From positions 62,001 to 126,000 of the forward strand of contig JABAQT010000037.1 in NCBI GenBank assembly GCA_019187195.1: 64,000 nucleotides of DNA. The letters run 5' to 3'. Within the stretch, counting starts at the first letter, position 1. Every line of letters begins with the position of its first letter. This document shows positions 1-64,000 of this stretch, piece by piece. The notes beneath the pieces are model-generated. The model saw nothing but the letters and a program-made list of their open reading frames with translations, ran no database searches and was not told the DNA's origin. The stretch comes from Bryobacteraceae bacterium (GTDB taxonomy: Bacteria > Acidobacteriota > Terriglobia > Bryobacterales > Bryobacteraceae). Position numbers and translations under genes: made by a program.

Positions 1-1308
1 GCCGCGGGCGTTCTTTTCGATGTTTTCGACGGCCTGGGCGGCCGCCCGTTTGGGCGCGCCGATGACGGTGACGGCCCACATGTGGGTGAGGAAAGCGTCA
101 AGGGAATCGAATTCCGGGGCGAGCGTGCCCTCGACATGATCCACCGTATGAAAGAGGCCGGCGTAGGATTCGATGAGGCGGCGCCCGATCACGTTGACGG
201 AACCCGGTTCGCAGACGCGCGACTTGTCATTGCGGTCCACGTCGGTGCACATGGTGAGTTCGGACTCTTCCTTGGTGGAATCGAGCAGGGCGCGGATGGC
301 GTCGGCGTCGGCCATGGGGTCTCCGGTGCGGCGGGCGGTGCCGGAGATGGGGCAGGTTTCGACACGCGCGCCTTCGACGCGGACGAACATCTCGGGAGAA
401 GCGCCCACCAGTTGCTCGCCGCCGAACTGGATGCAGAACTCGTAGGGGCTGGGGCTGAGCTGCTGGATGCGCTCGAAGAGCTTCGAGGGGCTGCCGGAAT
501 AGTTGGTGCGGAAGGTCTGGCGGAGGACCACTTCGTAGAAGTCGCCCTGTTTCATTCCGGCGCGCACTCTCTCGACATTCGCCATGTACTCTTCCGGGGT
601 ATGGTCCGAGGAGATGGCGTTTGGCTCGCGGGGAGTAGGGGGAGGGATGAGTTCGCCATCGCGGGCAAGGCCGAGCGTGGAGATGCTGTCGCGCTCGAAC
701 TCGTAGGAATAGCGCTCGATAACTTCCTTCTTGCGGTCCATGAAATAGATGTCGTCGCAGAGGAAGAGATGAAGGATCTTCGTGTCGTGGCGGGGCAGTT
801 TCAGTTGAATGGGGTCGAACTGAAGCAGGAGGTCGTAGCCGAAAGCGCCCGCGAGCGCGAGACGGCTGTCGCCGGGGTGGCCAAACTCTTCCATGAGGGC
901 GCGGATGATGGAGAAGGGAGAAGGCTGACGGCTGCGCTGTTCTTCGGGGAAGAGGCCATCGAGGGGTTTGAGGCGTCCGTGAAGCGCCCCGCCGGAGGCG
1001 TGGAAGGTCTCCCAGTGGGGATGGTTCGCAAGGACGGGCAGCAGCATTTCACAGATCATCTGTCCGCGCGGATTGAGGGGGCGGAATTCCATGTCGCGCC
1101 CGGCTCCGGTGATCTCGAGGGGAGGACAAAGCGAGGCGATATCCCAACGCGAGTAACGTCCGGGGTATTCGTAACCGGATGAAAAATAGAAGCCGCGGCG
1201 GGAGTCCAATTCGCGCATCAGTTTCCCGAGGCCGCGTTTGAAGGGGACCTTGGAGACAGTTCGCGTAACCTGGATGCCGTTGCGGGTCGAATAGCGGAGT
1301 TGTCGCAT
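1..1308 (-). CDS. trpE: Anthranilate synthase component I, TrpE(G)-type, 3' end beyond window
   Basis: Converts chorismate and glutamine (or ammonia) to anthranilate, the first step of tryptophan synthesis. The reverse-strand frame is open from an ATG at 1308 to the window edge, giving 436 residues. The chorismate-binding core is clear: ISGTARR near residue 322 and CTDVDRNDKSRVC near residues 350-362, followed by HTVDHVEG. This wording matches the rhizobial fused TrpE(G) branch rather than E. coli TrpE, so a glutaminase domain may follow outside the window (inference). A GAGGTG ribosome site precedes the ATG. It lies 47 bases downstream of the AsmA-like gene in the same direction, so it may be read from that operon. 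Confidence 0.88.
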   Translation of the reverse strand, partial: MRQLRYSTRNGIQVTRTVSKVPFKRGLGKLMRELDSRRGFYFSSGYEYPGRYSRWDIASLCPPLEITGAGRDMEFRPLNPRGQMICEMLLPVLANHPHWETFHASGGALHGRLKPLDGLFPEEQRSRQPSPFSIIRALMEEFGHPGDSRLALAGAFGYDLLLQFDPIQLKLPRHDTKILHLFLCDDIYFMDRKKEVIERYSYEFERDSISTLGLARDGELIPPPTPREPNAISSDHTPEEYMANVERVRAGMKQGDFYEVVLRQTFRTNYSGSPSKLFERIQQLSPSPYEFCIQFGGEQLVGASPEMFVRVEGARVETCPISGTARRTGDPMADADAIRALLDSTKEESELTMCTDVDRNDKSRVCEPGSVNVIGRRLIESYAGLFHTVDHVEGTLAPEFDSLDAFLTHMWAVTVIGAPKRAAAQAVENIEKNARG

Positions 1309-1355
1309 AAGCACCTCGGGGAAGTGGTTCTAGTTAGAATACCAGGGTTCAGCCA

Positions 1356-3674
1356 TCAATTGTGTACATCCAGTTGGAATGGCCAAAGGGTTCCGGCCAT
1401 ACGCAGCTTCTTTCTGCCGGAAGCCAGATCCACATAAAGTTTACCGTCGTTCTCAGTAGCGCCCTGCCCGGTGAACAGTTCGTCCCCGCTCGAAGCCTCG
1501 AGCGCGCTGAGTTTCAATACAGGTACGCCGCGAGGAACGGAGAGTTCATAGGCGCCCCCAATGGTGGCAAAGCCGTCCTGCCCGGAGAAGGTCAATTCAC
1601 GCCCGGTGAACCTGCCCGTGGAAGTCATATTGCGCAGCAGATCGAAGCCGGTGCCGCTGGTCCGCATCCTACCCTCGGCATCGATGACGCCCCCCTTCCA
1701 GGGCAGGTTCCTGAACTCGGCCGTAATGCGGTATTCGGGTTCGGCGCGGGAAAGGCGGAGGTGAATGGAGCCGGCTCCGGAGGATTCTTCATTTGACCAC
1801 CTGGCCTTTGTCAAATCCACCTGGGGGCCATCCCAAACGAGTAAGCCGTGAAGACCGCCGAGCGATTTATCCGCGGAAAGGAGCGAGTCGACAGTCACAT
1901 CGGCTTCGAGATGGCGGTCGCGCAGCCATTGCGGGACGGCGGCGCGAAAGCTGAGCGAACGAAGAAAGCCGCCGCTTCGCTTCAAGGTGGGGAGGAACAG
2001 GGATTCGAGATCGGACGCATCCACTTCCTCGATGTGGACTTTGAAGTGATTCGGCCGGGGGCCGGAAAGGTCCTGGCGGTAAGCCGCCTGGAAAGCGACC
2101 TCGCCCGCTGTCGCGGCGATGGAGTCGAGCAGCAGGCGGTTGCGAACAATCGTTCCGGCGGCGGCTTCGACATCGACGGGCGAGGCCAGGCCGGGGATCT
2201 CGAGGCGGGCATTGCGGATGGCGAACTGCCCGCTCCAATGCGCCGGATCGTCGCCTGTCTTTTCAAACTGGAGGGTTCCGCGCCAATCACCTTTCTCGAG
2301 TTGGTCGAGCAGGGGAACGGTGGCGCCAAGCAACTGTTTGGAGTTGGCCAGCAGTTCCTTGACAGGCATCAGGGTATTGCCCGTGCGCCAGGAAAACGAG
2401 TGGGCCGAGGGGCTGTAGCGGCCTTCGACCTGGGCGGATTTCCCGTTGCCGAGATCGAGAATGGCGGGGAGAAGGCGGAACTGCTCTCCATCGACGGCGA
2501 AGCGGGCCGCGCGCAGTTGGAAAGCGATGCCGCCGCTGTTGACGGAAGCTTCGGGCAATTCGAGCAGGCCCTGCAAGCCATGGGCGGGCGAATAGCTGAG
2601 CACGCCGCTGATGTTTCCCTCGAGCGACACCCTGCTCGGCAAGGTCACGTTCATGAACTGGAAAACGCCCGTGAGGGCGCTGACGGGAAGTTTGTCGAAG
2701 CGCAGCAGCGCGCCCCAGGAAGCGTTGTCCTGGAGCGAATGGCCGCGTACGCGCAGGCGGAACGGCGCGTCGGGCGATTCGGAAAGAGTCTCGAGGTCGA
2801 GTTCACCGGCCGGAAAATCGAGTTTGCCGCGGTAGCGCAGAGCGGAACTTCCCGCGCCGGAGCGGAAGAGATCCCAGCGCTGGATGTCCTCGAGGCGGAT
2901 GCTGCCTTCGATCCTGAGATTGGAGAGCGGACCGGTGACCCTGGCGTGGGAGGCGAGAAAGCCGCGCATGCCCGCTCCCCGGCCCTCGAGGAGGGTAACG
3001 ATTTCGGAGAGCGCGCTGCGCTCGAGGTCGAGTTCGAGATCGGCCTCGCCGGGCTGGGATTCCGACCAGCGGTAGACGCCGCCGCCGAGCAGCGTGCCGA
3101 TGCTCTGCGCGGGCCGGTCGGTACGGGCGGGATCCATCGAGAAGCGGAGACGGACGGCGGTTTCACTATCAGCGGCAATATCGAGGTCGGCATTGGCGAA
3201 GTAGAGGACGGACTTGGTGTCGCCGAACTTGAGGTTGATGCGGCCGCCGCGGACCTGGATGCCGGGAAAGCGGAAATGGGGACCGGGAGCGGCTCCGGTG
3301 AGCAGGGGGCGGATATTCCATGAGCCCGTGGTCTGTTTGACGAGATTGACATTGGGCTCATCGAGGAGGATTGCGGATATCTCCCACCTGCCTTGCAGCA
3401 TGGCCGGCAGGCTGACGGTGGCATCGAGCGAAGCGACATAGGCAAAAGGCTCGATGCCGATGGCCGGGTCTTCGTGAATCACGACGTTCGAGATGGAAAA
3501 TCCGGGGCCGGGCCAGAGATTGAAATGGATTCCGCCGTTGATCTCCACTTTGCGGTGAAGGGACTGTTCGAGGGCGGTGTGGATGCGGCCGCGGAACCTG
3601 TCGGCGCGAAGAAAAGGAACGCCGGCGGCAAGGATGAGCAACAGCGCCGCGGCGATGAAGAGACGGCGCTTCAT
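1356..3674 (-). CDS. AsmA-like envelope protein
   Basis: A 772-residue protein with an N-terminal membrane anchor (residues 4-22, hydrophobic Leu/Ala stretch) followed by the AsmA signature: a short region rich in DLALE-like text, a GIHFNLWPGPGFSISNV segment near residues 48-64, and long beta-rich repeats with many LEG, VSLEG and DLDLE turns. AsmA/TamB-type proteins bridge inner and outer membranes and are linked to outer-membrane lipid or protein homeostasis. Its ATG overlaps the stop of the upstream nucleotidyltransferase gene by 4 bases, suggesting coupled translation. A specific substrate cannot be named from the sequence. Confidence 0.8.
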   Translation of the reverse strand: MKRRLFIAAALLLILAAGVPFLRADRFRGRIHTALEQSLHRKVEINGGIHFNLWPGPGFSISNVVIHEDPAIGIEPFAYVASLDATVSLPAMLQGRWEISAILLDEPNVNLVKQTTGSWNIRPLLTGAAPGPHFRFPGIQVRGGRINLKFGDTKSVLYFANADLDIAADSETAVRLRFSMDPARTDRPAQSIGTLLGGGVYRWSESQPGEADLELDLERSALSEIVTLLEGRGAGMRGFLASHARVTGPLSNLRIEGSIRLEDIQRWDLFRSGAGSSALRYRGKLDFPAGELDLETLSESPDAPFRLRVRGHSLQDNASWGALLRFDKLPVSALTGVFQFMNVTLPSRVSLEGNISGVLSYSPAHGLQGLLELPEASVNSGGIAFQLRAARFAVDGEQFRLLPAILDLGNGKSAQVEGRYSPSAHSFSWRTGNTLMPVKELLANSKQLLGATVPLLDQLEKGDWRGTLQFEKTGDDPAHWSGQFAIRNARLEIPGLASPVDVEAAAGTIVRNRLLLDSIAATAGEVAFQAAYRQDLSGPRPNHFKVHIEEVDASDLESLFLPTLKRSGGFLRSLSFRAAVPQWLRDRHLEADVTVDSLLSADKSLGGLHGLLVWDGPQVDLTKARWSNEESSGAGSIHLRLSRAEPEYRITAEFRNLPWKGGVIDAEGRMRTSGTGFDLLRNMTSTGRFTGRELTFSGQDGFATIGGAYELSVPRGVPVLKLSALEASSGDELFTGQGATENDGKLYVDLASGRKKLRMAGTLWPFQLDVHN

Positions 3675-4264
3675 GGAAGGGAGGCCCGGCTCACCAGGCG
3701 GTTGTAGGCTTGCGGGTCGTCGATGTCGGCGAGGACGCCGGGGTCGGTGGTGTCGAGATAGATGGTTTGGTCCGCGTGGCGGTGGACTACTTCGCGCGCC
3801 TGTGCGGTGGGGGGAAGGGAGAGGAATTCCGGGGCGAGGGAGGCGCGGCAGGCGGCCGGATGGCCACGCCGGCCCTGAAAGCGGGGGATGGCAAGGAGCG
3901 TCTTAGGATGGGCGGCGAGAGCTTCGAGGAGCGACACGACGGTGGACTCGAGAATGGAGGGGCAATCGACCGGAGTAAAGAGAAAAGCATCCGCGGATGA
4001 CGGGAGGAGAGCCAGCGCGCACTGCAGGGAGCTGAGTTGTCCGCGTGAGGGGTCGGGGTTGATGGCAACGTTGGCGGCGCTTCCGATGCGAGGACGAATA
4101 GCGGCGGCATGATGGCCGAGGACGATAATCACTTCCCCGCAGCAGGATTGAAAGACACGGGTGAGGCGGTCCACGAAAGTCTCGCCGCCAATGGGGAGCA
4201 GGGCTTTCGGCCGGCCCATGCGGCGGGAGGCGCCGGCGGCCAGGATCACACCTGTGCAGTTCAC
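3671..4264 (-). CDS. MocA-like molybdenum cofactor nucleotidyltransferase
   Basis: A 197-residue protein of the MobA-like NTP-transferase fold. Visible motifs are LAAGASRRMGRPK at residues 8-20 (nucleotide-binding loop), GQLSSLQCAL near residue 75, the metal-binding TPVDCP near 96, GRRGHPA near 130 and DIDDPQAY near the C terminus. The GHPA text and the XdhC gene directly upstream favour a CTP:molybdopterin cytidylyltransferase (MocA) over the GTP-using MobA. It overlaps both neighbours by 4 bases. No xanthine-dehydrogenase-type molybdoenzyme is in the window, so the client enzyme is unknown. Confidence 0.82.
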   Translation of the reverse strand: MNCTGVILAAGASRRMGRPKALLPIGGETFVDRLTRVFQSCCGEVIIVLGHHAAAIRPRIGSAANVAINPDPSRGQLSSLQCALALLPSSADAFLFTPVDCPSILESTVVSLLEALAAHPKTLLAIPRFQGRRGHPAACRASLAPEFLSLPPTAQAREVVHRHADQTIYLDTTDPGVLADIDDPQAYNRLVSRASLP

Positions 4265-5097
4265 TTCGACCGGATCCGGTAAGCTTCGTTGATGAAGATA
4301 GACTTGGTGACCTTGCGCCAGTCGGAATCGGGATTGCGGCGCACGGCGATCATTTCCGCGACCACGGAGACGGCGATCTCCTCGGGGGTGATGGCTCCGA
4401 TGTCGAAGCCCATGGGAGCGTGAATCTTTTCGAAAGCGGACCGGGGGATGCCCTCTTTTTCGAGTTCCTTGATGACGTTGATGGTCTTGCGGCGGCTTCC
4501 GATCATGGCGATGTAGCGCGCCGGGGTGGAGACGGCCCAGCCGAGCACGCGCATGTCGTCGCGGTGGCCGCGCGTGACGATGACAATGTAGGAGCTTTCG
4601 TTGATCTCGAGTTTGGGAAATGCGGATTCGTACTCTTCGGCGAAGATGGAGAAGGCTTCGGGGAAGCGGTCGCGGCTGGCGAACTGCTCACGGTTGTCTA
4701 CGATGACGGTGGCGAATCCGGCGAGATCGGCGATCTTCGAAAGGCTCTTCGAGATGTGGCCCGCTCCGAAGATATAGGCGAAAGGCTGTGGGAGCACGGG
4801 CTCGATGAAGATATTGAGCTGGCCGCCGCAAATGAGTCCGTTGTCATAGGCGGCATCCTGGCCGAGGTTGAACGTCATGTGATGGGAGCGCTCGGTCTCC
4901 ATGGCCTCGCGGGCCGCGTTCCAGACTTCGGCCTCGACGCAACCGCCGCCGATCGTGCCCACCATGCTGCCGTCCTCGCGAACGAGCAGTTTGGCGCTTT
5001 CATAGCTGGGGATGGAGCCGTTAACCTGGACGATGGTAGCGATGGCGCACTTCTGACCGGAGCGGCGCAGGCGCACCAGTTCCTCGTAGACATCCAT
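4261..5097 (-). CDS. XdhC/CoxI family molybdoenzyme maturation factor
   Basis: A 278-residue XdhC-type protein. The N-terminal XdhC_CoxI domain contains GSIPSYESAKLLV and the GTIGGGCVEAEVW segment (residues 27-60); the C-terminal Rossmann domain contains IFGAGHISKSL (near 109) and IAMIGSRRKT. XdhC proteins bind the molybdenum cofactor and help sulfurate and insert it into xanthine-dehydrogenase-family enzymes. It is the first gene of a coupled unit with the MocA-like transferase and the AsmA-like protein. The ATG lies 60 bases from the next gene upstream, so a promoter could sit in that gap, although none is obvious. Confidence 0.87.
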   Translation of the reverse strand: MDVYEELVRLRRSGQKCAIATIVQVNGSIPSYESAKLLVREDGSMVGTIGGGCVEAEVWNAAREAMETERSHHMTFNLGQDAAYDNGLICGGQLNIFIEPVLPQPFAYIFGAGHISKSLSKIADLAGFATVIVDNREQFASRDRFPEAFSIFAEEYESAFPKLEINESSYIVIVTRGHRDDMRVLGWAVSTPARYIAMIGSRRKTINVIKELEKEGIPRSAFEKIHAPMGFDIGAITPEEIAVSVVAEMIAVRRNPDSDWRKVTKSIFINEAYRIRSK

Positions 5098-5157
5098 ATA
5101 CAGATGAATTATACCGTTCCACCCGTTTGACAGGGTATTGCCGCGCGCCGGGTTCGG

Positions 5158-6054
5158 TCAGACGAAGTCGATGCGGAAGATCCACCCGGAAGTTGGACTG
5201 TCGAGGTTCGGCCAGCCGGGGTGGATGCCGGCATCGCAACTGATCAGCTTGCCGTCGTGCATGGCGAGGCCGTGCGGATCGGAGGAGCCGGGGAGGAAAT
5301 CCACGACCTCGAGCACTCTGCCCGTGGCGGCCTCGTAGCGGACGAGGCCGGGGCGGCCTTCGGAGTAGCGCTTGCTGTCGTTCCCGATAACCTGCCAGAC
5401 CGTGCCGTTATCCCAGGCGCAGCCGTGGTAGCGCATGCGGTCGGGGGCCTGGTAGAAGGGGATCATGTACTCGGGGATGAAGGTCTTGGGATCGACACGG
5501 AGGATGCCTCGAATGCGGAGCGCGACGATCCACAACTTGTTGTCATGCCACATGCCGCCGTGGCTGCCGCCCCCGTTATCCGGAGGTCCGAGTGGAATCT
5601 GGCGGTGGCTGACGAGGCGGGAGTTCATGTCCACCTGGAAGACGCCCTCGGGCGGCGCGTTCGCAATCATCCAGACATATCCGCCGCCGACAGCCATCCC
5701 GCTGGTGTTCCGTGAGGGCGTCATCACGGTTTTCAGCAGCTTGCCGTTCCAATCGACCAGCCAGGCCGCCTCATCGAGGGACTTCGGCTGAGCCATGTGA
5801 TAGGCTTCGGCCTGCGCGCCGGAGAGCTTTTGCTCGGCAATCCACAGGCCCTCGGGGGTGGAAGCGATGGCATTGGGGAATCCTGGCGGGCATTTGAACA
5901 TCTTCGTGGTTTTCGCCTTGCGGGTGGGTAGCCGCTTGCCTCTCGCTTCCGATGCTTTGCGCACGGCGGCCTCCGCCTGTTCCGCAAAAGCGGAGCCTTT
6001 TCCCAAGGCCAGACCTCCGGCGATGCCGGCGGAAAGGAACTGTCGTTTCGTCAT
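5158..6054 (-). CDS. Exported beta-propeller protein, function unknown
   Basis: A 298-residue protein with an export signal (MTKRQFLSAGIAGGLALG, ending near an AFA cleavage site), followed by repeated blades such as PNAIASTPEGLWIAEQ, LVDWNGKLLKT, VWMIANAPPEGVF and GLAMHDGKLISCDAG. This is typical of SMP-30/NHL-like or glutamine-cyclotransferase-like propellers that read out ligand in the periplasm; I cannot choose between them. An ATG four codons further upstream exists, but the one at 6054 has a GGAG site six bases away and is preferred. It is downstream of the isomerase-like gene, 96 bases apart, same strand. Confidence 0.7.
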   Translation of the reverse strand: MTKRQFLSAGIAGGLALGKGSAFAEQAEAAVRKASEARGKRLPTRKAKTTKMFKCPPGFPNAIASTPEGLWIAEQKLSGAQAEAYHMAQPKSLDEAAWLVDWNGKLLKTVMTPSRNTSGMAVGGGYVWMIANAPPEGVFQVDMNSRLVSHRQIPLGPPDNGGGSHGGMWHDNKLWIVALRIRGILRVDPKTFIPEYMIPFYQAPDRMRYHGCAWDNGTVWQVIGNDSKRYSEGRPGLVRYEAATGRVLEVVDFLPGSSDPHGLAMHDGKLISCDAGIHPGWPNLDSPTSGWIFRIDFV

Positions 6055-6150
6055 AAGAATCTCCATAAGCCATTCCGGAGCGGAGATGGGAGCGCGCCGG
6101 TGGACTGGGCGGATTATATAACATTTGGGAAGGCCGGATGCTGGATGCTG

Positions 6151-7062
6151 CTAGATACGGACGGCGAGGCGCTCGCGTAAGTATTTCCGGTTGATCTCGA
6201 GGTTCTGTTCGATGGAACCTTCGCCGGGACGCGGCGGATCGAAGTCGAGCGTGATCCAGCCATGGTATCCGTTCTTCTCGAGGAGTCGCATGACGGCGGG
6301 AAAATCGACACCGCCCGTACCGAGGTTCTTGTAGAGGTTGACCTTGCGGTGTTCCTCCTGAGTGGGCGTGGGGCCGCGGTAGCCGCGGTAGCTGGCGGCG
6401 GTGTCCTTGAAGTGGATGCCCGCGAGGCGCGGATAGTAGTCCGTGAGAACCTTCAGGACATCCATTCCGCCGAGGGTCAGGTGAGCCATATCGGCGACCA
6501 GATACACCAATTCGGGATCGGTCGATTCCATCACCGCGCGCAATTCGGGTTCGCGTTCGAGTGGGGACCAGATATGGGGATGAGGAGCGAGTTTCAGGCC
6601 GAGCTTCGCGGTCTGCCTGCCCAGCCGGTTCAGTGTCTCCGCCATTGTTTTCAGTTGCGCGGGGCTGGTGGGAACGGGCGGGCGGCGGCCGAGATTGATC
6701 TTGAAATGGCGGCAGCCGAAGGGGGCGATAAAATCGCGGGCGAAGCGGACATGATCCTCGATGGTTTGTTCCGTGTGCGCCGGGTCGATGAAATTCACCA
6801 TCATTCCGCCGCCGTTCGAGCAGGTGACCATCGAAAGGCGCGCGGCGTCCAACTGCTTCTTCAGGTCGAGCGGGCGGTCGAGATACTTGAGGATATGCTG
6901 GCGAAAGGGTTCGATCCCCTGAAAACCGAAGCGGGCGGTGGTGCGGATGCCCTCCTCGATCTCGCTCTGCCAGATGTAGCCGCCGGTGGCGAAGCGGATG
7001 TTCGAGGCGGCAAGGGCGGGCAGGGCGGCGGAAGCGAGCAGTTGGCGGCGGTTCAGCAGCAT
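6151..7062 (-). CDS. Exported sugar phosphate isomerase/epimerase-like TIM barrel
   Basis: A 303-residue protein with a Tat-like leader (LNRRQLLASAALPALAAS) followed by a xylose-isomerase-like TIM barrel. Supporting segments are GFQGIEPFRQHI, FKINLGRRPP, LAPHPHIWSPLE, YLVADMAHLTLGG, LAGIHFKDTA and GWITLDFDPP, which match the metal-binding strands of the AP_endonuc_2 superfamily. Members isomerise or epimerise sugars or inositols, and exported versions are common in Acidobacteria and Planctomycetes. Its start overlaps the end of the upstream PLP-decarboxylase gene by 10 bases, so the two are probably co-translated. The substrate is unknown. Confidence 0.78.
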   Translation of the reverse strand: MLLNRRQLLASAALPALAASNIRFATGGYIWQSEIEEGIRTTARFGFQGIEPFRQHILKYLDRPLDLKKQLDAARLSMVTCSNGGGMMVNFIDPAHTEQTIEDHVRFARDFIAPFGCRHFKINLGRRPPVPTSPAQLKTMAETLNRLGRQTAKLGLKLAPHPHIWSPLEREPELRAVMESTDPELVYLVADMAHLTLGGMDVLKVLTDYYPRLAGIHFKDTAASYRGYRGPTPTQEEHRKVNLYKNLGTGGVDFPAVMRLLEKNGYHGWITLDFDPPRPGEGSIEQNLEINRKYLRERLAVRI

Positions 7063-9170
7063 GTGGAACTCCCTTCGAGATTCCGGATTCCTTCCACTAC
7101 CTTATTCGACAGCACTTCCATGAACTCCGCAAGGAGGGACTGCTTGTGGCCGGTTTCGGCGGCGAGGACATGATAGGGACTCATGAGCGTGGCGCGCAGT
7201 ACGAAGAGGCCCTGGCTGCCGTACTCATCGGCGGGGATGCCGGCGCGCTTCAGAAGCTCCGCCATCGGTCCCAAAGGATAGCTGGTTGGACGGAAGTGTG
7301 TATGGGAAAGGAAGAAAGGCTGCGAATAGCTGTACTGCGCATGCCCGTTTTCGGCGTCGATGGTGAAGCGGTCGTAGATCCAGCGGTTGAGCTGATTGGT
7401 GCGGGCGAGCGGTTGGGGCGGATTCTCGACGGCTATGAAGCAGACGATGTTCGTATCGGGCGGCATCGCGGTGAGGGGAACGAAGCGGAAGCGGGGCGAT
7501 TCGCCATTCACGCGGCAGGCAATGTCCCAATGCACCAGCCGCTCGTAGAGTTCGCGCGCCGTGAGCAGAGACGCGCGGAGAATCTCTCCGTGGCCTGAGC
7601 GGTCCGGGGGAATCATGCGATGGGAGAGCCAGCAGGCGGCGACGGCCGCTCCGGGCTTCGAGCCTTCGAGGATGTGTGGCCCCAACGAGGTGGGCGGATG
7701 GTGATGATGCGCCTGGACGTCTTCGCGCGTCGCGTCCGAGATGTAGGGAACTTCCTCGGACAGGAACTGCCGCACAAGATCGTTCTTGAAGGCCACGACC
7801 CCGCAGGGATAGGGGACGTAGCCGAGTTTGTGAGGGTCCACGGTGATGGACTCCGCCTGAGGGAAGGCGAGGAATGAGGACTTCACCTCGAGGCAGCCCC
7901 AACGCAGATCGAGGGTCTTCTCATAGCGGCCGCGGGAGATGGTGAGTTTGCGGAAAACAAATTCATTGACACTTGTTTTGGAGGCATCCTCGCCCGTGAA
8001 GAGGGCGCGAAGATAGCCTCCCCACGCGGCATCGATATGGAGCCAGAAACTTTGCCTCCTCTCGCGCTCGAAGCGTTCGCGAAGTTCCACGAAGCGGTGG
8101 ACGGGGTCGACGGCTCCTTCTTCTGTCGTGCCCGCCACGGCGATGACACCGAGAGGGAACATCCCGCCGTCGAGCGCGGCGTGAATTTTTTTCTCGAGAT
8201 CGCGGCAATCGGCGCGGAACATGGCATCCACGTCGACCAGGATGAGGTTCTCGCGTCCGATACCCAGGAGGTCGGCGATCTTGCCAAGGCTGTAATGGCG
8301 GGTTCCGGCGACAAACAGGGCGGGCGGATGGGCGCGATAACAGGCGCGCGTGCCGTGATGGGGAATGCTGTATTCGCTTTCGGCGAGAAGCGCGCCGGCT
8401 TTTCCGTAGCCTTCCGAGCGGTTGAGTCCGTAGTGATGCCGCACGGCGTCGATGAAGCGCGAGCAGAGATAGATAGCCTGGTTCGGTTTGATGCCGAGGC
8501 AGGCGGATTCATCGAGAGAGTCGATCGCGTGCCTCTCCTCCGTCTCCCCGGGAAGACGCAGCGTGAGCGGAATTCGCTCGCGCTTCACGATATCGCGCAC
8601 GGCGAGCGGAAAGTAGCGGATATTGCGCGCGAGCCACAATGCTTCGAGATTCGCCACGGTGCCGCCCGAGGTGGTATGCGCCCATCCGAACTCCTCTTTC
8701 GTGCCGGATGGGCCCACGTCATGCGGCGGAGGACGGTAGCCGAGCATGCGCAGAATGCCGGCGCCCACCTCGAGTTCCCATTGCGCGGTCACCGGGGCCG
8801 CTTCCGGGGTCACGTTGTTAGGGTTGTAGAGCAGGCCCGCGAAGTAGCCGAGGATGCTCGGCAGCGTCTGATCGGCGATCATGTGCGCGATGTAACGCGG
8901 GCTATAGAACGGAAAGTGACGCCGGAATCCAGCCAGCATTTCGGTGATCTGCTGGAACAGGCTGTCGTTCCAGACTGTCGATTCACGGCGCAGGTTTTGA
9001 GGGATCAGGATTTCGTCGGATGGAAAGTAGTTCCGCCGCCAGTGGAAGTAGTCCTGCAGGATGTAGAGGACCATTTTCTCTTCCCAGTCGGCGTTCTCGG
9101 CCTTGGGCCCGAGGAACCAGGCCGCCAGTTGCCTGGTGCGCTCCCGGTCTCCGTGTTGTTGGTCTGACAC
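7053..9170 (-). CDS. Pyridoxal-phosphate-dependent decarboxylase
   Basis: A 705-residue fold-type I PLP enzyme, longer than the usual 450-550 residues. The cofactor lysine is Lys448 in TVDPHKLGY, preceded by the aspartate-bearing strand WLHIDAAWGGYL and by HTTSGGTVANLEAL, which binds the phosphate. These are marks of the glutamate/aromatic-amino-acid decarboxylase group (Pfam Pyridoxal_deC). The extra length includes an N-terminal helical region of about 100 residues and a C-terminal extension. The substrate (glutamate, aspartate, tyrosine or another amino acid) cannot be read from the sequence. It heads a tight unit with the isomerase-like gene. Confidence 0.85.
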   Translation of the reverse strand: MSDQQHGDRERTRQLAAWFLGPKAENADWEEKMVLYILQDYFHWRRNYFPSDEILIPQNLRRESTVWNDSLFQQITEMLAGFRRHFPFYSPRYIAHMIADQTLPSILGYFAGLLYNPNNVTPEAAPVTAQWELEVGAGILRMLGYRPPPHDVGPSGTKEEFGWAHTTSGGTVANLEALWLARNIRYFPLAVRDIVKRERIPLTLRLPGETEERHAIDSLDESACLGIKPNQAIYLCSRFIDAVRHHYGLNRSEGYGKAGALLAESEYSIPHHGTRACYRAHPPALFVAGTRHYSLGKIADLLGIGRENLILVDVDAMFRADCRDLEKKIHAALDGGMFPLGVIAVAGTTEEGAVDPVHRFVELRERFERERRQSFWLHIDAAWGGYLRALFTGEDASKTSVNEFVFRKLTISRGRYEKTLDLRWGCLEVKSSFLAFPQAESITVDPHKLGYVPYPCGVVAFKNDLVRQFLSEEVPYISDATREDVQAHHHHPPTSLGPHILEGSKPGAAVAACWLSHRMIPPDRSGHGEILRASLLTARELYERLVHWDIACRVNGESPRFRFVPLTAMPPDTNIVCFIAVENPPQPLARTNQLNRWIYDRFTIDAENGHAQYSYSQPFFLSHTHFRPTSYPLGPMAELLKRAGIPADEYGSQGLFVLRATLMSPYHVLAAETGHKQSLLAEFMEVLSNKVVEGIRNLEGSSTCC

Positions 9171-9280
9171 CTGATCTCAGAATAGCGCCGGGGAAGCGGG
9201 AGGGCGTCTTGGCGGGTCCACGGACGGGCCTCGTACGAAGACCCTGTGTGTTCTAAGCGATTCGCCTGAGCGTTGAGGAA

Positions 9281-9793
9281 ATGATCACATGGCATACTGA
9301 GGCCAGCGTGATCGATACTGCCCTACGATTCGGAATAGCTCTCGCCGCCGGAGCGGTGGTGCGCATGGCCCAGGTGTTCGGCGTGCCGTGGTTGCTGGCC
9401 CTGCCGCTGCTCGGCGTGGCGGGCGGCTTTCTCAGCTACCGGTTGCAGGCCTCGCGGATCTTCGTGGTGCTGGCGGTTTCCGCCGGGCATTTTTGCGCGC
9501 ACATGGTTACGCGCCATCCGGACGCGGCGGCGGCCCCGGCCGACAATCCGTCGATGTGGGTGCTGCTCGGAAACGCGTTCCAGCTATTCCTGCCGTTTCT
9601 GTTTCCGCCCTTAGGTTCGATCATTGCCCTGCAGAAAGAGAAACGGGAGGCGAAGCAAAAGGCCGAGGCGGAGGAGATCACTGAAGAGAGCCTGCTGCGG
9701 GAAGCGACGGGGTCCGCCGCTCCGGTGTCCGGGTTCACCTATGACCTGGACAATCTCGACTGGGAAGAACCGCGCGCGGGGAACCGGCAGTAG
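9281..9793 (+). CDS. Small membrane protein, unrecognised
   Basis: A 170-residue protein with four likely membrane segments (about residues 12-30, 36-53, 58-76 and 92-117), then a charged cytosolic tail rich in Lys and Glu (QKEKREAKQKAEAEE) that could form a coiled coil, ending in an acidic region. No family is recognised. The annotated ATG has GAGG very close to it; a GTG at 9308, nine codons in, has a better spaced GAGG and may be the true start. It is divergent from the PLP-decarboxylase gene and convergent with the next gene. Confidence 0.6.
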   Translation: MITWHTEASVIDTALRFGIALAAGAVVRMAQVFGVPWLLALPLLGVAGGFLSYRLQASRIFVVLAVSAGHFCAHMVTRHPDAAAAPADNPSMWVLLGNAFQLFLPFLFPPLGSIIALQKEKREAKQKAEAEEITEESLLREATGSAAPVSGFTYDLDNLDWEEPRAGNRQ

Positions 9794-9802
9794 GCAAGAC
9801 GC

Positions 9803-11017
9803 TCAACCCACGATGCCCGAGATATCGATGAGGTAGATCTGGCGCCCTCCCTGATGCGGCGAGTCGATGGTGACCAGGCGGCCGTCAGGGCTGTAGCGCG
9901 GGTGATTGTCACACCGCCACTCGCCGGTATATTCCTTCGGCGACAGGAAGTGGCCGAGCGGTGTTTTCCGGCCGGTGGTTGTGTCGAACAGATAGGGATG
10001 CTGGAGACGGTTGCGGTCGGGGTAGGTGTCATTCAACACCCAGCGCTTTCCGGGCAGGTAGGTGTTGTGGCCGTTGACTGTCATGACTTCAGGCGCCATC
10101 ACCTGGACGCGCTCCGTCTTGTCCTCGAAAAGGTAGAACTTCTCGCCGTGCGAAGGATGCCGCGCCCAGGCCATGATGTGCTTCGGGTCGCGCCAGATGA
10201 AGTGCGAGGTGTAGCCGTAGGGATCCACCACGTAGAGGTCCGTGCCGTCGGGTCTGGCGGTAAACATGCGCGTGTTGCCGTATTCGGGATGGGAATCGAC
10301 CGTGCGGCGGTGAAGGAAGATGAAGCGCGAACCATCGGGTGAAACCAGAAGGTGATTGATGCGGTGTTTGTACCCGGTCCAGTCCCCGATCCTGTAAGGG
10401 ATCGCCGCCACCTGGGCATAGGAGAGGATCAACTTGCGCCTGCCGGTTTCGAGATCCATCCACCAGATGCCCTCCTGCCCGGGCGCAAGAACGTCCTTGT
10501 ACTTATCAGCGACGCCCGCATAGCCATAGCCTGGCCGCGTATCGGCGAGGCGGCTGAAACTGGTGGCGACCGCCCACCTGGCATCGGGGCTGAGCGCGTA
10601 GATGGGGCCGGGGAGGGTGCGGGATTTTCCGGTGTGTACATCGAGGATACGTGAGACGTACTGCCCGTCTTCACGATCGTTGTAGATAACCTTGTCCGCT
10701 GACCCGGGAAGCCACTGCAACATGCAGCCCTGCTGCCAGCACCAGGCTTTGGTGCGGGCGATTTCGCGCCACCTGTCGCCATCCCGAAGATCGATGACGC
10801 CGAGGCGAATCTCATCGTCGGGCCGCACCGGGCGGTGCTCGAAGTCCACCTCCATGCCGAGCGCGTAGCGCGAGGTGGGATCAAACTGAAGCTTGTCGTA
10901 GTAGCCGAACCAGTGAAACTTCGGTCCTTTGGTGATGGCGCGGACCGGAGGGAGTCTCTCCCGTGGAGCGAGCAACGCCGCCAGCAGATTCCGCCGTGTG
11001 AGCACCACGGCAGCCAT
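9803..11017 (-). CDS. Exported TolB-like propeller protein, oligogalacturonide-lyase-like
   Basis: A 404-residue protein with a short Tat-like leader (VLTRRNLLAALLAP). It contains repeated propeller blades including YALSPDARWAVAT, HLLVSPDGSRFIFLHR, FIWRDPKHIMAWAR and HPRYSPDGRLVTIDS, which resemble the seven-bladed propeller of oligogalacturonide lyases and TolB-type WD40-like proteins. The frame is open further upstream, but that extension would run into the neighbouring gene and lacks an export signal, so the ATG at 11017 is preferred. Enzyme activity is uncertain; a binding or regulatory role is equally possible. Confidence 0.7.
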   Translation of the reverse strand: MAAVVLTRRNLLAALLAPRERLPPVRAITKGPKFHWFGYYDKLQFDPTSRYALGMEVDFEHRPVRPDDEIRLGVIDLRDGDRWREIARTKAWCWQQGCMLQWLPGSADKVIYNDREDGQYVSRILDVHTGKSRTLPGPIYALSPDARWAVATSFSRLADTRPGYGYAGVADKYKDVLAPGQEGIWWMDLETGRRKLILSYAQVAAIPYRIGDWTGYKHRINHLLVSPDGSRFIFLHRRTVDSHPEYGNTRMFTARPDGTDLYVVDPYGYTSHFIWRDPKHIMAWARHPSHGEKFYLFEDKTERVQVMAPEVMTVNGHNTYLPGKRWVLNDTYPDRNRLQHPYLFDTTTGRKTPLGHFLSPKEYTGEWRCDNHPRYSPDGRLVTIDSPHQGGRQIYLIDISGIVG

Positions 11018-11052
11018 TATATAGGAGCAGGATGCCTCTCCCCGGCGAGAAG

Positions 11053-13122
11053 TCAATCCGGAGCAATAAATATGGCAGCCCCCATGCTTGCCTCGTTCCC
11101 CGCGCGGATCACCACGTCCGCCAACCGGCCGAGCCCCGGGGGAACGCGCACATTGATCTGCGTGACTCCACTGACGAGTCCCGGCGACGGCCCCGCATAC
11201 AGCACCTCCGCCGCCGACCCCGCGATCATCGCCGAGCAACAGTACGTGTTGCGCGCCTCGCCCGAAATCGCGCCGTCCACGGCGTCAAGGTAGTAGCCGG
11301 TCCCCGTCGCCCAGAGCGCCACAATCGTTCCCGGCTGCGCCGGATTCGCACTCGAATTCAGCGTCCCGTCCTGGTTCACGGCGGCCGCGCCGCCGTCCGC
11401 ATTGCGGAAAATCTGGGGGGCCGTGGGTATCACGATCAGCGGAAATGCCGGCAGCGCCACGCCGTTCGATGTCACATCGAGGCGCGCGCTCCGCTCCCCG
11501 TTCAACCCGAATGGAACCGCCGCGAGAATCTGATTCGCGGACGCGGCGAGAACCGGAGCCGGAAGCCCGCCGATGGCCACGGCCGGTTCGCGTCCGATGC
11601 CCGGGCCAAGGATGTGGATCAATTCGCCCGGCGCCGCGCGTCCCGTCAAATCAGAGACTGCCGCGTTGCTGATGCCCGCCACGCGCGGCGTGGACGGCTC
11701 ACCCGGCGTGATCGCCGATACGATCCCGCCCGCTCCCGCCGTATGCACCGTTCCGCCGGCGTCCACGGCGAGCGACTGCGCCACGAGATGACCCGGAAAA
11801 CGCGCCGAATAGAGGAGCGCCGTTCCATCCGGCTTCAGGCCGGCGAGAAACTCCTCCCCATCGGTCCAGCCACTGGCGTTGGGAAACTCGGGCGACGACG
11901 TCGTTCCGCTCACCCACACGTTCCCTTTCGCATCGACAGCCACCGTCCGCGCCTCGTCGGGGCTCTTTCCTCCCAGATACGTCGCCCACACCATGCCGCT
12001 TCCCGCCGCATTCAGCTTCGCCACGAAAGCATCCATCTGCGGCCCGGTTCCGTGCGGCGCGGGATACACAGGCCCTGAATAGACAGGCTGCGCCACGCCG
12101 GGGGTCGCGGGAAAATTCTCGTCGTTGGTCTTCCCCGCCAGAATCGCCTCGCCGGTTTCGGCCACCGCCAGCGCGTAGAGAATGTTTCCGGGGTTGGCAA
12201 GCGGCGACAGCACATCGTTGCGCGCCCCGAGGTAGGTGAGATAGGCGAGCCCACCGCCATCGGCGCGAAACTTCGCGGCGAAGGCTCCGATTCCGTCGCG
12301 GCGCATCGCTCCGGAAGTGGCGGGCAAGTCCGTGGTGTTCGTATTGCCCGCGATTATCATGTTGCCCATGGCGTCCACGCCCAGGCCCGCGGCTGCCGTC
12401 GAACGCGTGCTAAGGAAGCAACTGCTCCCCGCCCCGCACTGGACGGCGCTTCCGGTGATCACGCCGGCCAGCAGAATCCGGTCCGCCGCCGGAGCCAGTT
12501 TCGCCACGAAGGCTCCCGAGCGCGAGGCCAGCCCCATCGAGGGTGTCCCGAACGTCAGCGGCGGCGAGGACGGAAAATCGGAGGCCCGCGTCTCGCCCGC
12601 AACATAGATGTTGCCTGCCCCGTCCACCGTTACGGCGTTCACGGAACTGGGGCCCTTCGTTCCTCCGAAATAGGTGGAGGCCATCGTCTGGCTTCCGTCC
12701 GGGCTCAACTTCACCAGAAATCCCGTTGTACCGCCGTTCTCCGGCCGTACCGCCTCCGTCTGCAGCGCGCCGCGGAGGGGGAAGTTCGCCGACGAAGTTG
12801 TCCCGCCAATGTAGATGTTTCCAGCCGCGTCGAGCGCCAGCGCTCTTGCCTGGTCGTTACCCTTGCCGCCGAAAGTGACGCGAAAGAGAAGATTTCCCCG
12901 CTGGTCCAGTTTCACCACAAACACGTCGCCAAGCGGCGTGGCATCCGGCAATTGGGGACCGATCAACCGGCTGCCGGCGACATATGTGCCGCCGTTCTTG
13001 TCCACCGCAATGGCCGCCACGCGGTAGCTATTCGAGTCGCCAATATAAGTGGTGTAGTCTCCCGCTCCCCAAACCACGAACGGAACGGCCAGGACCGCCG
13101 GCATGCCGCATCGGAAAGTCAT
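11053..13122 (-). CDS. Secreted SBBP-repeat protein with Solibacter-type C-terminal domain
   Basis: An exported protein of about 689 residues. Its first two thirds carry SBBP beta-propeller repeats with the recurring wording ALDAAGNIYIGGTT, AVDGAGNIYVAGET, GVDAMGNMIIAGNT and AVDAKGNVWVSGTT. The last 220 residues match the Solibacter C-terminal domain (TIGR03437): GISNAAV, GLPAPVLAASANQI, VPFGL, NPAQPGTIVALWATGTGY and VSGVTQINVRVPPGL. Such proteins are abundant in Solibacter-like Acidobacteria and their role is unknown, probably at the cell surface. The ATG at 13122 follows GAAGGG and begins a short signal peptide; another ATG ten codons earlier (13152) is possible. Confidence 0.82.
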   Translation of the reverse strand: MTFRCGMPAVLAVPFVVWGAGDYTTYIGDSNSYRVAAIAVDKNGGTYVAGSRLIGPQLPDATPLGDVFVVKLDQRGNLLFRVTFGGKGNDQARALALDAAGNIYIGGTTSSANFPLRGALQTEAVRPENGGTTGFLVKLSPDGSQTMASTYFGGTKGPSSVNAVTVDGAGNIYVAGETRASDFPSSPPLTFGTPSMGLASRSGAFVAKLAPAADRILLAGVITGSAVQCGAGSSCFLSTRSTAAAGLGVDAMGNMIIAGNTNTTDLPATSGAMRRDGIGAFAAKFRADGGGLAYLTYLGARNDVLSPLANPGNILYALAVAETGEAILAGKTNDENFPATPGVAQPVYSGPVYPAPHGTGPQMDAFVAKLNAAGSGMVWATYLGGKSPDEARTVAVDAKGNVWVSGTTSSPEFPNASGWTDGEEFLAGLKPDGTALLYSARFPGHLVAQSLAVDAGGTVHTAGAGGIVSAITPGEPSTPRVAGISNAAVSDLTGRAAPGELIHILGPGIGREPAVAIGGLPAPVLAASANQILAAVPFGLNGERSARLDVTSNGVALPAFPLIVIPTAPQIFRNADGGAAAVNQDGTLNSSANPAQPGTIVALWATGTGYYLDAVDGAISGEARNTYCCSAMIAGSAAEVLYAGPSPGLVSGVTQINVRVPPGLGRLADVVIRAGNEASMGAAIFIAPD

Positions 13123-13202
13123 CTCGCAACCCTTCGAGGCCGTAACGGCCATCGGGGACTCCCAACGCCCTCAGCATAGCGCGGTTTCCGGCTCCGGGTC
13201 CT

Positions 13203-15536
13203 TTAGAACCGTACGATCAAGCCGACTCGCGCGGCCCGTGGGAATCCGGGTGAGATGTTCGTATTGTTGTCGGCGTTCACGTAGTACTTGCGGTCGAACA
13301 CGTTCTCGATGTTGGCTTGAAGCCGCACGTTCTCGGTGAGCGTATAGAACACGGCCGCATCGACGCGTGTATAACCCGGTAAAACCACCCTGTCATCGAT
13401 GGCGGCGAACATGTCGGTGCGATTCAGGATCCCGAGGCCCGCTCCCCACCGCCGGTAAAGCCGCAGATTGTTCCACAGGGAGAAGGTGTTGTGGGGCACC
13501 TGCGCCACTTGCGCGCCGGCGAATGCCGAGGCGGTGGCGCTGGTGACGAAGGCGTCCTGATAGGCGTAGCCGCCGGCAACCTGCCAGAACCTTGTGAGGC
13601 TCCCGTTCACTCCGATCTCGACACCGTTTGTCCGCTGGCTCCCGGTCTGCACGATGCGCGTGGGGTCATTGGGATCCACTGACCGCGTGTTGGTCCGGTT
13701 CAGGCGATACACGGCGGCGGTCAGAGAGAGCTTCCGCGACGCGTCCCACTTCACGCCTGTCTCGTAGTTTGTGAATTTTTCGGGTTTTACCTGCTGCGTG
13801 ATATCCGTGAGCGAAGCGAATTGATCGCCCGCGCTCGGCAGGTAGGAAACGCTGTAACTCCCGTAGAGGGACACCGATGCCGCGGGCTTCACCACCACGC
13901 CGGCGCGCGGCGAAACAAGATTGTCGGCGCGGCGAAGATTGTTCCCGGCCCTGTTGTTGTGATAGCGCAGGTCAAAACGATCGAAACGGAGGCCGGTGAT
14001 GAACTGCAGGTACCGCGAGACTTCGATCTGATCCTGCACGTAAGTTGCGCCAAGGTTCACCTTCAGATGGTTGTCCGCGTCGGTCGCGCTCTGCCGGAAA
14101 ACGGCCGGCTCGTTCAGCAGGGGGTTCGAGAAGGGAAGCAGAATCGATGTGGCGGAATTGTTGAAGTAGCCCGTGGTTCGAAAGTTGTCCGTCAACTGCC
14201 GCCCCAGTTCCGCTCCCCAAAGCAGCGTATGACGGATAGCCCCCGTATGCGTGATGTAACTCACGTCCGTCTGGTTGAACACGTTCAGACGATTGGTGGC
14301 GTTGCTATATGCCGACAGCGACACCTGAGTCATGTCGGCAGTCGCGTCACGAGGCACGAAGTTCTGGTATCCACGATCGTAGCTGGCAAACAGCGTCCGG
14401 TTGCGAACGTTCAGACGGCCGGCCTGATGATCCACCAGCGCCGAACCGAGATTGACGTTCGCGTTCACGTGGCTTTGTTTCGGATTGCCGTAGTACGTCG
14501 AGATGGGGACGTCGGCGGGCCGTCCCTGAAACGATGTGATGCCGCGATCCGCCGTACGCATGTCGCGGAAGTGCTCGTAACCAAGCGTCACGCGCGTCTC
14601 CCTGCCGGCGTTGATGGTAAGGGATGGGCTCAAACCGTAGCGTTCGAGCCCGACAAACCTGCGGAAACTGTCCGAGTTCTCATACATCGCGTTCATCCGG
14701 AACGCGACGCGGTTCCCCAACGGTTGATCGAAATCCCCCGTGAACCGCTTGTTGCCGAACGACCCGCCTTGCAGCGTCAACTCGCGCAGCGGAGCAAAGC
14801 CGGCCTCCTTGGTCACCCGGTTGATCACCCCGCCGCCGCCGCCCCGTCCGAAGATCATCGCGTTGGGGCCCTTGAGCGCTTCGACTCGATCGAGGTTGTA
14901 CAGATCGCGATAGTACTGCACATCGTCGCGCACGCCGTTCACGAAGAAATCGGCCGAGGAACTGTTGCCGCGAATCACCAGTTGATCGCGGTTGTTCTCA
15001 CCCTGATGGGCGGTGATGCCCGGCACGTAGCGCACTACGTCCGCGATGCTCATCATCATCTGGTCCTGAATCTGTTCCCGGCCCACCACGGTGATGGATT
15101 GCGGAGTATCGAGGAGCGGCGTCAGCGTCTTCGTCCCGCTGCTGATGGCCGGCGTCAGGTAATCCGGCGATTCCTCGACGGTGACCGACTCGCGAACCGC
15201 CGCCACCGGAAGCAGGAACTCCTTCGTTTCCGATGCCGCCGCCCGCACCTCCACCGCCTGCGTTACCTTTTGAAATCCGTGCATCTCGACGGCTACGTTG
15301 TAGCTGCCCGGCTCAAGAGACAGGGTGAACTCGCCGTGTTCACCAGACATGGCGGTCCCCGCCACATTGCCATCCTTTGTTGCCGTAATGCGAGCGCGGG
15401 CAATCGGCGCCCGGCTCACATCGAGCACCACACCCCGGATCTCACCTGTTTGTTGACCCCACGCGATTCCCGCCCCCGTTGACAACAACCATGCAAGCAT
15501 CCATCCGAACACACGAGTAGCGGGACTCCCAGCCAT
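13203..15536 (-). CDS. TonB-dependent siderophore-type receptor with carboxypeptidase-like N-terminal domain
   Basis: A 777-residue outer-membrane receptor. It has a signal peptide ending at AWGQQ, a carboxypeptidase-regulatory-like domain (about residues 30-110, GEIRGVVLDVSRAPIARA), a plug domain (about 125-245) with DTPQSITVVGREQIQDQ, VPGITAHQGENNRDQLVIRG and VEALKGPNAMIFGRGG, and a 22-strand barrel ending in the aromatic RVGLIVRF. The plug wording matches the TonB-siderophor family (TIGR01783), so ferric chelate uptake is likely. A consensus promoter with a palindrome lies upstream. No TonB, ABC importer or siderophore synthesis gene is adjacent. Confidence 0.9.
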   Translation of the reverse strand: MAGSPATRVFGWMLAWLLSTGAGIAWGQQTGEIRGVVLDVSRAPIARARITATKDGNVAGTAMSGEHGEFTLSLEPGSYNVAVEMHGFQKVTQAVEVRAAASETKEFLLPVAAVRESVTVEESPDYLTPAISSGTKTLTPLLDTPQSITVVGREQIQDQMMMSIADVVRYVPGITAHQGENNRDQLVIRGNSSSADFFVNGVRDDVQYYRDLYNLDRVEALKGPNAMIFGRGGGGGVINRVTKEAGFAPLRELTLQGGSFGNKRFTGDFDQPLGNRVAFRMNAMYENSDSFRRFVGLERYGLSPSLTINAGRETRVTLGYEHFRDMRTADRGITSFQGRPADVPISTYYGNPKQSHVNANVNLGSALVDHQAGRLNVRNRTLFASYDRGYQNFVPRDATADMTQVSLSAYSNATNRLNVFNQTDVSYITHTGAIRHTLLWGAELGRQLTDNFRTTGYFNNSATSILLPFSNPLLNEPAVFRQSATDADNHLKVNLGATYVQDQIEVSRYLQFITGLRFDRFDLRYHNNRAGNNLRRADNLVSPRAGVVVKPAASVSLYGSYSVSYLPSAGDQFASLTDITQQVKPEKFTNYETGVKWDASRKLSLTAAVYRLNRTNTRSVDPNDPTRIVQTGSQRTNGVEIGVNGSLTRFWQVAGGYAYQDAFVTSATASAFAGAQVAQVPHNTFSLWNNLRLYRRWGAGLGILNRTDMFAAIDDRVVLPGYTRVDAAVFYTLTENVRLQANIENVFDRKYYVNADNNTNISPGFPRAARVGLIVRF

Positions 15537-15693
15537 GTACTGCTTTTCCTTTCGTTCTGCCTTGAAAGCCGTGGCCGCGGACCCCTAAAATGCTAGAAGA
15601 ACCGTCGGCCCATGCGCCCGGTTCCGCCGGCCGCGCGGCTCGCTTCGCCAAAAGTTGCCCGCGCGGCTGTTTGAAATCCGGTTGATTTCGTCG

Positions 15694-15719
15694 GGTCACG
15701 CCGCGAAACGCGCGTGACC
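15694..15719. promoter_or_regulatory. Palindromic operator candidate at the TonB receptor promoter
   Basis: A near-perfect dyad with outer arms GGTCACG and CGTGACC and inner arms CGCG/CGCG around an AAA centre. It begins about 8 bases beyond the -10 box, so it covers the start of transcription, a classical position for a repressor. It could also form a hairpin in the nascent leader. It does not resemble the AT-rich Fur box. Confidence 0.5.
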
Positions 15720-15727
15720 TAAGATCC

Positions 15728-15757
15728 ATTAGAATCCAACTTGCAACTCAGTGTCAA
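15728..15757 (-). promoter_or_regulatory. Sigma-70-type promoter of the TonB receptor gene
   Basis: On the reverse strand a perfect TTGACA (15752-15757) is followed after 18 bases by TCTAAT (15728-15733), five of six matches to the -10 consensus. The start of transcription would fall near 15721, leaving an untranslated leader of about 185 bases before the ATG at 15536. In such a GC-rich region this match is unlikely to be chance. Confidence 0.6.
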
Positions 15758-15825
15758 CTAGAAATTGCGCAAAGATTGGAAAAAACGCGCGAATCGCTTT
15801 CCTCTTGTTTTCCGGCAACAGACTC

Positions 15826-15845
15826 GCATCCGCCTTCACGGATGC
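15826..15845 (-). terminator. Possible hairpin terminator of the phosphoesterase gene
   Basis: GCATCCG and CGGATGC form a perfect 7-bp stem with a 6-base loop that overlaps the stop codon of the phosphoesterase gene. There is no clear T-run after it, so it may act only as an mRNA 3' end stabiliser. Confidence 0.3.
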
Positions 15846-16381
15846 GGAGCCACTTCTCCGCCCGCCCCGATCCGATAGCCTTGCGCCGTTCCCGTCTCCG
15901 TGTCATAGACGGCAAACGTAGAGGCCACTTCCACCCGGTTGGCTTGCGCGTCGAACCGGCAGCCCATGATCGCCCCCGGATTCACCGCCAGCGTGCGGGC
16001 TCCGGACTTGCGGATGTCGAACACATGGTTGTGCCCGTAAAACACCGCGTCGTATTCCCCGCCGCGGGCGATCGCCAGCGCGATGTTGTCGAAGTGGTTC
16101 ACCGCCACCCGCCGTCCGCCGAACTCATCCTCGAAGAACTCGCCCCGCAACCGCACGTGCGGATACTTCGCCGCCTTCGCCGTGATGCGGAAGGTGTCGG
16201 CGTCGTTGTTGCCGAAAACGATGTGCACGGGGTTGGAGAAGCCGCGCGCCAGTTGATCGAGAATGAACGGCGAGCACAGATCCCCGCAGCAGATAAGAGC
16301 GCCCGCGCCGGCGGCGAACTCGAGCGCCGGGGCGAGTTTCCACACGTTGTCGTGAATATCGGAGAGAACAGCGATCCGCAT
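15836..16381 (-). CDS. YfcE/MJ0936-type metallophosphoesterase
   Basis: A 181-residue single-domain calcineurin-like phosphodiesterase. The full metal-binding set is visible: SDIHDN (Asp8, His10), CCGDLCSP (Asp near 33), FGNNDAD (Asn near 61) and the paired histidines in FYGHNHVFD, followed by NPGAIMGCR. This is the pattern of small stand-alone enzymes such as YfcE that cleave phosphodiesters with divalent metals. The natural substrate is unknown. It sits 57 bases downstream of the fucosidase gene on the same strand. Confidence 0.85.
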   Translation of the reverse strand: MRIAVLSDIHDNVWKLAPALEFAAGAGALICCGDLCSPFILDQLARGFSNPVHIVFGNNDADTFRITAKAAKYPHVRLRGEFFEDEFGGRRVAVNHFDNIALAIARGGEYDAVFYGHNHVFDIRKSGARTLAVNPGAIMGCRFDAQANRVEVASTFAVYDTETGTAQGYRIGAGGEVAPHP

Positions 16382-16438
16382 GTGACCATGGATACCGCGG
16401 ATGGGGGGCGCGCGGCAATGGTGCGAACCGGGTCCGCG

Positions 16439-17575
16439 CTACGCTGGAAATCCCGTCTTGCGAAGTCGAGCCCCGATTCCGCGCAGCAACCGCTCCTGCG
16501 CCGGGTGAACCGACCCGTCTCCCAGCGGACCGATGTTGAGGAGCAGGTTGGCGTCCCTTCTCCGGGCCTTGGCCAACTCCTCCCAACCCTCGTCCAAAGT
16601 CAGGTGCCCAGCATCGGCTTTCCAGCCCCAACTTCCCTTCTGGGTGGTCCAGCAGATCTCCATGGGCCTGCTTCCACGGGTCTTGACCTTATTCAGTTGA
16701 GGCGCTTCCGGCGCCACGAAATCTTCCGATCCCTCGATGCCCCACTTATAGGAAATCAGCGCGTGCGGCTGCAGCTTGCGAATCATGGCGTACAACTCCG
16801 GCAACTTGAATTTGGACAAATCACCGGAGGCCGGCACGGCGGCCCCATCCAACCAGACACCGGCCACGGGGCCGTACTGAGCCAGCAGTTCGTGAATGCC
16901 TCCGCTCACGTAGTCCAGGTAGTTCTGAAAGTTGTAATCCGCGCGGGAGGCATACCAGGGGTCGGGTGGATCATAGGCCGGACGCACCATCCGGATCGGC
17001 CAGTCCCAGGGAGCAGGGCCATGCGGGTGCCGCCAGTCGAAGCCATGCTCGTAGAACATGAAGAGGCCCAGCCGCCGGGCGGCGCATGCCTGCGCCATTT
17101 CCGCCACCAGATCCCGTCCGGCGGGACTCTTCGTGCTGTTGAAGTCCGTCTGCTTCGTCTTCCACAGGCAGAAGCTGTCACAGTGTTTGGCAACCATCGT
17201 GACGTACTTCATGCCGGCGTCAACGGCCAGGTCGCAGATCCTGGCGGCCGAAAAACGGGACGCGGTAAAACGCCGCGCCAGCCGCGCGTAGTCGGCCGGG
17301 CGGATCTTCTCGCGATACATCACCCACTCCGAGCGCCCTTCGAGGGAGTAGAGGCCATAGTGGATGAAGAGCCCGAATTTCGCGTCGCGGAACCATGCGA
17401 GGGTCGCTTCACGCGGATTGCGCGCCCACGTGCTCCGGTAGTTATCGAGAAACCCGGGCGCCGGCCCGCTTGCGGCGGAGGGAACGGCAAGCGCGGCTCC
17501 CGAAGCCAACAGTTCCCTGCGCGTCATGCGCTGAGCGGCGGGAACCTTCTCGCGAAATGATCGAGGGCTCTTCAT
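16439..17575 (-). CDS. Exported alpha-L-fucosidase, GH29 family
   Basis: A 378-residue protein with a Tat-like leader (TRRELLASGAALAV, near residue 18). The GH29 fold is marked by FRDAKFGLFIHYGLYSLEG, KYVTMVAKHCDSFCLW, the nucleophile region VAGVWLDGAAV, and LLLNIGPLGDGSVHP. Such enzymes release terminal L-fucose from plant or host glycans. In GH29 the nucleophile is the aspartate of the WLDG strand (here in VWLDG). The start at 17575 has GGGGA upstream and is preferred over the ATG at the Tat motif. It is divergent from the enolase-family dehydratase gene, which may act on a derived sugar acid. Confidence 0.87.
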   Translation of the reverse strand: MKSPRSFREKVPAAQRMTRRELLASGAALAVPSAASGPAPGFLDNYRSTWARNPREATLAWFRDAKFGLFIHYGLYSLEGRSEWVMYREKIRPADYARLARRFTASRFSAARICDLAVDAGMKYVTMVAKHCDSFCLWKTKQTDFNSTKSPAGRDLVAEMAQACAARRLGLFMFYEHGFDWRHPHGPAPWDWPIRMVRPAYDPPDPWYASRADYNFQNYLDYVSGGIHELLAQYGPVAGVWLDGAAVPASGDLSKFKLPELYAMIRKLQPHALISYKWGIEGSEDFVAPEAPQLNKVKTRGSRPMEICWTTQKGSWGWKADAGHLTLDEGWEELAKARRRDANLLLNIGPLGDGSVHPAQERLLRGIGARLRKTGFPA

Positions 17576-17683
17576 GGACGATTCCCCATGGCGCTATTGT
17601 AGTGCTTCATGCCGGCTTTCGGATGCGCGAACCGCCGCGGCCGTAATGCCGCGCGGTATGCTGATCAGCAGACGAAAACAACA

Positions 17684-18847
17684 ATGAAAATCACGGCAAT
17701 CAAGACCCTCGTGGTCAACGCGCGCATGCGCAATTGGATCCTCGTGAAGGTGGAAACCGACCAGCCCGGCCTTTACGGGTGGGGCGAAGCGACGCTCGAG
17801 TGGAAAACGAAGGGAGTGGTGGGCTCCGTGGAGGATCTCTCGGTGCTGCTCATCGGACAGGACCCGCGCCGCGTCGAGCACATCTGGCAGATGATGCACC
17901 GCCAGTATTTCTGGCGCGGCGGCATCGTCACCATGACCGCCATGAGCGGCATCGACCAGGCCCTGTGGGACATCAAGGGCAAGGAGGCGGGCAAGCCCGT
18001 CTGCGAGTTGCTCGGCGGGCCCGTGCGCGACAGCCTGCGGCTTTACGACCATCTTGGCGGCGGCCTCATGGAGGATATCTACCTCACCGTGGAACCCGAA
18101 GTCTTCGGTGAGCGCCTCTCGGTGAGTCTCGAGAAGGGATTCACGGCGGTGAAGGCCATGCCGATTCCCGTCGCCGAGATGATTGAGAGCCCCGCCGTTC
18201 TCCGGCGCGCCGTCCGTTGCGTCGAGGAGATGCGCAAAGCGGCCGGCGACAAGGTGGACATCATGCTCGACCTGCATGCGCGAACGACGGCCGCGGCAGC
18301 CATCCAGTTCGGCCGGCTGCTGGCCGATTACAACCTCTACTGGTACGAGGAGCCATGCTGGCCCGAGCATGTGGACGCGCTGGTCGAGGTGTCGCGCGCG
18401 CTTCCGTTCCCCATCGCCACCGGTGAACGCCTGGTGGGCCGCTGGCAGTTTCGCGAACTGCTCGAGAAGCGCGCCTGCGCCATCGTGCAGCCCGATGTTT
18501 CGCACTGCGGCGGAATCAGCGAAGCCCGCCGCATTGCCGCCATGGCGGAAACCTACTCGATCGCCGTCGCCTGCCACAATCCGCAGGGCCCCGTCAGCAC
18601 GGCCTCTTCCATTCATGCCGGTTTCGCCATACCGAACTACCTCATCCAGGAAGTGGTGCGGGCGGACGTGCCCTGGCGCAATGACATTCTCATCGACCCG
18701 CTCGACGTGGCCCGGGGCAGCGTTCCACCGCCCACCAAACCGGGACTGGGGATCGACATCAACGAAGCCGAAGCGGCGAAACATCCGTTCCAGCCCGAGG
18801 TGACGATGGATTGCTTCCACCGCGACGGCTCCGTGGCCGATTGGTAG
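17684..18847 (+). CDS. Enolase-superfamily sugar acid dehydratase, galactonate-dehydratase-like
   Basis: A 387-residue mandelate racemase/muconate lactonising enzyme family member. The N-terminal capping domain starts at MKITAIKTLVVNARM, and the barrel holds IDQALWDIKGKEAGKPV, the metal ligands in MLDLHART, WYEEPCWPE and IATGERL, then QPDVSHCGGISEA and the general-acid region ACHNPQGPVS. The DLH, EEP, GER and HNPQGPVS set is that of the D-galactonate dehydratase subgroup, which yields 2-keto-3-deoxy sugar acids. Fuconate or another aldonate is possible given the adjacent fucosidase. A frame extension upstream of 17684 lacks family similarity. Confidence 0.83.
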   Translation: MKITAIKTLVVNARMRNWILVKVETDQPGLYGWGEATLEWKTKGVVGSVEDLSVLLIGQDPRRVEHIWQMMHRQYFWRGGIVTMTAMSGIDQALWDIKGKEAGKPVCELLGGPVRDSLRLYDHLGGGLMEDIYLTVEPEVFGERLSVSLEKGFTAVKAMPIPVAEMIESPAVLRRAVRCVEEMRKAAGDKVDIMLDLHARTTAAAAIQFGRLLADYNLYWYEEPCWPEHVDALVEVSRALPFPIATGERLVGRWQFRELLEKRACAIVQPDVSHCGGISEARRIAAMAETYSIAVACHNPQGPVSTASSIHAGFAIPNYLIQEVVRADVPWRNDILIDPLDVARGSVPPPTKPGLGIDINEAEAAKHPFQPEVTMDCFHRDGSVADW

Positions 18848-18860
18848 GGCGCCACGCGGC

Positions 18861-18884
18861 ATTGCGGAATGAACCGCAATTTTC
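18861..18884 (+). terminator. Rho-independent terminator candidate after the dehydratase gene
   Basis: ATTGCGG and CCGCAAT form a perfect 7-bp stem around AATGAA, followed by TTT. It lies 13 bases after the stop codon and before the ada gene, in the right place to separate the two transcription units. Confidence 0.5.
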
Positions 18885-18922
18885 GGAGTGTTCGCCGCCT
18901 CGCGCCGCGATAGCCTGGATTC

Positions 18923-19987
18923 ATGAGCATCAACGCGGAAAGATGTTGGGACGCGGTCCTGCGGCGTGATGCCGCTGAAGACGGACGATTTATCGTCGGT
19001 GTCATCACAACCGGAATCTACTGCAAGCCATCGTGCCCTTCAAGGCGGCCCTTGCGAAAGAACGTGCGCTTCTACACCTCTCCCCAGGAGGCGGAACGCG
19101 ACGGCTTGCGGCCCTGCCTGCGCTGCTGCCCCCTTTCGGCGGACGATCCCGCCGTGGCGCGCATCCGGGCGCTGTGCGCCTATATCGAGGAGCACAGCGG
19201 GGAAAGCGTCACGCTCGAGGATCTCGGCCACCGCGGCGGCCTCAGCCCCTACCACCTGCAGCGCACTTTCAAATCGGTGGTCGGAGTTACACCCAAGCAG
19301 TACCTGAATGCCTGCCGCATGGGCTCCTTCAAGGAACAACTGCGCGCCGGAAAGTCCGTCACCGAAGCCATCTACGAAGCCGGCTATGGCTCATCGAGCA
19401 GGCTCTACGAACGCTCCGGCGCAAGCCTTGGCATGAAGCCAAGGGAGTACCGCAACGGCGCGGACCGCCTGGCCATCCGCTACGCCGTTCACCAGACGGG
19501 CGCGGGACTCATGCTGGTGGCCGCCACCGGGCGCGGAGTCTGCGCGGTCGAATTTGGCGATAGCCCCGAGGAGCTCGAGAGATCCCTGCGCGAGGAATAT
19601 CCAGCGGCGGAGATCACCGCCATCCATCCGCCTTATGCGGAGCCCTTCCGGCAATGGCTGGCCGATCTTTCGCGGCAGGTCAACGGCGCCCAGCCCGCGC
19701 GTCAGTTGCCGCTCGATGTGCGCGTCTCGGCATTCCGCGCCAAGGTATACGAGCAACTGCGCGCCATCCCCGCCGGAGAGACGCGGTCCTATAGCGAAGT
19801 GGCCGCCGCCATCGGGCGTCCCTCCGCCACTCGCGCCGTGGCCCGCGCCTGCGCCACCAATCCCGTTGCCGTCACTGTTCCCTGCCACCGCGTGGTGCGG
19901 CGCAACGGCGACATGGGCGGCTACCGCTGGGGCATCGATCGCAAGCGCAAGCTGCTCGACGCCGAAGCCGCTATGCTGAAACGATGA
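18923..19987 (+). CDS. ada: Ada: methylphosphotriester / O6-methylguanine DNA repair and regulator
   Basis: A 354-residue full-length Ada. The N-terminal zinc domain has Cys34, Cys38, Cys65 and Cys68 (TTGIYCKPSCPSRRP and LRPCLRC), where Cys34 accepts methyl groups from phosphotriesters. An AraC-type helix-turn-helix follows at about residues 80-180 (LSPYHLQRTFKSVVGVTP, SVTEAIYEAGYGSSS). The C-terminal methyltransferase has the active Cys321 in PCHRV. Methylated Ada activates its own regulon in E. coli. Its stop overlaps the start of the DinB gene by 4 bases, linking the two in one alkylation or stress response unit. Confidence 0.95.
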   Translation: MSINAERCWDAVLRRDAAEDGRFIVGVITTGIYCKPSCPSRRPLRKNVRFYTSPQEAERDGLRPCLRCCPLSADDPAVARIRALCAYIEEHSGESVTLEDLGHRGGLSPYHLQRTFKSVVGVTPKQYLNACRMGSFKEQLRAGKSVTEAIYEAGYGSSSRLYERSGASLGMKPREYRNGADRLAIRYAVHQTGAGLMLVAATGRGVCAVEFGDSPEELERSLREEYPAAEITAIHPPYAEPFRQWLADLSRQVNGAQPARQLPLDVRVSAFRAKVYEQLRAIPAGETRSYSEVAAAIGRPSATRAVARACATNPVAVTVPCHRVVRRNGDMGGYRWGIDRKRKLLDAEAAMLKR

Positions 19988-20493
19988 GCGTTTCAGCGGA
20001 TACCCTGCGTCTCCATCTGCGCTACACCGCCTGGGCTTCGCGCCGCCTGGTGGAAGCCGCCTCCCAACTGAGCGAAGAGGAGTTGACGCGCGACTTCCGG
20101 CACGCGGATAAGAGCGTCCTCGGCACGCTCGTGCATGTCTTCGCCGCCGACCGCGTCTGGCTCGGCCGCATTCAGGGCAACGTGCCCGCGCGCTTCATCG
20201 ACCTCGAGCGGGATATGAAAATGAGCGTCCTCGAGAGCGATTGGCCGGCCCTTCACGAACGCTGGATGAAATGGGCGGACGGCCAGAGTGATGAGTCCGT
20301 GCGCGGCTCCTTCCACTACAGGGATCTGAAGGGCAATGCCTACAGCAGCCCCGTGTGGCAGACCATCCTTCACGTGGTGAACCACGGCACCCACCATCGC
20401 GGCCAGGTCTCCGCCATGCTTCGCGCCATGGGCCACGCGCCCCCCGCCGTGGATCTGATTGCGTTCTACCGCCAGTTGAACAGCGGGTCCTAG
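19984..20493 (+). CDS. DinB family putative metal-dependent hydrolase
   Basis: A 169-residue four-helix-bundle protein of the DinB/YfiT type. The metal-binding histidines are recognisable as His51 (TLVHVFAADRVW) and His134 and His138 (VVNHGTHHRGQ), with the closing LIAFYRQL. DinB proteins are often damage-inducible and some act in thiol transfer, but most have no known reaction. Translational overlap with ada suggests it serves in the alkylation response, for example in thiol or electrophile detoxification (inference). Confidence 0.88.
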   Translation: MSVSADTLRLHLRYTAWASRRLVEAASQLSEEELTRDFRHADKSVLGTLVHVFAADRVWLGRIQGNVPARFIDLERDMKMSVLESDWPALHERWMKWADGQSDESVRGSFHYRDLKGNAYSSPVWQTILHVVNHGTHHRGQVSAMLRAMGHAPPAVDLIAFYRQLNSGS

Positions 20494-20544
20494 CCACTAT
20501 CCCCATCCCGCGCCCCCGCTCTTCTCACGATAGAATTCAAGGCA

Positions 20545-22608
20545 ATGAAGAAAACCATCGGGCACCTCGTTTGGGCGGCGCTGGCGATCTTGGGAGCGTA
20601 CAGCCTGGCGGGCATTGCCATGAATCGCGACGAACCGGTCAACAGCATATGGCTGGTTCTGGCTTCGGTCTGCATATACCTCATCGGATTTCGCTTCTAC
20701 GCCAAGTTCATCGCTGTCAGGGTGATGATGCTCAATGATGAGCGCGCAACCCCCGCCGAGCGGTTGCGTAACGGCCACGACTTCGAACCCACTAATAAAT
20801 GGATCGTCTTTGGGCATCATTTCGCCGCCATCGCCGGTCCCGGCCCCCTTGTCGGGCCCACGCTCGCGGCGCAGTTCGGCTATCTGCCCGGAACACTCTG
20901 GATCATCATCGGCGCCGTTCTCGGCGGCGCGGTTCAGGATTTCGTCATTCTCTTCTGCTCGATGCGCCGCGACGGCAAGTCTCTCGGCCAGATGGCGCGC
21001 GAGGAGATCGGCAAGCTCGGCGGGTTCACCGCCCTGCTCACGGTGCTGCTCATCATGGTCATCCTTCTCGCCGTCGTGGCGCTGGTGGTGGTCAATGCCC
21101 TTAAGGGGAGCCCCTGGGGCACGTTTACCATCGCCGCCACCATGCCCATTGCCGTCTTCATGGGCCTCTATCTCCGCTACTGGCGTCCCGGTAAGGTGCT
21201 CGAAGTCTCCCTCATCGGCTTTGTTCTGGTCATGGCGAGCATCTTCGGCGGCCAGGCTGTCGCGCAATCGCAAGCGCTCGCCCCGTGGTTCACGCTCGGC
21301 GGCATGGCTCTCGCGGTAGCCGTGATCCTCTATGGTTTCCTCGCCAGCGCCCTCCCGGTCTGGCTGCTGCTTGCGCCGCGCGATTACCTCAGCACGTTTG
21401 TGAAGCTCGGCGTCATTCTGCTGCTCGGCCTCGGCATCCTCGTCGCGCGGCCAAACCTCGAACTGCCGGCCTTCACCCGCTTCACCGACGGCACGGGCCC
21501 CATCTTCGCCGGCAAGATCTTTCCCTTCTGCTTCATCACCATCGCCTGTGGCGCGATGAGCGGATTCCACGCGCTCATCTCCTCGGGCACCACGCCGAAA
21601 ATGATCGCCAGGGAGTGGCACGTCTGGCCGGTCGGCTACGGTTCGATGCTGCTTGAGAGCTTCGTCGCCATCATGGCGATGATCGCCGCCAGCGTCCTCC
21701 AACCCGGCGTCTTTTTCGCCGTCAACTCCCCGGCGGGCATCGTCGGCTCGACGCCCGAGGCGGCCGTGGCCACCATCAGCGGCTGGGGTTTCCCCGTCAC
21801 CGCCGGACAGATGGAAAGCCTCGCCAGGGATGTCGGCGAACACACCCTCTTCTACCGCACCGGCGGGGCGCCCTCCCTAGCCCTCGGCATGGCCCACATC
21901 TTCGCCGCCGGAGGCGGCAAAGCCATCCTCGGGTTCTGGTATCACTTCGCCATTATGTTCGAGGCGCTGTTCATCCTTACCATCATCGACGCCGGAACAC
22001 GTGTCGGCAGGTTCATGCTCCAGGACCTTCTCGGCAATGTCCACCAGAGGCTCGGCGAGACAAGCTGGATGCCAGGCGTCATCGGATCGAGCGCCCTCAT
22101 TGTTCTCGCCTGGGGGTACTTCCTCGTCCAGGGAGTCCGTGATCCGCTCGGCGGCATCAACTCGCTCTGGCCGCTCTTCGGGATCGCCAATCAGCTTCTC
22201 GCCGCCATCGCTCTGTGCGTCGCCACCACCATCATCCTCAAGATGCATGGAGCGAAATACATGGGGATTACGGTCGTCCCTCTTGTCTGGCTGGTCGCCG
22301 TCACCTATACGGGGGCCTGGCAGAAGATCTTCTCCCCGCTTCCACGCATCGGCTTCCTCTCCCAGGCCGATCAGTTGCAGAGCCTGATCGACTCGGGAAA
22401 GCTCACCGCAAGCCGCGTGGTCGAGATCCAGACGCTGATCTTCAACAACCGGCTGGATGCCGCCGTCTGCGGCGTCTTTCTGATCCTGGTCACCGCCATT
22501 CTGCTCGATTCGCTCTGGCTCTGGGCGGGCATTCTGCGTGGCACCCGCGAGGCCAAGGTGAGCGAATCGCCCTTCGTTGTCTCGCGGCTCGATCTGGAGG
22601 AAATATGA
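20545..22608 (+). CDS. cstA: CstA family carbon-starvation transporter
   Basis: A 687-residue multispan membrane protein with about 16-18 segments. The CstA signature GPGPLVGPTLAAQFGYLPGTLW (in part) near residue 96 is followed by GAVQDFVILF; other conserved pieces are SGFHALISSGTTPKM, GYGSMLLESFVAIMAMIAA and SLWPLFGIANQLLAAIAL. CstA-family proteins import pyruvate or peptides under carbon limitation. AAGG precedes the ATG. The small YbdD-like gene overlaps the stop by 4 bases, as in the E. coli cstA-ybdD pair. Confidence 0.93.
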   Translation: MKKTIGHLVWAALAILGAYSLAGIAMNRDEPVNSIWLVLASVCIYLIGFRFYAKFIAVRVMMLNDERATPAERLRNGHDFEPTNKWIVFGHHFAAIAGPGPLVGPTLAAQFGYLPGTLWIIIGAVLGGAVQDFVILFCSMRRDGKSLGQMAREEIGKLGGFTALLTVLLIMVILLAVVALVVVNALKGSPWGTFTIAATMPIAVFMGLYLRYWRPGKVLEVSLIGFVLVMASIFGGQAVAQSQALAPWFTLGGMALAVAVILYGFLASALPVWLLLAPRDYLSTFVKLGVILLLGLGILVARPNLELPAFTRFTDGTGPIFAGKIFPFCFITIACGAMSGFHALISSGTTPKMIAREWHVWPVGYGSMLLESFVAIMAMIAASVLQPGVFFAVNSPAGIVGSTPEAAVATISGWGFPVTAGQMESLARDVGEHTLFYRTGGAPSLALGMAHIFAAGGGKAILGFWYHFAIMFEALFILTIIDAGTRVGRFMLQDLLGNVHQRLGETSWMPGVIGSSALIVLAWGYFLVQGVRDPLGGINSLWPLFGIANQLLAAIALCVATTIILKMHGAKYMGITVVPLVWLVAVTYTGAWQKIFSPLPRIGFLSQADQLQSLIDSGKLTASRVVEIQTLIFNNRLDAAVCGVFLILVTAILLDSLWLWAGILRGTREAKVSESPFVVSRLDLEEI

Positions 22609-22781
22609 CCGCGCTCCGCCGCTTCTTCAGAATCCTTGCCGGCCTGCTAAGGGAGTTGGCCGATGAAAACGCCTACCAGCGGCATCTCGCCGCCCACGGC
22701 GCGACACACTCCGCGGAAGAATGGCGCCGCTTCAGCGAACACCGTCTCAGGGCCAAATACACACGCGCCAAGTGCTGTTAG
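22605..22781 (+). CDS. YbdD/YjiX family small protein (DUF466-like)
   Basis: A 58-residue protein starting MTALRRFFRILAGLL with NAYQRHLAAHG and EWRRFSEHRLRAKY, ending in two cysteines (AKCC). This matches the small partner proteins encoded directly after CstA-type transporters, which are needed for full pyruvate uptake in E. coli. A GGAGG ribosome site sits inside the end of cstA and the start overlaps the cstA stop by 4 bases. Its last bases overlap the convergent MFS gene. Confidence 0.85.
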   Translation: MTALRRFFRILAGLLRELADENAYQRHLAAHGATHSAEEWRRFSEHRLRAKYTRAKCC

Positions 22782-23968
22782 CCGACCGCGGTGGTTTCCA
22801 GCGCCGGTTCCGGCGGGCTGGCGATGTCTTCCTCGGGGAACACATAGCGGCCGGCCACGGCTGCCGCCGCCAGGGCCGCCGCGCTCATTACGAAAGCCGC
22901 GGAGTATCCGAATTTCTTCGCCACCGCACCGGCGGCAAACGAACTGACCCCCACGAACAGATCATAGAAAGCGCTCAGGAAGCCGACCACGGAACCGCGC
23001 TCGCCATCCGGTGTCTGCCGCAGCACGGTTGAGGCGACCGAAGACCATGGAAACGAAAACCCGAACCCCAGCAGCGCCGCGGCCAGCACCGCCGCCGCCG
23101 GACCCGGCCCCTTGGCGATCGCTATCAGCCCGAGCGCCATCAGCGCGATTCCGCCGTAATAGGTGATGCCGGGATTGATTCGATCCGGCAATCCGCCGAG
23201 AAAGAAACGCGAGAGCAGAATCGCCAGGGCGTAGGCGGAAAATGCCGCTGGACCGGCATTTCCGTATCGGGCGAGGTGCAGAATCAGAAAGCCGGTCACC
23301 ACCGGATAGTGCACATTCACGAATCCCACCGCCACGCCGGGAGCGAACAGCGAGGCCGGCATCAGCCGCCGCCGCGGAGGACATTCCGCCGGGTGGTAGT
23401 CTTCCCTGATATGAAAGAGGATGGCGCAAGCAGCCAGCGCCGCCGCAACCTGCATCATGGCGGCATGTTCGAATGTTCCGAGCCACTGCCCAACCACAGG
23501 ACCCGCCGAGATGCCTCCCCAGATGCCGCTGCTCAGATATCCAAGCGCCTGTCCGCTGCGCTCGACTCCCGCCATTTCCACCACCCAGGCCGCCGCGCCC
23601 GTATACAGGCAGGCCTCTCCGAATCCTTGCAGCATGCGCCCCAGGTAAGCGCCCGGAAGTCCCAGCGGAAGCAGGTAGATGCCTCCCGCCACCGAGCAAC
23701 TGAACAGCCCCGTGAGAAACGCCGTTTTTCGTCCCCTCCGGTCGGCGAGAGGACCTGAGAACAACCGGCTCACCAGGGCGATGAAGGAAAAGCTTCCGAT
23801 GACGAATCCCACCGTCTGGTCCGATCCGCCGAGATCATGGCGAACATGCGGCGCAATGCTGGGAAGAACGGTGCCAATGCCCAGGAATCCGAGAAATGTC
23901 GCTCCGATCAAGAACCAGAATTGCGCGCGAAACCCCTGCGCCGCACATAAACCCATTAATAACATCAT
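22778..23968 (-). CDS. Major facilitator superfamily transporter
   Basis: A protein of about 396 residues with 12 predicted membrane segments. The MFS signature loop GPLADRRGRKTAFLTG lies between segments 2 and 3, and the second half has GGLPDRINPGI in the equivalent position. GRMLQGFGEACLYTGA is segment 4. The substrate cannot be assigned; the set is like sugar/drug proton symporters. The frame extends 47 codons further upstream, but that part is charged and unlike an MFS start, so the ATG pair at 23968/23965 is chosen. It converges with the YbdD-like gene with a 4-base overlap. Confidence 0.82.
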   Translation of the reverse strand: MMLLMGLCAAQGFRAQFWFLIGATFLGFLGIGTVLPSIAPHVRHDLGGSDQTVGFVIGSFSFIALVSRLFSGPLADRRGRKTAFLTGLFSCSVAGGIYLLPLGLPGAYLGRMLQGFGEACLYTGAAAWVVEMAGVERSGQALGYLSSGIWGGISAGPVVGQWLGTFEHAAMMQVAAALAACAILFHIREDYHPAECPPRRRLMPASLFAPGVAVGFVNVHYPVVTGFLILHLARYGNAGPAAFSAYALAILLSRFFLGGLPDRINPGITYYGGIALMALGLIAIAKGPGPAAAVLAAALLGFGFSFPWSSVASTVLRQTPDGERGSVVGFLSAFYDLFVGVSSFAAGAVAKKFGYSAAFVMSAAALAAAAVAGRYVFPEEDIASPPEPALETTAVG

Positions 23969-23976
23969 ACTCTTAA

Positions 23977-23994
23977 GCCCACGCTGGCGTGGGC
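23977..23994. promoter_or_regulatory. Palindrome upstream of the MFS transporter start
   Basis: GCCCACGC and GCGTGGGC form perfect 8-base arms around a TG centre, 8 bases upstream of the chosen start codon. It could be a repressor site or a hairpin that masks the ribosome site of the transporter mRNA. Confidence 0.35.
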
Positions 23995-24132
23995 GGAGCG
24001 AATATCCGCCGCTTCCCGCACCGCCGCATCCTGTACCGTCATCGGCAAAATCCCGCATTGCCAACAGCCTGAAGGATTCCGGCGGATCTCCACGCAAGGC
24101 ATCACCCATACGTCATACTCGTATAGGTAGCT

Positions 24133-25758
24133 ATGGCTGTCTCCGAACGTCCCCGCTTCAACGACCCAGTGGCCGAGGCCAACCAGGCCAAACTGCTCGC
24201 GGCGCGGTACCGCAGCGAATACGTCGATCTCAAAGAGGCCCGCATTGATCACGACCTCTTCCGGAACATTCCGGTCGACCTCATGTTTCGCTATAATTTC
24301 GTCCCTCTGCGAGCGGAGAACGGAAGCCTCGAGATCGCGCTCGCTGATCCGCGCAACCTCAACCTCATCGACGAACTGAGCATCCTTCTCGAGAAAAAGC
24401 TCCACGTCAAAGTCGCCACCCTTTCTCAAATCTCCGACCTTCTCAAGAAAACCGAGCAATCCCAGCGCGTCCTCGAGGAAGTCACCGAAGGCTTTGCCCT
24501 CGATGTCGTCGGCGACGAGGAAAATCAGGACGAAACTCTCTCTATTGATAGACTTACAGCCTCTGATTCCGACATTGCGCCGGTCATCAAGCTGGTCGAC
24601 ACCACCATCTTCAACGCCCTCGAGCGCCGCGCTTCGGACATCCACATCGAGACGCGCGACCAGGAGGTCGCCATCAAGTACCGTATTGACGGCGTGCTCC
24701 AATACGCGATGCCCCCCATCGCCAAGGAGTGGCACTCCACTATCATCAGCCGCATCAAGGTCATGAGCGAACTCGACATCGCCGAACGCCGCGTCCCCCA
24801 GGACGGCCGCTTCCGCGTGCGCTACAAGTCCCGTCTCATCGATTTCCGCGTCTCCATCATGCCCACCATCCATGGCGAAGACGCCGTCCTCCGCGTCCTT
24901 GACAAGGAGTCGATGAGCGAGAAGTTCTCCTCCCTCAGCCTCGATGTCGTCGGTTTCGCCGAACTCGAAATCAACCGCTTCCGCCGCGCCATCAAGGAGC
25001 CCTACGGAATGGTCCTCGTCACTGGACCCACCGGTTCCGGCAAGACCACCACCCTCTATGCCGCTCTCATGGAGATCAAGAACGACGAGGATAAGATCAT
25101 CACCATCGAGGATCCCGTCGAATACCAGATCAAGGGCATCACCCAGATCCCGGTCAACGAAAAGAAAGGACTCACCTTTGCCCGCGGCCTGCGCTCGATC
25201 CTCCGCCACGACCCCGACAAAGTCATGGTCGGCGAAATCCGCGACCAGGAAACCGCGCAGATCGCCATCAACGCCGCTCTCACCGGCCACCTCGTCTTCA
25301 CCACCGTCCACGCCAATAACGTCATCGACGTCCTTGGCCGGTTTCTCAATATGGGAGTCGAAGCCTACAACTTCGTCTCCGCCCTGAACTGCATTCTCGC
25401 CCAGCGTCTGGTGCGCGTCATCTGCGAGCACTGCAAGAAGGTGGTCCATTACGACGAAGAGTATCTGCGCGACAGCGGGCTCAACCTCGAGGAGTGGGCC
25501 GGCGTCACCTTCTACGAGGGCGCGGGTTGCTTTGAATGCGGCGGCGCCGGATACCGCGGCCGTACCGCCATCCATGAACTGCTCGACCTGAGTGAACGCA
25601 TCCGCGAGATGATTCTCGAACGCCGTCCGGGTTCGGAGGTCAAACGAGCCGCCAGGGAAGAGGGAATGCGCTTCCTCCGCGAGTCCGCGCTCGAAAAGGT
25701 GCGTGACGGCGTCACCACCCTCAAAGAGGTCAATAAAGTAACATTTATTGAGGGCTGA
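24133..25758 (+). CDS. gspE: GspE/PilB family pilus or type II secretion assembly ATPase
   Basis: A 541-residue hexameric motor ATPase. An N-terminal MshEN-type domain (about 1-150) is followed by the catalytic core: Walker A GPTGSGKTTT (about 298-307), Asp box ITIEDPVEYQI, Walker B DKVMVGEIRDQETA and His box TGHLVFTTVHANN. The GspE-type four-cysteine zinc site is present as CEHC and CFEC with GGAGYRGR. It powers assembly of pilins or pseudopilins at the inner membrane. It is the first gene of a six-gene plus-strand cluster, 6 bases ahead of the pilM-like gene; no retraction ATPase or GspF/PilC platform gene follows. Confidence 0.93.
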   Translation: MAVSERPRFNDPVAEANQAKLLAARYRSEYVDLKEARIDHDLFRNIPVDLMFRYNFVPLRAENGSLEIALADPRNLNLIDELSILLEKKLHVKVATLSQISDLLKKTEQSQRVLEEVTEGFALDVVGDEENQDETLSIDRLTASDSDIAPVIKLVDTTIFNALERRASDIHIETRDQEVAIKYRIDGVLQYAMPPIAKEWHSTIISRIKVMSELDIAERRVPQDGRFRVRYKSRLIDFRVSIMPTIHGEDAVLRVLDKESMSEKFSSLSLDVVGFAELEINRFRRAIKEPYGMVLVTGPTGSGKTTTLYAALMEIKNDEDKIITIEDPVEYQIKGITQIPVNEKKGLTFARGLRSILRHDPDKVMVGEIRDQETAQIAINAALTGHLVFTTVHANNVIDVLGRFLNMGVEAYNFVSALNCILAQRLVRVICEHCKKVVHYDEEYLRDSGLNLEEWAGVTFYEGAGCFECGGAGYRGRTAIHELLDLSERIREMILERRPGSEVKRAAREEGMRFLRESALEKVRDGVTTLKEVNKVTFIEG

Positions 25759-25764
25759 ACCACT

Positions 25765-26709
25765 TTGTCCATCGCCGATAAACTCCGCAATCTGCTTAGG
25801 GAACCGCCCCCGGAATTCATCTTCGAATTCTCCGAGGCCGGCATCTCGTGGGCGCATCACGGCAAGACGGAGAGCTCCGGCTTCCAGCCCATCGAACCCG
25901 AGACCCTCAGCGTTTCTCCGGTACGCGACAACGTTCTCAAGCCCGACGCTCTGGCGACCGGCGTGAACACCATCGTCGCCCAGGTCAACGGCGCCACCCA
26001 GAAGAAACGCCGCCCCTGCGCGCTCATCCTCCCCGATTACTGCGGCCGCGTGGCCGTTCTCGACTTCGACTCATTTCCAAGCGAACCCAACGAGCAGATG
26101 TCGCTCGTGCGCTTCCGTGTCAAGAAGTCCGTCCCCTTCGACCTCGATGCCGCTTCCCTCTCCTTCCACGTCCAGCCGCACTCTTCCGGCGGCAAGAAGA
26201 AGGACGTCGTCGTGGCTGTGATTTCGCTCGAGATCCTCGCCCGCTACGAAGCGCCTCTTCGCATGGCGGGCCTGCACCCCGGCCTGGTCACCATCAGCGC
26301 GCTTACGGCGCTCAACATGGTCCAGTCCACGGCTCTCGAAGTGGTCGCCAAACTCTGCGGCAGGGCGCTCTCCGTCGCGGTTACCGAAAACAACTCCCTG
26401 CGCATGTTCCGCTGCCTGGAACTCGATCACGTCACCCCCGAGGAAGTGATCGCTGTCCTGTTTCCGACTTTCGCCTACATCGAAGACGAACTCAAGAAAC
26501 GTCCGGAGCGGATCTTTCTCTGCGGATTCAGCACCCTGGCCGATTCTTTCACTCCCCGGCTCGAGAGCGAACTCCAGATCCGCGTCGAGCCGCTCCGCTC
26601 CCCCATTGGCATGCCCGGACCCTATAGCGCCGGCCTGCTAGGCTATCTTCAGGGTGTCTCCCTCGTGGCGCCGGCCTTCGCCGCCGCCCGCCGCCCGGAG
26701 GCCGCATGA
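25765..26709 (+). CDS. pilM: PilM-like actin-fold pilus assembly protein
   Basis: A 314-residue protein reading from a TTG at 25765, six bases after the ATPase stop. PilM-like segments are EFSEAGISWAHHG, RPCALILPDYCGRVAVLDFDSFP, RFRVKKSVPFDLDAASLSF and GALSVAVTENNSLRMFR. PilM is a cytosolic actin-like protein that links the motor complex to PilN/PilO; GspL's cytosolic domain has the same fold. The next gene starts inside its stop (4-base overlap). There is no better start codon nearby, so the TTG start is accepted. Confidence 0.78.
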   Translation: MSIADKLRNLLREPPPEFIFEFSEAGISWAHHGKTESSGFQPIEPETLSVSPVRDNVLKPDALATGVNTIVAQVNGATQKKRRPCALILPDYCGRVAVLDFDSFPSEPNEQMSLVRFRVKKSVPFDLDAASLSFHVQPHSSGGKKKDVVVAVISLEILARYEAPLRMAGLHPGLVTISALTALNMVQSTALEVVAKLCGRALSVAVTENNSLRMFRCLELDHVTPEEVIAVLFPTFAYIEDELKKRPERIFLCGFSTLADSFTPRLESELQIRVEPLRSPIGMPGPYSAGLLGYLQGVSLVAPAFAAARRPEAA

Positions 26710-27272
26710 ATATCCGCATCAACCTCTCCTCGGAGCCGTTCCGCCGCGACCGTCCGTGGGTGGTGGCCACCACTCTCATCGGCATTATCCTCTCGGTTTC
26801 CCTTGCCGCCTTGAGCTATCTCGCCATCATGCATCGCGATGAGGACAAGGAAGCGCGCGCCGAGGCGGAAAAGGCTCAGCGCCAGCTCAACCTCCTCATC
26901 CAGGAGCAGAACCGGCTTGAATCCACCCTCCGCCGCCCGGAAAACGGTGAAGTCATCGAGCGCAGCGTCTTCCTCAACCAGCTCCTGCGCCGCAAAGCCA
27001 TCTCCTGGACACGAATCTTCTCCGACCTCGAAAAGGTCACTCCCTACAACGTGCGCCTCATCCAGGTGCGCCCCCAGGTCAATCAACGCAACGAAGTCTA
27101 TCTCGAAATGGTGGTCGGGGCTCAATCTTCCGAGCCCGTCATCGAGATGCTGATGCGCCTGGAATCCTCGAACGAATTCGGCGCGGTGCACCTCGCCAAT
27201 TCGCTGCCGCCATCGCAAAGCGAGCCGCTTTTCCGCTATCGCATCAACGTGAACTATGCCCAGAAGCTCTAA
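26706..27272 (+). CDS. pilN: PilN-like inner-membrane alignment protein
   Basis: A 188-residue bitopic protein. It starts MNIRINLSSEPFRRDRP, the conserved short cytosolic motif that in PilN binds PilM (INLLP in Neisseria and Thermus), followed by one membrane segment (about 18-38), a coiled-coil stretch with many Lys/Glu/Gln and a small ferredoxin-like periplasmic domain. PilN-PilO heterodimers connect the cytosolic ring to the outer-membrane pore. It overlaps both neighbours (4 bases with pilM, 17 with the next gene). Confidence 0.78.
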   Translation: MNIRINLSSEPFRRDRPWVVATTLIGIILSVSLAALSYLAIMHRDEDKEARAEAEKAQRQLNLLIQEQNRLESTLRRPENGEVIERSVFLNQLLRRKAISWTRIFSDLEKVTPYNVRLIQVRPQVNQRNEVYLEMVVGAQSSEPVIEMLMRLESSNEFGAVHLANSLPPSQSEPLFRYRINVNYAQKL

Positions 27273-28308
27273 GCTCAACGCGCTCAAGTCGAAGATCGCG
27301 GCGGTCAACATTCCCCAATCCGCCGTCCGGGATCCTCGCGCCGCCGCGCGCCTGGTCATAGGCGTTCTCCTCGCCGCCAACGCGGCGGCAGCCCTTCTCA
27401 TCTACCGTCCCTGGGCCGACTCGCCCGAGGAGCTTCAGCAGCAGCTCATCACCGCGCGCCAGAAAGCCATCCAGACCCGTGCGCGCATCGGGCAACTCGA
27501 GGTGCTCGTCCGGAAATCGGAGCAGGCCGTCAAGGAAGGTGACTCCTTCATGAACACCTACTTCCTTGGCCGCCGCACCGCCGCCTCGACGCTCGTCTCC
27601 GAACTCTCCACCATGGCCAAGGCATCCGGCATCACCCCCAAGGAGCACAGCTTCGCCTTTGACGCCGTCGAGGGTTCCGACACACTCGCCATGATGACCA
27701 TCACCGGCAACTACGAGGGCAACTATGGCGATCTCATCCAGTACATCAACCGCATCGACCGCTCCCCGCGCTTCTTCATCATTGAAAGCCTCGCCGCCAC
27801 TCCCCAACAAGGCGGCAAAGGCATCCTCAATATCAACATGAAGATCAACATCTTCGTCCGCGACGACAGCATGCTGCCGCCTCCCGCCCCGGTCGCGGAA
27901 AACCGCGCCCCCGCCGCCTCCGTGCCGCCCAGGGCGGAGCGTGTGGACTTCTCTCCCTCCTCGCCTGCCCCGAAAGCGGGCCGGCAGACCGCGAGCCAGC
28001 CGGCACAGGCCCAGGTCGAAACCAGCCCAACGATGCAGCCCACCTCGGCCCCCAAGCCCAATACGGCGCCGAAAATCGGGGTTCCGCCTCCTTCGGCCGC
28101 GGCGGCCGCCGCCGCGCGTATCCTCGGCATGCCCGGAGCCGGCGTGGGGCCATCCCCCGCGGCGTCCGGCCCGTCTCCGGCCCCCGGAGGTCCCCACGCC
28201 GTTCCCGGTGCGCCTGCCGCCGCGGAGCCCACCGCGTCCGGCGAGCCGAAGACCCCCACCGAACAACCTCTTCTTGCCCCCGGCACCGCGAGGCCAAATG
28301 ACGACTAA
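27256..28308 (+). CDS. pilO: PilO/GspM-like inner-membrane protein with Pro/Ala-rich tail
   Basis: A 350-residue protein: one membrane segment (about residues 35-53), a coiled coil (about 58-95, LQQQLITARQKAIQTRARI), and a ferredoxin-like PilO domain (about 110-200) with ITGNYEGNYGDLIQYINRID and FFIIESLAATP. The last 140 residues are low complexity, rich in Pro, Ala and Ser, a feature not found in classical PilO and probably an extended periplasmic linker. The start lies within the end of pilN. The following gene begins 11 bases before this stop. Confidence 0.76.
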   Translation: MPRSSKLNALKSKIAAVNIPQSAVRDPRAAARLVIGVLLAANAAAALLIYRPWADSPEELQQQLITARQKAIQTRARIGQLEVLVRKSEQAVKEGDSFMNTYFLGRRTAASTLVSELSTMAKASGITPKEHSFAFDAVEGSDTLAMMTITGNYEGNYGDLIQYINRIDRSPRFFIIESLAATPQQGGKGILNINMKINIFVRDDSMLPPPAPVAENRAPAASVPPRAERVDFSPSSPAPKAGRQTASQPAQAQVETSPTMQPTSAPKPNTAPKIGVPPPSAAAAAAARILGMPGAGVGPSPAASGPSPAPGGPHAVPGAPAAAEPTASGEPKTPTEQPLLAPGTARPNDD

Positions 28309-29059
28309 GCTTGGCGCCGAACCGAAGAAACTCGCCATCCTCGGCGTTCTCGCGCTCGGAGCCGTCTACTCCTTTTACACGAACGTGCTTTCCGGTCCCG
28401 ACATCCCCCAAAGCGCGAGATCCACTCCTTCCGCCCGCGCCGTCCCCGGGCTTCCTCAGCCCTCCTCCCCGGCTCAACAGGCCACCCAGACCCGTCTCGA
28501 ACAGCGCAAGATGATCCTCGGCCGCCAATCCGTCGGAGAGTTTCGTCCCACGCTCAAGTTCGGCAAGGACGACCGGCCGGATCCCATGAAAGTGGACCCC
28601 ACCTTGCGGCTCGATCTCATCGCCAAGCTCCAGAACGTCACCGTCGAGGGCGGCATGAGAAGCCTGTTCGAAATGGGGACAGCGCCGCCGCCCAAGCCCA
28701 CGGGACCCGATCCGAAAATCGATGTCAAGAAGGGAGGAATTGCAGGTAAGAGCGCCAAAGGCGGAGTGGCAACGGCCGGAGCGGTTGCGGAGCCGGGAGC
28801 GAAATCCGCCGATCCCTCGAAGCCTCCCCCGCCGCCCATCCCGCTCAAGTTCTACGGCTACACGGCCTCGAAGGTGCCCGGAGCCAGGAAACAGGCCTTC
28901 TTTCTCGAGGGCGAGGACATCTTTGTGGTCCATGAGGGAGATCTCATCAAGCGCCGGTACAAAGTCGTGAGGATCGGCCTCAATTCCGTCACCGTCGAGG
29001 ATACCCAGTACAAACATCAGCAGACCTTCCCCCTGGAAGAGCCACCGGCCAATACCTGA
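28298..29059 (+). CDS. PilP/GspC-like periplasmic connector protein
   Basis: A 253-residue protein with an N-terminal membrane anchor (LAILGVLALGAVYSFYTNV), a Pro/Ala-rich linker, and a C-terminal beta domain (about 180-250) with LKFYGYTASKVPG, QAFFLEGEDIFVVHEGDLI, YKVVRIGLNSVTVEDTQ. That last module is the HR/PilP-type fold which in T2SS and T4P docks onto the secretin. The frame is open 119 codons upstream, but that part overlaps the pilO-like gene out of frame; the ATG at 28298 starts the anchor directly. No secretin gene is in the window. Confidence 0.74.
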   Translation: MTTKLGAEPKKLAILGVLALGAVYSFYTNVLSGPDIPQSARSTPSARAVPGLPQPSSPAQQATQTRLEQRKMILGRQSVGEFRPTLKFGKDDRPDPMKVDPTLRLDLIAKLQNVTVEGGMRSLFEMGTAPPPKPTGPDPKIDVKKGGIAGKSAKGGVATAGAVAEPGAKSADPSKPPPPPIPLKFYGYTASKVPGARKQAFFLEGEDIFVVHEGDLIKRRYKVVRIGLNSVTVEDTQYKHQQTFPLEEPPANT

Positions 29060-29063
29060 TGCC

Positions 29064-30779
29064 ATGACGAAACGAACCGAGCGCCCCCATACCCCCGAAT
29101 CCGGCTTCATGCTGATGGTCATCTTTCTGATGGCCGCCATCGCCGCCATCAGCCTCTATATGGAACTGCCGAGGGTGGCGTTTGAAGCGCAGCGGGAGAA
29201 GGAGGAGATGCTGGTCACGCGCGGCTTGCAGTACCGGCGCGCCATCCAACTCTACGTCCGCAAATTCCGCAGCTACCCGCAGAGCATGGACGACCTCGAA
29301 AAGAAGGCGGAGATCCGTTTCCTCCGCCACCGCTATGCCGATCCGCTCACCGGCAAGGACGAATGGCGCCTCATTCACATCGGCCCCAACGGCGAGTTTA
29401 CGGACTCCCTTGTCCTCAAGCCCAAGAACGCCCTCGACAAGGACAAACAGGCCAATCAGAACACCTTCATCACTGAAGGCCCATCTCTTGGCGCGCAATC
29501 CACGACCGGCCAGCAGGGGGCCGCCACCCTCGCTACCCGCGTCCGTCAGAGTGACCTCAAGGGAGCCCCCGGCCAGAATCTGCCCGGACAAGGTGGAGCC
29601 GTTCCCCCGGCTGATCCCAACAACCCCAACCAGTATCAACAGGATCTGTCTCAATCGAACAGTGGCGTTCCCCAGCAACCGGGCGCGGTCAACCCCGGCT
29701 TCATGCCGCCGGTGGGCTATCAGCCCCCTGGAGCGCAGCCTAACGCGAACGGCGCCCAAAGCGGCTATAACCCGCAGGTTGGTTACAATCCTCAGACCGG
29801 ATACAACCCTCAGACTGGATTCAATCCACAGACTGGCTACAATCCGCAGGCCACGAATCAACAGGGCCAAGCCGGCTACAATCCCCAGATCGGCTACACC
29901 AACCCTCCCATGGCCTTCGGCAGCCAGACCGCTCCCAACCCGCAGGCCGGCTACAACCCGCAGACGGGTCACAACCCGCAGACGGGTTACAATCCGCAAG
30001 GGGGCTACAATCCTCAGACCGGCTATAACCCGGTGCAGGCGGTCGGGTTCCCCTCTCCCGCGCAACAACAGGCCGCGGGGTTCAACCCCGTGGGACAACT
30101 CATTCCCGGAGCCGGCACGGGAGGAGCCCTCTCCAACCGCGGGCCGGTGGGTTTCACTTCCCCGGCCGGTTCCCAGCCCGGCGCAACCATGCCGCCTTCC
30201 CCCTACGGCGGCCAGAATCCGATCCAACAGCCTTATCAATCGGGATACCAGCAGGGAGGCATTCCGCCCAACATCTCCACCGCCGCCCAGCTTCCCGCTC
30301 AGATTCAACAGTTGATCACGCAGCCCCGGCCTGGCGGCGCCCCGAGCGGGCTGGGATCTCCCACTGGAATGACGTTCGGAGGGGGCGGCATCGCGGGCAT
30401 AGCCAGCAAATTCGACGCCGAAGGAATCAAGAGAGTCAATGACCGCACCAATTACAAGGAGTGGGAGTTTCTCTACGACTATAGCCGCGATGCGGCCATG
30501 ACCTCGGGCGGAGTCAACCTCAGCCAGGGCGGGGCGGGCGGACTCACCAATCCCGGCAACGGACTTGGCGGCAACAGCCGTTCCACCGGCGGCTTCGGAA
30601 TGGGCGGAAATTCGAGCTTTGGAAGCGGCTCTTCGAGCTTTGGCAACTCCGGTTCGAGCTTCGGCGGAAGCTCCGGTTTTGGCCGCGGAAGTTCGAGTTT
30701 CGGAGGCGGCAGTTCCGGATTTGGAAGCGGCTCTTCCGGCTTCGGCAACTCCGGCTCGAGTTTCGGCCGGAAGCCTTAG
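29064..30779 (+). CDS. Pseudopilin-like protein with long repeat-rich tail
   Basis: A 571-residue protein. The N terminus has a prepilin-like GF junction (residues 14-15) and hydrophobic helix FMLMVIFLMAAIAAISLYM, then a pseudopilin-like body to about residue 118 (LQYRRAIQLYVRKFRSYPQSMDDLEK, YADPLTGKDEWRLI). The usual Glu at position 5 of the mature helix is absent. Residues 119-440 are disordered, with GYNPQTG repeats (234-322). A short conserved piece, GIASKFDAEGIKRVNDRTNYKEWEFLYDY, which in part resembles the C-terminal segment of Acidobacteria secretion proteins, precedes a Ser/Gly/Phe tail (508-569). It closes the pilus cluster and converges with the ABC permease gene. Confidence 0.75.
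   Translation: MTKRTERPHTPESGFMLMVIFLMAAIAAISLYMELPRVAFEAQREKEEMLVTRGLQYRRAIQLYVRKFRSYPQSMDDLEKKAEIRFLRHRYADPLTGKDEWRLIHIGPNGEFTDSLVLKPKNALDKDKQANQNTFITEGPSLGAQSTTGQQGAATLATRVRQSDLKGAPGQNLPGQGGAVPPADPNNPNQYQQDLSQSNSGVPQQPGAVNPGFMPPVGYQPPGAQPNANGAQSGYNPQVGYNPQTGYNPQTGFNPQTGYNPQATNQQGQAGYNPQIGYTNPPMAFGSQTAPNPQAGYNPQTGHNPQTGYNPQGGYNPQTGYNPVQAVGFPSPAQQQAAGFNPVGQLIPGAGTGGALSNRGPVGFTSPAGSQPGATMPPSPYGGQNPIQQPYQSGYQQGGIPPNISTAAQLPAQIQQLITQPRPGGAPSGLGSPTGMTFGGGGIAGIASKFDAEGIKRVNDRTNYKEWEFLYDYSRDAAMTSGGVNLSQGGAGGLTNPGNGLGGNSRSTGGFGMGGNSSFGSGSSSFGNSGSSFGGSSGFGRGSSSFGGGSSGFGSGSSGFGNSGSSFGRKP
29763..30029 (+). repeat. In-frame GYNPQTG coding repeat
   Basis: About a dozen imperfect copies of a seven-codon unit encoding GYNPQTG, with variants QVG, QIG, QAG, GFNP and GHNP. 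The copies form two blocks separated by about 20 less regular residues. All length changes keep frame, so the repeat is selected as protein, not a CRISPR or non-coding array. Confidence 0.85.
30585..30770 (+). repeat. Ser/Gly/Phe-rich coding repeat
   Basis: Repeated units encoding SSFGSG, SSGFG and SSFGNSG at the end of the pseudopilin-like gene. The pattern is reminiscent of FG-rich, phase-separating or adhesive sequences, but function is unknown. Confidence 0.75.
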
Positions 30780-31933
30780 TCCAACCGCTTGCGGAACCGC
30801 GCGACGCTAAACGCCATGATCGCCACTCCGAACACCGCCAGCGCCACGAACTGCGGCCACAGGATGCCGATGCCGCTGCCCTTCAGGAACACGCCGCGGC
30901 AGATCTCGATGAAATAGCGCAACGGGTTCAGCAGGGTGAGGTACTGCACCGGCAAGGGCATGCTGCGAATGGGGAAAGCGAATCCGCTGAGCATGAATGC
31001 CGGCTGAAAGAAGAAGAATGTCGACATGATCGCCTGCTGCTGGGTGCGGCTGACCGTCGAAATGAACAGCCCCAGCCCGAGCGTGGTGAAGAGGAACAGG
31101 ATCGCGCCGCCGAGCATGAGCAACGCGTTGCCGCGAAAGGGAATATGAAACACCGCCATGCCGAGAATGATGATGAGCATCGTGTCGAACAGGCCGACAG
31201 CGGCGAAGGGGAGCATCTTGCCGAGCATCAGTTCTCCGGCGCGGATCGGGGTGACCATCAACTGCTCCATGGTCCCGATCTCCTTTTCGCGGACGATGGC
31301 CATCGCGGTCAGCATGAGGGTAATCAAGGTGATGATATTCACCGTGACGCCGGGGATAAAATAATTGCGGCTCTTCAATTCCGGATTGAACCAGACACGC
31401 TGATCGAGATCGACGGACGGCGCGGCCAGGCGCGTCACCACCGTGCCCCCCTCGGCCGCCATGCGTTTGCGCCGCGTCAGATCGGCCAGGCGGGCCGCCG
31501 AATACGAACGGACGACGGCGCCGGCATAGTTGGCGACGATGGAGGCGGTGTTCGAGTCCGAGCCATCCACCAGCACCTGAATCTCCGTGGAGCGCCCGCG
31601 CGCCAAATCCCGGGCGAATCCCGGGGGCACGCTGATGCCCGATTGAATCAATCCCTTGTCGAGCAGGCGCTGCATCTCGCGCTCATCGCGCGGCGTCGCG
31701 ATGACCGTGAAATAACTCGAGCCTTCGAAGGCGGCGCGAAGCTCGCGGCTCGCGGGCGATTGGTCCTGGTCGAGCCACGCGAGGTTTGAGCGATCCACGT
31801 CGAGGTTCACCACGAAGCCAAAGACGAGGAACTGCAGGATGGGCGGAAGGAACATCGAAACGCGCAACCGCGGTTCGCGGAAGCTTTGCAGCGCTTCCTT
31901 GCGGATGATCTGGCGGACGCGTTTCCAGTTCAT
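30776..31933 (-). CDS. ABC-2 type permease, second subunit (YbhR/YbhS-like)
   Basis: A 385-residue ABC-2 permease: N-terminal membrane segment (FLPPILQFLVFGFVVNLDVD), a large periplasmic domain (about 45-170), then five membrane segments with the hallmark VREKEIGTMEQLMVTPIRAGELMLGK and the C-terminal PLPVQYLTLLNPLRYFIEICRGVFLKGSG. It is the last gene of a seven-gene efflux operon. The ATG at 31933 overlaps the previous stop by 4 bases and matches the family start; a longer frame upstream does not. The end overlaps the convergent pseudopilin-like gene by 4 bases. Confidence 0.88.
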   Translation of the reverse strand: MNWKRVRQIIRKEALQSFREPRLRVSMFLPPILQFLVFGFVVNLDVDRSNLAWLDQDQSPASRELRAAFEGSSYFTVIATPRDEREMQRLLDKGLIQSGISVPPGFARDLARGRSTEIQVLVDGSDSNTASIVANYAGAVVRSYSAARLADLTRRKRMAAEGGTVVTRLAAPSVDLDQRVWFNPELKSRNYFIPGVTVNIITLITLMLTAMAIVREKEIGTMEQLMVTPIRAGELMLGKMLPFAAVGLFDTMLIIILGMAVFHIPFRGNALLMLGGAILFLFTTLGLGLFISTVSRTQQQAIMSTFFFFQPAFMLSGFAFPIRSMPLPVQYLTLLNPLRYFIEICRGVFLKGSGIGILWPQFVALAVFGVAIMAFSVARFRKRLD

Positions 31934-33066
31934 GCGATTTTCCGGCCGAGCTTGCGGGTGATCAGAACAAACACGACGGCGGCGTAAAGCACGAGTAAGG
32001 CCATCTCTCCCCACAGCGTCTCGAGGCCGGTTCCCTTGAGGAAGATCCCTTTCAGCAAGGCGACAAAATAGCGCGCCGGAACAATGCGGCTGAGCAGGCG
32101 GGGAATGAGCGGCATGCCGTCAATCGAATAGACAAAGCCCGAGAGCAGGAACGCGGGCAGAAAGGAGCTCATCAGTCCCAGTTGATAGGCCTGCAGTTGG
32201 TTGCGCGTGATGGCGCTCAGCCACAGCCCCCAGCAGAGAGCGCCGAACAGGAAGACAAAGGCGCTGGCCGCCAGCAGCAGAACGCTGCCGCGCAGCGGCG
32301 CCTCGAACACAAAGACCCCGGCGAGGACGGCGGTGACGGTGTCGGCGGCGCCGAGGACGAAGAAGGCTGAAAGCTTGCCCAGCACCAGCTCCGCCGGACG
32401 CAGGGGCGTCGAGAGCAGCTCCTCCATCGTTCCGTTCTCCCATTCGCGGGCAATCGAGAGGGAACTGAGCATGGCGGCGATCATCATGAGGATCACCGCG
32501 ATCAGGCCGGGGATGATGTAGTTCTTCGATTTCAACTCGCTGTTGAAGACCACGCGCAGCCGGGTGTCCACGGGAGGCTTGATTTCGCCCGATCCGTTGC
32601 GGACCTGGTAGAGCGTGCGGACTTCGTTCGAGTAGCCGGCGACCATGGCGCGCGCGTAGCCGAGCGCAATGCCGGCGGTGTTCGAATCACTCCCGTCGAG
32701 CAGCAACTGGACGGGCGAGGGCCGCGCGTTCGAGAGCTTTCCGCCGAAATCGTGAGGAATCACGAGGACCGCCATGGCCTTTCCGCCGTCGAGCGCGAGT
32801 TCGGCGGAGGCGTAGCCGTCGATGTATCCATTGATCTGGAAGAAGCGCGACCCTTCGAAGCGCGCAATGAGCGCGCGCGATTGCGGCGTCCGGTCCTGAT
32901 CATAGAGCAGCAGCGGGATGCGGTCGACATCGAGTGAGAGCGCGTAGCCGAACAGCACCAGCAACAGCATGGGAAGAGCGAGCGCCATGCCGAGGCTGAG
33001 CGGGTCGCGGGCGATGTGCAGCAACTCCTTGCGGGCCAAGGCGCGCGTGCGGCGGAGGCTGATCAT
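31930..33066 (-). CDS. ABC-2 type permease, first subunit (YbhS-like)
   Basis: A 378-residue permease, paralogous to the next one: MALALPMLLLVLFGYALSLDVD at the N terminus, a periplasmic domain, REWENGTMEELLSTPLRPAELVLGKL, and PRLLSRIVPARYFVALLKGIFLKGTG at the end. The two permeases should form a heterodimer that, with the two ATPases and the HlyD adaptor, drives export across both membranes. The start codon overlaps the upstream ATPase stop by 4 bases, and its stop overlaps the next start by 4. Confidence 0.88.
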   Translation of the reverse strand: MISLRRTRALARKELLHIARDPLSLGMALALPMLLLVLFGYALSLDVDRIPLLLYDQDRTPQSRALIARFEGSRFFQINGYIDGYASAELALDGGKAMAVLVIPHDFGGKLSNARPSPVQLLLDGSDSNTAGIALGYARAMVAGYSNEVRTLYQVRNGSGEIKPPVDTRLRVVFNSELKSKNYIIPGLIAVILMMIAAMLSSLSIAREWENGTMEELLSTPLRPAELVLGKLSAFFVLGAADTVTAVLAGVFVFEAPLRGSVLLLAASAFVFLFGALCWGLWLSAITRNQLQAYQLGLMSSFLPAFLLSGFVYSIDGMPLIPRLLSRIVPARYFVALLKGIFLKGTGLETLWGEMALLVLYAAVVFVLITRKLGRKIA

Positions 33067-33824
33067 GCGGCCGCCTCCTCCCGCCCGATCAGGGCCACGA
33101 AGACGTCTTCCATCGAGGGTTCGGGATTTTCCTCGCTCCGCTCGGCGGCGCACAACTCGTGCGGCGCGCCGAGCGCGATCACCCGCCCCTGATACATCAG
33201 AGCCACGCGGTGGCAGTATTCGGCCTCGTCCATATAGTGCGTGGTGACGAAGATGGTATGCCCGAGCTGCGAGAGGCCGTTGATGAGATCCCAGAAGCCG
33301 CGGCGGGCGATGGGATCGACGCCCGAGGTCGGCTCATCGAGGAAGATGACCGGCGGCGAATGCAGGATCGCGCAGCCGAGAGCGAGGCGCTGTTTCCAGC
33401 CGCCGGCGAGCAGGCGCGTCATCGTCCGGCGATTCTCCGCTATGCCCGCCATCTTCAGCGCATACTCTTTCCTCTCAGCCAGCCGGCCGGGCGTCACTCC
33501 GTAGACGCCGCCGAAAAAATCGAGATTCTCCTCGACGGTGAGGTCGTCATAGAGCGAGAACTTCTGTGACATGTAGCCGATATTGTGTTTTACGCTTTCC
33601 GGATCGGCGGCGACGTCGTATCCGGCCACCGTGGCGGCTCCGGAGGTGGGCGCGAGCAGCCCGCAGAGGATACGGATGGTGGTGGATTTCCCCGCCCCAT
33701 TCGGGCCGAGGAAACCAAAGATCTCGCCCTTTTTCACGTCGAGCGTCACATTATCGACGGCAACGAACCCGCCGAAGGTCTTCGTGAGATTCCGGATAAT
33801 GACGGCCGGCTCAGGCTGCCTCAC
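33063..33824 (-). CDS. ABC transporter ATPase, second of the pair
   Basis: A 253-residue ABC ATPase with a normal P-loop (FLGPNGAGKSTT), Q-loop (YMSQKFSLYDDLTV), Walker B (PPVIFLDEPTSGVDP) and H-loop (FVTTHYMDEAE). The signature region reads LLAGGWKQRLAL in place of the usual LSGG, a substitution in the LSGGQ-type motif. I choose a GTG start at 33824 because GGGAGG lies 6 bases before it and it overlaps the previous gene's end by 14 bases; upstream frame extension has no homology. It corresponds to one half of E. coli YbhF. Confidence 0.88.
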   Translation of the reverse strand: MRQPEPAVIIRNLTKTFGGFVAVDNVTLDVKKGEIFGFLGPNGAGKSTTIRILCGLLAPTSGAATVAGYDVAADPESVKHNIGYMSQKFSLYDDLTVEENLDFFGGVYGVTPGRLAERKEYALKMAGIAENRRTMTRLLAGGWKQRLALGCAILHSPPVIFLDEPTSGVDPIARRGFWDLINGLSQLGHTIFVTTHYMDEAEYCHRVALMYQGRVIALGAPHELCAAERSEENPEPSMEDVFVALIGREEAAA

Positions 33825-34728
33825 GCTGACCCTCCCGGCGGACAGTGGCGATGAAGACATCCTCGAGCGAGGGCAGGACGGTACGCACCCCGGCATCCGG
33901 CAGCGCATGACGCAGGGAATCGACCGAGGCGCCCGGTTTGAGGAAGACGTGCAGGCGGCTGCCGGCGAGCACCACATCGTCCACCGCGTCCAGGGCGCGA
34001 AGAGTTTCGCGGGCGGCGCGGGCGTCCGCGTCCACCACCTCGTAGCAGGTCTCGGGCAGCGACTTCCTCAGAGCGGCCGGAGTGTCGGCAAGAATCAGAC
34101 GTCCCCTGTCCATCAGGCCTACCCGGTCGCAGCGCTCGGCCTCATCCATGTAGGCCGTGGTTACGAACACCGTGAGCCCGTCCTCTACGAGTCCGCTGAG
34201 TATGGCCCAGAAGTCACGCCGCGAGACGGGGTCCACGCCGTTGGTCGGCTCATCGAGAAAGAGAATCCGCGGCCGGTGCAGCAGGGTGCACATCAGGGCC
34301 AGCTTCTGTTTCATGCCGCCGGAAAGCTTGGCGGCGGGCCGGGCGCGGAAGGACTCCATGCGCGTCATACGCAGCAGCCGGCTCATCAGGTCATCGCGCG
34401 CGGAGCCGGTGATGGCGAACAGGTCGGCGTAAAAGAGCAGATTCTCTTCGACGGTCAGATCGCCGTACAGCCCGAATTTCTGAGCCATGTAGCCGATACA
34501 GTCCTTCACCTGCCGCGCGTCGCCGGCTACATCAAAGCCCGCGACGCGGGCGCTCCCCGAGGTGATGTTCATCAGGCCGCAGAGCATGCGCAGCGTGGTG
34601 GTCTTTCCCGCGCCGTCGGGACCCACGAGGCCGAACACTTCTCCCGCGGCGACGGTCAGGTTGAGCCGGTCAACCGCGGTATGCGCGCCGAAGGTCCGCG
34701 TGAGGTTCTCGACTTCGATGACGTTCAC
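33811..34728 (-). CDS. ABC transporter ATPase, first of the pair
   Basis: A 305-residue ABC ATPase: P-loop LVGPDGAGKTTT (with Asp where Asn is usual), Q-loop YMAQKFGLYGDLTV, intact signature KLSGGMKQKLAL, Walker B PRILFLDEPTNGVDP and H-loop FVTTAYMDEAE, where the expected histidine is replaced by alanine in TTAY. The C-terminal 70 residues form the accessory domain often fused in such exporters. The degenerate H-loop here and degenerate signature in the partner suggest an asymmetric heterodimer with one weakened ATP site. It overlaps both neighbours. Confidence 0.88.
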   Translation of the reverse strand: MNVIEVENLTRTFGAHTAVDRLNLTVAAGEVFGLVGPDGAGKTTTLRMLCGLMNITSGSARVAGFDVAGDARQVKDCIGYMAQKFGLYGDLTVEENLLFYADLFAITGSARDDLMSRLLRMTRMESFRARPAAKLSGGMKQKLALMCTLLHRPRILFLDEPTNGVDPVSRRDFWAILSGLVEDGLTVFVTTAYMDEAERCDRVGLMDRGRLILADTPAALRKSLPETCYEVVDADARAARETLRALDAVDDVVLAGSRLHVFLKPGASVDSLRHALPDAGVRTVLPSLEDVFIATVRREGQREAA

Positions 34729-35900
34729 AGCCTGATCTCCGCGTCCACGGGCATGTTGCCCTTCAATTCCTGGTTAGGATTCTCCACGTCGATCTTGACC
34801 CTGTAGACCAGCTTTACGCGTTCATCCTGGGTCTGGATCTGTTTAGGCGTAAATTCAGCCTCCGAGGCGATGTAGCTGATTTTTCCAACGTAGGTTTTTC
34901 CCGGAAAGGAGTCCGTCGCCAGCGTGACCTTGGCTCCGAGTTTCACGCGCCCGAGATCCTTCTCGCTGATGTAGGCGCGGAGCCAGGGATGGGCGAGATC
35001 GCCTATCGTGCACACGGTGGCTCCGGCGGCCACGACTTCGCCGGGTTCGGCTGACTTAACGAGGACGACGCCATCGAGCGGCGACAGAATAGCCGTGTCA
35101 TCGAGTTGCGTTTCGATAAGAGAAAGATTGGCCCGGGCGCGCTCGATCTCGGCGCGGCGCACGCTGATCTCCTGCTCGCGCCGCTGGAGTTCGATTTGAC
35201 TGGCGGCGGCAAGCTGCAAAGATGCCTTGGCGGCATCGAGTTGCGCGCGGGCGGCGGCGATAGTCTCCTTCCGTGGCCCTTCCCTTGCCAGTTCCAGCCG
35301 TTCGCGGGCCTGCCGCAGCGCCTGCGTGGTGCTCTCGAATTTCGCCTTGAACTGGTCGTACTGCGCCCGCGAAATATCCTCGTTGCTGAATAGAACCTGG
35401 GCGCGCTCCCAATCGGCCTTGGCCTGATCGTGCCAGGCGGCGGCATCGCGCACCTGCGCCTGTGCCGTCTGGATCTCCTGCGGCCGTGAACCGGCCATGA
35501 GTTCGGCAAGGCGCGCTTCGGCGCTCTCGACCCCGGCGCGCTTCAGGCGCAGGTCGCCTTCGATGTTGGCCTTCTGGAACCGCACCGCGGTGAGACTTTG
35601 CGCCAATTGCGCCCGCGCCGACTCGAGTCCGGCCAGTTCGCGCTGCTTCTGACTCAGGGTCGAGGACGGATCAATCCGGGCGATGAGCGCTCCCTTCGAA
35701 ACCTGCGAGCCTTCTTCGGCATGGAGCGTCACGAGGCGTCCGGACATCTTGAACGACATGTCCACCTGGGTCAACTCGATGTTGCCGGAGAGACGGATGA
35801 CGTTGGGGTCTTCCCTCGAGAAGAAGCCGCCGCGGACGAAGCCCGCTCCCGCGGCCGCGACCACAACAATGACAAGTGCGGCGCGTACGGATTTCTTCAT
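34725..35900 (-). CDS. HlyD/YbhG family membrane fusion protein
   Basis: A 391-residue periplasmic adaptor. An N-terminal anchor (residues 6-25) is followed by the biotinyl-lipoyl half (VIRLSGNIELTQVDMSFKM, GRLVTLHAEEGSQVSKGALIARID), a long coiled-coil hairpin (about 90-230, rich in Ala/Glu/Arg) and the beta-barrel half (DDTAILSPLDGVVLVKSAEPGEVV, KLGAKVTLATDSFPGKTY). It connects the inner-membrane ABC transporter to the TolC channel encoded just upstream. It is joined to both neighbours by 4-base overlaps. Confidence 0.9.
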   Translation of the reverse strand: MKKSVRAALVIVVVAAAGAGFVRGGFFSREDPNVIRLSGNIELTQVDMSFKMSGRLVTLHAEEGSQVSKGALIARIDPSSTLSQKQRELAGLESARAQLAQSLTAVRFQKANIEGDLRLKRAGVESAEARLAELMAGSRPQEIQTAQAQVRDAAAWHDQAKADWERAQVLFSNEDISRAQYDQFKAKFESTTQALRQARERLELAREGPRKETIAAARAQLDAAKASLQLAAASQIELQRREQEISVRRAEIERARANLSLIETQLDDTAILSPLDGVVLVKSAEPGEVVAAGATVCTIGDLAHPWLRAYISEKDLGRVKLGAKVTLATDSFPGKTYVGKISYIASEAEFTPKQIQTQDERVKLVYRVKIDVENPNQELKGNMPVDAEIRL

Positions 35901-37216
35901 GGCAGATACCTTTCCACGGCTCCGATGGCCGTACCAAGATCGAGCCGCGCCAGGTTGTATTCGAAGAGCGCGGAGATACGATTGTCGCGGGCCCGGACGA
36001 GCCGCGTTTGCGCGTCCGTGACCTCAATCGAGTTCGTGACGCCGGCCTTGTAGCGGCGTTCGGCCTGCTCGAGTTCCTTCCCGGCGAGCGCCAGGCCCCC
36101 GGAAGCTGTTTTCACCTGAAGGTCGGCGGATCTGAGATTGTCGAAGGCGACGCGCAATTCCAGTTCAAGCTGGCGGCGGAGATCCTTTGTCCGTGCCTGC
36201 TCGACTCTCCATTGCGAGGCGGATTCCGCGCGGCGGGCGTCGCGCCGGCCGCCATCGAAGACGGGGACACGGAGCGACAAGCCGACGGTGCGCGTGGCGC
36301 GGGAAGCGCCAAATTCGGGGCCAATCGATCCGTAATCGCCGAAAGCCGCGAGCGAGGGGAGCCGCTCCATCTTCTCCGCCGAGTAGCCGAGCCTGGCGGC
36401 GAGTTCCCGCTCCTGCTGCGCCTTGAAATCCGGCCGCGTCCGGATGGCGGATTCCAGCGCCTGCGCGAAGCTGATGGGTTCGAGGGGCTGGTAGGAGAGC
36501 TTGTCGCTGAGTTCGATGGTGGTTTCGAGGTCCAGATCGAGGACGCGAAGCAACTGGAGGCGCGCGCGGGTGCGTTCGTTTTCGGCAATTTGCAGGCGCT
36601 GGCGCTCATTGGCGATCTGCACCTCGGCGCGAGTCACCTCAATACCCGTTCCCGTGCCCGCGCGCTTTTGCGTATCGGCCAGCCGCTCGAGCGCTTCGGC
36701 GAGATCGAGGTTCGCCTTTGCGGTCTCGACACGGGCATCCGCCTGGAGAGCGGTGAGATAGGCGCGGACCACCTGATCCGTAACCGCATGACGCGTATTT
36801 TCCCTCTCGCTGCGCGCGGCCACGGCTCCGGCGCGCGCGGATTGATAGCGCCGGATGGAGCTGAAATCGAAGACGGACTGGGTGATGCTGGCGCGTGCGT
36901 CGATGACGGCAAACGGCCCGGCGAACGTGGAAAAGCGATAGCCGGGAATTGAAGGAAACTGAATGCCGAACGCCGCGAGATTGCGTGTGGCGTCCTGGTA
37001 GTTGAAGGAGCCATCGAGGTTCGGGAGCAGCGAGGCACGAACCTCGAGCGCGCGCGCATCGGCCTGCTTTACGGCTTCACCGGCTATGCCGACGCGGATG
37101 TTGCCTTCGGGCGCAAGCGCGATCTCGATAGCCCTGCGGAGACTCAACCGCAAGGTCTGCTGAGAGAGCGCAACAGACGCGGTGGAAAGGAGCAGGATGC
37201 CGAGGCGCAATTTCAT
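35897..37216 (-). CDS. TolC family outer-membrane efflux channel
   Basis: A 439-residue outer-membrane factor with a signal peptide (MKLRLGILLLSTASVALS). It shows the internal duplication of TolC proteins: helical stretches such as ITQSVFDFSSIRRYQSARAGAVAARSE in part, and LEQAERRYKAGVTNSIEVTDAQTRLVRA near the end, which is the conserved RY.AG..... ..D.Q..L pattern. It supplies the exit duct of the efflux system. The frame extends 22 codons further but overlaps the TetR gene, so the ATG at 37216, which overlaps the TetR stop by 4 bases, is used. Confidence 0.9.
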   Translation of the reverse strand: MKLRLGILLLSTASVALSQQTLRLSLRRAIEIALAPEGNIRVGIAGEAVKQADARALEVRASLLPNLDGSFNYQDATRNLAAFGIQFPSIPGYRFSTFAGPFAVIDARASITQSVFDFSSIRRYQSARAGAVAARSERENTRHAVTDQVVRAYLTALQADARVETAKANLDLAEALERLADTQKRAGTGTGIEVTRAEVQIANERQRLQIAENERTRARLQLLRVLDLDLETTIELSDKLSYQPLEPISFAQALESAIRTRPDFKAQQERELAARLGYSAEKMERLPSLAAFGDYGSIGPEFGASRATRTVGLSLRVPVFDGGRRDARRAESASQWRVEQARTKDLRRQLELELRVAFDNLRSADLQVKTASGGLALAGKELEQAERRYKAGVTNSIEVTDAQTRLVRARDNRISALFEYNLARLDLGTAIGAVERYLP

Positions 37217-37851
37217 AGAGTGCTCCCGAGCGGAGGAGCCTTCAGGCCGGCGGCCGAAAAGGCGATGAGGTACGCCGCGCACCTGGCGGGCTCAAGCGCC
37301 GGGAAGCGCCCCTCCGTGATGACGTGAAGGGCTCCGGCGGAGGACATCATCTGCGCGAATGCGCCCATGACGAACAGAAGACGCAACATCACTTCATTTG
37401 GAGGAACGTGCGGAAGGGAGCGCACAAAGGCCTCGGAGAAGCGCTGAACGATAGGTTGCAGATGACGTTCGAAGATGCGCTTGAAGACCGGCTTCTGCTC
37501 GAGGTAGAGCATCCGGACGATGAGGCGCGGAACCATGGAGCCGGCTTCGAGGATGGGACGCAGGAAGGCGTCGAGGAGATTTTCGACGGCCACGGGTTTG
37601 CCGTCTGCTTCGGCTTCGAAGGCGGCGAGAAGTTCGAGGCGGCGGTGGTTGATCGGGGTGGCGCGGCGGGCAATAGTGGCATCGAGGAGAGCTTCCTTGG
37701 ACTGGAAGTGGTAGTTGACGGCGGCGAGGTTGACGGAGGCTCGAGCGGTGATCATGCGGAGGGAAGTGGCGTCGAAGCCGTGATCGGCGAAGAGGAGTTC
37801 GGCGGCATCGAGGATACGGTCTTTGGTAGGGGGTAGAGGCGGGGTGGGCAT
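37213..37851 (-). CDS. TetR/CecR family repressor of the efflux operon
   Basis: A 212-residue regulator. The N-terminal helix-turn-helix is canonical: TKDRILDAAELLFADHGFDATS, then MITARASVNLAAVNYHFQSKEALLDATI. The C-terminal ligand domain (about 80-210) is like that of CecR (YbiH), which controls ybhGFSR in E. coli. It is the first gene of the operon, so it represses its own synthesis. The ATG at 37851 is chosen because an earlier ATG at 37887 lies within the operator-like palindrome. A likely inducer is an antibiotic or other hydrophobic compound (inference). Confidence 0.9.
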   Translation of the reverse strand: MPTPPLPPTKDRILDAAELLFADHGFDATSLRMITARASVNLAAVNYHFQSKEALLDATIARRATPINHRRLELLAAFEAEADGKPVAVENLLDAFLRPILEAGSMVPRLIVRMLYLEQKPVFKRIFERHLQPIVQRFSEAFVRSLPHVPPNEVMLRLLFVMGAFAQMMSSAGALHVITEGRFPALEPARCAAYLIAFSAAGLKAPPLGSTL

Positions 37852-37862
37852 AATTAAACAGT

Positions 37863-37894
37863 CGTATGTTTGAATCGAACAATTCAATCATACG
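37863..37894. promoter_or_regulatory. TetR operator palindrome of the efflux operon
   Basis: A 32-base dyad with 13-base arms, CGTATGTTTGAAT and ATTCAATCATACG, matching at 12 of 13 positions around a 6-base centre. It lies 12 bases upstream of the TetR start codon. Size, symmetry and position are those of an autoregulatory TetR-family site. The surrounding DNA is AT-rich compared with the rest of the window. Confidence 0.75.
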
Positions 37895-38118
37895 ATGGTT
37901 TTATTTTCTCCGCAAGCAAAAAATTATCGCAATCTTCGAACGCCGTGCGGCGGCGGGCGCGGGCGAAGCCACGCGGCATTCTATATACTATTTTTTCAGC
38001 CATTTGCGGATTAGCGACAGGCCGATTGGGAGGCCCACCTGTAACAGTTGCGGCTCCTGGTTCACTATCCAGTTGGCGGAAGAGCTTATTTCACCGTTAA
38101 AGGAAGCCAGCGACACTG

Positions 38119-38745
38119 ATGACCCATGCCGAAGCGAAAGCGCTCGGAGCCGTCGAGAAATACCTTCTGAATGAACTGTCGCCAGATCAATGCGACGAGT
38201 TTGAAGAGCATTATTTTGTCTGCCGGCAGTGCGCCGAGGAAGTGGAGGTGTTGTCCGACACGGTAGAGGTGATCCGCAAGGGGGTATCCGTCAATCCACC
38301 GAAAGCGGGGGGCGGGATATGGCGCCTTCTCGACCGGCCCATTGCGGCTCGCATCAGCTACCTTTGCGCGTTGGGGCTCGCGGCGATCGTGGCCTACCAG
38401 CAGGCTGTGACACTTCCGCGATTGAGGGCGGAACTCGACCAGCCGCAAGCGGTTTTGAAACTGACTCCAAACGTGCAACCCCGGGGAGCGGCCGGCCAAT
38501 TCCAGTTTCTCGAGATACCGGTCCGGTTCCAGCCTGGGTTCGCATCGTACCGGGTGGATTTCATGAATAGCAACGGCCGGGTCATCCAGCAGCGGCTCTT
38601 TGCAGCGCAACAGGCGGAGGCAACCGAAACGCTGATCTGGCCAAACCGTCAGGGGGTCCGGGGGAAGGTTCAGATCCAGGTGTACGGATTGAATGCGGGG
38701 TTCGCGCCCCAACACCTGGAAGACGTTACATTCTATATCCCATGA
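38119..38745 (+). CDS. Zinc-finger anti-sigma-like membrane protein
   Basis: A 208-residue protein with an N-terminal putative zinc finger of the anti-sigma type: Cys25, His31, Cys35 and Cys38 in SPDQCDEFEEHYFVCRQCAE. A single membrane segment (about 79-94, YLCALGLAAIVAY) separates this cytosolic part from a periplasmic beta-rich domain of about 110 residues. Anti-sigma factors of this type usually follow an ECF sigma gene, but none is present upstream. A sequence resembling a -10 box, TATACT, lies at 37984-37989 without a clear -35. Its stop overlaps an ATG of the next frame, so it heads a three-gene unit. Confidence 0.72.
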   Translation: MTHAEAKALGAVEKYLLNELSPDQCDEFEEHYFVCRQCAEEVEVLSDTVEVIRKGVSVNPPKAGGGIWRLLDRPIAARISYLCALGLAAIVAYQQAVTLPRLRAELDQPQAVLKLTPNVQPRGAAGQFQFLEIPVRFQPGFASYRVDFMNSNGRVIQQRLFAAQQAEATETLIWPNRQGVRGKVQIQVYGLNAGFAPQHLEDVTFYIP

Positions 38746-38765
38746 TGAAACCTCGAGGAGGAACG

Positions 38766-39578
38766 ATGGTCCCATCCACGTTCTTGTACCGCGGCCATGC
38801 GGCCGTTATCGGAGGGTCGTTACGGCGGCCGGTCTCCAAGCCCATAAACGGCGCGGCGGCGAGCGTCTTGACGCACGCGGGTGGATTTCATTCGAGCCGC
38901 GTTCAGAACTATGATTTGGACAATATTGTGAAGTTCACGCTGGGGACGACGGAGGTTTCCGGAAGCCGGGCGGCGGATGGCTCCTACGCGTGCTACGTCT
39001 CCGCCGTCGTCGAGAACCTCAATGTCTATAACCAGGTGACGGCGGACCGCATTGCCGGACATCTGAGCAGCCGTCTGGAGAAAGATGGCGCGGAGATGGA
39101 GATTCTGTCTTTCGGGACGATGTTTACGAACCTGCGGATCGGCGGGGTGCCGGTGGAACCCCAGTTGGCGCACGAACTGTTCGGCAGGTTGAAGACGCAT
39201 GGGGCGTTTCTGGACGCCTGGCACAACACGGAGCACTCAGACCACGCGGCGCTGCGATCGGCCGTTCGCAAGTGGTACCACAGCCCGGAGGATGAGAGGG
39301 CCGAAGAGGCCGCGGGGGCGCCGATCCTGCCGCAGCGGATGACGCGCGACGGGATGGTGAGAGCCAGCCTCTTCAACGGATTCACAAGCGAGCCGGGTCA
39401 CGTGAAGCGGACGGGATTCGAAATCACCCTGCCGAACTTTGGAACCATCATCCTGGCGGAGTTATTCATCGGGAAGGATACGCGGCGGTTGAACATGCTG
39501 CGTTTGAAGATGGGCTCCCCGGTGGAGGGAGACATGGACGTAGCGGGGCTCGATCTGAACGGATCACTCTACCCCTAG
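38766..39578 (+). CDS. Unrecognised protein between anti-sigma-like and CHAT genes
   Basis: A 270-residue protein with no recognised domain. The first 45 residues are Ala/Gly/Ser-rich without a clear signal peptide. The rest is beta-rich, with DNIVKFTLGTTEVSG, YACYVSAVVENLNVYN and GFEITLPNFGTIILAELFIG, resembling an exterior ligand or cargo domain. The ATG at 38766 is chosen because a strong AGGAGG site lies just before it; two earlier ATGs (38742, 38745) overlap the previous stop but lack such a site. It precedes a CHAT lipoprotein gene by 27 bases. Function unknown. Confidence 0.7.
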   Translation: MVPSTFLYRGHAAVIGGSLRRPVSKPINGAAASVLTHAGGFHSSRVQNYDLDNIVKFTLGTTEVSGSRAADGSYACYVSAVVENLNVYNQVTADRIAGHLSSRLEKDGAEMEILSFGTMFTNLRIGGVPVEPQLAHELFGRLKTHGAFLDAWHNTEHSDHAALRSAVRKWYHSPEDERAEEAAGAPILPQRMTRDGMVRASLFNGFTSEPGHVKRTGFEITLPNFGTIILAELFIGKDTRRLNMLRLKMGSPVEGDMDVAGLDLNGSLYP

Positions 39579-39605
39579 GGCGGCCGGCGCTATAGAATGT
39601 AACCG

Positions 39606-41999
39606 TTGCGCCGGGCCGTACTTTTCGTCTCTCTACTGCTGCTTTCCGCCTGCGGAAGGAACAGTTGCGAAGCGCTCTACCGGCAGGCAAGCCGGGACTA
39701 CGCGGCGGGGGAACTTGCCTCGGTCAGCGCGTTTCTGCAAGCGGGGTTGAAGAAGCAGTGGACGCCCGCTTGCGAATGGCGCCTGCGTCTGCTGCTGGCC
39801 GATGTGCTGGGCGCGCTGCGGCGGATGGAGCAGGCGCTGGATGTCCTCGGGGACCGGCCTCCCGATGAGTCCATGGGGAAGGAAGCCGCATTCCGTTACC
39901 GGATGCTGAGGGGATACTCACTCGCCTTCATCAGGGGGCCGGAGGCAGGATTCGCCCTGCTCGAGGAAGCAGCGGGGATCGCGCGGGCGGAGGGTAACAG
40001 CGGCTGGGAGGCGGACGCGCTGCGCCGGTTGGGAAACCTGAACTTTTTGACGCAGAGGACGGAGGAGGCCGGGAAGGACTTCCATACGGCATTGGCAAAA
40101 GCCATCGCCGCCGGAGACGAGCGCCTGCAAAGCGAGATTTACGGCAGTCTCGGCTTTTTCTACTTCCAGCATGACCGCATGGCGGAAGCGGCGCGCTATT
40201 TCGAGAGATCCATCGAAATGACGCGGAAAACGGGGAACGTTTTTTACGAGGCGAAGACGCGCGGCAATCTGGCGCTTGTGTATCTAACGTTCGGCGAGCC
40301 GCTGGCGGCGCTCAAGGAATTGCAGTTCGCCGAAAGGGTGGCGCGAGAGAAGGGGCAGACGGACGACCGGCTGCGGTGGCTGCTGAACCTGGGCAACGTG
40401 CAGTACAACCTGCGCCAATACGGAACCGCGGAGAGCTACTACAAGCAGGGACTCGAGATGGCGGGGAACAATCCCGACGTGGCCGCGTCGTTTCTGACCG
40501 ATCTCTCGCTCGCCGTGCTGCGGCGCAAGGATTACGACGCCGCGGAGGCGTACATCGCACGGGCGCGCGCGATGCGGGAGAAGGCGGGAGGGGACTTGCG
40601 GTTCACCATTCTGACCGAAGCCGAAATCGCGCACGCGCGGGGAGACGTTGAGAAAGCACGGCGGAAACTCGCATCACTGCTCGAACGGAACACCCTGCCG
40701 CCGCTGCTGCGGATGCAGGTGGAATCGGAGTTGGGGAGCGTTTTTGAAGACATGAGGGACGCGGCGCGCGCGGAACAGCACTACCGCAATGCGCTCGAAT
40801 CGGGCGCGCGGGCGAAGGCGACCCTCGCGTCTCCATCGGAGAAGGTGCGGTTCGCGGGGGTGTTGGAGTCAGCCTACCACCGTTATGTTCGCTGCCTGTA
40901 CCGCGAGGGGAAGCTGGACAGGGCGCTGGCGGCGACCGAGATGAGCCGCGACGTGGAGCGGGAGGGGCCGGAGCCCACGATGCGCGCGCGGACGCTGCAA
41001 GAGGCGGCGAGACGCGAAAACGCCGTCATCCTCAGCTACTGGCTCGATGCGGAGGAGTCCCTGGTGTGGGTGATCACGTCGAGCGCCGTGAGAGTGCGGA
41101 GCCTTGGGCCGCGGAGAGAGATCGAAGAACTGGTGGAGAAGGCGAGCGAGGAGACGTATGGAGTTCGCCGGAGCGCGTACAGCGCGGCCGCGCGGCGGTT
41201 GTTCGAGGTTCTGGTGGAGAATGTGCTCCCCCCGGAGAATCGCAAAGGACGGTTTCTCGTGACCGCCAACGGAGCTCTGGCGTACTGGAACATGGAAGCC
41301 ATGGTCGCCGGTCCGGCTCCACACTATTGGATCCGTGAGGCGAGTGTGACCTATGTCCGCAACCTGCGTTCACTGCTCAGGCGGCACGCCGAACGTCCGC
41401 GGCGAATCCGGGCGCTGATCATTGGAAACCCCACATCGCCGAACGCGGAGTTTCCGGCGCTGCCTCACGCCGGCGAAGAGGTGGCGGCGGTGCGGAAGGC
41501 GATCGAGGGAAGCGGGGAGGTCACCGTGAAGGAAGGACAGGACGCCACCGTGGATGCTTTCAGGAATGCAAACCCGGCCGGCTACGACTACGTGCATTTC
41601 GCTTCCCACGCGCTATCGAGCAGCAGCGAGCCGCTCGAATCAGCATTGATCCTGAGCCCTTCCGGTTCCGGGTTCAAGCTGACCGCGGGAACCATTCTGA
41701 GGACCCCGTTGCATGCGCGGTTGGTGAGCCTCGCCTCCTGCCGCAGCGCCGGGGAGCGCGTGACGTCGGGAGGGCTGGTGGGCCTGGCATGGGCATTTCT
41801 CGAAGCCGGAGCGCAGTATGTGGCGGCGAGCCTGCGCGATGTGGACGACGCCGCCTCGCGTGAGATGTCCACGCGTCTGTACGAAGGCTTGAGCAAGGGG
41901 CAATCACCGGAGACGGCGCTGCACGCGGCCAAGGTGGCGATGCTCGAAGGGCGGTACGGAGAACCGGTGTATTGGGCTCCCTGGATCCTGTTGCGCTAG
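39606..41999 (+). CDS. TPR-CHAT domain lipoprotein, caspase-like
   Basis: A 797-residue protein. A lipoprotein signal ends at Cys16 (VSLLLLSACG). Residues about 20-450 are tetratricopeptide-type helical repeats (NSGWEADALRRLGNLNFL, EIYGSLGFFYFQHDRMAEAARYF in part, RWLLNLGNVQYNLRQYGTAE). The CHAT peptidase domain fills about 540-797, with the catalytic His668 in DYVHFASHAL and Cys712 in LVSLASCRSA. The dyad is intact, so a cysteine protease of the separase/caspase clan is likely. The start is a TTG right after an in-frame stop; no other start is possible nearby. The lipid anchor places it in the envelope. Confidence 0.87.
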   Translation: MRRAVLFVSLLLLSACGRNSCEALYRQASRDYAAGELASVSAFLQAGLKKQWTPACEWRLRLLLADVLGALRRMEQALDVLGDRPPDESMGKEAAFRYRMLRGYSLAFIRGPEAGFALLEEAAGIARAEGNSGWEADALRRLGNLNFLTQRTEEAGKDFHTALAKAIAAGDERLQSEIYGSLGFFYFQHDRMAEAARYFERSIEMTRKTGNVFYEAKTRGNLALVYLTFGEPLAALKELQFAERVAREKGQTDDRLRWLLNLGNVQYNLRQYGTAESYYKQGLEMAGNNPDVAASFLTDLSLAVLRRKDYDAAEAYIARARAMREKAGGDLRFTILTEAEIAHARGDVEKARRKLASLLERNTLPPLLRMQVESELGSVFEDMRDAARAEQHYRNALESGARAKATLASPSEKVRFAGVLESAYHRYVRCLYREGKLDRALAATEMSRDVEREGPEPTMRARTLQEAARRENAVILSYWLDAEESLVWVITSSAVRVRSLGPRREIEELVEKASEETYGVRRSAYSAAARRLFEVLVENVLPPENRKGRFLVTANGALAYWNMEAMVAGPAPHYWIREASVTYVRNLRSLLRRHAERPRRIRALIIGNPTSPNAEFPALPHAGEEVAAVRKAIEGSGEVTVKEGQDATVDAFRNANPAGYDYVHFASHALSSSSEPLESALILSPSGSGFKLTAGTILRTPLHARLVSLASCRSAGERVTSGGLVGLAWAFLEAGAQYVAASLRDVDDAASREMSTRLYEGLSKGQSPETALHAAKVAMLEGRYGEPVYWAPWILLR

Positions 42000-42001
42000 G
42001 G

Positions 42002-43156
42002 CTATCTTTGTCCGGTCCCCGAACCGAGATTGCGGTAGAGCTTCAGGTTTCTTGTAGCCGAACCGATACAGGCCACATCCACTCGCCTGTCGCCATCGAA
42101 ATCGGCAATGGCGCACCCGGCGGCGGCGATGCCGCCCTTGTCGATGGCGTGCCGCTCCCACTTGATGCCCTTGCGAGCCGCCTGATAGTAGTAGACGCTG
42201 CGCGTGGGACCGCGAAATCCCGCAATCAGTTCATCGCGCCCGTCGCCATCGAGGTCAGCGGCATGCAGCGTGTGCCCGTCGTGGTCCTCGCTGCTGATCA
42301 CCGTTCGCTCCCACCGGGAGCCTTTGCGGAAGTACACACAAACCTGGTTGCCATGCCACGGGTCGATGCTCGCCAGGAAGCGCTTTTTTCCGAGTTTCGC
42401 CACCAGCACTTCGCTCGATCCGCTCTTGGGCCATGGAGCCGTGTCTCCCGGATTCAGGAGTTGCGGCCTGGCTCCCGGCCGGGCCGGGCGCAGCAGGTGG
42501 AGTCCCTGGAAATTCGCCGTCAGAAGATCATCGGCGCCGTCGCCATCCCAATCGAACACGAAAATGCCGTGCAGCACGCCATCGAGCGAATCGTCGATCA
42601 TTTCGCGCTTCCAGCGCGGCGGACGGTACATCACGATGGGGATGTGGCCGCGGTAATCGGGCGGCTCGGCGGTGGGCCCGGTGAGCGGCGCGTTCACCAC
42701 CGCGTTGCCGCCCGGCAGGTGGATGGGGCGCAGCCGGTGGGAGGTCCTGAGCCGGTCGATCTCGCGGATCTTCCAGGGTTGGCGCGGATTGCCGCCGCTT
42801 TCGGCGAGCCACACGATCCCCAGGCTGTTCCGGGCCACGTTGGCGAACTCCGAGGCGATCACCAGTTCGGGAATTCCGTCTCCGGTGGCATCGAGCGGTG
42901 CGGCGTTGATCATGCGGTTCATTCCGCCCGCTATCACATGGCGCTCCCACGACGGGTTCTCGAACCACACCAGTTCCTTCATCCCGCTGGCGAGAGCAAG
43001 CAGATCGGGCTTTCCGTCGTGGTTCAGGTCGACGGCCTGCAACTGGTATCCGCCGGCCAGGTCAGTGGCGAGCGTGCGCTCTTCAAAGCGAATTTGCGCG
43101 GCTGTTGGCGGCGCGAAAAGAAACAGAAGAAGAATGATCACTTTTTTCCTAACCAC
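42002..43156 (-). CDS. Exported FG-GAP/VCBS repeat protein
   Basis: A 384-residue protein with a signal peptide (VIILLLFLFAPPTAAQ). It carries several calcium-binding FG-GAP type repeats, each with a DxDxDGxxD loop: DLNHDGKPDLLAL, DATGDGIPELVIA, DWDGDGADDLLTA, DLDGDGRDELIAG and DFDGDRRVDVACIG. These form a seven-bladed integrin-like propeller, as in aldos-2-ulose-dehydratase-like and surface proteins. Its start overlaps the end of the TonB receptor gene by 19 bases, suggesting both are made together; it may bind the imported glycan. Confidence 0.8.
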   Translation of the reverse strand: MVRKKVIILLLFLFAPPTAAQIRFEERTLATDLAGGYQLQAVDLNHDGKPDLLALASGMKELVWFENPSWERHVIAGGMNRMINAAPLDATGDGIPELVIASEFANVARNSLGIVWLAESGGNPRQPWKIREIDRLRTSHRLRPIHLPGGNAVVNAPLTGPTAEPPDYRGHIPIVMYRPPRWKREMIDDSLDGVLHGIFVFDWDGDGADDLLTANFQGLHLLRPARPGARPQLLNPGDTAPWPKSGSSEVLVAKLGKKRFLASIDPWHGNQVCVYFRKGSRWERTVISSEDHDGHTLHAADLDGDGRDELIAGFRGPTRSVYYYQAARKGIKWERHAIDKGGIAAAGCAIADFDGDRRVDVACIGSATRNLKLYRNLGSGTGQR

Positions 43157-45672
43157 CGGATTCTCACATTGAACGCCCGGGTTTGCCCGCCGAACGTTTG
43201 CAGGAATTGCGGCGACCCTATCACATTATTCACCACGTTCGGGTTCTTGTGATTCGTGATGTTGTTGAATCCGAAGCGCACGCCCCACCACTGGCCGCGA
43301 AGCGCGATGCGTCTCTCGAGGAAGAGGTTCAGTTCGAAGAACGCATTGTAGCGGTAGGCGTTCACCGGGCCGATAATCTGCCCATAGCCGTCCTGGACGC
43401 TGTAGGGAAAGCCCGTGCGCCACTCCGCGAGATAAGCCACGGCCCAGTTCCTGAACGGCGTGGGAAGATAGCCCCAACTCATCCAGCGGTTCGGCGTATC
43501 CCACGGCAGCGCCCCGGCGTTATCCCCGATGAACAAGGGCTCATCGATGCTCTGGTCCACCACGGCGTTCGACCGCGCCTTGCTGCGCGTATAACTGAAC
43601 AGCCATTCATACTGGCGCCGGATAGGCTGCCGCAGCGTGATCTCCACCGCCGTGTAGCGGTCTCTCCGCTGCGTGCTGAGGTTGTAGATCGCGTCGAAAA
43701 CGGGGTTGTGGACTCCGCCGAAATAAACCGGCACTTCGATGCAGTCGCACTGTAATTCGTTGATGTAGGTGAACCCCCGGCTTCCCCGTCTATTCACAAG
43801 ATTGACGCGCGCCTGTATCAGCCGCGGAAATTCGTGTTCGATGCCGAGATTCCAATTGTGATAGCGCGGGCTGGCGAGATTCGGATTTCCGATACGGTAG
43901 ATCGAGAACGCCGGCCCCCGCGCCACGGCCCCATCCGGCTCGAAGTAGGTGGAGATGGCGAACTGGTCATCCGGGCGCGTGAAGATCCGCAGGCTCGTCG
44001 AATCGAAGATGCGCGCAAACCCTCCCGAAATCTTCGTCCGGCCGTTCGCGAACGGCGACCAGGCAAAGCCCAGCCGCGGCGAGAAATTCCAATTTCGTAG
44101 AATCTGATCACGGTCCGCGCGGATGCCCAACTCGAGCAGCCACCGCCCGCGCAGGCGCCAACTGTCCTGCAGGTACGCCGATGATTCGAAATTCGTCCTC
44201 CGGAACTCACCATTGCCCGCGAAGAGCGTCCGCCGGACCGGCACAAGGCCGGCGCTTGTATATTCCACCCCGCTGCGCCGCACGTTCTGCCAATAGCTGA
44301 CGCGATCCAGATCGATGCCCGTCTTGAACTGGTGCTCTCCGAACAGGGAGAACGCCGGCAGAAACATGTTGGCCAGCCACTGGTCGCGCCCGGCTTTGCG
44401 GCTCGCGTCGATGAAATTGTTGCCCAACTTGCCGAGCGGCGTGACTACATAGAGATCATGCCCCTGCGGAATATCGCGGCCGAACGTGCGGTTGTTCGCA
44501 TATCCGACCTCGAGCACGGCTCCACGCGAGAAGTACTGCTGGTCCTTGATGTAGGTGAAGTATTGCCGTGAGCGGTGATCGAGCGTCGTCTCCCTGGGGT
44601 CGAGCGCGCCCAGCCCGGAACGCGGCGCATACCAGAAGTTCAACAGGCTTCCCACGTGGAGGATGTTCGACGGCGTCAGGTTGATCTGGTTGTGGAGCAG
44701 ATTGCTCCACCGCCAACTCGTCGTGCTGTCCTGTCCCCTGGGCAGCTCCGGAATCACCGTGTTGTTGTACTGGAGGTCGATGCTGTCGGAAAACCATGCC
44801 CGCCCCGTTTTCCACGGCCCGGAAAAATTCACCCGCGGCGTCCATCCGCCGATCATCCATCCCTTCTGGCGCTCGATGCCGGGGATGAAGTTCGTGGCCG
44901 AATAGCGGATCCTGTCGTCTCCCGTCCGCGCCCGCACCGCGAGCACTCCCGAGGAGCCTTTGCCATACTCGGCCGCCGGCCGTCCCGCGGTGGCTTCGAG
45001 CGAACTCACGGATTCAACGCCGATGCGAGATTCAAAACGTCCGGTAAGCGGATCGTTGATCTGAAACCCCTCGAGCGTGTAGAGGGTCTGCTCCTCGGCT
45101 CCGCCGTGCAGATGAACCCCGCCCCGCCCGTCCTGCACCACCCCCGGCATGATGCGCAGCGCGTTTCGCAGCGTGTTCGTTGACGGATAGGGAACGTTGA
45201 TCAGGTCATTGCCGCTGAGCGTCAATTGGGGAGCGGTGCGGTCCATGTCAACCGCTCCCGGATTCGCGGTCACGTCCACCGACTGCGTCTCCTCCCTTAC
45301 GCGGTTCAATGTGAGTTGAAGTTCGTTCGCCCCGTCCTTCAACTCGACTTTCCTGCCCGTGAGCCGGAAAAAGCCCTCGCGGTCCACGTCCACCTGATAC
45401 CAGCCCGGCGCGGGAGCCGACAGGACAAAGCTGCCCGTGGGGTCGGAGACGGCGCCGAGCGAAGCGCCCGAGGGAGAAGGAGTGAACGTAATTCTCGCTC
45501 CACCCACGGGGCTGTTCGTTTCACTCAGGATCCGGCCGTTTACGCGCACCCCGGCCCGCGCCGCCGGAAGCAGAATGACCAGCGCCAGAACGCAAAAGCG
45601 GCCTGTTCGAGGCCTCCGGCTTGCGAGGCTCAGTTGATCGGGCGAATTCGACGGAGAACACCTGAGGCTCAC
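43138..45672 (-). CDS. TonB-dependent receptor with carboxypeptidase-like N-terminal domain
   Basis: An 844-residue outer-membrane receptor. Signal peptide (about 27-40), carboxypeptidase-regulatory-like domain (VNGRILSETNSPVGGARITF, about 43-120), plug with LSGNDLINVPYPSTNTLRNALRIMP and VHLHGGAEEQTLYTLEGFQIND (in parts), and a barrel ending TRAFNVRIRWLGKK. This is the Oar/SusC-like class widespread in Acidobacteria, generally thought to import oligosaccharides or peptides; no ligand can be assigned. The gene for an FG-GAP protein overlaps its end. Confidence 0.85.
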   Translation of the reverse strand: MSLRCSPSNSPDQLSLASRRPRTGRFCVLALVILLPAARAGVRVNGRILSETNSPVGGARITFTPSPSGASLGAVSDPTGSFVLSAPAPGWYQVDVDREGFFRLTGRKVELKDGANELQLTLNRVREETQSVDVTANPGAVDMDRTAPQLTLSGNDLINVPYPSTNTLRNALRIMPGVVQDGRGGVHLHGGAEEQTLYTLEGFQINDPLTGRFESRIGVESVSSLEATAGRPAAEYGKGSSGVLAVRARTGDDRIRYSATNFIPGIERQKGWMIGGWTPRVNFSGPWKTGRAWFSDSIDLQYNNTVIPELPRGQDSTTSWRWSNLLHNQINLTPSNILHVGSLLNFWYAPRSGLGALDPRETTLDHRSRQYFTYIKDQQYFSRGAVLEVGYANNRTFGRDIPQGHDLYVVTPLGKLGNNFIDASRKAGRDQWLANMFLPAFSLFGEHQFKTGIDLDRVSYWQNVRRSGVEYTSAGLVPVRRTLFAGNGEFRRTNFESSAYLQDSWRLRGRWLLELGIRADRDQILRNWNFSPRLGFAWSPFANGRTKISGGFARIFDSTSLRIFTRPDDQFAISTYFEPDGAVARGPAFSIYRIGNPNLASPRYHNWNLGIEHEFPRLIQARVNLVNRRGSRGFTYINELQCDCIEVPVYFGGVHNPVFDAIYNLSTQRRDRYTAVEITLRQPIRRQYEWLFSYTRSKARSNAVVDQSIDEPLFIGDNAGALPWDTPNRWMSWGYLPTPFRNWAVAYLAEWRTGFPYSVQDGYGQIIGPVNAYRYNAFFELNLFLERRIALRGQWWGVRFGFNNITNHKNPNVVNNVIGSPQFLQTFGGQTRAFNVRIRWLGKK

Positions 45673-45691
45673 TTCTGACTTGAAACCACTG

Positions 45692-45717
45692 GGGATTGAT
45701 TTTATCGAAAAAATCCC
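45692..45717. promoter_or_regulatory. Hairpin between the aldolase and TonB receptor genes
   Basis: GGGATT and AATCCC pair across an inner TTTT/AAAA stem with an ATCG-type loop. It lies between the LacD-like stop (45751) and the receptor start (45672), so it may end the upstream transcript or act in the receptor leader. It is AT-rich and has no clear T-run. Confidence 0.3.
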
Positions 45718-45750
45718 GGCGGCCTCAGTGATGGAAACAGCGGAGGGCGG

Positions 45751-46755
45751 CTAAACGGCGGCGCCCAGCTTGGCGTACCACGGCTTGGCCGGAGCGAGGG
45801 CCGCGTTCACCGCCTGGATGTTCTTCACGCCTTCGGTGGAAAGCCAATCCTCGAGCGCTTTCACGCCGTTTTTCGCGTATACGGGAATTCCGTCCTTCCA
45901 GGTCGCGCGTCCGCACAGCACGCCCGAAAAATCCGTTCCCGCTTCCGCCGCCATGCGCAGCGATTCGGTGAACTGATCGTTGCTCACGCCCGCGCTCAGG
46001 TAGATGAACGGCTTGCGCGCCACATCGGCGCAGCGCCGGAAGTGATCGAGGGCTTCGGCCATCGAGTACACCTTCTGCCCCTTAAAGACGCTGCTGCCCT
46101 CGACGTAGTTGGCGTTGACCGGCACTTCCACCTTCAGGACATCCACATGGTAGTGCGGTTTGGAAAACTCTTCCATGGTGTGGCGCACTACGTCGGGCTT
46201 GATCTTCGCGTATTCCGGGCCCTTCTCGTCGCCTCCCTTCGGATCGTAACCGACAAACTCGAGGAAGAAGGGGATCTGCAACTGCTCGCATTCGGCTCCG
46301 ACGCGCTCCACGAAAGCGTACTTGATGTCGTTCACCGCGGACTCGTCGAACGGGGTGTAGTAGATCAGGACCTTCACCGCGTTGGCTCCCCAGTCCTTGA
46401 TGCGCTTCACCGAAACATGCGGCAGAAGATCGGGCAACCGTCCCGGATGCGTGTTGTCGTAGCCGCTCTTTTCATAGGCCAGCAGCAGGCCGGCGTTGGA
46501 ACTGCGCGCCCGCGCCGCCGGCAGGCCGAACTCGGGGTCAAGCAGAATGGCGCTCGCGTGCGGCGTCAGCGCCTTGGTCACCGCAATCTTGAATTCCGAC
46601 ATCATCTCATCGGAGATGGCGCTTTGGGGCACTCCCTTCGCCGCCGCAATCGCTTTCGTCAGACTGCCTCGCTGATCCATGGCCGCGGCGGCAATCACGC
46701 CGCGCTCCGTGGAAAGCGCTTTCATGTGCTTCTGTTTTCCTTCGGAAATAGTCAC
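45751..46755 (-). CDS. LacD-like tagatose-1,6-bisphosphate aldolase family protein
   Basis: A 334-residue class I aldolase-fold protein. Characteristic segments are AAAMDQRGSLTKAI, SAILLDPEFGLPAA, ANAVKVLIYYTPFDE, IPFFLEFVGYDPKG, DVLKVEVPVNANYVEG and PFIYLSAGVSNDQF. They match LacD and the related sulfofructose/deoxyribose-type aldolases; the Schiff-base lysine is probably in DVLKVEVP. The start is a GTG with AAGGAG seven bases before it. It is 14 bases from ribF and is the last gene of the co-directional run starting with the dehydratase at 53136. Confidence 0.85.
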   Translation of the reverse strand: MTISEGKQKHMKALSTERGVIAAAAMDQRGSLTKAIAAAKGVPQSAISDEMMSEFKIAVTKALTPHASAILLDPEFGLPAARARSSNAGLLLAYEKSGYDNTHPGRLPDLLPHVSVKRIKDWGANAVKVLIYYTPFDESAVNDIKYAFVERVGAECEQLQIPFFLEFVGYDPKGGDEKGPEYAKIKPDVVRHTMEEFSKPHYHVDVLKVEVPVNANYVEGSSVFKGQKVYSMAEALDHFRRCADVARKPFIYLSAGVSNDQFTESLRMAAEAGTDFSGVLCGRATWKDGIPVYAKNGVKALEDWLSTEGVKNIQAVNAALAPAKPWYAKLGAAV

Positions 46756-46769
46756 GATAACTCCTTCTA

Positions 46770-47771
46770 TTAGCCTATCTTTTCAGTATACGGGGCTTCC
46801 GGCGCCGCGCGCCCCAACAAGCGGTCGTTGCTCCAGCGGCGGTGCCATTTTCCGGCGCGCTCCACGTCGCTCAGAATCTGCGTCTTCAGCGCGGAAGGGC
46901 TCTCGAATTTCCGCTCGTCCCGGAGACGGTGGGCCAGTTCCACCCGGATGCGCGATGGGCGCTCCTCGAGCCGCTCCAGAATATAGGTTTCCACCGCCAA
47001 CCGTGTTCCGCCGAAAGTCGGCCGGAAACCCACATTCGTCACCGATGGCCATATCCGCCCGGTTTCGACATCCGTGGTGCGCGTGACGTACACCCCCACC
47101 GCCGGCATCACCTCGGCCGCGGCCTCGATGTTCAACGTAGGCACTGTCTGCCGCGAACCCACGCCATGCCCCTTCACCACTTCCCCTTCGATGGAGGCAA
47201 ACCGGCCGAGCAGGTGCGCCGCTCCTCCCACGTCGCCGGCCTGAATGCGCCTCCGGATTTCGCTGCTTGAAACCACCACGCCCCGCATGGTCACCGCCGG
47301 CAGGGCGCGCAGTTCGAAGTGATGCTCCACCCCCAGGCGCGCCAGCGTGTGCACGTCGCCCGATTGCCCGCGCCCGAAGCGGAAATTTTCGCCCACCACC
47401 ACCGCCTTCGCCCGCAGCGCGTCCACCAGGATGCGCCGCGTGAAATCCTCCGCTTCGAGCGAGGCCAGTTGAAGATCGAAAGGCAGCACGAGCACTTGCG
47501 TGATGCCGCATTCGCCCATGTAGCGGCAGCGCTCGGCGATCGTCGTCAGGAGTTTCGGCGCCCGCGACGGAGCCACCACTTTCGCCGGATGCGGGTCGAA
47601 CGTCAGCACGGAAGGCGCCCACCCGTTCGCCGCCGCTATCTGTGTCACCTCGCGAAACAGACGCTGGTGGCCGCAATGCACGCCGTCGAAATTCCCGGCG
47701 GTCAGCGCGCAGGGGCCAAACCGTCCCAGGGCCTCTTCGGGGCTGTGGAAGATCCGCGGCGCGGACGCCAT
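46770..47771 (-). CDS. ribF: Bifunctional riboflavin kinase / FAD synthetase
   Basis: A 333-residue RibF. The N-terminal adenylyltransferase has ALTAGNFDGVHCGHQRL (residues 22-38) and VVVGENFRFGRGQSGDV; the C-terminal kinase has GHGVGSRQTVPTLNIE (PTLN binding ATP/flavin) and PSVTNVGFRPTFGG. The enzyme makes FMN then FAD, which is essential. It starts one base after the stop of the PhnP-like hydrolase gene, so the two are read together. Confidence 0.94.
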   Translation of the reverse strand: MASAPRIFHSPEEALGRFGPCALTAGNFDGVHCGHQRLFREVTQIAAANGWAPSVLTFDPHPAKVVAPSRAPKLLTTIAERCRYMGECGITQVLVLPFDLQLASLEAEDFTRRILVDALRAKAVVVGENFRFGRGQSGDVHTLARLGVEHHFELRALPAVTMRGVVVSSSEIRRRIQAGDVGGAAHLLGRFASIEGEVVKGHGVGSRQTVPTLNIEAAAEVMPAVGVYVTRTTDVETGRIWPSVTNVGFRPTFGGTRLAVETYILERLEERPSRIRVELAHRLRDERKFESPSALKTQILSDVERAGKWHRRWSNDRLLGRAAPEAPYTEKIG

Positions 47772-48569
47772 CTACGCCGCCCCTCCCACCGTGATCTCCA
47801 ATCCATCGTAGGCCAGCCGCACATGCTCCGGCAGCAGTTGCTCGGTCCGCTCGTGGGCGAGGTCATGCGAGATGTGCGTGAAGAACGTCCGCCGCGGACG
47901 CAACATCTCGACGTATTGCAGGCTCCGCTCCACGGTCGAATGCGTCGGATGCGGCTTATGCCGCAGCGCGTCCAGAAACAACACCTCGAGGCCTTGCAAT
48001 TTCGCCAGCGATTCTTCCGGGATCTCGCTGTGATCGGTCAAATACGCGAGCCCGCCCAGGCGGAATCCATAGGCCGTCCCTTTCCCATGCTTCAGCCGGA
48101 TGGGCAACACCGTTGTTCCGAAAAGGTCCAGCACGTCATTCTCGCCGAAGACGTGCGCCCGCAGTTTCGGCACCCACGATTCCGATTCCTTTTCCGAAAA
48201 GATGTAGGCGAACACGCGCTGGATTACCGAGATGGTCTCCTCGGACCCGTAAATCGGAATCTCGCCCCCGTGCCGGAAATTGAATGGCCGGGTATCGTCG
48301 AGGCCCATGATGTGATCGGCGTGGGCGTGCGTGAACAGCACGGCGTCCAGGCGGTCGATGCCGCGGCGCAGAGCCTGGTAACGGAAATCCGGCGTCGTGT
48401 CGATCACCACCGAGTGTCCTCCGAACCGCAGCGCCACCGACGGCCGGAGGCGGTGGTCGTGCGGGTCCGCCGACTGGCAGACCTTGCAATGGCACCCGAT
48501 AGTCGGAACTCCGGCGCTGGTTCCCGAGCCTAGCACGGTGAGCCGGATTTCGCCGTTCGCACAGTCCAT
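47772..48569 (-). CDS. PhnP-like metallo-beta-lactamase fold phosphodiesterase
   Basis: A 265-residue MBL-fold hydrolase with LTVLGSGTSAGVPTIGC and the CHCKVCQSADP zinc knuckle (residues 26-36) typical of PhnP/CPDase-like proteins, the HxHxDH metal motif in LFTHAHADHIMGLDD, and the distal histidines in YLTDHSEIPEE and FFTHISHDLAHE. PhnP cleaves cyclic phosphodiesters such as phosphoribosyl 1,2-cyclic phosphate; without other phosphonate genes here its substrate is uncertain. Its ATG overlaps the upstream stop as TGATG. Confidence 0.87.
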   Translation of the reverse strand: MDCANGEIRLTVLGSGTSAGVPTIGCHCKVCQSADPHDHRLRPSVALRFGGHSVVIDTTPDFRYQALRRGIDRLDAVLFTHAHADHIMGLDDTRPFNFRHGGEIPIYGSEETISVIQRVFAYIFSEKESESWVPKLRAHVFGENDVLDLFGTTVLPIRLKHGKGTAYGFRLGGLAYLTDHSEIPEESLAKLQGLEVLFLDALRHKPHPTHSTVERSLQYVEMLRPRRTFFTHISHDLAHERTEQLLPEHVRLAYDGLEITVGGAA

Positions 48570-48889
48570 CAGGAACTCTTCGAGCCTGAGAACACCTGTA
48601 CGAACCGGAATCGCAACTCGGTGAGGGAGTTGTCAATCAGCCGCTGCTCCTCGAGCGTCAGATTGCCCTTCGTCTTCTCCTGCAGCATGGCCAGCATGTC
48701 GATGGTGTGCCGCGAGAGGCGCTCGTCCGGAGCCGGACGGTCTTTTTCCTCGCCGAAGTGCAGCAGCCCCATGTGCACTTCGGCCTGTGTCTTGATCGAG
48801 AGCGTCAGAAACTCGAAGCTCGGCGGTGGAATCGGCATCTCGAAGGCTTCTTCGGCGGAAGTTTGCGGATTGGTTTGCTCGTCGCTCAT
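48569..48889 (-). CDS. DUF1844 family small protein
   Basis: A 106-residue cytosolic protein. The conserved core is FEFLTLSIKTQAEVHMGLL, followed by the helix HTIDMLAMLQEKTKGNLTLEEQRLIDN in part. DUF1844 proteins are widespread in Acidobacteria and Deltaproteobacteria and have no known function. Its frequent genome neighbourhood with MBL hydrolases is reflected here by a TGATG junction with the PhnP-like gene. It starts 9 bases after the HyuB stop. Confidence 0.83.
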   Translation of the reverse strand: MSDEQTNPQTSAEEAFEMPIPPPSFEFLTLSIKTQAEVHMGLLHFGEEKDRPAPDERLSRHTIDMLAMLQEKTKGNLTLEEQRLIDNSLTELRFRFVQVFSGSKSS

Positions 48890-48898
48890 GGTGAATCT

Positions 48899-50479
<1,581 letters not shown>

Positions 50480-50481
50480 GC

Positions 50482-51438
50482 TCAAGGTTTCTTCAGAGTG
50501 GGCTTCTTCTTCCTTGGAGCCTTGCCCGGCTCGGATGGAATCACGAACACGCCGGAGGCTTCCGGAGCCGCGGTCTTTTCAGCCTCCGCCTCGCTCGGCG
50601 GCTCGGCCAGATTCAACTCCGGCGGACGGCACTCGCCCGTTTTCACCAGAAAGCTTGAAACCGTTTGCCAGCGCGTCCCAACACGCCGCTCGAGTTGAAA
50701 ACTCTTCGAGGGAGCGTCCGCCCGCAGCCGCCAGTCCGTGTTGTGGAACCGGGGATGCTTCAGTTTCGGAGCCGCCGCCGTCACCTGCCTCAACCCCCAG
50801 CTATCGCCGCCCGTGTTCGTTTCATAGTATTCGTAGCGTCCGGAATCGCCGCCCTGCGTGCGGTCAATCAGCAACTCGCCATTGTTCTTGTTTTCGAAGG
50901 AAAACTGCTGGATAGCGCCCACGCGGGGTTCGCCGTACACCGCCCGGCGGCGCCAGGTCTTTCCGCCGTCGCCGGTGATCAGAAAGAAGGGATCGCGCGG
51001 CAGGGCCAACAACTGCTGCCCGCCAACCCATCCGATCTCGAAATCGATGAACTGGATCTGTTCGAAGCCCGCCGACCGCATGCGGTCATAAACCTCGCTC
51101 CACGTCTTCCCGCCGTCCTCGCTCCCGAGAAGTATGCTCCATAGCGTCACGGCGCTCGTGTGCAGGTTGCCGGTGAGAAACAGCTTTTCGCCCACCCTCT
51201 CGACGGCGGCCAGTTCCAGGTACACTTCGCAAGGCTCATCCGTCGAGCAGGTGAGACCGAAGGACTCGATATCCTCGGGCCCGCAGGCAAAGTCCAGTTT
51301 CATCGGCTTTCCCTCGAACGTGTACACGGTCTTCTTCGGGGGGGAGGCGGGAGGAGCGGCTTCCGGCTTCGGCGCGGCCGGTTCCTGCGCGAGGATCGCC
51401 CCCACGGCGGCGGCCAAGAGGATCGGAAACCGGAGCAT
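50482..51438 (-). CDS. Exported BNR-repeat protein
   Basis: A 318-residue protein with a signal peptide (FPILLAAAVGAILAQ) and a Pro/Ala-rich linker (residues 20-36), followed by BNR/Ycf48-type repeats with Asp-box motifs: SEDGGKTWSEV, TGDGGKTWRRR and TNTGGDSWGLR. Two cysteines in ACGPEDIESFGLTC could form a disulfide. The C terminus is basic, rich in Lys and Pro. Such propellers bind ligands or assist assembly of membrane complexes. The gene is 15 bases from the dehydratase stop and overlaps the start region of the HyuB gene. Confidence 0.75.
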   Translation of the reverse strand: MLRFPILLAAAVGAILAQEPAAPKPEAAPPASPPKKTVYTFEGKPMKLDFACGPEDIESFGLTCSTDEPCEVYLELAAVERVGEKLFLTGNLHTSAVTLWSILLGSEDGGKTWSEVYDRMRSAGFEQIQFIDFEIGWVGGQQLLALPRDPFFLITGDGGKTWRRRAVYGEPRVGAIQQFSFENKNNGELLIDRTQGGDSGRYEYYETNTGGDSWGLRQVTAAAPKLKHPRFHNTDWRLRADAPSKSFQLERRVGTRWQTVSSFLVKTGECRPPELNLAEPPSEAEAEKTAAPEASGVFVIPSEPGKAPRKKKPTLKKP

Positions 51439-51453
51439 GCTACTTCCATTCTC

Positions 51454-53136
51454 CTACAGGAAGTCGAAGTCGCATCCCAGGTTCGCCTGCGTCACATGAT
51501 CGAGAAAAAGCTTTCCGTATCCGCGATGGTAGTGGGGGGGCGGCGGAAGGAAGGCCGCCAGCCGGGCGTTCAACTCCTCCTCTTCGACGCGCAGGTGGAG
51601 CCGCCGCGAAGGCACATCGAGCGTGATCTCATCGCCTGTCCTCACCGCCGCGAGCGGCCCGCCAACGGCCGATTCCGGAGCGACGTGCAGCACCACCGTG
51701 CCGAAACTGGTGCCGCTCATCCGCGCGTCCGAGATGCGCACAATGTCGTTTACTCCCCGCTCGAGCAGCGCCTTCGGCATCGGGATGTGCCCCCATTCCG
51801 GAAAGCCCGGCGCGCCCTTCGGCCCACAACTCTTCATCACCAGAACCGTGTTCTCATCCACCGGCAGATCCGGACTGTCGATCTTCGCCAGCATCTCCTT
51901 ATAGCTTTCAAACACGAACGCCCGTCCCGTATGCCGCATGAGACGCGGCGACGCCGCCGTCTGCTTGCACACCGCCCCGTCCGGCGCCAGGTTGCCGCGC
52001 AGAACCGCCGTCCCGCCTTCCATCTGAAGAGCGTTCCCGGCGGGACGGATCACCTCGTCGTTCCAGCATTCCGCCTTCTCCACATTCTCCGCCACGGTCT
52101 TACCCGTCACCGTGATACATCCTCCGTGCAGCAGCGGAAGTATGCGCCGCATCACCACCGGCACTCCGCCCGCCGCGTGGAACTCCTCCATCAGGTACTC
52201 TCCCGACGGCTTCACGTTCACCAGAAACGGCACGCGCCTCGAGATCGCGTCGAAATCATCGAGCGTCAACCGGACTCCCGCCCGGCGCGCGATCGCCAGC
52301 AGATGCACCACCGCGTTCGTCGATCCCCCGATGGCCATGTCCACCGCCACCGCGTTCTCGAGCGCCTCCCGCGTCAGGATGCGCGAAGGCCGCAGATCCT
52401 CCCGCACCATCTCGACGATCCGCCCTCCGGAACGCTCCGCGATCTCGAGCCGCCGCGAATCCGGAGCCGGAATCGCCGCGCATCCCGGCAGCGCCAGCCC
52501 CAAAGCCTCCGCCAAACCCGCCATCGTGGAGGCCGTTCCCATCACCGTGCAGTGCCCGGCGCTGCGCCCCAAACCGCCCTCGACCTCGCACAGTTCCTCT
52601 TCGCTGAGCTTTCCGGCGCGGTAGAGGTCGAACAACTTGCGCCCGTCGCTTCCCGCCCCCAGTTTGCGGCCGCGCCATAAGCCGCTCAGCATCGGCCCGC
52701 CCGTCACCACGATCGCCGGGACGTCCGCGCTCACCGCTCCCATGATCTGCGCCGGCGTCGTCTTGTCGCAGCCGCACAGCAGCACCACTCCATCCATCGG
52801 ATTGCCGCGGATCGACTCCTCGACGTCCATCGCCATCAGGTTGCGCAACAGCATGCTGGTGGGGCGTACGAACATCTCTCCCAGGGAAATGGTGGGAAAT
52901 TCGAGCGGCACGCCGCCCGCGGCCCACACCCCGCGCTTCACCGCCTCCGCTACCTGCCGCAGGTGGACGTTGCAGTTGTTGAATTCGCTCCACGAATTGC
53001 AGATGCCGATAATTGGCTTTCCTTCGAAAATGTGGCGTCCGAATCCTTCCGACCGCAGCCACGCCTTCCTCGAGAATCCGTAGTATTCCGGCGTGTCAAA
53101 CCAGCCACTGCTTCTGAGCTTTATCGATTTCTCCAT
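51454..53136 (-). CDS. IlvD/Edd family dehydratase, sugar acid type
   Basis: A 560-residue iron-sulfur dehydratase. The cluster cysteines are in GICNSWSEFN (near residue 45), LLCGCDKTTPA (near 115) and GHCTVMGTASTM (near 187), and later motifs include MAIGGSTNAVVHL, LNVKPSGEYLMEEFHAAGG and GFPEWGHIPMP. The start EKSIKLRSSGWFDTPEYY matches the L-arabinonate/sugar-acid dehydratase branch better than biosynthetic IlvD. It therefore likely yields 2-keto-3-deoxy sugar acids in catabolism. The ATG at 53136 is chosen as the family start. It heads the minus-strand run ending at 45751. Confidence 0.87.
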   Translation of the reverse strand: MEKSIKLRSSGWFDTPEYYGFSRKAWLRSEGFGRHIFEGKPIIGICNSWSEFNNCNVHLRQVAEAVKRGVWAAGGVPLEFPTISLGEMFVRPTSMLLRNLMAMDVEESIRGNPMDGVVLLCGCDKTTPAQIMGAVSADVPAIVVTGGPMLSGLWRGRKLGAGSDGRKLFDLYRAGKLSEEELCEVEGGLGRSAGHCTVMGTASTMAGLAEALGLALPGCAAIPAPDSRRLEIAERSGGRIVEMVREDLRPSRILTREALENAVAVDMAIGGSTNAVVHLLAIARRAGVRLTLDDFDAISRRVPFLVNVKPSGEYLMEEFHAAGGVPVVMRRILPLLHGGCITVTGKTVAENVEKAECWNDEVIRPAGNALQMEGGTAVLRGNLAPDGAVCKQTAASPRLMRHTGRAFVFESYKEMLAKIDSPDLPVDENTVLVMKSCGPKGAPGFPEWGHIPMPKALLERGVNDIVRISDARMSGTSFGTVVLHVAPESAVGGPLAAVRTGDEITLDVPSRRLHLRVEEEELNARLAAFLPPPPHYHRGYGKLFLDHVTQANLGCDFDFL

Positions 53137-53209
53137 GACGGCACCTATCAGACTACACGCAAACCGGGCCGTGATATTATCAACATCCATTTCACTAACA
53201 GTTGAGCTT

Positions 53210-56200
53210 ATGAAAAAAGCACTACTCCTCGCCGCCGCCCTGCTGGCGCTCGCCGCCGCCGCCTTCGGCCAGTTGCCAGGAACCGTCCCCGGTATCTACA
53301 TCGTCGAGTTGAAGGAGGATTCGGCCGCCCGATATGCCATGAAGGCGCACTCCTCCTTCTCCGCCCGGCGCTCGGCGATGCAATCGCGGCGAAGCGCCGT
53401 CCGGGCTTCGCAGACAGCCTTCCGCCGGGCCGCGTCGATTGCCGGTGAGCAGGTGGTCAACACCATGGACACCGCCATGAACGCCCTGGTGCTGCGGATG
53501 CCGGAATCCGGGGCGAGGAGCCTTGCCGCGAACCCCCAGGTGCGCAAGGTGTACCCGGTACACGAGATGAGGCTCGCCATGGATAAGGCGCTGCCGCTGT
53601 TGAGCGTGCCCGCCGCGTGGCAGGCGATTGGAGGCGCTTCCAATGCGGGAGCCGGAATCAGGATCGCCATCATCGATACCGGCATCGACGAAACGCATCC
53701 GGCGTTCCAGGCGCCCTCGCTCGCCATCCCGGCGGGATTCCCGAAGTTCGACAACGTCGCCGACATCGGGCAGACGAACCACAAGGTGATCGTGGCGCGA
53801 AATTATACAGCCCCATTGTCTCCCGCCGCGGTGGACCTCGAGGATCAGGTCGGCCATGGGACGGCGGTCGCGATGGCGGCCGCGGGCATGCCTGTTCAGG
53901 GTCCCGAGGGGACCACCATCTCCGGCGTGGCGCCGGGAGCCTCGCTCGGCTCCTACAAGGTTGGCGTGCCCGGCGGTAGCACCGGCGGCCGTACCCGTAG
54001 CGACCTGGTACTGAAGGCGATCGACGACGCCATCGCCGATGGCATGGATGTCATCAACTTGAGCATAACCGTGGAGAGTTTCTGGATCGTTCCTCCCGAG
54101 GAGTTCGAACTCTTCGATGTGGCCGCGCGCCAGGTTTCCGCCATGGGCGTGCTGATGATCGTCGCCGCCGGCAACGACGGTCCCGCGCGGCTCACCATCG
54201 CTTCGAGCCCCAGCTACTACAATCTGCTCGTTGGCGGCACGAACAACAGCCGTCTCCTCGGCGGCTCCGCCGTGCTCTCGGATGGCTCTACTTATGCCGC
54301 CATCCCCCCCGCGCCGCCGTACGCGCTTCCTCCCGGCCCGGTCTCGGGCGTAGTGGAAATCGTGGACGATATCGACCCACTGGGCCATGGTTGCCTTCCG
54401 CTTCCCGCGGGCAGCCTGGCGGGCCGGATCGCGCTGCTGCATAGCACGGGCACGTGTACGGGTACGGGTATGCTCGGGATTGCCCGTGACGCCGGGGCCT
54501 TGGGCATCATCCTTTACTCGGAAGACAGTCCGGACCCGTCCATCTACTCCTCGGGCGGCGTAACTCTTCCCACGGTCATGATCGGACTTTCGGGAGGGCA
54601 GACAATCGCCAGCAAAGTCCGCTCATCGCCCGGTCTCTCCGCTACAATCAATCCGGCCCGGAACCCGATGCCAGCCGATTCGAACCGCCTCGCCGGTTTT
54701 TCCTCCCGCGGCCCGGATTCGAACTTCCAGATACGGCCCGACCTGCTGGCCGTGGCGGATTATGTCAACATTGCCCTCCCGAACAATCAGTTCGGCCTGA
54801 GAAGCGGCACCAGTCTTGCGAGCCCCATGGTGGCGGGCGCCGCCGCCATCCTGCGGGCCGCGCGCCCCGGTCTCAGCGTCGAGCAGTATTTTTCCCTGCT
54901 GACCAATAGCGCGACTCCACTCATGTCCGACGGGCAGCATTTCACTCCGGTAATGGAACAGGGGGCGGGGCGCCTGAACCTGGACGCCGCGCTCAAGGCC
55001 ACGCTAGCCGCGGTTCCGCGGTCGCTGAGCTTCGGGCAGGGAGCGGCAGGCGTGAACAAGACCATGTCCTTCAACCTGGTCAACCTCGGCCCCGCCGCGG
55101 ACACGTTACAGCTTTCCATTCAATCCATCGACGGCGTGGTTATTCCGGCGCTGTCGACAGCCAGCGTGCCGCTCGCCTCGGGGCAATCGGCGCCGGTGAA
55201 TCTGACGCTGTCCGCGGGGAGCCTCGCGCCCGGTGAATACCAGGGCTTCGTCCGCGTCCGCGGAACCGCCACGAATTCGGAGATCCGCATCCCCTATTGG
55301 TATGGCGTCGCCTCCGCCGTGCCCAGGTTCATTAAGGTTAGCGCAGTCGAAGCGCCGGCAGGCTCTCCGCGGAACAATCTGATCTTCTTCCGCATCACGG
55401 ATGCCATTGGAGTTCCCATTCGCACCACTCCCACCGTGCAGGTCCTCTCGGGCGGCGCCACCAATCCCCAACTCTTCAGACTGGACCATTCCAGGGATCT
55501 CTTTGGCGCCAGCGCTATTCCCAGTCCCACCCCCGGCGTCAGCCTGTTCCGCATCACACTCGGCGGATTGACTCGCGATGTGCTGGTCAACTTCCCCGCC
55601 GCCGCTCCGAGAGTTATTGCGGGCAATCCGTATTTCGGAGATGTGCTCGCGGGCTCCTACCGGGATGCCGCCCTCACGGTCACCAACGCCGGCAGCGCCA
55701 CGTTAAACGTCACGGCGCTCACCACGACCGATCCCCAGTTCCAGGTGTTGAACCCCTCCGGATTCCAACTCGCCCCGAACACCAGCCACACGGTCACGGT
55801 GCGATTCTCACCAGTCCGGTTGAGTCTTCAGGCGGCATCCTTGATCATCGACTGCAACGACCCCATCTATCCTCATGCCGCCTTCCGTCTGCGAGGGTAC
55901 GGCGTTTCGCTCGCCGGCCCCATGCGGTTGTCCCTCGACAACAACTATCCCAGTCAATCGTGGGGGTTTCCCTCGGGCGCTTCCACCGCCTATTTCGTGA
56001 GCCGCATAACGCCGCCCAAGTATCCGGCCGTGCTCCAGAGCATCGAAATCTACTTTGGGGACCGCGCCGACGGGCTGCAGACGGGAACGCCGCTGACCCT
56101 GGTGGCGGCGGCAAATCCGGGCGGATCCCAAAACATAAATGGGATCGTCCTCCAGACCACGGGTGGAACCGTTGGAAAGCTGGGTGCGTTCAACACCTAT

Positions 56201-57481
56201 CCCGCGCCGGCCATCACCATCAACTCAGGCGATCTCGTGGCCGGCATGATGGTCAACAACCCGGCGAATGTCTTTCCCGCCGATTCCGACACGGCCTCGC
56301 CCGCGCAGCTCCGGGCCTATACCAGCACGAACGGCAGTACGTTTTTCCAGGAACCGGCCGCCGCCGGCAACTTCCTCATCCGAGCCATCATGAGCTTCCC
56401 CGGCGGATGTACATTTCAGGCCGTGCAGACCTCGGTTTCCGTGGCTTCCGCGGGCGATAACGGGCGCATTCCGGTCACCGCCTCCTCGCCTTACTGCGCC
56501 TGGACGGCGCAAACCACCACCCCGTGGATCAGCCTCGCCTCGGGCGGCCAGGGACAGGGCCGCGGCTCCGTCGCCTTCACCGCCGCCGCCAACCCTGGCG
56601 CGGCCGCGCGATCGGGCGTCATCTCGTTTGCGGGAACAAACATCAATGTCTATCAGCCTCCGGCGGGATGCGCGTTCACCTTGAGCACGCAATCGCTCGC
56701 TGTTCCGGCGGCCGGGGGAGCCTCGTCGGTCCTCGTCAATACCGCTCCCGCCTGCCCCTGGACCCCCGCCGCGCAACCCTCCTGGACCACCCTCACCAGC
56801 GGACCGGGTTCGGGCACGGGGAATGCGGCCCTCTCCTCGAGCGCCAACTCGACGAACTCCGCCCGTACGGGCTCTCTTCAGGTGGCCGGATTCCTCACGC
56901 AGTTGCTGCAACCCGCCGCCAGCCCCGCGCAGATTTTCCAGGACGTACCGCTCTCGAACCCCTTCAGTCCCTACATCGGACTGATGAAGGAAAACGCGGT
57001 AACCTCCGGGTGCACCCCCACCACCTATTGTCCTGATACCACCACCACCCGCGGCCAGATGGCGGTGTTCATTGTCCGCGCCCTCATGGGCGACTCATTC
57101 GACTACCAGCCTGGACCGTATTTCACCGATGTGCCCGCCTCCCATCCCTTCTTCAAGTACATCCAGAAGATGCGCCAGCTCGGCGTGACCAGCGGCTGCA
57201 CCGCCACCACCTACTGTCCCGATGCTCCGGTCACCCGCGGCCAGATGGCGGTGTTCATTGTCCGCGCGCGGCTCGCGCTGCAACCGGGCGCGGCACTGTT
57301 CTCCCCGCCCGCGGCGTTCTTCACCGATGTGCCGGCGTCCCATCCCTTCTTCGGCTTCATCCAGAAGATGCGGCAGCTTGGCGTCACCAGCGGATGTTCG
57401 GCTTCCGCCTACTGTCCCGACGACCCCACCACGCGCGGCCAGATGGCGGTGTTCATCCTGCGCGGCATCCTGACGCCTTGA
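53210..57481 (+). CDS. Subtilisin-like S8 protease with PA, BACON and S-layer domains
   Basis: A 1423-residue secreted protease. Signal peptide (1-20), an inhibitor-like propeptide (about 28-118), and an S8 domain with Asp156 (IAIIDTGIDETHP), His216 (GHGTAVAMA) and Ser535 (LRSGTSLASPMVAG). A PA domain is inserted at about 370-475. After the protease come Ig-like and ASH-like domains (to about 930), a jelly-roll region, two BACON repeats (about 1064-1236) and three S-layer homology repeats (about 1242-1423) with YCPD and RGQMAVFIVRA. The SLH repeats should bind it to the cell surface. It is divergent from the dehydratase gene. Confidence 0.9.
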   Translation: MKKALLLAAALLALAAAAFGQLPGTVPGIYIVELKEDSAARYAMKAHSSFSARRSAMQSRRSAVRASQTAFRRAASIAGEQVVNTMDTAMNALVLRMPESGARSLAANPQVRKVYPVHEMRLAMDKALPLLSVPAAWQAIGGASNAGAGIRIAIIDTGIDETHPAFQAPSLAIPAGFPKFDNVADIGQTNHKVIVARNYTAPLSPAAVDLEDQVGHGTAVAMAAAGMPVQGPEGTTISGVAPGASLGSYKVGVPGGSTGGRTRSDLVLKAIDDAIADGMDVINLSITVESFWIVPPEEFELFDVAARQVSAMGVLMIVAAGNDGPARLTIASSPSYYNLLVGGTNNSRLLGGSAVLSDGSTYAAIPPAPPYALPPGPVSGVVEIVDDIDPLGHGCLPLPAGSLAGRIALLHSTGTCTGTGMLGIARDAGALGIILYSEDSPDPSIYSSGGVTLPTVMIGLSGGQTIASKVRSSPGLSATINPARNPMPADSNRLAGFSSRGPDSNFQIRPDLLAVADYVNIALPNNQFGLRSGTSLASPMVAGAAAILRAARPGLSVEQYFSLLTNSATPLMSDGQHFTPVMEQGAGRLNLDAALKATLAAVPRSLSFGQGAAGVNKTMSFNLVNLGPAADTLQLSIQSIDGVVIPALSTASVPLASGQSAPVNLTLSAGSLAPGEYQGFVRVRGTATNSEIRIPYWYGVASAVPRFIKVSAVEAPAGSPRNNLIFFRITDAIGVPIRTTPTVQVLSGGATNPQLFRLDHSRDLFGASAIPSPTPGVSLFRITLGGLTRDVLVNFPAAAPRVIAGNPYFGDVLAGSYRDAALTVTNAGSATLNVTALTTTDPQFQVLNPSGFQLAPNTSHTVTVRFSPVRLSLQAASLIIDCNDPIYPHAAFRLRGYGVSLAGPMRLSLDNNYPSQSWGFPSGASTAYFVSRITPPKYPAVLQSIEIYFGDRADGLQTGTPLTLVAAANPGGSQNINGIVLQTTGGTVGKLGAFNTYPAPAITINSGDLVAGMMVNNPANVFPADSDTASPAQLRAYTSTNGSTFFQEPAAAGNFLIRAIMSFPGGCTFQAVQTSVSVASAGDNGRIPVTASSPYCAWTAQTTTPWISLASGGQGQGRGSVAFTAAANPGAAARSGVISFAGTNINVYQPPAGCAFTLSTQSLAVPAAGGASSVLVNTAPACPWTPAAQPSWTTLTSGPGSGTGNAALSSSANSTNSARTGSLQVAGFLTQLLQPAASPAQIFQDVPLSNPFSPYIGLMKENAVTSGCTPTTYCPDTTTTRGQMAVFIVRALMGDSFDYQPGPYFTDVPASHPFFKYIQKMRQLGVTSGCTATTYCPDAPVTRGQMAVFIVRARLALQPGAALFSPPAAFFTDVPASHPFFGFIQKMRQLGVTSGCSASAYCPDDPTTRGQMAVFILRGILTP

Positions 57482-57494
57482 TATCGTTACAGTA

Positions 57495-60107
57495 TTGTCC
57501 CGCCCAGGAATTTCATGTCCGCTAGCGCTGCTTCTCGTCTGTATGTGCGCGGCACAGGAGAGAAAGCCCGGCAAGCCCACCGAGGCTCCCAAGCCCGCCG
57601 CCAACCAGGGTGACGCGCATACCGGCCTGAATCTGCTCGGCCGCGCCAACACCCAATCCGGAGAAAGCCGGCGCAACGAAAACGTTCAATTCAACCTCAT
57701 CGACAACAATTCGCTCAAGGAACTGAACATCCGGCTCGGCACCACCGCCACCATCGTGTCCGAGTTTCGCCCCGAGCGCCAGTACTACGGCGTCGAGTTC
57801 GGCAACTCCCCGCCCGCTCTTCCGCACCTGGCCGCGTCGAAATACGCCGCCGGATTTCACGGCCTGCTCTTTGCCACCCACGGCAACAGCGTCTTCGGAG
57901 CCCGTTCCTTCTTTCAGGTAGGCGGGGTGAAACCGGCTCACGAAAACAATTACGGCTTCAACCTCACCTCGAGGCTCTGGAAGAACGCCTTCCTCACCCT
58001 GGACGGTTCTCAACAGAAGATCCGCGGCAGCGTGAACGGCAACGTGCTGGCTCCGCGCCCCGAGGAGCGGACTCCGCTAGCCGCCGACCCGCGCGTGCGC
58101 GCGCTCATTCAGCGCTTCCTCGCCGCCTACCCGGCGGAGCCCCCCAACCGCACCGACATCGACCCGCGCGCCCTCAACACCAACTCCCCTCAACGCATCA
58201 ACACGGATACGGCCGCGGTCCGCCTGGATCAGATCCTTTCCCCCCACGACCGGCTCACCGCCCGCCATGCCTGGACCACGCAGCAACTCGAGGCTTTCCA
58301 GTTTGTCGCCGGCCAGAATCCGAACACTACCACGAAATCGCACAGCGCCCGCCTTACGTGGGAGCGGAACTGGTCGGCTTCCACCAACATGGAGCTATCC
58401 GCCGGCCTGGACCGCGTGCGCTCGCTGCTTGTTCCCGAACCCAACGCCGTTGGTCCCCAGGTACAGATCGGAACCGCCTTCACCACCCTCGGGCCGGGCT
58501 CGAACATCCCCATTGACCGCATTCAGAACCGCTTCCGCTACGCCGCTCTCTTCAACCTGCGGCGCGGGCGGCACAACCTGGCGGCCGGCGGCGAACTGAC
58601 GCGCCTTCGCTTCAACGGGCGGGAGGCGAGCAGCAATCGAGGCAATTTCTCGTTCCGCAACGACTTCGGCCGCGACGCCATCACCAATTTCCTGCTCGGC
58701 ATCCCCAGCCGCTATTCCACCGGCATCGGCGATCTCAACCGCGGTTTCCGCAATTGGGAGCAGCAGTATTTCGCGGGCGATAACTGGCAGGCCCGTTCGA
58801 ATCTCACGCTGAGCTTCAGCCTTCGCTACCAACCCATGCTTGCCCCGCATGAGGTCAACAACCGCACCCTCATCCCCTATGATTGCGACTGCAACAACGC
58901 CGCCCCGCGGTTCGGGTTCGCCTATCGCCTTCCGCGCCGCGGCGTCATCCGCGCGGCCTACGGACTTCACTACGGCGAAGTGTTCCCCGTCACCTTTCAG
59001 CAGCTCCGCTGGAACCCGCCGGACTTCCAGAAGATCGAGGTGCAGGCGCCCAGCCTGCTTGATCCGCTAAGGAACGCGGTGATCAGTCCCGGCGGCCGCA
59101 GCACGCTTTTCATCGTTCCGCCCAATCTGAAGACTCCCTACTCGCACCAGTACAACTTCAGTTGGGAAACCGCGCTCCCCGGCGATTGGCGCCTCCAGTT
59201 GGGCTACGTCGGCAGCCGCACCCACAAGCTCCTCATGCTATGGCATCTCAACCGGGCCGTGGATGCGCCGGGCGTTCCCCTGACCACGGCCACCATCAAC
59301 GATCGCCGCCCCGACCCCCGCTACTTCGACGTCCGCCCCGTCATCAACGGCTCCCGCGCCTACTTCGACGCGGGGCGCGCGACGCTTGCCATCCCTTCCT
59401 GGCGCGGCCTCACCGTGGATGCTTCCTACTGGTTCAGCAAGGCCATCGACACGGGATCGGCCTACACCAATACCGCCGCGGGCGACGACGCCAAGCAGGG
59501 CTTCCCGCAGTACCAATACCTGGTGCAGGCGGACCTGAAGGGACCGAGCGTCTTCGATCAGTCGCACGCCGGGCTGGTGCGTTTCCGCTACTTCACTCCA
59601 CCCTGGAACAGCGCTCATCGCGTCGCGCGAAGCCTGCTCGGGCGATGGACGCTGTCCGCGATCTTTCTCGCCAAGACAGGCATGCCCTTCACCGTCATCT
59701 CCGGTTCGGACGCGCCAGGGTTCGGCAACGTGGACGGCACCAGCGGCGATCGTCCCGACATCGTGGACCCCTCCATTCTCGGCCGGGTCATCGGAAACCC
59801 CGATACTTCGGTCAGCCTGCTGCCCCGCTCAGCCTTTGCCTTCATGAAGGCGGGAGCGGTGCGCGGCAACATCGGAGTCTCGACGTTCCGCCGCGGCGGC
59901 ATCCGCAACCTCAACGCGTCGCTGGCCCGTACATGGGCCGTGCGGGGAGAGCGCGATCTCACCTTCCGCGCCGAATCCGTGAACTTCACCAACACGCCCC
60001 AGTTCGCCGAACCGAACTTCGATCTCAGTTCCCCGGCCTTCGGCAGGATTACGAACACGCTCAACGACGGACGCTCTTTTCAATTCACTTTGCAGTTCCG
60101 GTTCTGA
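57495..60107 (+). CDS. Oar-like outer-membrane barrel protein, plug reduced
   Basis: An 870-residue outer-membrane protein from a TTG start 13 bases after the protease stop. The signal peptide is CPLALLLVCMCAAQE. Long barrel strands follow, ending in the aromatic SFQFTLQFRF. Middle segments such as LVQADLKGPSVFDQSHAG and RVARSLLGRWTLSAIFLAKTG match the Oar-like TonB receptor family of Acidobacteria. The N-terminal carboxypeptidase-like domain is missing and the plug is only partly recognisable (ENVQFNLIDNNSLKELNIRL). It may work with the adjacent protease or xylulokinase-linked uptake (inference). Confidence 0.78.
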   Translation: MSRPGISCPLALLLVCMCAAQERKPGKPTEAPKPAANQGDAHTGLNLLGRANTQSGESRRNENVQFNLIDNNSLKELNIRLGTTATIVSEFRPERQYYGVEFGNSPPALPHLAASKYAAGFHGLLFATHGNSVFGARSFFQVGGVKPAHENNYGFNLTSRLWKNAFLTLDGSQQKIRGSVNGNVLAPRPEERTPLAADPRVRALIQRFLAAYPAEPPNRTDIDPRALNTNSPQRINTDTAAVRLDQILSPHDRLTARHAWTTQQLEAFQFVAGQNPNTTTKSHSARLTWERNWSASTNMELSAGLDRVRSLLVPEPNAVGPQVQIGTAFTTLGPGSNIPIDRIQNRFRYAALFNLRRGRHNLAAGGELTRLRFNGREASSNRGNFSFRNDFGRDAITNFLLGIPSRYSTGIGDLNRGFRNWEQQYFAGDNWQARSNLTLSFSLRYQPMLAPHEVNNRTLIPYDCDCNNAAPRFGFAYRLPRRGVIRAAYGLHYGEVFPVTFQQLRWNPPDFQKIEVQAPSLLDPLRNAVISPGGRSTLFIVPPNLKTPYSHQYNFSWETALPGDWRLQLGYVGSRTHKLLMLWHLNRAVDAPGVPLTTATINDRRPDPRYFDVRPVINGSRAYFDAGRATLAIPSWRGLTVDASYWFSKAIDTGSAYTNTAAGDDAKQGFPQYQYLVQADLKGPSVFDQSHAGLVRFRYFTPPWNSAHRVARSLLGRWTLSAIFLAKTGMPFTVISGSDAPGFGNVDGTSGDRPDIVDPSILGRVIGNPDTSVSLLPRSAFAFMKAGAVRGNIGVSTFRRGGIRNLNASLARTWAVRGERDLTFRAESVNFTNTPQFAEPNFDLSSPAFGRITNTLNDGRSFQFTLQFRF

Positions 60108-60134
60108 TCGTATAGATGCGATAATTTTCGGCGG

Positions 60135-61604
60135 ATGTACTGGCTCGGCATCGACATCGGCACCGGCGGCTCCCGCGCGATCCTCGTGGATGAACGCGGA
60201 GTGGTGAAAGCGGGCTTCACCGCTCCGCATGAAGACATGATCATGGCGCGCCCGCTGTGGGCCGAGCAGCGCCCCGAGAACTGGTGGGACGCCGCCCGGG
60301 CCGCCATTCGCGGCGTCCTCGGAAAGGCCGGCGCCACCGGCGCATCCATCCGCGCCATCGGCCTCAGCGGGCAGATGCACGGCCTCGTCATCCTGGACGC
60401 CGCCGGAGAGGTGATCCGTCCTTCCCTCATCTGGTGCGACCAGCGCAGCCAGCCACAGGTGGACTTCATCAATCAAACAATTGGCGCAGAGAATGTTTTG
60501 GCGTGCATCGCCAATCCCGTTCTTACCGGGTTCACCCTCCCTAAACTCCTCTGGGTCCGCGATAACGAACCCGCCCATTACGCCCGTATCCGCCGCGTTC
60601 TTCTCCCCAAGGACTACATCCGTTACCGCCTCACGGGCGATTTCGCCAGCGATGTGTCCGACTCGAGCGGCACTGCCTTGTTCGACGTCGTCCACCGCCG
60701 CTGGTCCCGGGAGATGGGCGAAGGGCTCGGCATTCCCGCCGCGTGGCTGCCCACCGTCCACGAATCCCCCGAAGTCACCGGCACTGTCTCCGCCCTGGCC
60801 GCCGAAACAACGGGACTCGCGCCCGGCACGCCCGTCGTGGGCGGCGGCGGCGACCAGGCATCGAGCGCCATCGGCAACGGCATCGTCGAAGCCGGCATCG
60901 TCTCCTGCACGCTCGGCACCTCCGGCGTCGTGTTCGCCCACACCGGCAGGCCCGCCTACGACCCGGCCGGACGCGTTCACACCTTCTGCCACGCCGTCCC
61001 CGGCAAGTGGCACGTCATGGGAGTCACCCAGGGCGCCGGGCTCAGCCTTCAATGGTTCCGCAATCAACTCGCCCCGGGGACGGATTACGACGCGCTCACC
61101 GCCGAAGCCGCCCAGGCCCCCGCCGGGGCGCATGGCCTCATCTGGCTTCCCTATCTGATGGGCGAGCGCACCCCGCACCTCGATCCCACCGCCCGCGCCG
61201 CCTGGGCCGGCCTCACGGCCAAACATTCCCGCGCTGATATGGTTCGCGCCATCCTCGAGGGCGTCTCCTTCTCCCTCTACGATTGCCTCCGCATTATCGA
61301 GGACATGGGCGTGCCCATTCGCTCCGTCCGCGTATCCGGCGGCGGCGCGAGGAGCGCTTTCTGGCGCCAGATGCTGGCGGACGTGTTTTCAAAGACCGTC
61401 ATCACGCTCGAGACCCAGGAAGGCTCGGCCTACGGAGCGGCCCTGCTCGCCCTCACGCGTGAAACCGGAACTGTCGAGGAGACCTGCCGCCGCGCCATCC
61501 GCGAAGTCACCCGCTGCGAGCCCGCTTCGAACGCCTACCGGCAAGCTTACGAAAACTACCGCGCCCTCTACCCCGCGTTAAAACCCATATACTCCCGGCT
61601 GTGA
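60135..61604 (+). CDS. xylB: Xylulokinase, FGGY family
   Basis: A 489-residue FGGY carbohydrate kinase. The ATP-binding phosphate loop is WLGIDIGTGGSRAIL (residues 3-17), with AIGLSGQMHGLVILD (substrate), VVGGGGDQASSAIGNG (catalytic Asp near 240) and VRVSGGGARSAFWRQML (adenosine loop near 405). The SGQMHG signature is typical of xylulokinase, which phosphorylates D-xylulose to feed the pentose phosphate pathway. The gene is 27 bases from the Oar-like gene. A decayed copy of its 3' end is found about 1 kb downstream. Confidence 0.92.
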   Translation: MYWLGIDIGTGGSRAILVDERGVVKAGFTAPHEDMIMARPLWAEQRPENWWDAARAAIRGVLGKAGATGASIRAIGLSGQMHGLVILDAAGEVIRPSLIWCDQRSQPQVDFINQTIGAENVLACIANPVLTGFTLPKLLWVRDNEPAHYARIRRVLLPKDYIRYRLTGDFASDVSDSSGTALFDVVHRRWSREMGEGLGIPAAWLPTVHESPEVTGTVSALAAETTGLAPGTPVVGGGGDQASSAIGNGIVEAGIVSCTLGTSGVVFAHTGRPAYDPAGRVHTFCHAVPGKWHVMGVTQGAGLSLQWFRNQLAPGTDYDALTAEAAQAPAGAHGLIWLPYLMGERTPHLDPTARAAWAGLTAKHSRADMVRAILEGVSFSLYDCLRIIEDMGVPIRSVRVSGGGARSAFWRQMLADVFSKTVITLETQEGSAYGAALLALTRETGTVEETCRRAIREVTRCEPASNAYRQAYENYRALYPALKPIYSRL

Positions 61605-61683
61605 TCGGCCGCGGACCCAGAAAAGTAGCTGGCGCGTTTTTCTCAGGTTTTGCGCGATAGATGGCTGAGGTGACGCGAGGAAC

Positions 61684-62493
61684 ATGTCAGTCAGACTTTG
61701 TTACGAAAACCGGTCCCAACTGATAAGCCGCATTGGCGCGCGTGAAGTCAACCACACCCTGGTCTTTTTTGGCGGCTACATAAGCAGGAATCCACTTGGT
61801 GGAGAGGGACTCTCGTACAACACCGACTATGTCATCCCAGTGGACACCCAATCCAGGGTGGCATACACCGGAATCGGAACTATATTGAAGCAGGCGATGC
61901 GCCGCCACAATGGACGCGCGACCGTCAACGCCTATGACCCGTGCATGACGGGCGACGGCCCGGACCAATGCCGTGCCCAATGCGCCAACGTGCGAAGCCT
62001 GGCCGCGAGATGGGCATTCGGCCGGGATGTGTTCGATCCGCTGGGCGCGCTGATCGTCTACGGCTACAGCGCCGGGGCTTTTAACGCCGCCTGGTTCTGC
62101 GACGACGTGTCCCGGACCCATGCCTGGTATGACTTCGCCTCCCGCCGGACGCGACCGGCGCGCGGCCAGGGCAGCGGATCCGAGGTCGTGATCGATCTCC
62201 TCATTACGGTCGATCCTTCGATCGACAACCTACCTGGTGGACGCGAGGCTTCGCTCACCTCGCCACGAATGGTGCGCCGTCACATCAACTACTACAACCG
62301 TGAGCGCAATACTCCTCCGTCGCGAATAACGGAAGAGTCGCGGCATCAGGATCACTACGTCGATAATCGTCCGAGGACCGGTTTAAGTCATAGCGACATG
62401 CCGGGAGCTACTCTCGAGGGGATCCAATTCGAGATTTACCGCGTGTTGAACGAACTCATGGGTGCGGGAAATTCCGCGCGAATCAGCAGCTAG
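61684..62493 (+). CDS. Orphan alpha/beta-hydrolase-like protein
   Basis: A 269-residue protein with no family I can name. A nucleophile-elbow-like motif YGYSAGAFN places Ser129 between hydrophobic LIV and a helix; LLITVDPSID gives a possible catalytic Asp177 and LSHSDMP a possible His236, in the order of an alpha/beta-hydrolase triad. Segment CMTGDGPDQCRAQC carries three cysteines. There is no signal peptide. A good GAGGAAC site precedes the ATG. By eye its codons are less GC-rich than those of its neighbours. It could be an esterase or lipase-type effector; confidence in function is low. Confidence 0.65.
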   Translation: MSVRLCYENRSQLISRIGAREVNHTLVFFGGYISRNPLGGEGLSYNTDYVIPVDTQSRVAYTGIGTILKQAMRRHNGRATVNAYDPCMTGDGPDQCRAQCANVRSLAARWAFGRDVFDPLGALIVYGYSAGAFNAAWFCDDVSRTHAWYDFASRRTRPARGQGSGSEVVIDLLITVDPSIDNLPGGREASLTSPRMVRRHINYYNRERNTPPSRITEESRHQDHYVDNRPRTGLSHSDMPGATLEGIQFEIYRVLNELMGAGNSARISS

Positions 62494-63181
62494 AAATGAG
62501 AAATTCCGCCGTCTCGCTTTCCACGCACTTGCCCGCTTCGAGCCCGTTTCCGATAGCCACCAGCGAGCTTACGAATATTCCGCGCTCTCTATCTCGCGCT
62601 GAAACGCGTCTACTCCTGATCGCAGCCGGCACGGACCGGAAAAATAGTTGGACGCCTATTCCCGTCTCTTGCGCGATGAACGGGCGGGAGAGGTAATGAT
62701 GGTTGTTCGAAATGCTTCCAATTGGCCGATGCGCAAAGGCTCCTCCATGGGGGCCAACCGCGGAGGCCAAGCTGGAGCGGAGGCACGTTGTGGGCCTGTA
62801 CGGGAGCGCGAGCCATTTGGGCTCACCCACCGCCGCACGGGGACGCCGCCAACAGCGTCCGGTGGACCGCCCGGCAATCGATCGCCGGAGCGCTCCGTTC
62901 GATTGATCGTGAAACCGCTCCGTGATCCGAGCCGCCGGCATATTCCGAGGAACGCTGGAACGTTCGCGTGGACGGACGGGATCCCTCCGTTGCACGGGAG
63001 GTTGTACGTGACCTATGTATTGAGTTCCGTCGTGTTTGGCGCGCCGATATGGGCCCACGGGAGCCGTGGACCCCGGGAAACTGTCTCTTCACGAAAGGCG
63101 ACGAAGCACGCCATCCGCTTCGCTAATCCCGTTGCATCGCCGGGTTTCTGTATCCTGTTAGCCGGTAGCCGGCCATCCCGA
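62494..63181. other. 688-base region without a supported gene
   Basis: No convincing coding sequence is seen on either strand; open frames here lack family similarity and ribosome sites. The first part contains a decayed copy of the xylB 3' end. Just before the sigma factor start is a small dyad, GCCGG/CCGGC, at 63161-63173, which may belong to its promoter region. The remainder looks like degenerate coding DNA. Confidence 0.6.
62532..62677 (+). pseudogene. Decayed copy of the xylB 3' end and following leader
   Basis: Aligns end to end with 61510-61658, which is the last part of xylB and the leader of the orphan hydrolase gene. Shared blocks include CGAGCCCG, GAGCTTACGAA/AAGCTTACGAA, CTACTCC/ATACTCC, TGATCG and TTGCGCGAT. 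In one 32-base gap-free stretch 24 bases agree. A one-base deletion shifts the frame and creates an early stop, so it is no longer coding. Confidence 0.65.
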
Positions 63182-63775
63182 ATGACGGACAAGGACATCA
63201 CGGCCATCGTTCAACGGTGGGCAGCGGGCGACGCCTCCGCTCTCGATCAGCTCATGCCTCTTGTCTACAATGATCTCCGCAGGCTGGCCCACAGCCGGTT
63301 GCGCAACGAGGGGTCCAATTGCACACTCCAGGCCACTGCTCTCGTGCACGAGGTGTTTCTTCGCCTGGCAGGCCAGCGAGAGCCGGACATGCAAAATCGC
63401 GGGCAATTCTTTCATCTCGCGGCGGCGCTCATGCGGCGCATCCTCATCGACCATGCCAAGCGCCGCAAGGCCCTCAAGCGCGGGGGAGGCATGGAGAACC
63501 TGGAACTGGACGAAGCTCTCGCCTCCACGCCTGAAAAGCTCGAAGAGTGGCTTGCCGTAGATGAGGCTCTCGAACGGTTTGCCGCCATCGATCCATTTCG
63601 CGCGCGCGTTGTCGAACTGCGTTACTTCGCCGGCTTCTCCGTTGACGAAGTGGCGGAACTCATGGGGATTTCGGCCACTACCGCAAGGCGGGACTGGGCG
63701 GTGGCGCGATGCTGGCTGCAAAGAAGATTAGAGGATTCAAGACGTGGATCCGCAAACCTGGAACCTGGTCAGTGA
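63182..63775 (+). CDS. ECF sigma factor, TIGR02999 (Sig-70_X6) type
   Basis: A 197-residue ECF sigma factor. Region 2 runs from VQRWAAGDASALDQLMPLVYNDLRRLA in part through FFHLAAALMRRILIDHAKRRKALKRGGG in part; region 4 has VVELRYFAGFSVDEVAELMGISATTARRDWA in part, a helix-turn-helix for -35 recognition. The wording matches the TIGR02999 subgroup found in Acidobacteria and Planctomycetes, usually next to Ser/Thr kinases and lacking an anti-sigma factor. The frame is open far upstream, but only the ATG at 63182 gives the family N terminus TDKDITAIVQRW. Confidence 0.9.
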   Translation: MTDKDITAIVQRWAAGDASALDQLMPLVYNDLRRLAHSRLRNEGSNCTLQATALVHEVFLRLAGQREPDMQNRGQFFHLAAALMRRILIDHAKRRKALKRGGGMENLELDEALASTPEKLEEWLAVDEALERFAAIDPFRARVVELRYFAGFSVDEVAELMGISATTARRDWAVARCWLQRRLEDSRRGSANLEPGQ

Positions 63776-64000
63776 AATACTCGCTGAAGCTCTCGAAGTG
63801 GAGATTCCGGACGAGCGCGAATCCTTGCTTTCCTCCCGCTGTGCGGGCAATCCGGCACTGCGCGCGGAAGTGGACGCGCTGCTGGCGAGCTATCCACGCG
63901 GGGAGTCCCTTGAAGATACGGCCCTCGCCGCTTCGCCGTGGCTTCTATCCGCCGGCGCAATGTTGGGACCTTATCGCATCACCAGCCAGATCGGGAGCGG
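63744..64000 (+). CDS. Ser/Thr protein kinase, start only
   Basis: The first 85 codons of a gene that leaves the window, from a GTG at 63744 with GAGG nine bases upstream. It overlaps the sigma factor end by 32 bases. The text reads like the N terminus of Acidobacteria kinases: WNLVSEILAEALEVEIPDE, then CAGNPALRAEVDALLASY, then GAMLGPYRITSQIGSG, the beginning of the kinase glycine loop. In these families the kinase phosphorylates and probably activates the neighbouring sigma factor. The catalytic domain lies outside the window, so completeness cannot be judged. Confidence 0.82.
   Translation, partial: MDPQTWNLVSEILAEALEVEIPDERESLLSSRCAGNPALRAEVDALLASYPRGESLEDTALAASPWLLSAGAMLGPYRITSQIGS

Follow-up and report, generated by a model that had tools for sequence, protein, structure and literature searches.

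A TPR-CHAT lipoprotein encoded with a zinc-finger anti-sigma factor in Acidobacteriota: a candidate protease for an ECF sigma switch

Which sigma factor would a membrane anti-sigma protein hold, and what would a lipid-anchored protease cut beside it, when no sigma gene stands at the locus? The question is raised by three neighboring plus-strand genes in a 64,000-nt stretch of a Bryobacteraceae genome (the window). The first-pass annotation, made from the letters alone, described them as one unit: a zinc-finger membrane protein (ZAS, for zinc-finger anti-sigma factor), a middle protein (MID), and a lipoprotein with TPR repeats and a CHAT domain. The three ORFs are confirmed (Table 1), and their order is kept in 38/38 family loci, apart from contig ends, which points to more than chance. 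Neither of the two findings named there as telling against a unit was made: the genes are kept together and the CHAT dyad is not lost in most relatives.

Table 1. Positions of the features in the window
Feature	Position	Strand	Remarks
Predicted cognate ECF sigma promoter	38040..38068	+	-35 TGTAACA, 16-bp spacer, -10 CACTAT; 50 bp before ZAS start
ZAS ORF	38119..38745	+	208 aa
ZAS Arg122 codon	38482..38484	+	periplasmic stalk; candidate CHAT cleavage site (Arg-Gly), by inference
MID ORF	38742..39578	+	278 aa; may start instead at 38766, behind a GGAGG-like site
TPR-CHAT lipoprotein ORF	39606..41999	+	797 aa, TTG start
Lipobox Cys16 codon (LLSAC)	39651..39653	+	Cys in 101/117 homologues; others gaps or start-site misalignments
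CHAT Glu625 codon	41478..41480	+	Gln where ZAS Arg122 is Trp/Tyr (clade pairing)
Catalytic His668 codon	41607..41609	+	116/117 homologues, one gap
Catalytic Cys712 codon	41739..41741	+	115/117 homologues, two gaps

The sigma factor and its promoter

The usual Acidobacteriota operon is shown by comparison to contain four genes, for an ECF sigma, ZAS, MID, and the TPR-CHAT lipoprotein. This sigma-headed order occurs in most of the 80 named loci, from Bryobacterales, Acidobacteriaceae, gp2, gp5, gp7, and Thermoanaerobaculia. In the Acidobacteriaceae loci fetched (n = 40), sigma, ZAS, and MID are present in 40/40 and CHAT in 39. With profiles, MID is found in 91/200 family genomes; of these 91, 70 have a linked sigma, 17 have it at another place in the genome, and four have none detected (of which one, G064, is a false negative, L065). 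The association of MID with the sigma over the 200 genomes has a Fisher odds ratio of about 110, uncorrected for phylogeny. In G188 (87% complete), the operon is present with no sigma detected. The operon is usually single copy, with long vertical retention across the phylum.

The absence of the expected ECF gene, stated in the first-pass annotation, holds for the locus but not for the genome. No sigma gene adjoins ZAS-MID-CHAT, and no remnant is left beside ZAS, since the sigma profile matches no ORF in the 64 kb. In the same genome, however, a sigma of exactly the operon-heading family is present at C68:3-446 (G000:C68), in a gene cut by the contig end (E 2.6e-52 vs. 2e-19 for the next best sigma of that genome). 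In NCBIfam, the sigma has general ECF matches only. Three relatives have orthologues of the C68 gene, solitary and at the corresponding position, and these are followed by the operon promoter and ATGGACCA(C/T), with which ZAS usually begins; these opening codons are the stump of a lost ZAS. In the lineage of the window, the sigma gene has been displaced from the operon, and the sigma acts, if at all, in trans.

Just upstream of ZAS, an ECF-type promoter, TGAAACG-N16-CACTAT, is found in 55/92 loci vs. 0/363 control windows. Across 20 genomes, there are 62 genomic sites vs. five for the reversed pattern. (A motif in the opposite orientation, ATAGTG...CGTTTCA, came from sites that face away from the sigma and was discarded, since it reads the complementary strand of the actual promoter.) The window carries a variant, with TGTAACA for TGAAACG at -35, and it is the second-best site of the 64 kb when scored with a PWM built from other sites. 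Recognition of TGAAACG-N16-CACTAT by the operon's sigma is strongly indicated, and so, therefore, is an autoregulatory loop in which this sigma drives ZAS-MID-CHAT. The first-pass annotation had left the output of the locus undefined; that can be amended, with a sigma in the genome whose gene stands first in the operon of most relatives, and a recognizable target promoter before the anti-sigma gene. The motif has three matches in the window's own genome vs. two for the reversed control, so that the regulon there is drawn from comparison with relatives.

A displaced sigma, a promoter diverged to TGTAACA, and a ZAS copy reduced to a stump beside the orphan sigma in relatives would also be expected of a switch in decay, where ZAS, MID, and TPR-CHAT are left as remnants without their sigma and the orphan now works for other genes. 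Decay is nevertheless improbable: the active-site, zinc, and lipobox residues are all intact, the two closest genomes have a MID with 84-86% identity, the promoter boxes are identical in G143 and G195 despite a partly diverged spacer, and the sigma is kept in four genomes having the split arrangement.

ZAS, the TPR-CHAT lipoprotein, and MID

ZAS matches zf-HC2 of Pfam (PF13490, E 5e-5) and carries the Hx3Cx2C anti-sigma motif. The zinc site was first read as Cys25/His31/Cys35/Cys38. Its last three residues stand (111/111 homologues in the alignment), but almost all homologues carry Arg or some other residue at position 25, and Cys25 is rejected as a ligand; the conserved site is His3-His31-Cys35-Cys38, with His3 in 107/111 and gaps in the remainder. 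An AF2 model compared with Foldseek places a TM helix at about 75-106 and an FN3/Ig-like periplasmic domain at 131-207. Against NCBIfam models, ZAS does not reach the thresholds set for the curated RsrA and anti-sigma equivalogs. We infer that it is a transmembrane zinc-finger anti-sigma factor, with a cytoplasmic domain predicted to bind the sigma.

The third protein is as first described, a TPR-CHAT lipoprotein with lipobox and intact dyad (PF12770, E 2e-49, plus TPRs in Pfam), and is presumed to be a peptidase. Practically no homologue has lost the His or the Cys, which suggests that catalysis is needed in the operon. Comparison with the PDB was made with a CHAT-only profile, the full TPR-CHAT profile returning overwhelmingly TPR matches. 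It gives a weak likeness to Csx29 (E 0.41); with separase the alignment, also weak, lies around the catalytic Cys and an LWDVxD motif.

MID, said at first to have no known domain, matches the NCBIfam choice-of-anchor P model NF040603 above its curated cut-off (29.5 bits vs. 27), as do 29/39 MID homologues at E <= 0.01. Choice-of-anchor P proteins are secreted and have a sorting anchor. MID differs from them: hydropathy reveals no hydrophobic export segment or signal peptide in 39 MID N-termini, whereas the lipoproteins do show one. The protein is beta-rich (AF2 pLDDT 90.6), and its fold has no solved (PDB) or viral match with E < 1e-3. A Csx30-like identity was considered and rejected, as neither sequence nor fold matches Csx30 (where solved) or any solved structure.

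What the CHAT domain may cut

The first-pass annotation proposed cleavage of the middle protein or of the anti-sigma-like one. For the former, MID would be cut by CHAT, as Csx30 is by Csx29, and would carry the signal inward. The Craspase precedent, where a neighboring small protein is the substrate (PMC10028731), speaks for it, as does the position of MID between the ZAS and CHAT genes in almost all loci. MID is, however, devoid of an export signal and the protease is a lipoprotein, so that the inner membrane probably separates the two and cutting is topologically unlikely; with a MID that does not resemble Csx30, we give this reading little credence. The periplasmic stalk of ZAS is a likelier target. 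Action of a lipid-anchored CHAT protein on the membrane anti-sigma agrees with the topology, with the family, and with the example of Craspase; cleavage of the anti-sigma is plausible.

In that stalk, the Arg122-Gly dipeptide is near-invariant (Arg122 in 85 of the 96 non-redundant ZAS homologues) and sits in a low-confidence linker of the AF2 model. Residue ZAS 122 pairs with CHAT 625 as R-E (121) or W/Y-Q (21); R-Q and W/Y-E do not occur. Both changes, Arg to Trp/Tyr and Glu to Gln, fall on the same branch; several independent origins of the Trp/Tyr-Gln pairing were considered, but the tree shows one event. The co-change is thus suggestive, as a single event. Arg122-Gly may be structural, because the switch occurred once and a few loci without Arg122 still have Glu625.

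A structural Arg-Gly, with Gly persisting where Arg is replaced by Trp/Tyr, would suit signaling by binding. The sigma/anti-sigma unit would be the same, but TPR-CHAT would contact the FN3-like domain of ZAS and make it more or less accessible to a general site-1 protease, the peptidase acting on other envelope substrates or only in maturation. The TPR region is large, and FN3-like domains are typical interaction modules. Against this, the retention of His and Cys suggests a need for catalysis, and we regard signaling by binding as rather unlikely.

The reading that we prefer, with the chances about even, is that the window encodes the sensing and inhibiting components of an ECF sigma switch, whose sigma gene lies elsewhere in the genome, and that CHAT releases the sigma by cutting the ZAS stalk. 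As long as the cell is unstressed, ZAS would bind the sigma through its cytoplasmic zinc-finger domain. An envelope ligand or damage would be sensed by the TPR part of the outer lipoprotein, the CHAT domain would then make the site-1 cut in the stalk, near Arg122-Gly, and subsequent proteolysis in the membrane would free the sigma, which would transcribe the ZAS-MID-CHAT operon and a small regulon. MID would be a cytoplasmic accessory of the switch. More tentatively, and with some doubt, the same could be extended to a phylum-wide envelope stress switch, where the CHAT lipoprotein would be the dedicated site-1 protease of the ECF anti-sigma, cutting after a stalk Arg read by Glu625, MID a cytoplasmic partner with an apparently new fold, and the split-off sigma of one lineage would work in trans.

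Related systems and significance

The closest precedent is the type III-E CASP/Craspase system, with Csx29 (TPR-CHAT), Csx30, Csx31, and the ECF CASP-sigma, in which the CHAT protease acts on a sigma inhibitor (PMC10028731). In both, the genes for a TPR-CHAT protease, an ECF sigma, a sigma inhibitor, and one more small protein occur together. Unlike in Craspase, the protease here is an envelope lipoprotein with a CHAT domain only weakly like Csx29, the inhibitor is a zinc-finger membrane anti-sigma, and MID is not Csx30-like. As to a CRISPR effector, inspection of the ORFs around the operon revealed no Cas7-11-like gene, and the operon proteins have no Cas match in Pfam, NCBIfam, or PADLOC. 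CHAT proteases are common in abortive-infection and defense systems, and the operon could be a module of that kind, like those of gasdermin or Craspase. This is very improbable, as the PADLOC matches are to TPR only (three operon proteins and one sigma scanned), no CRISPR or gasdermin-like gene was noticed among the adjoining ORFs, the usually single copy and the long vertical retention do not fit, and the protease is a lipoprotein.

RseA/DegS/RseP and RsiW/PrsW/RasP share with the present system a single-pass anti-sigma with cytoplasmic sigma-binding and periplasmic domains and an envelope signal passed inward; here, the candidate site-1 protease is a neighboring clan-CD CHAT lipoprotein with TPRs, and not a PDZ serine protease or PrsW. 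The ZAS anti-sigmas of RsrA, ChrR, and RslA type share Hx3Cx2C but differ from the window's ZAS, which has a TM helix and a periplasmic domain. In ECF54, proteolytic control has been proposed, with CHAT, subtilase, and carboxypeptidase neighbors, and the group is described without an anti-sigma (PMC8999054); the CHAT-domain neighbor is shared, whereas in the operon described here the sigma gene is followed by one for an anti-sigma. HetF has been reported to combine CHAT, TM, and TPR domains (PMC8406250). With HetF and separase the CHAT fold is shared, but TPR-CHAT follows a lipobox here, with no heterocyst or cohesin context. Among the papers searched, none joins a CHAT domain, an ECF sigma, and Acidobacteria.

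The classical proteases that release membrane anti-sigmas are serine or metalloproteases, and CHAT proteases have so far been seen in CRISPR signaling, cell death, and cyanobacterial division. If the switch is real, an extracytoplasmic, lipid-anchored protease of the caspase/separase type, co-encoded with a sigma and its anti-sigma, would tie CHAT proteases to ordinary envelope signaling, in one of the most abundant phyla of soil. It is directly testable, with a promoter, a candidate cleavage site, and a candidate specificity residue, in hosts such as Edaphobacter, Granulicella, or Acidicapsa. It further suggests a wider sigma-CHAT theme on which type III-E CASP draws.

Gene content and conservation of the operon

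The positions assigned in the first-pass annotation to three genes, for a zinc-finger transmembrane anti-sigma-like protein (ZAS), a middle protein (MID), and a TPR-CHAT lipoprotein (CHAT), agree with the ORF check of the window.

Features of the operon in the window
Feature	Position	Remarks
Predicted promoter	38040-38068	TGTAACA-N16-CACTAT
ZAS	38119-38745	zf-HC2 match
MID	38742-39578	4-bp overlap with ZAS; matches NCBIfam choice-of-anchor P
TPR-CHAT lipoprotein	39606-41999	TPRs and strong CHAT domain match

Homologue alignments give His3, His31, Cys35, and Cys38 as the zinc site of ZAS, excluding the Cys25 initially proposed as ligand; in the CHAT protein, the lipobox Cys16 is conserved, as are His668 and Cys712, already described as intact. 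MID, at first assigned no known domain, indeed has no Pfam match but belongs distantly to the NCBIfam choice-of-anchor P family. Its structure model is confident (pLDDT 90.6) and has no match in the PDB and viral fold libraries; the predicted fold may be new. An alternative MID start instead of 38742 may be the ATG at 38766, which follows GAGGAGGAACG; the codon at 38766 is Lys in the related genome G195.

As proposed, the three genes are kept together: the order ZAS-MID-CHAT occurs in 38 of 38 fetched loci of the window's family, contig ends apart. MID is present in 81 of 200 genomes of this family by single-sequence search and in 91 by profile search. In a second family, MID occurs in 82 of 250 genomes, and the fetched loci contain sigma (the ECF sigma gene usually heading the operon), ZAS, and MID in 40/40, with CHAT too in 39/40. 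A CHAT-alignment scan of named genomes yields 80 loci, most arranged sigma-ZAS-MID-CHAT, in Bryobacterales, Acidobacteriaceae (Edaphobacter, Granulicella, Acidicapsa), gp2, gp5, gp7, Sulfotelmatobacter, and Thermoanaerobaculia. Phylum-wide, the occurrence is patchy (17/297 genomes). A complete four-gene operon in an assembly labelled Luteimonas panaciterrae (L168, NZ_JAJAVH010000008.1) reflects contamination, mislabelling, or transfer. At L138, L139, L141, and L142, related sigma-ZAS pairs lie close to a CHAT gene and MID is absent, a broader sigma/ZAS/CHAT association within the same family.

Promoter motif and displaced sigma gene

Gapped-word searching of the regions that precede sigma genes gives a two-box motif, TGAAACG-N16-CACTAT, which in a both-strand scan is directed into ZAS and ends ∼16–30 bp upstream of its start. 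The matrix was derived from other sites, which makes its performance upstream of ZAS an independent test: scores ≥15 are found there in 55 of 92 non-redundant loci and in none of 363 control windows. Across 20 genomes there are 62 copies of the exact pattern, against 5 for the reversed pattern. Such sites also precede sigma-less operons (L036, L037, L064, L069), and the two closest genomes have boxes identical to the window's, separated by a spacer that differs in part. Two strains of Edaphobacter lichenicola (L159, L180) have a rearranged operon in which ZAS follows CHAT or is encoded on the other strand; the motif still precedes ZAS in each. Upstream of sigma, a second copy is often directed away from it (L170, L178, L184, L190, L205, and others), facing a divergent gene.

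In a first pass, a related ECF gene lies upstream in 25 of the 38 family loci; a profile built from these genes finds sigma in more. The statement that the unit has no sigma factor does not hold genome-wide: the same profile finds one clear family member on another contig of the window's genome (C68:3-446; E 2.6e-52 vs. 2e-19 for the next sigma), truncated by the contig end. The operons of relatives G143, G195, and G164 likewise have no adjoining sigma; its orthologue occupies the same syntenic place in all three, with ZAS, MID, and CHAT all absent beside it. Immediately after the orphan sigma come the promoter motif and, with the usual spacing, ATGGACCAC or ATGGACCAT, the normal ZAS start, then a stop or unrelated sequence. 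We read this arrangement as the old operon head, from which the remainder would have been separated.

MID and sigma co-occur strongly over 200 genomes (87 both, 4 MID only, 18 sigma only, 91 neither), and among the 91 MID genomes sigma is linked in 70 and unlinked in 17, all counts uncorrected for phylogeny; contig breaks may account for some of the unlinked cases. A four-gene unit, with sigma in trans in the window's genome, is very probable.

Topology and putative cleavage site

ZAS, very probably an anti-sigma factor, is modelled as a cytoplasmic zinc-finger helix bundle and a transmembrane helix (∼75–106), followed by a stalk of low model confidence and an FN3/Ig-like domain. The lipoproteins begin with a hydrophobic segment and a lipobox, and the N-termini of MID are not hydrophobic. 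Given these topologies, the CHAT protein can reach the ZAS stalk and probably not MID. Cleavage of MID, offered earlier as an alternative, sits badly with the lack of an export signal in MID when the presumed protease is a lipoprotein, and MID is a quite improbable substrate.

The outstanding conserved stalk feature is Arg122 followed by Gly/Ala/Ser (85/96 homologues). Separase, which cleaves after Arg, aligns weakly to this CHAT family. In one Acidobacteriaceae clade, Trp or Tyr replaces ZAS Arg122, and in precisely this clade Gln replaces CHAT Glu625, the only one of 24 near-invariant CHAT columns to change. The pairs number 121 R-E and 21 W/Y-Q, with none crossed, several of the 40 later loci being duplicates of earlier ones; a few other loci keep Glu625 though Arg122 is absent. 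On the tree each change occurs once, on the same branch; with the duplicates, this makes the pairing only suggestive. That CHAT is a protease triggering release through ZAS cleavage is a tentative reading.

Known systems and candidate regulon

The nearest functional precedent is type III-E CASP, in which the TPR-CHAT protein Csx29 cleaves the ECF sigma inhibitor Csx30 (PMC10028731); here, in contrast, the protease is located outside, and no CRISPR parts are seen beside the window's operon. CHAT genes also neighbour ECF54, which has no anti-sigma (PMC8999054). Our literature search found no published description of the sigma-ZAS-MID-CHAT combination.

Contig C89 of the window's genome (L054, L230) encodes another CHAT protein, of 1051 aa, near a zf-HC2 gene, and carries the exact motif before the gene for an 83-aa zinc-finger protein. 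Exact sites at L228, L246, L253, L269, and L270 precede DUF2278, phosphoesterase, and subtilase-VWA genes, whose products mostly have no obvious signal peptide; a common export route is possible. On contig C16 of the window's genome (14482-14510; L275, L284), a promoter-like site lies 23 bp before a gene for a 119-aa protein that has a peptidoglycan-binding domain and no signal peptide; in G143 and G195 its orthologues have the same boxes and diverged spacers. Products of the other genes behind sites comprise DUF2278, a VWA-containing subtilase, phosphoesterases, a DUF4384 protein, and this peptidoglycan-binding-domain protein, whose site is common to three genomes; these genes are leads as regulon candidates.
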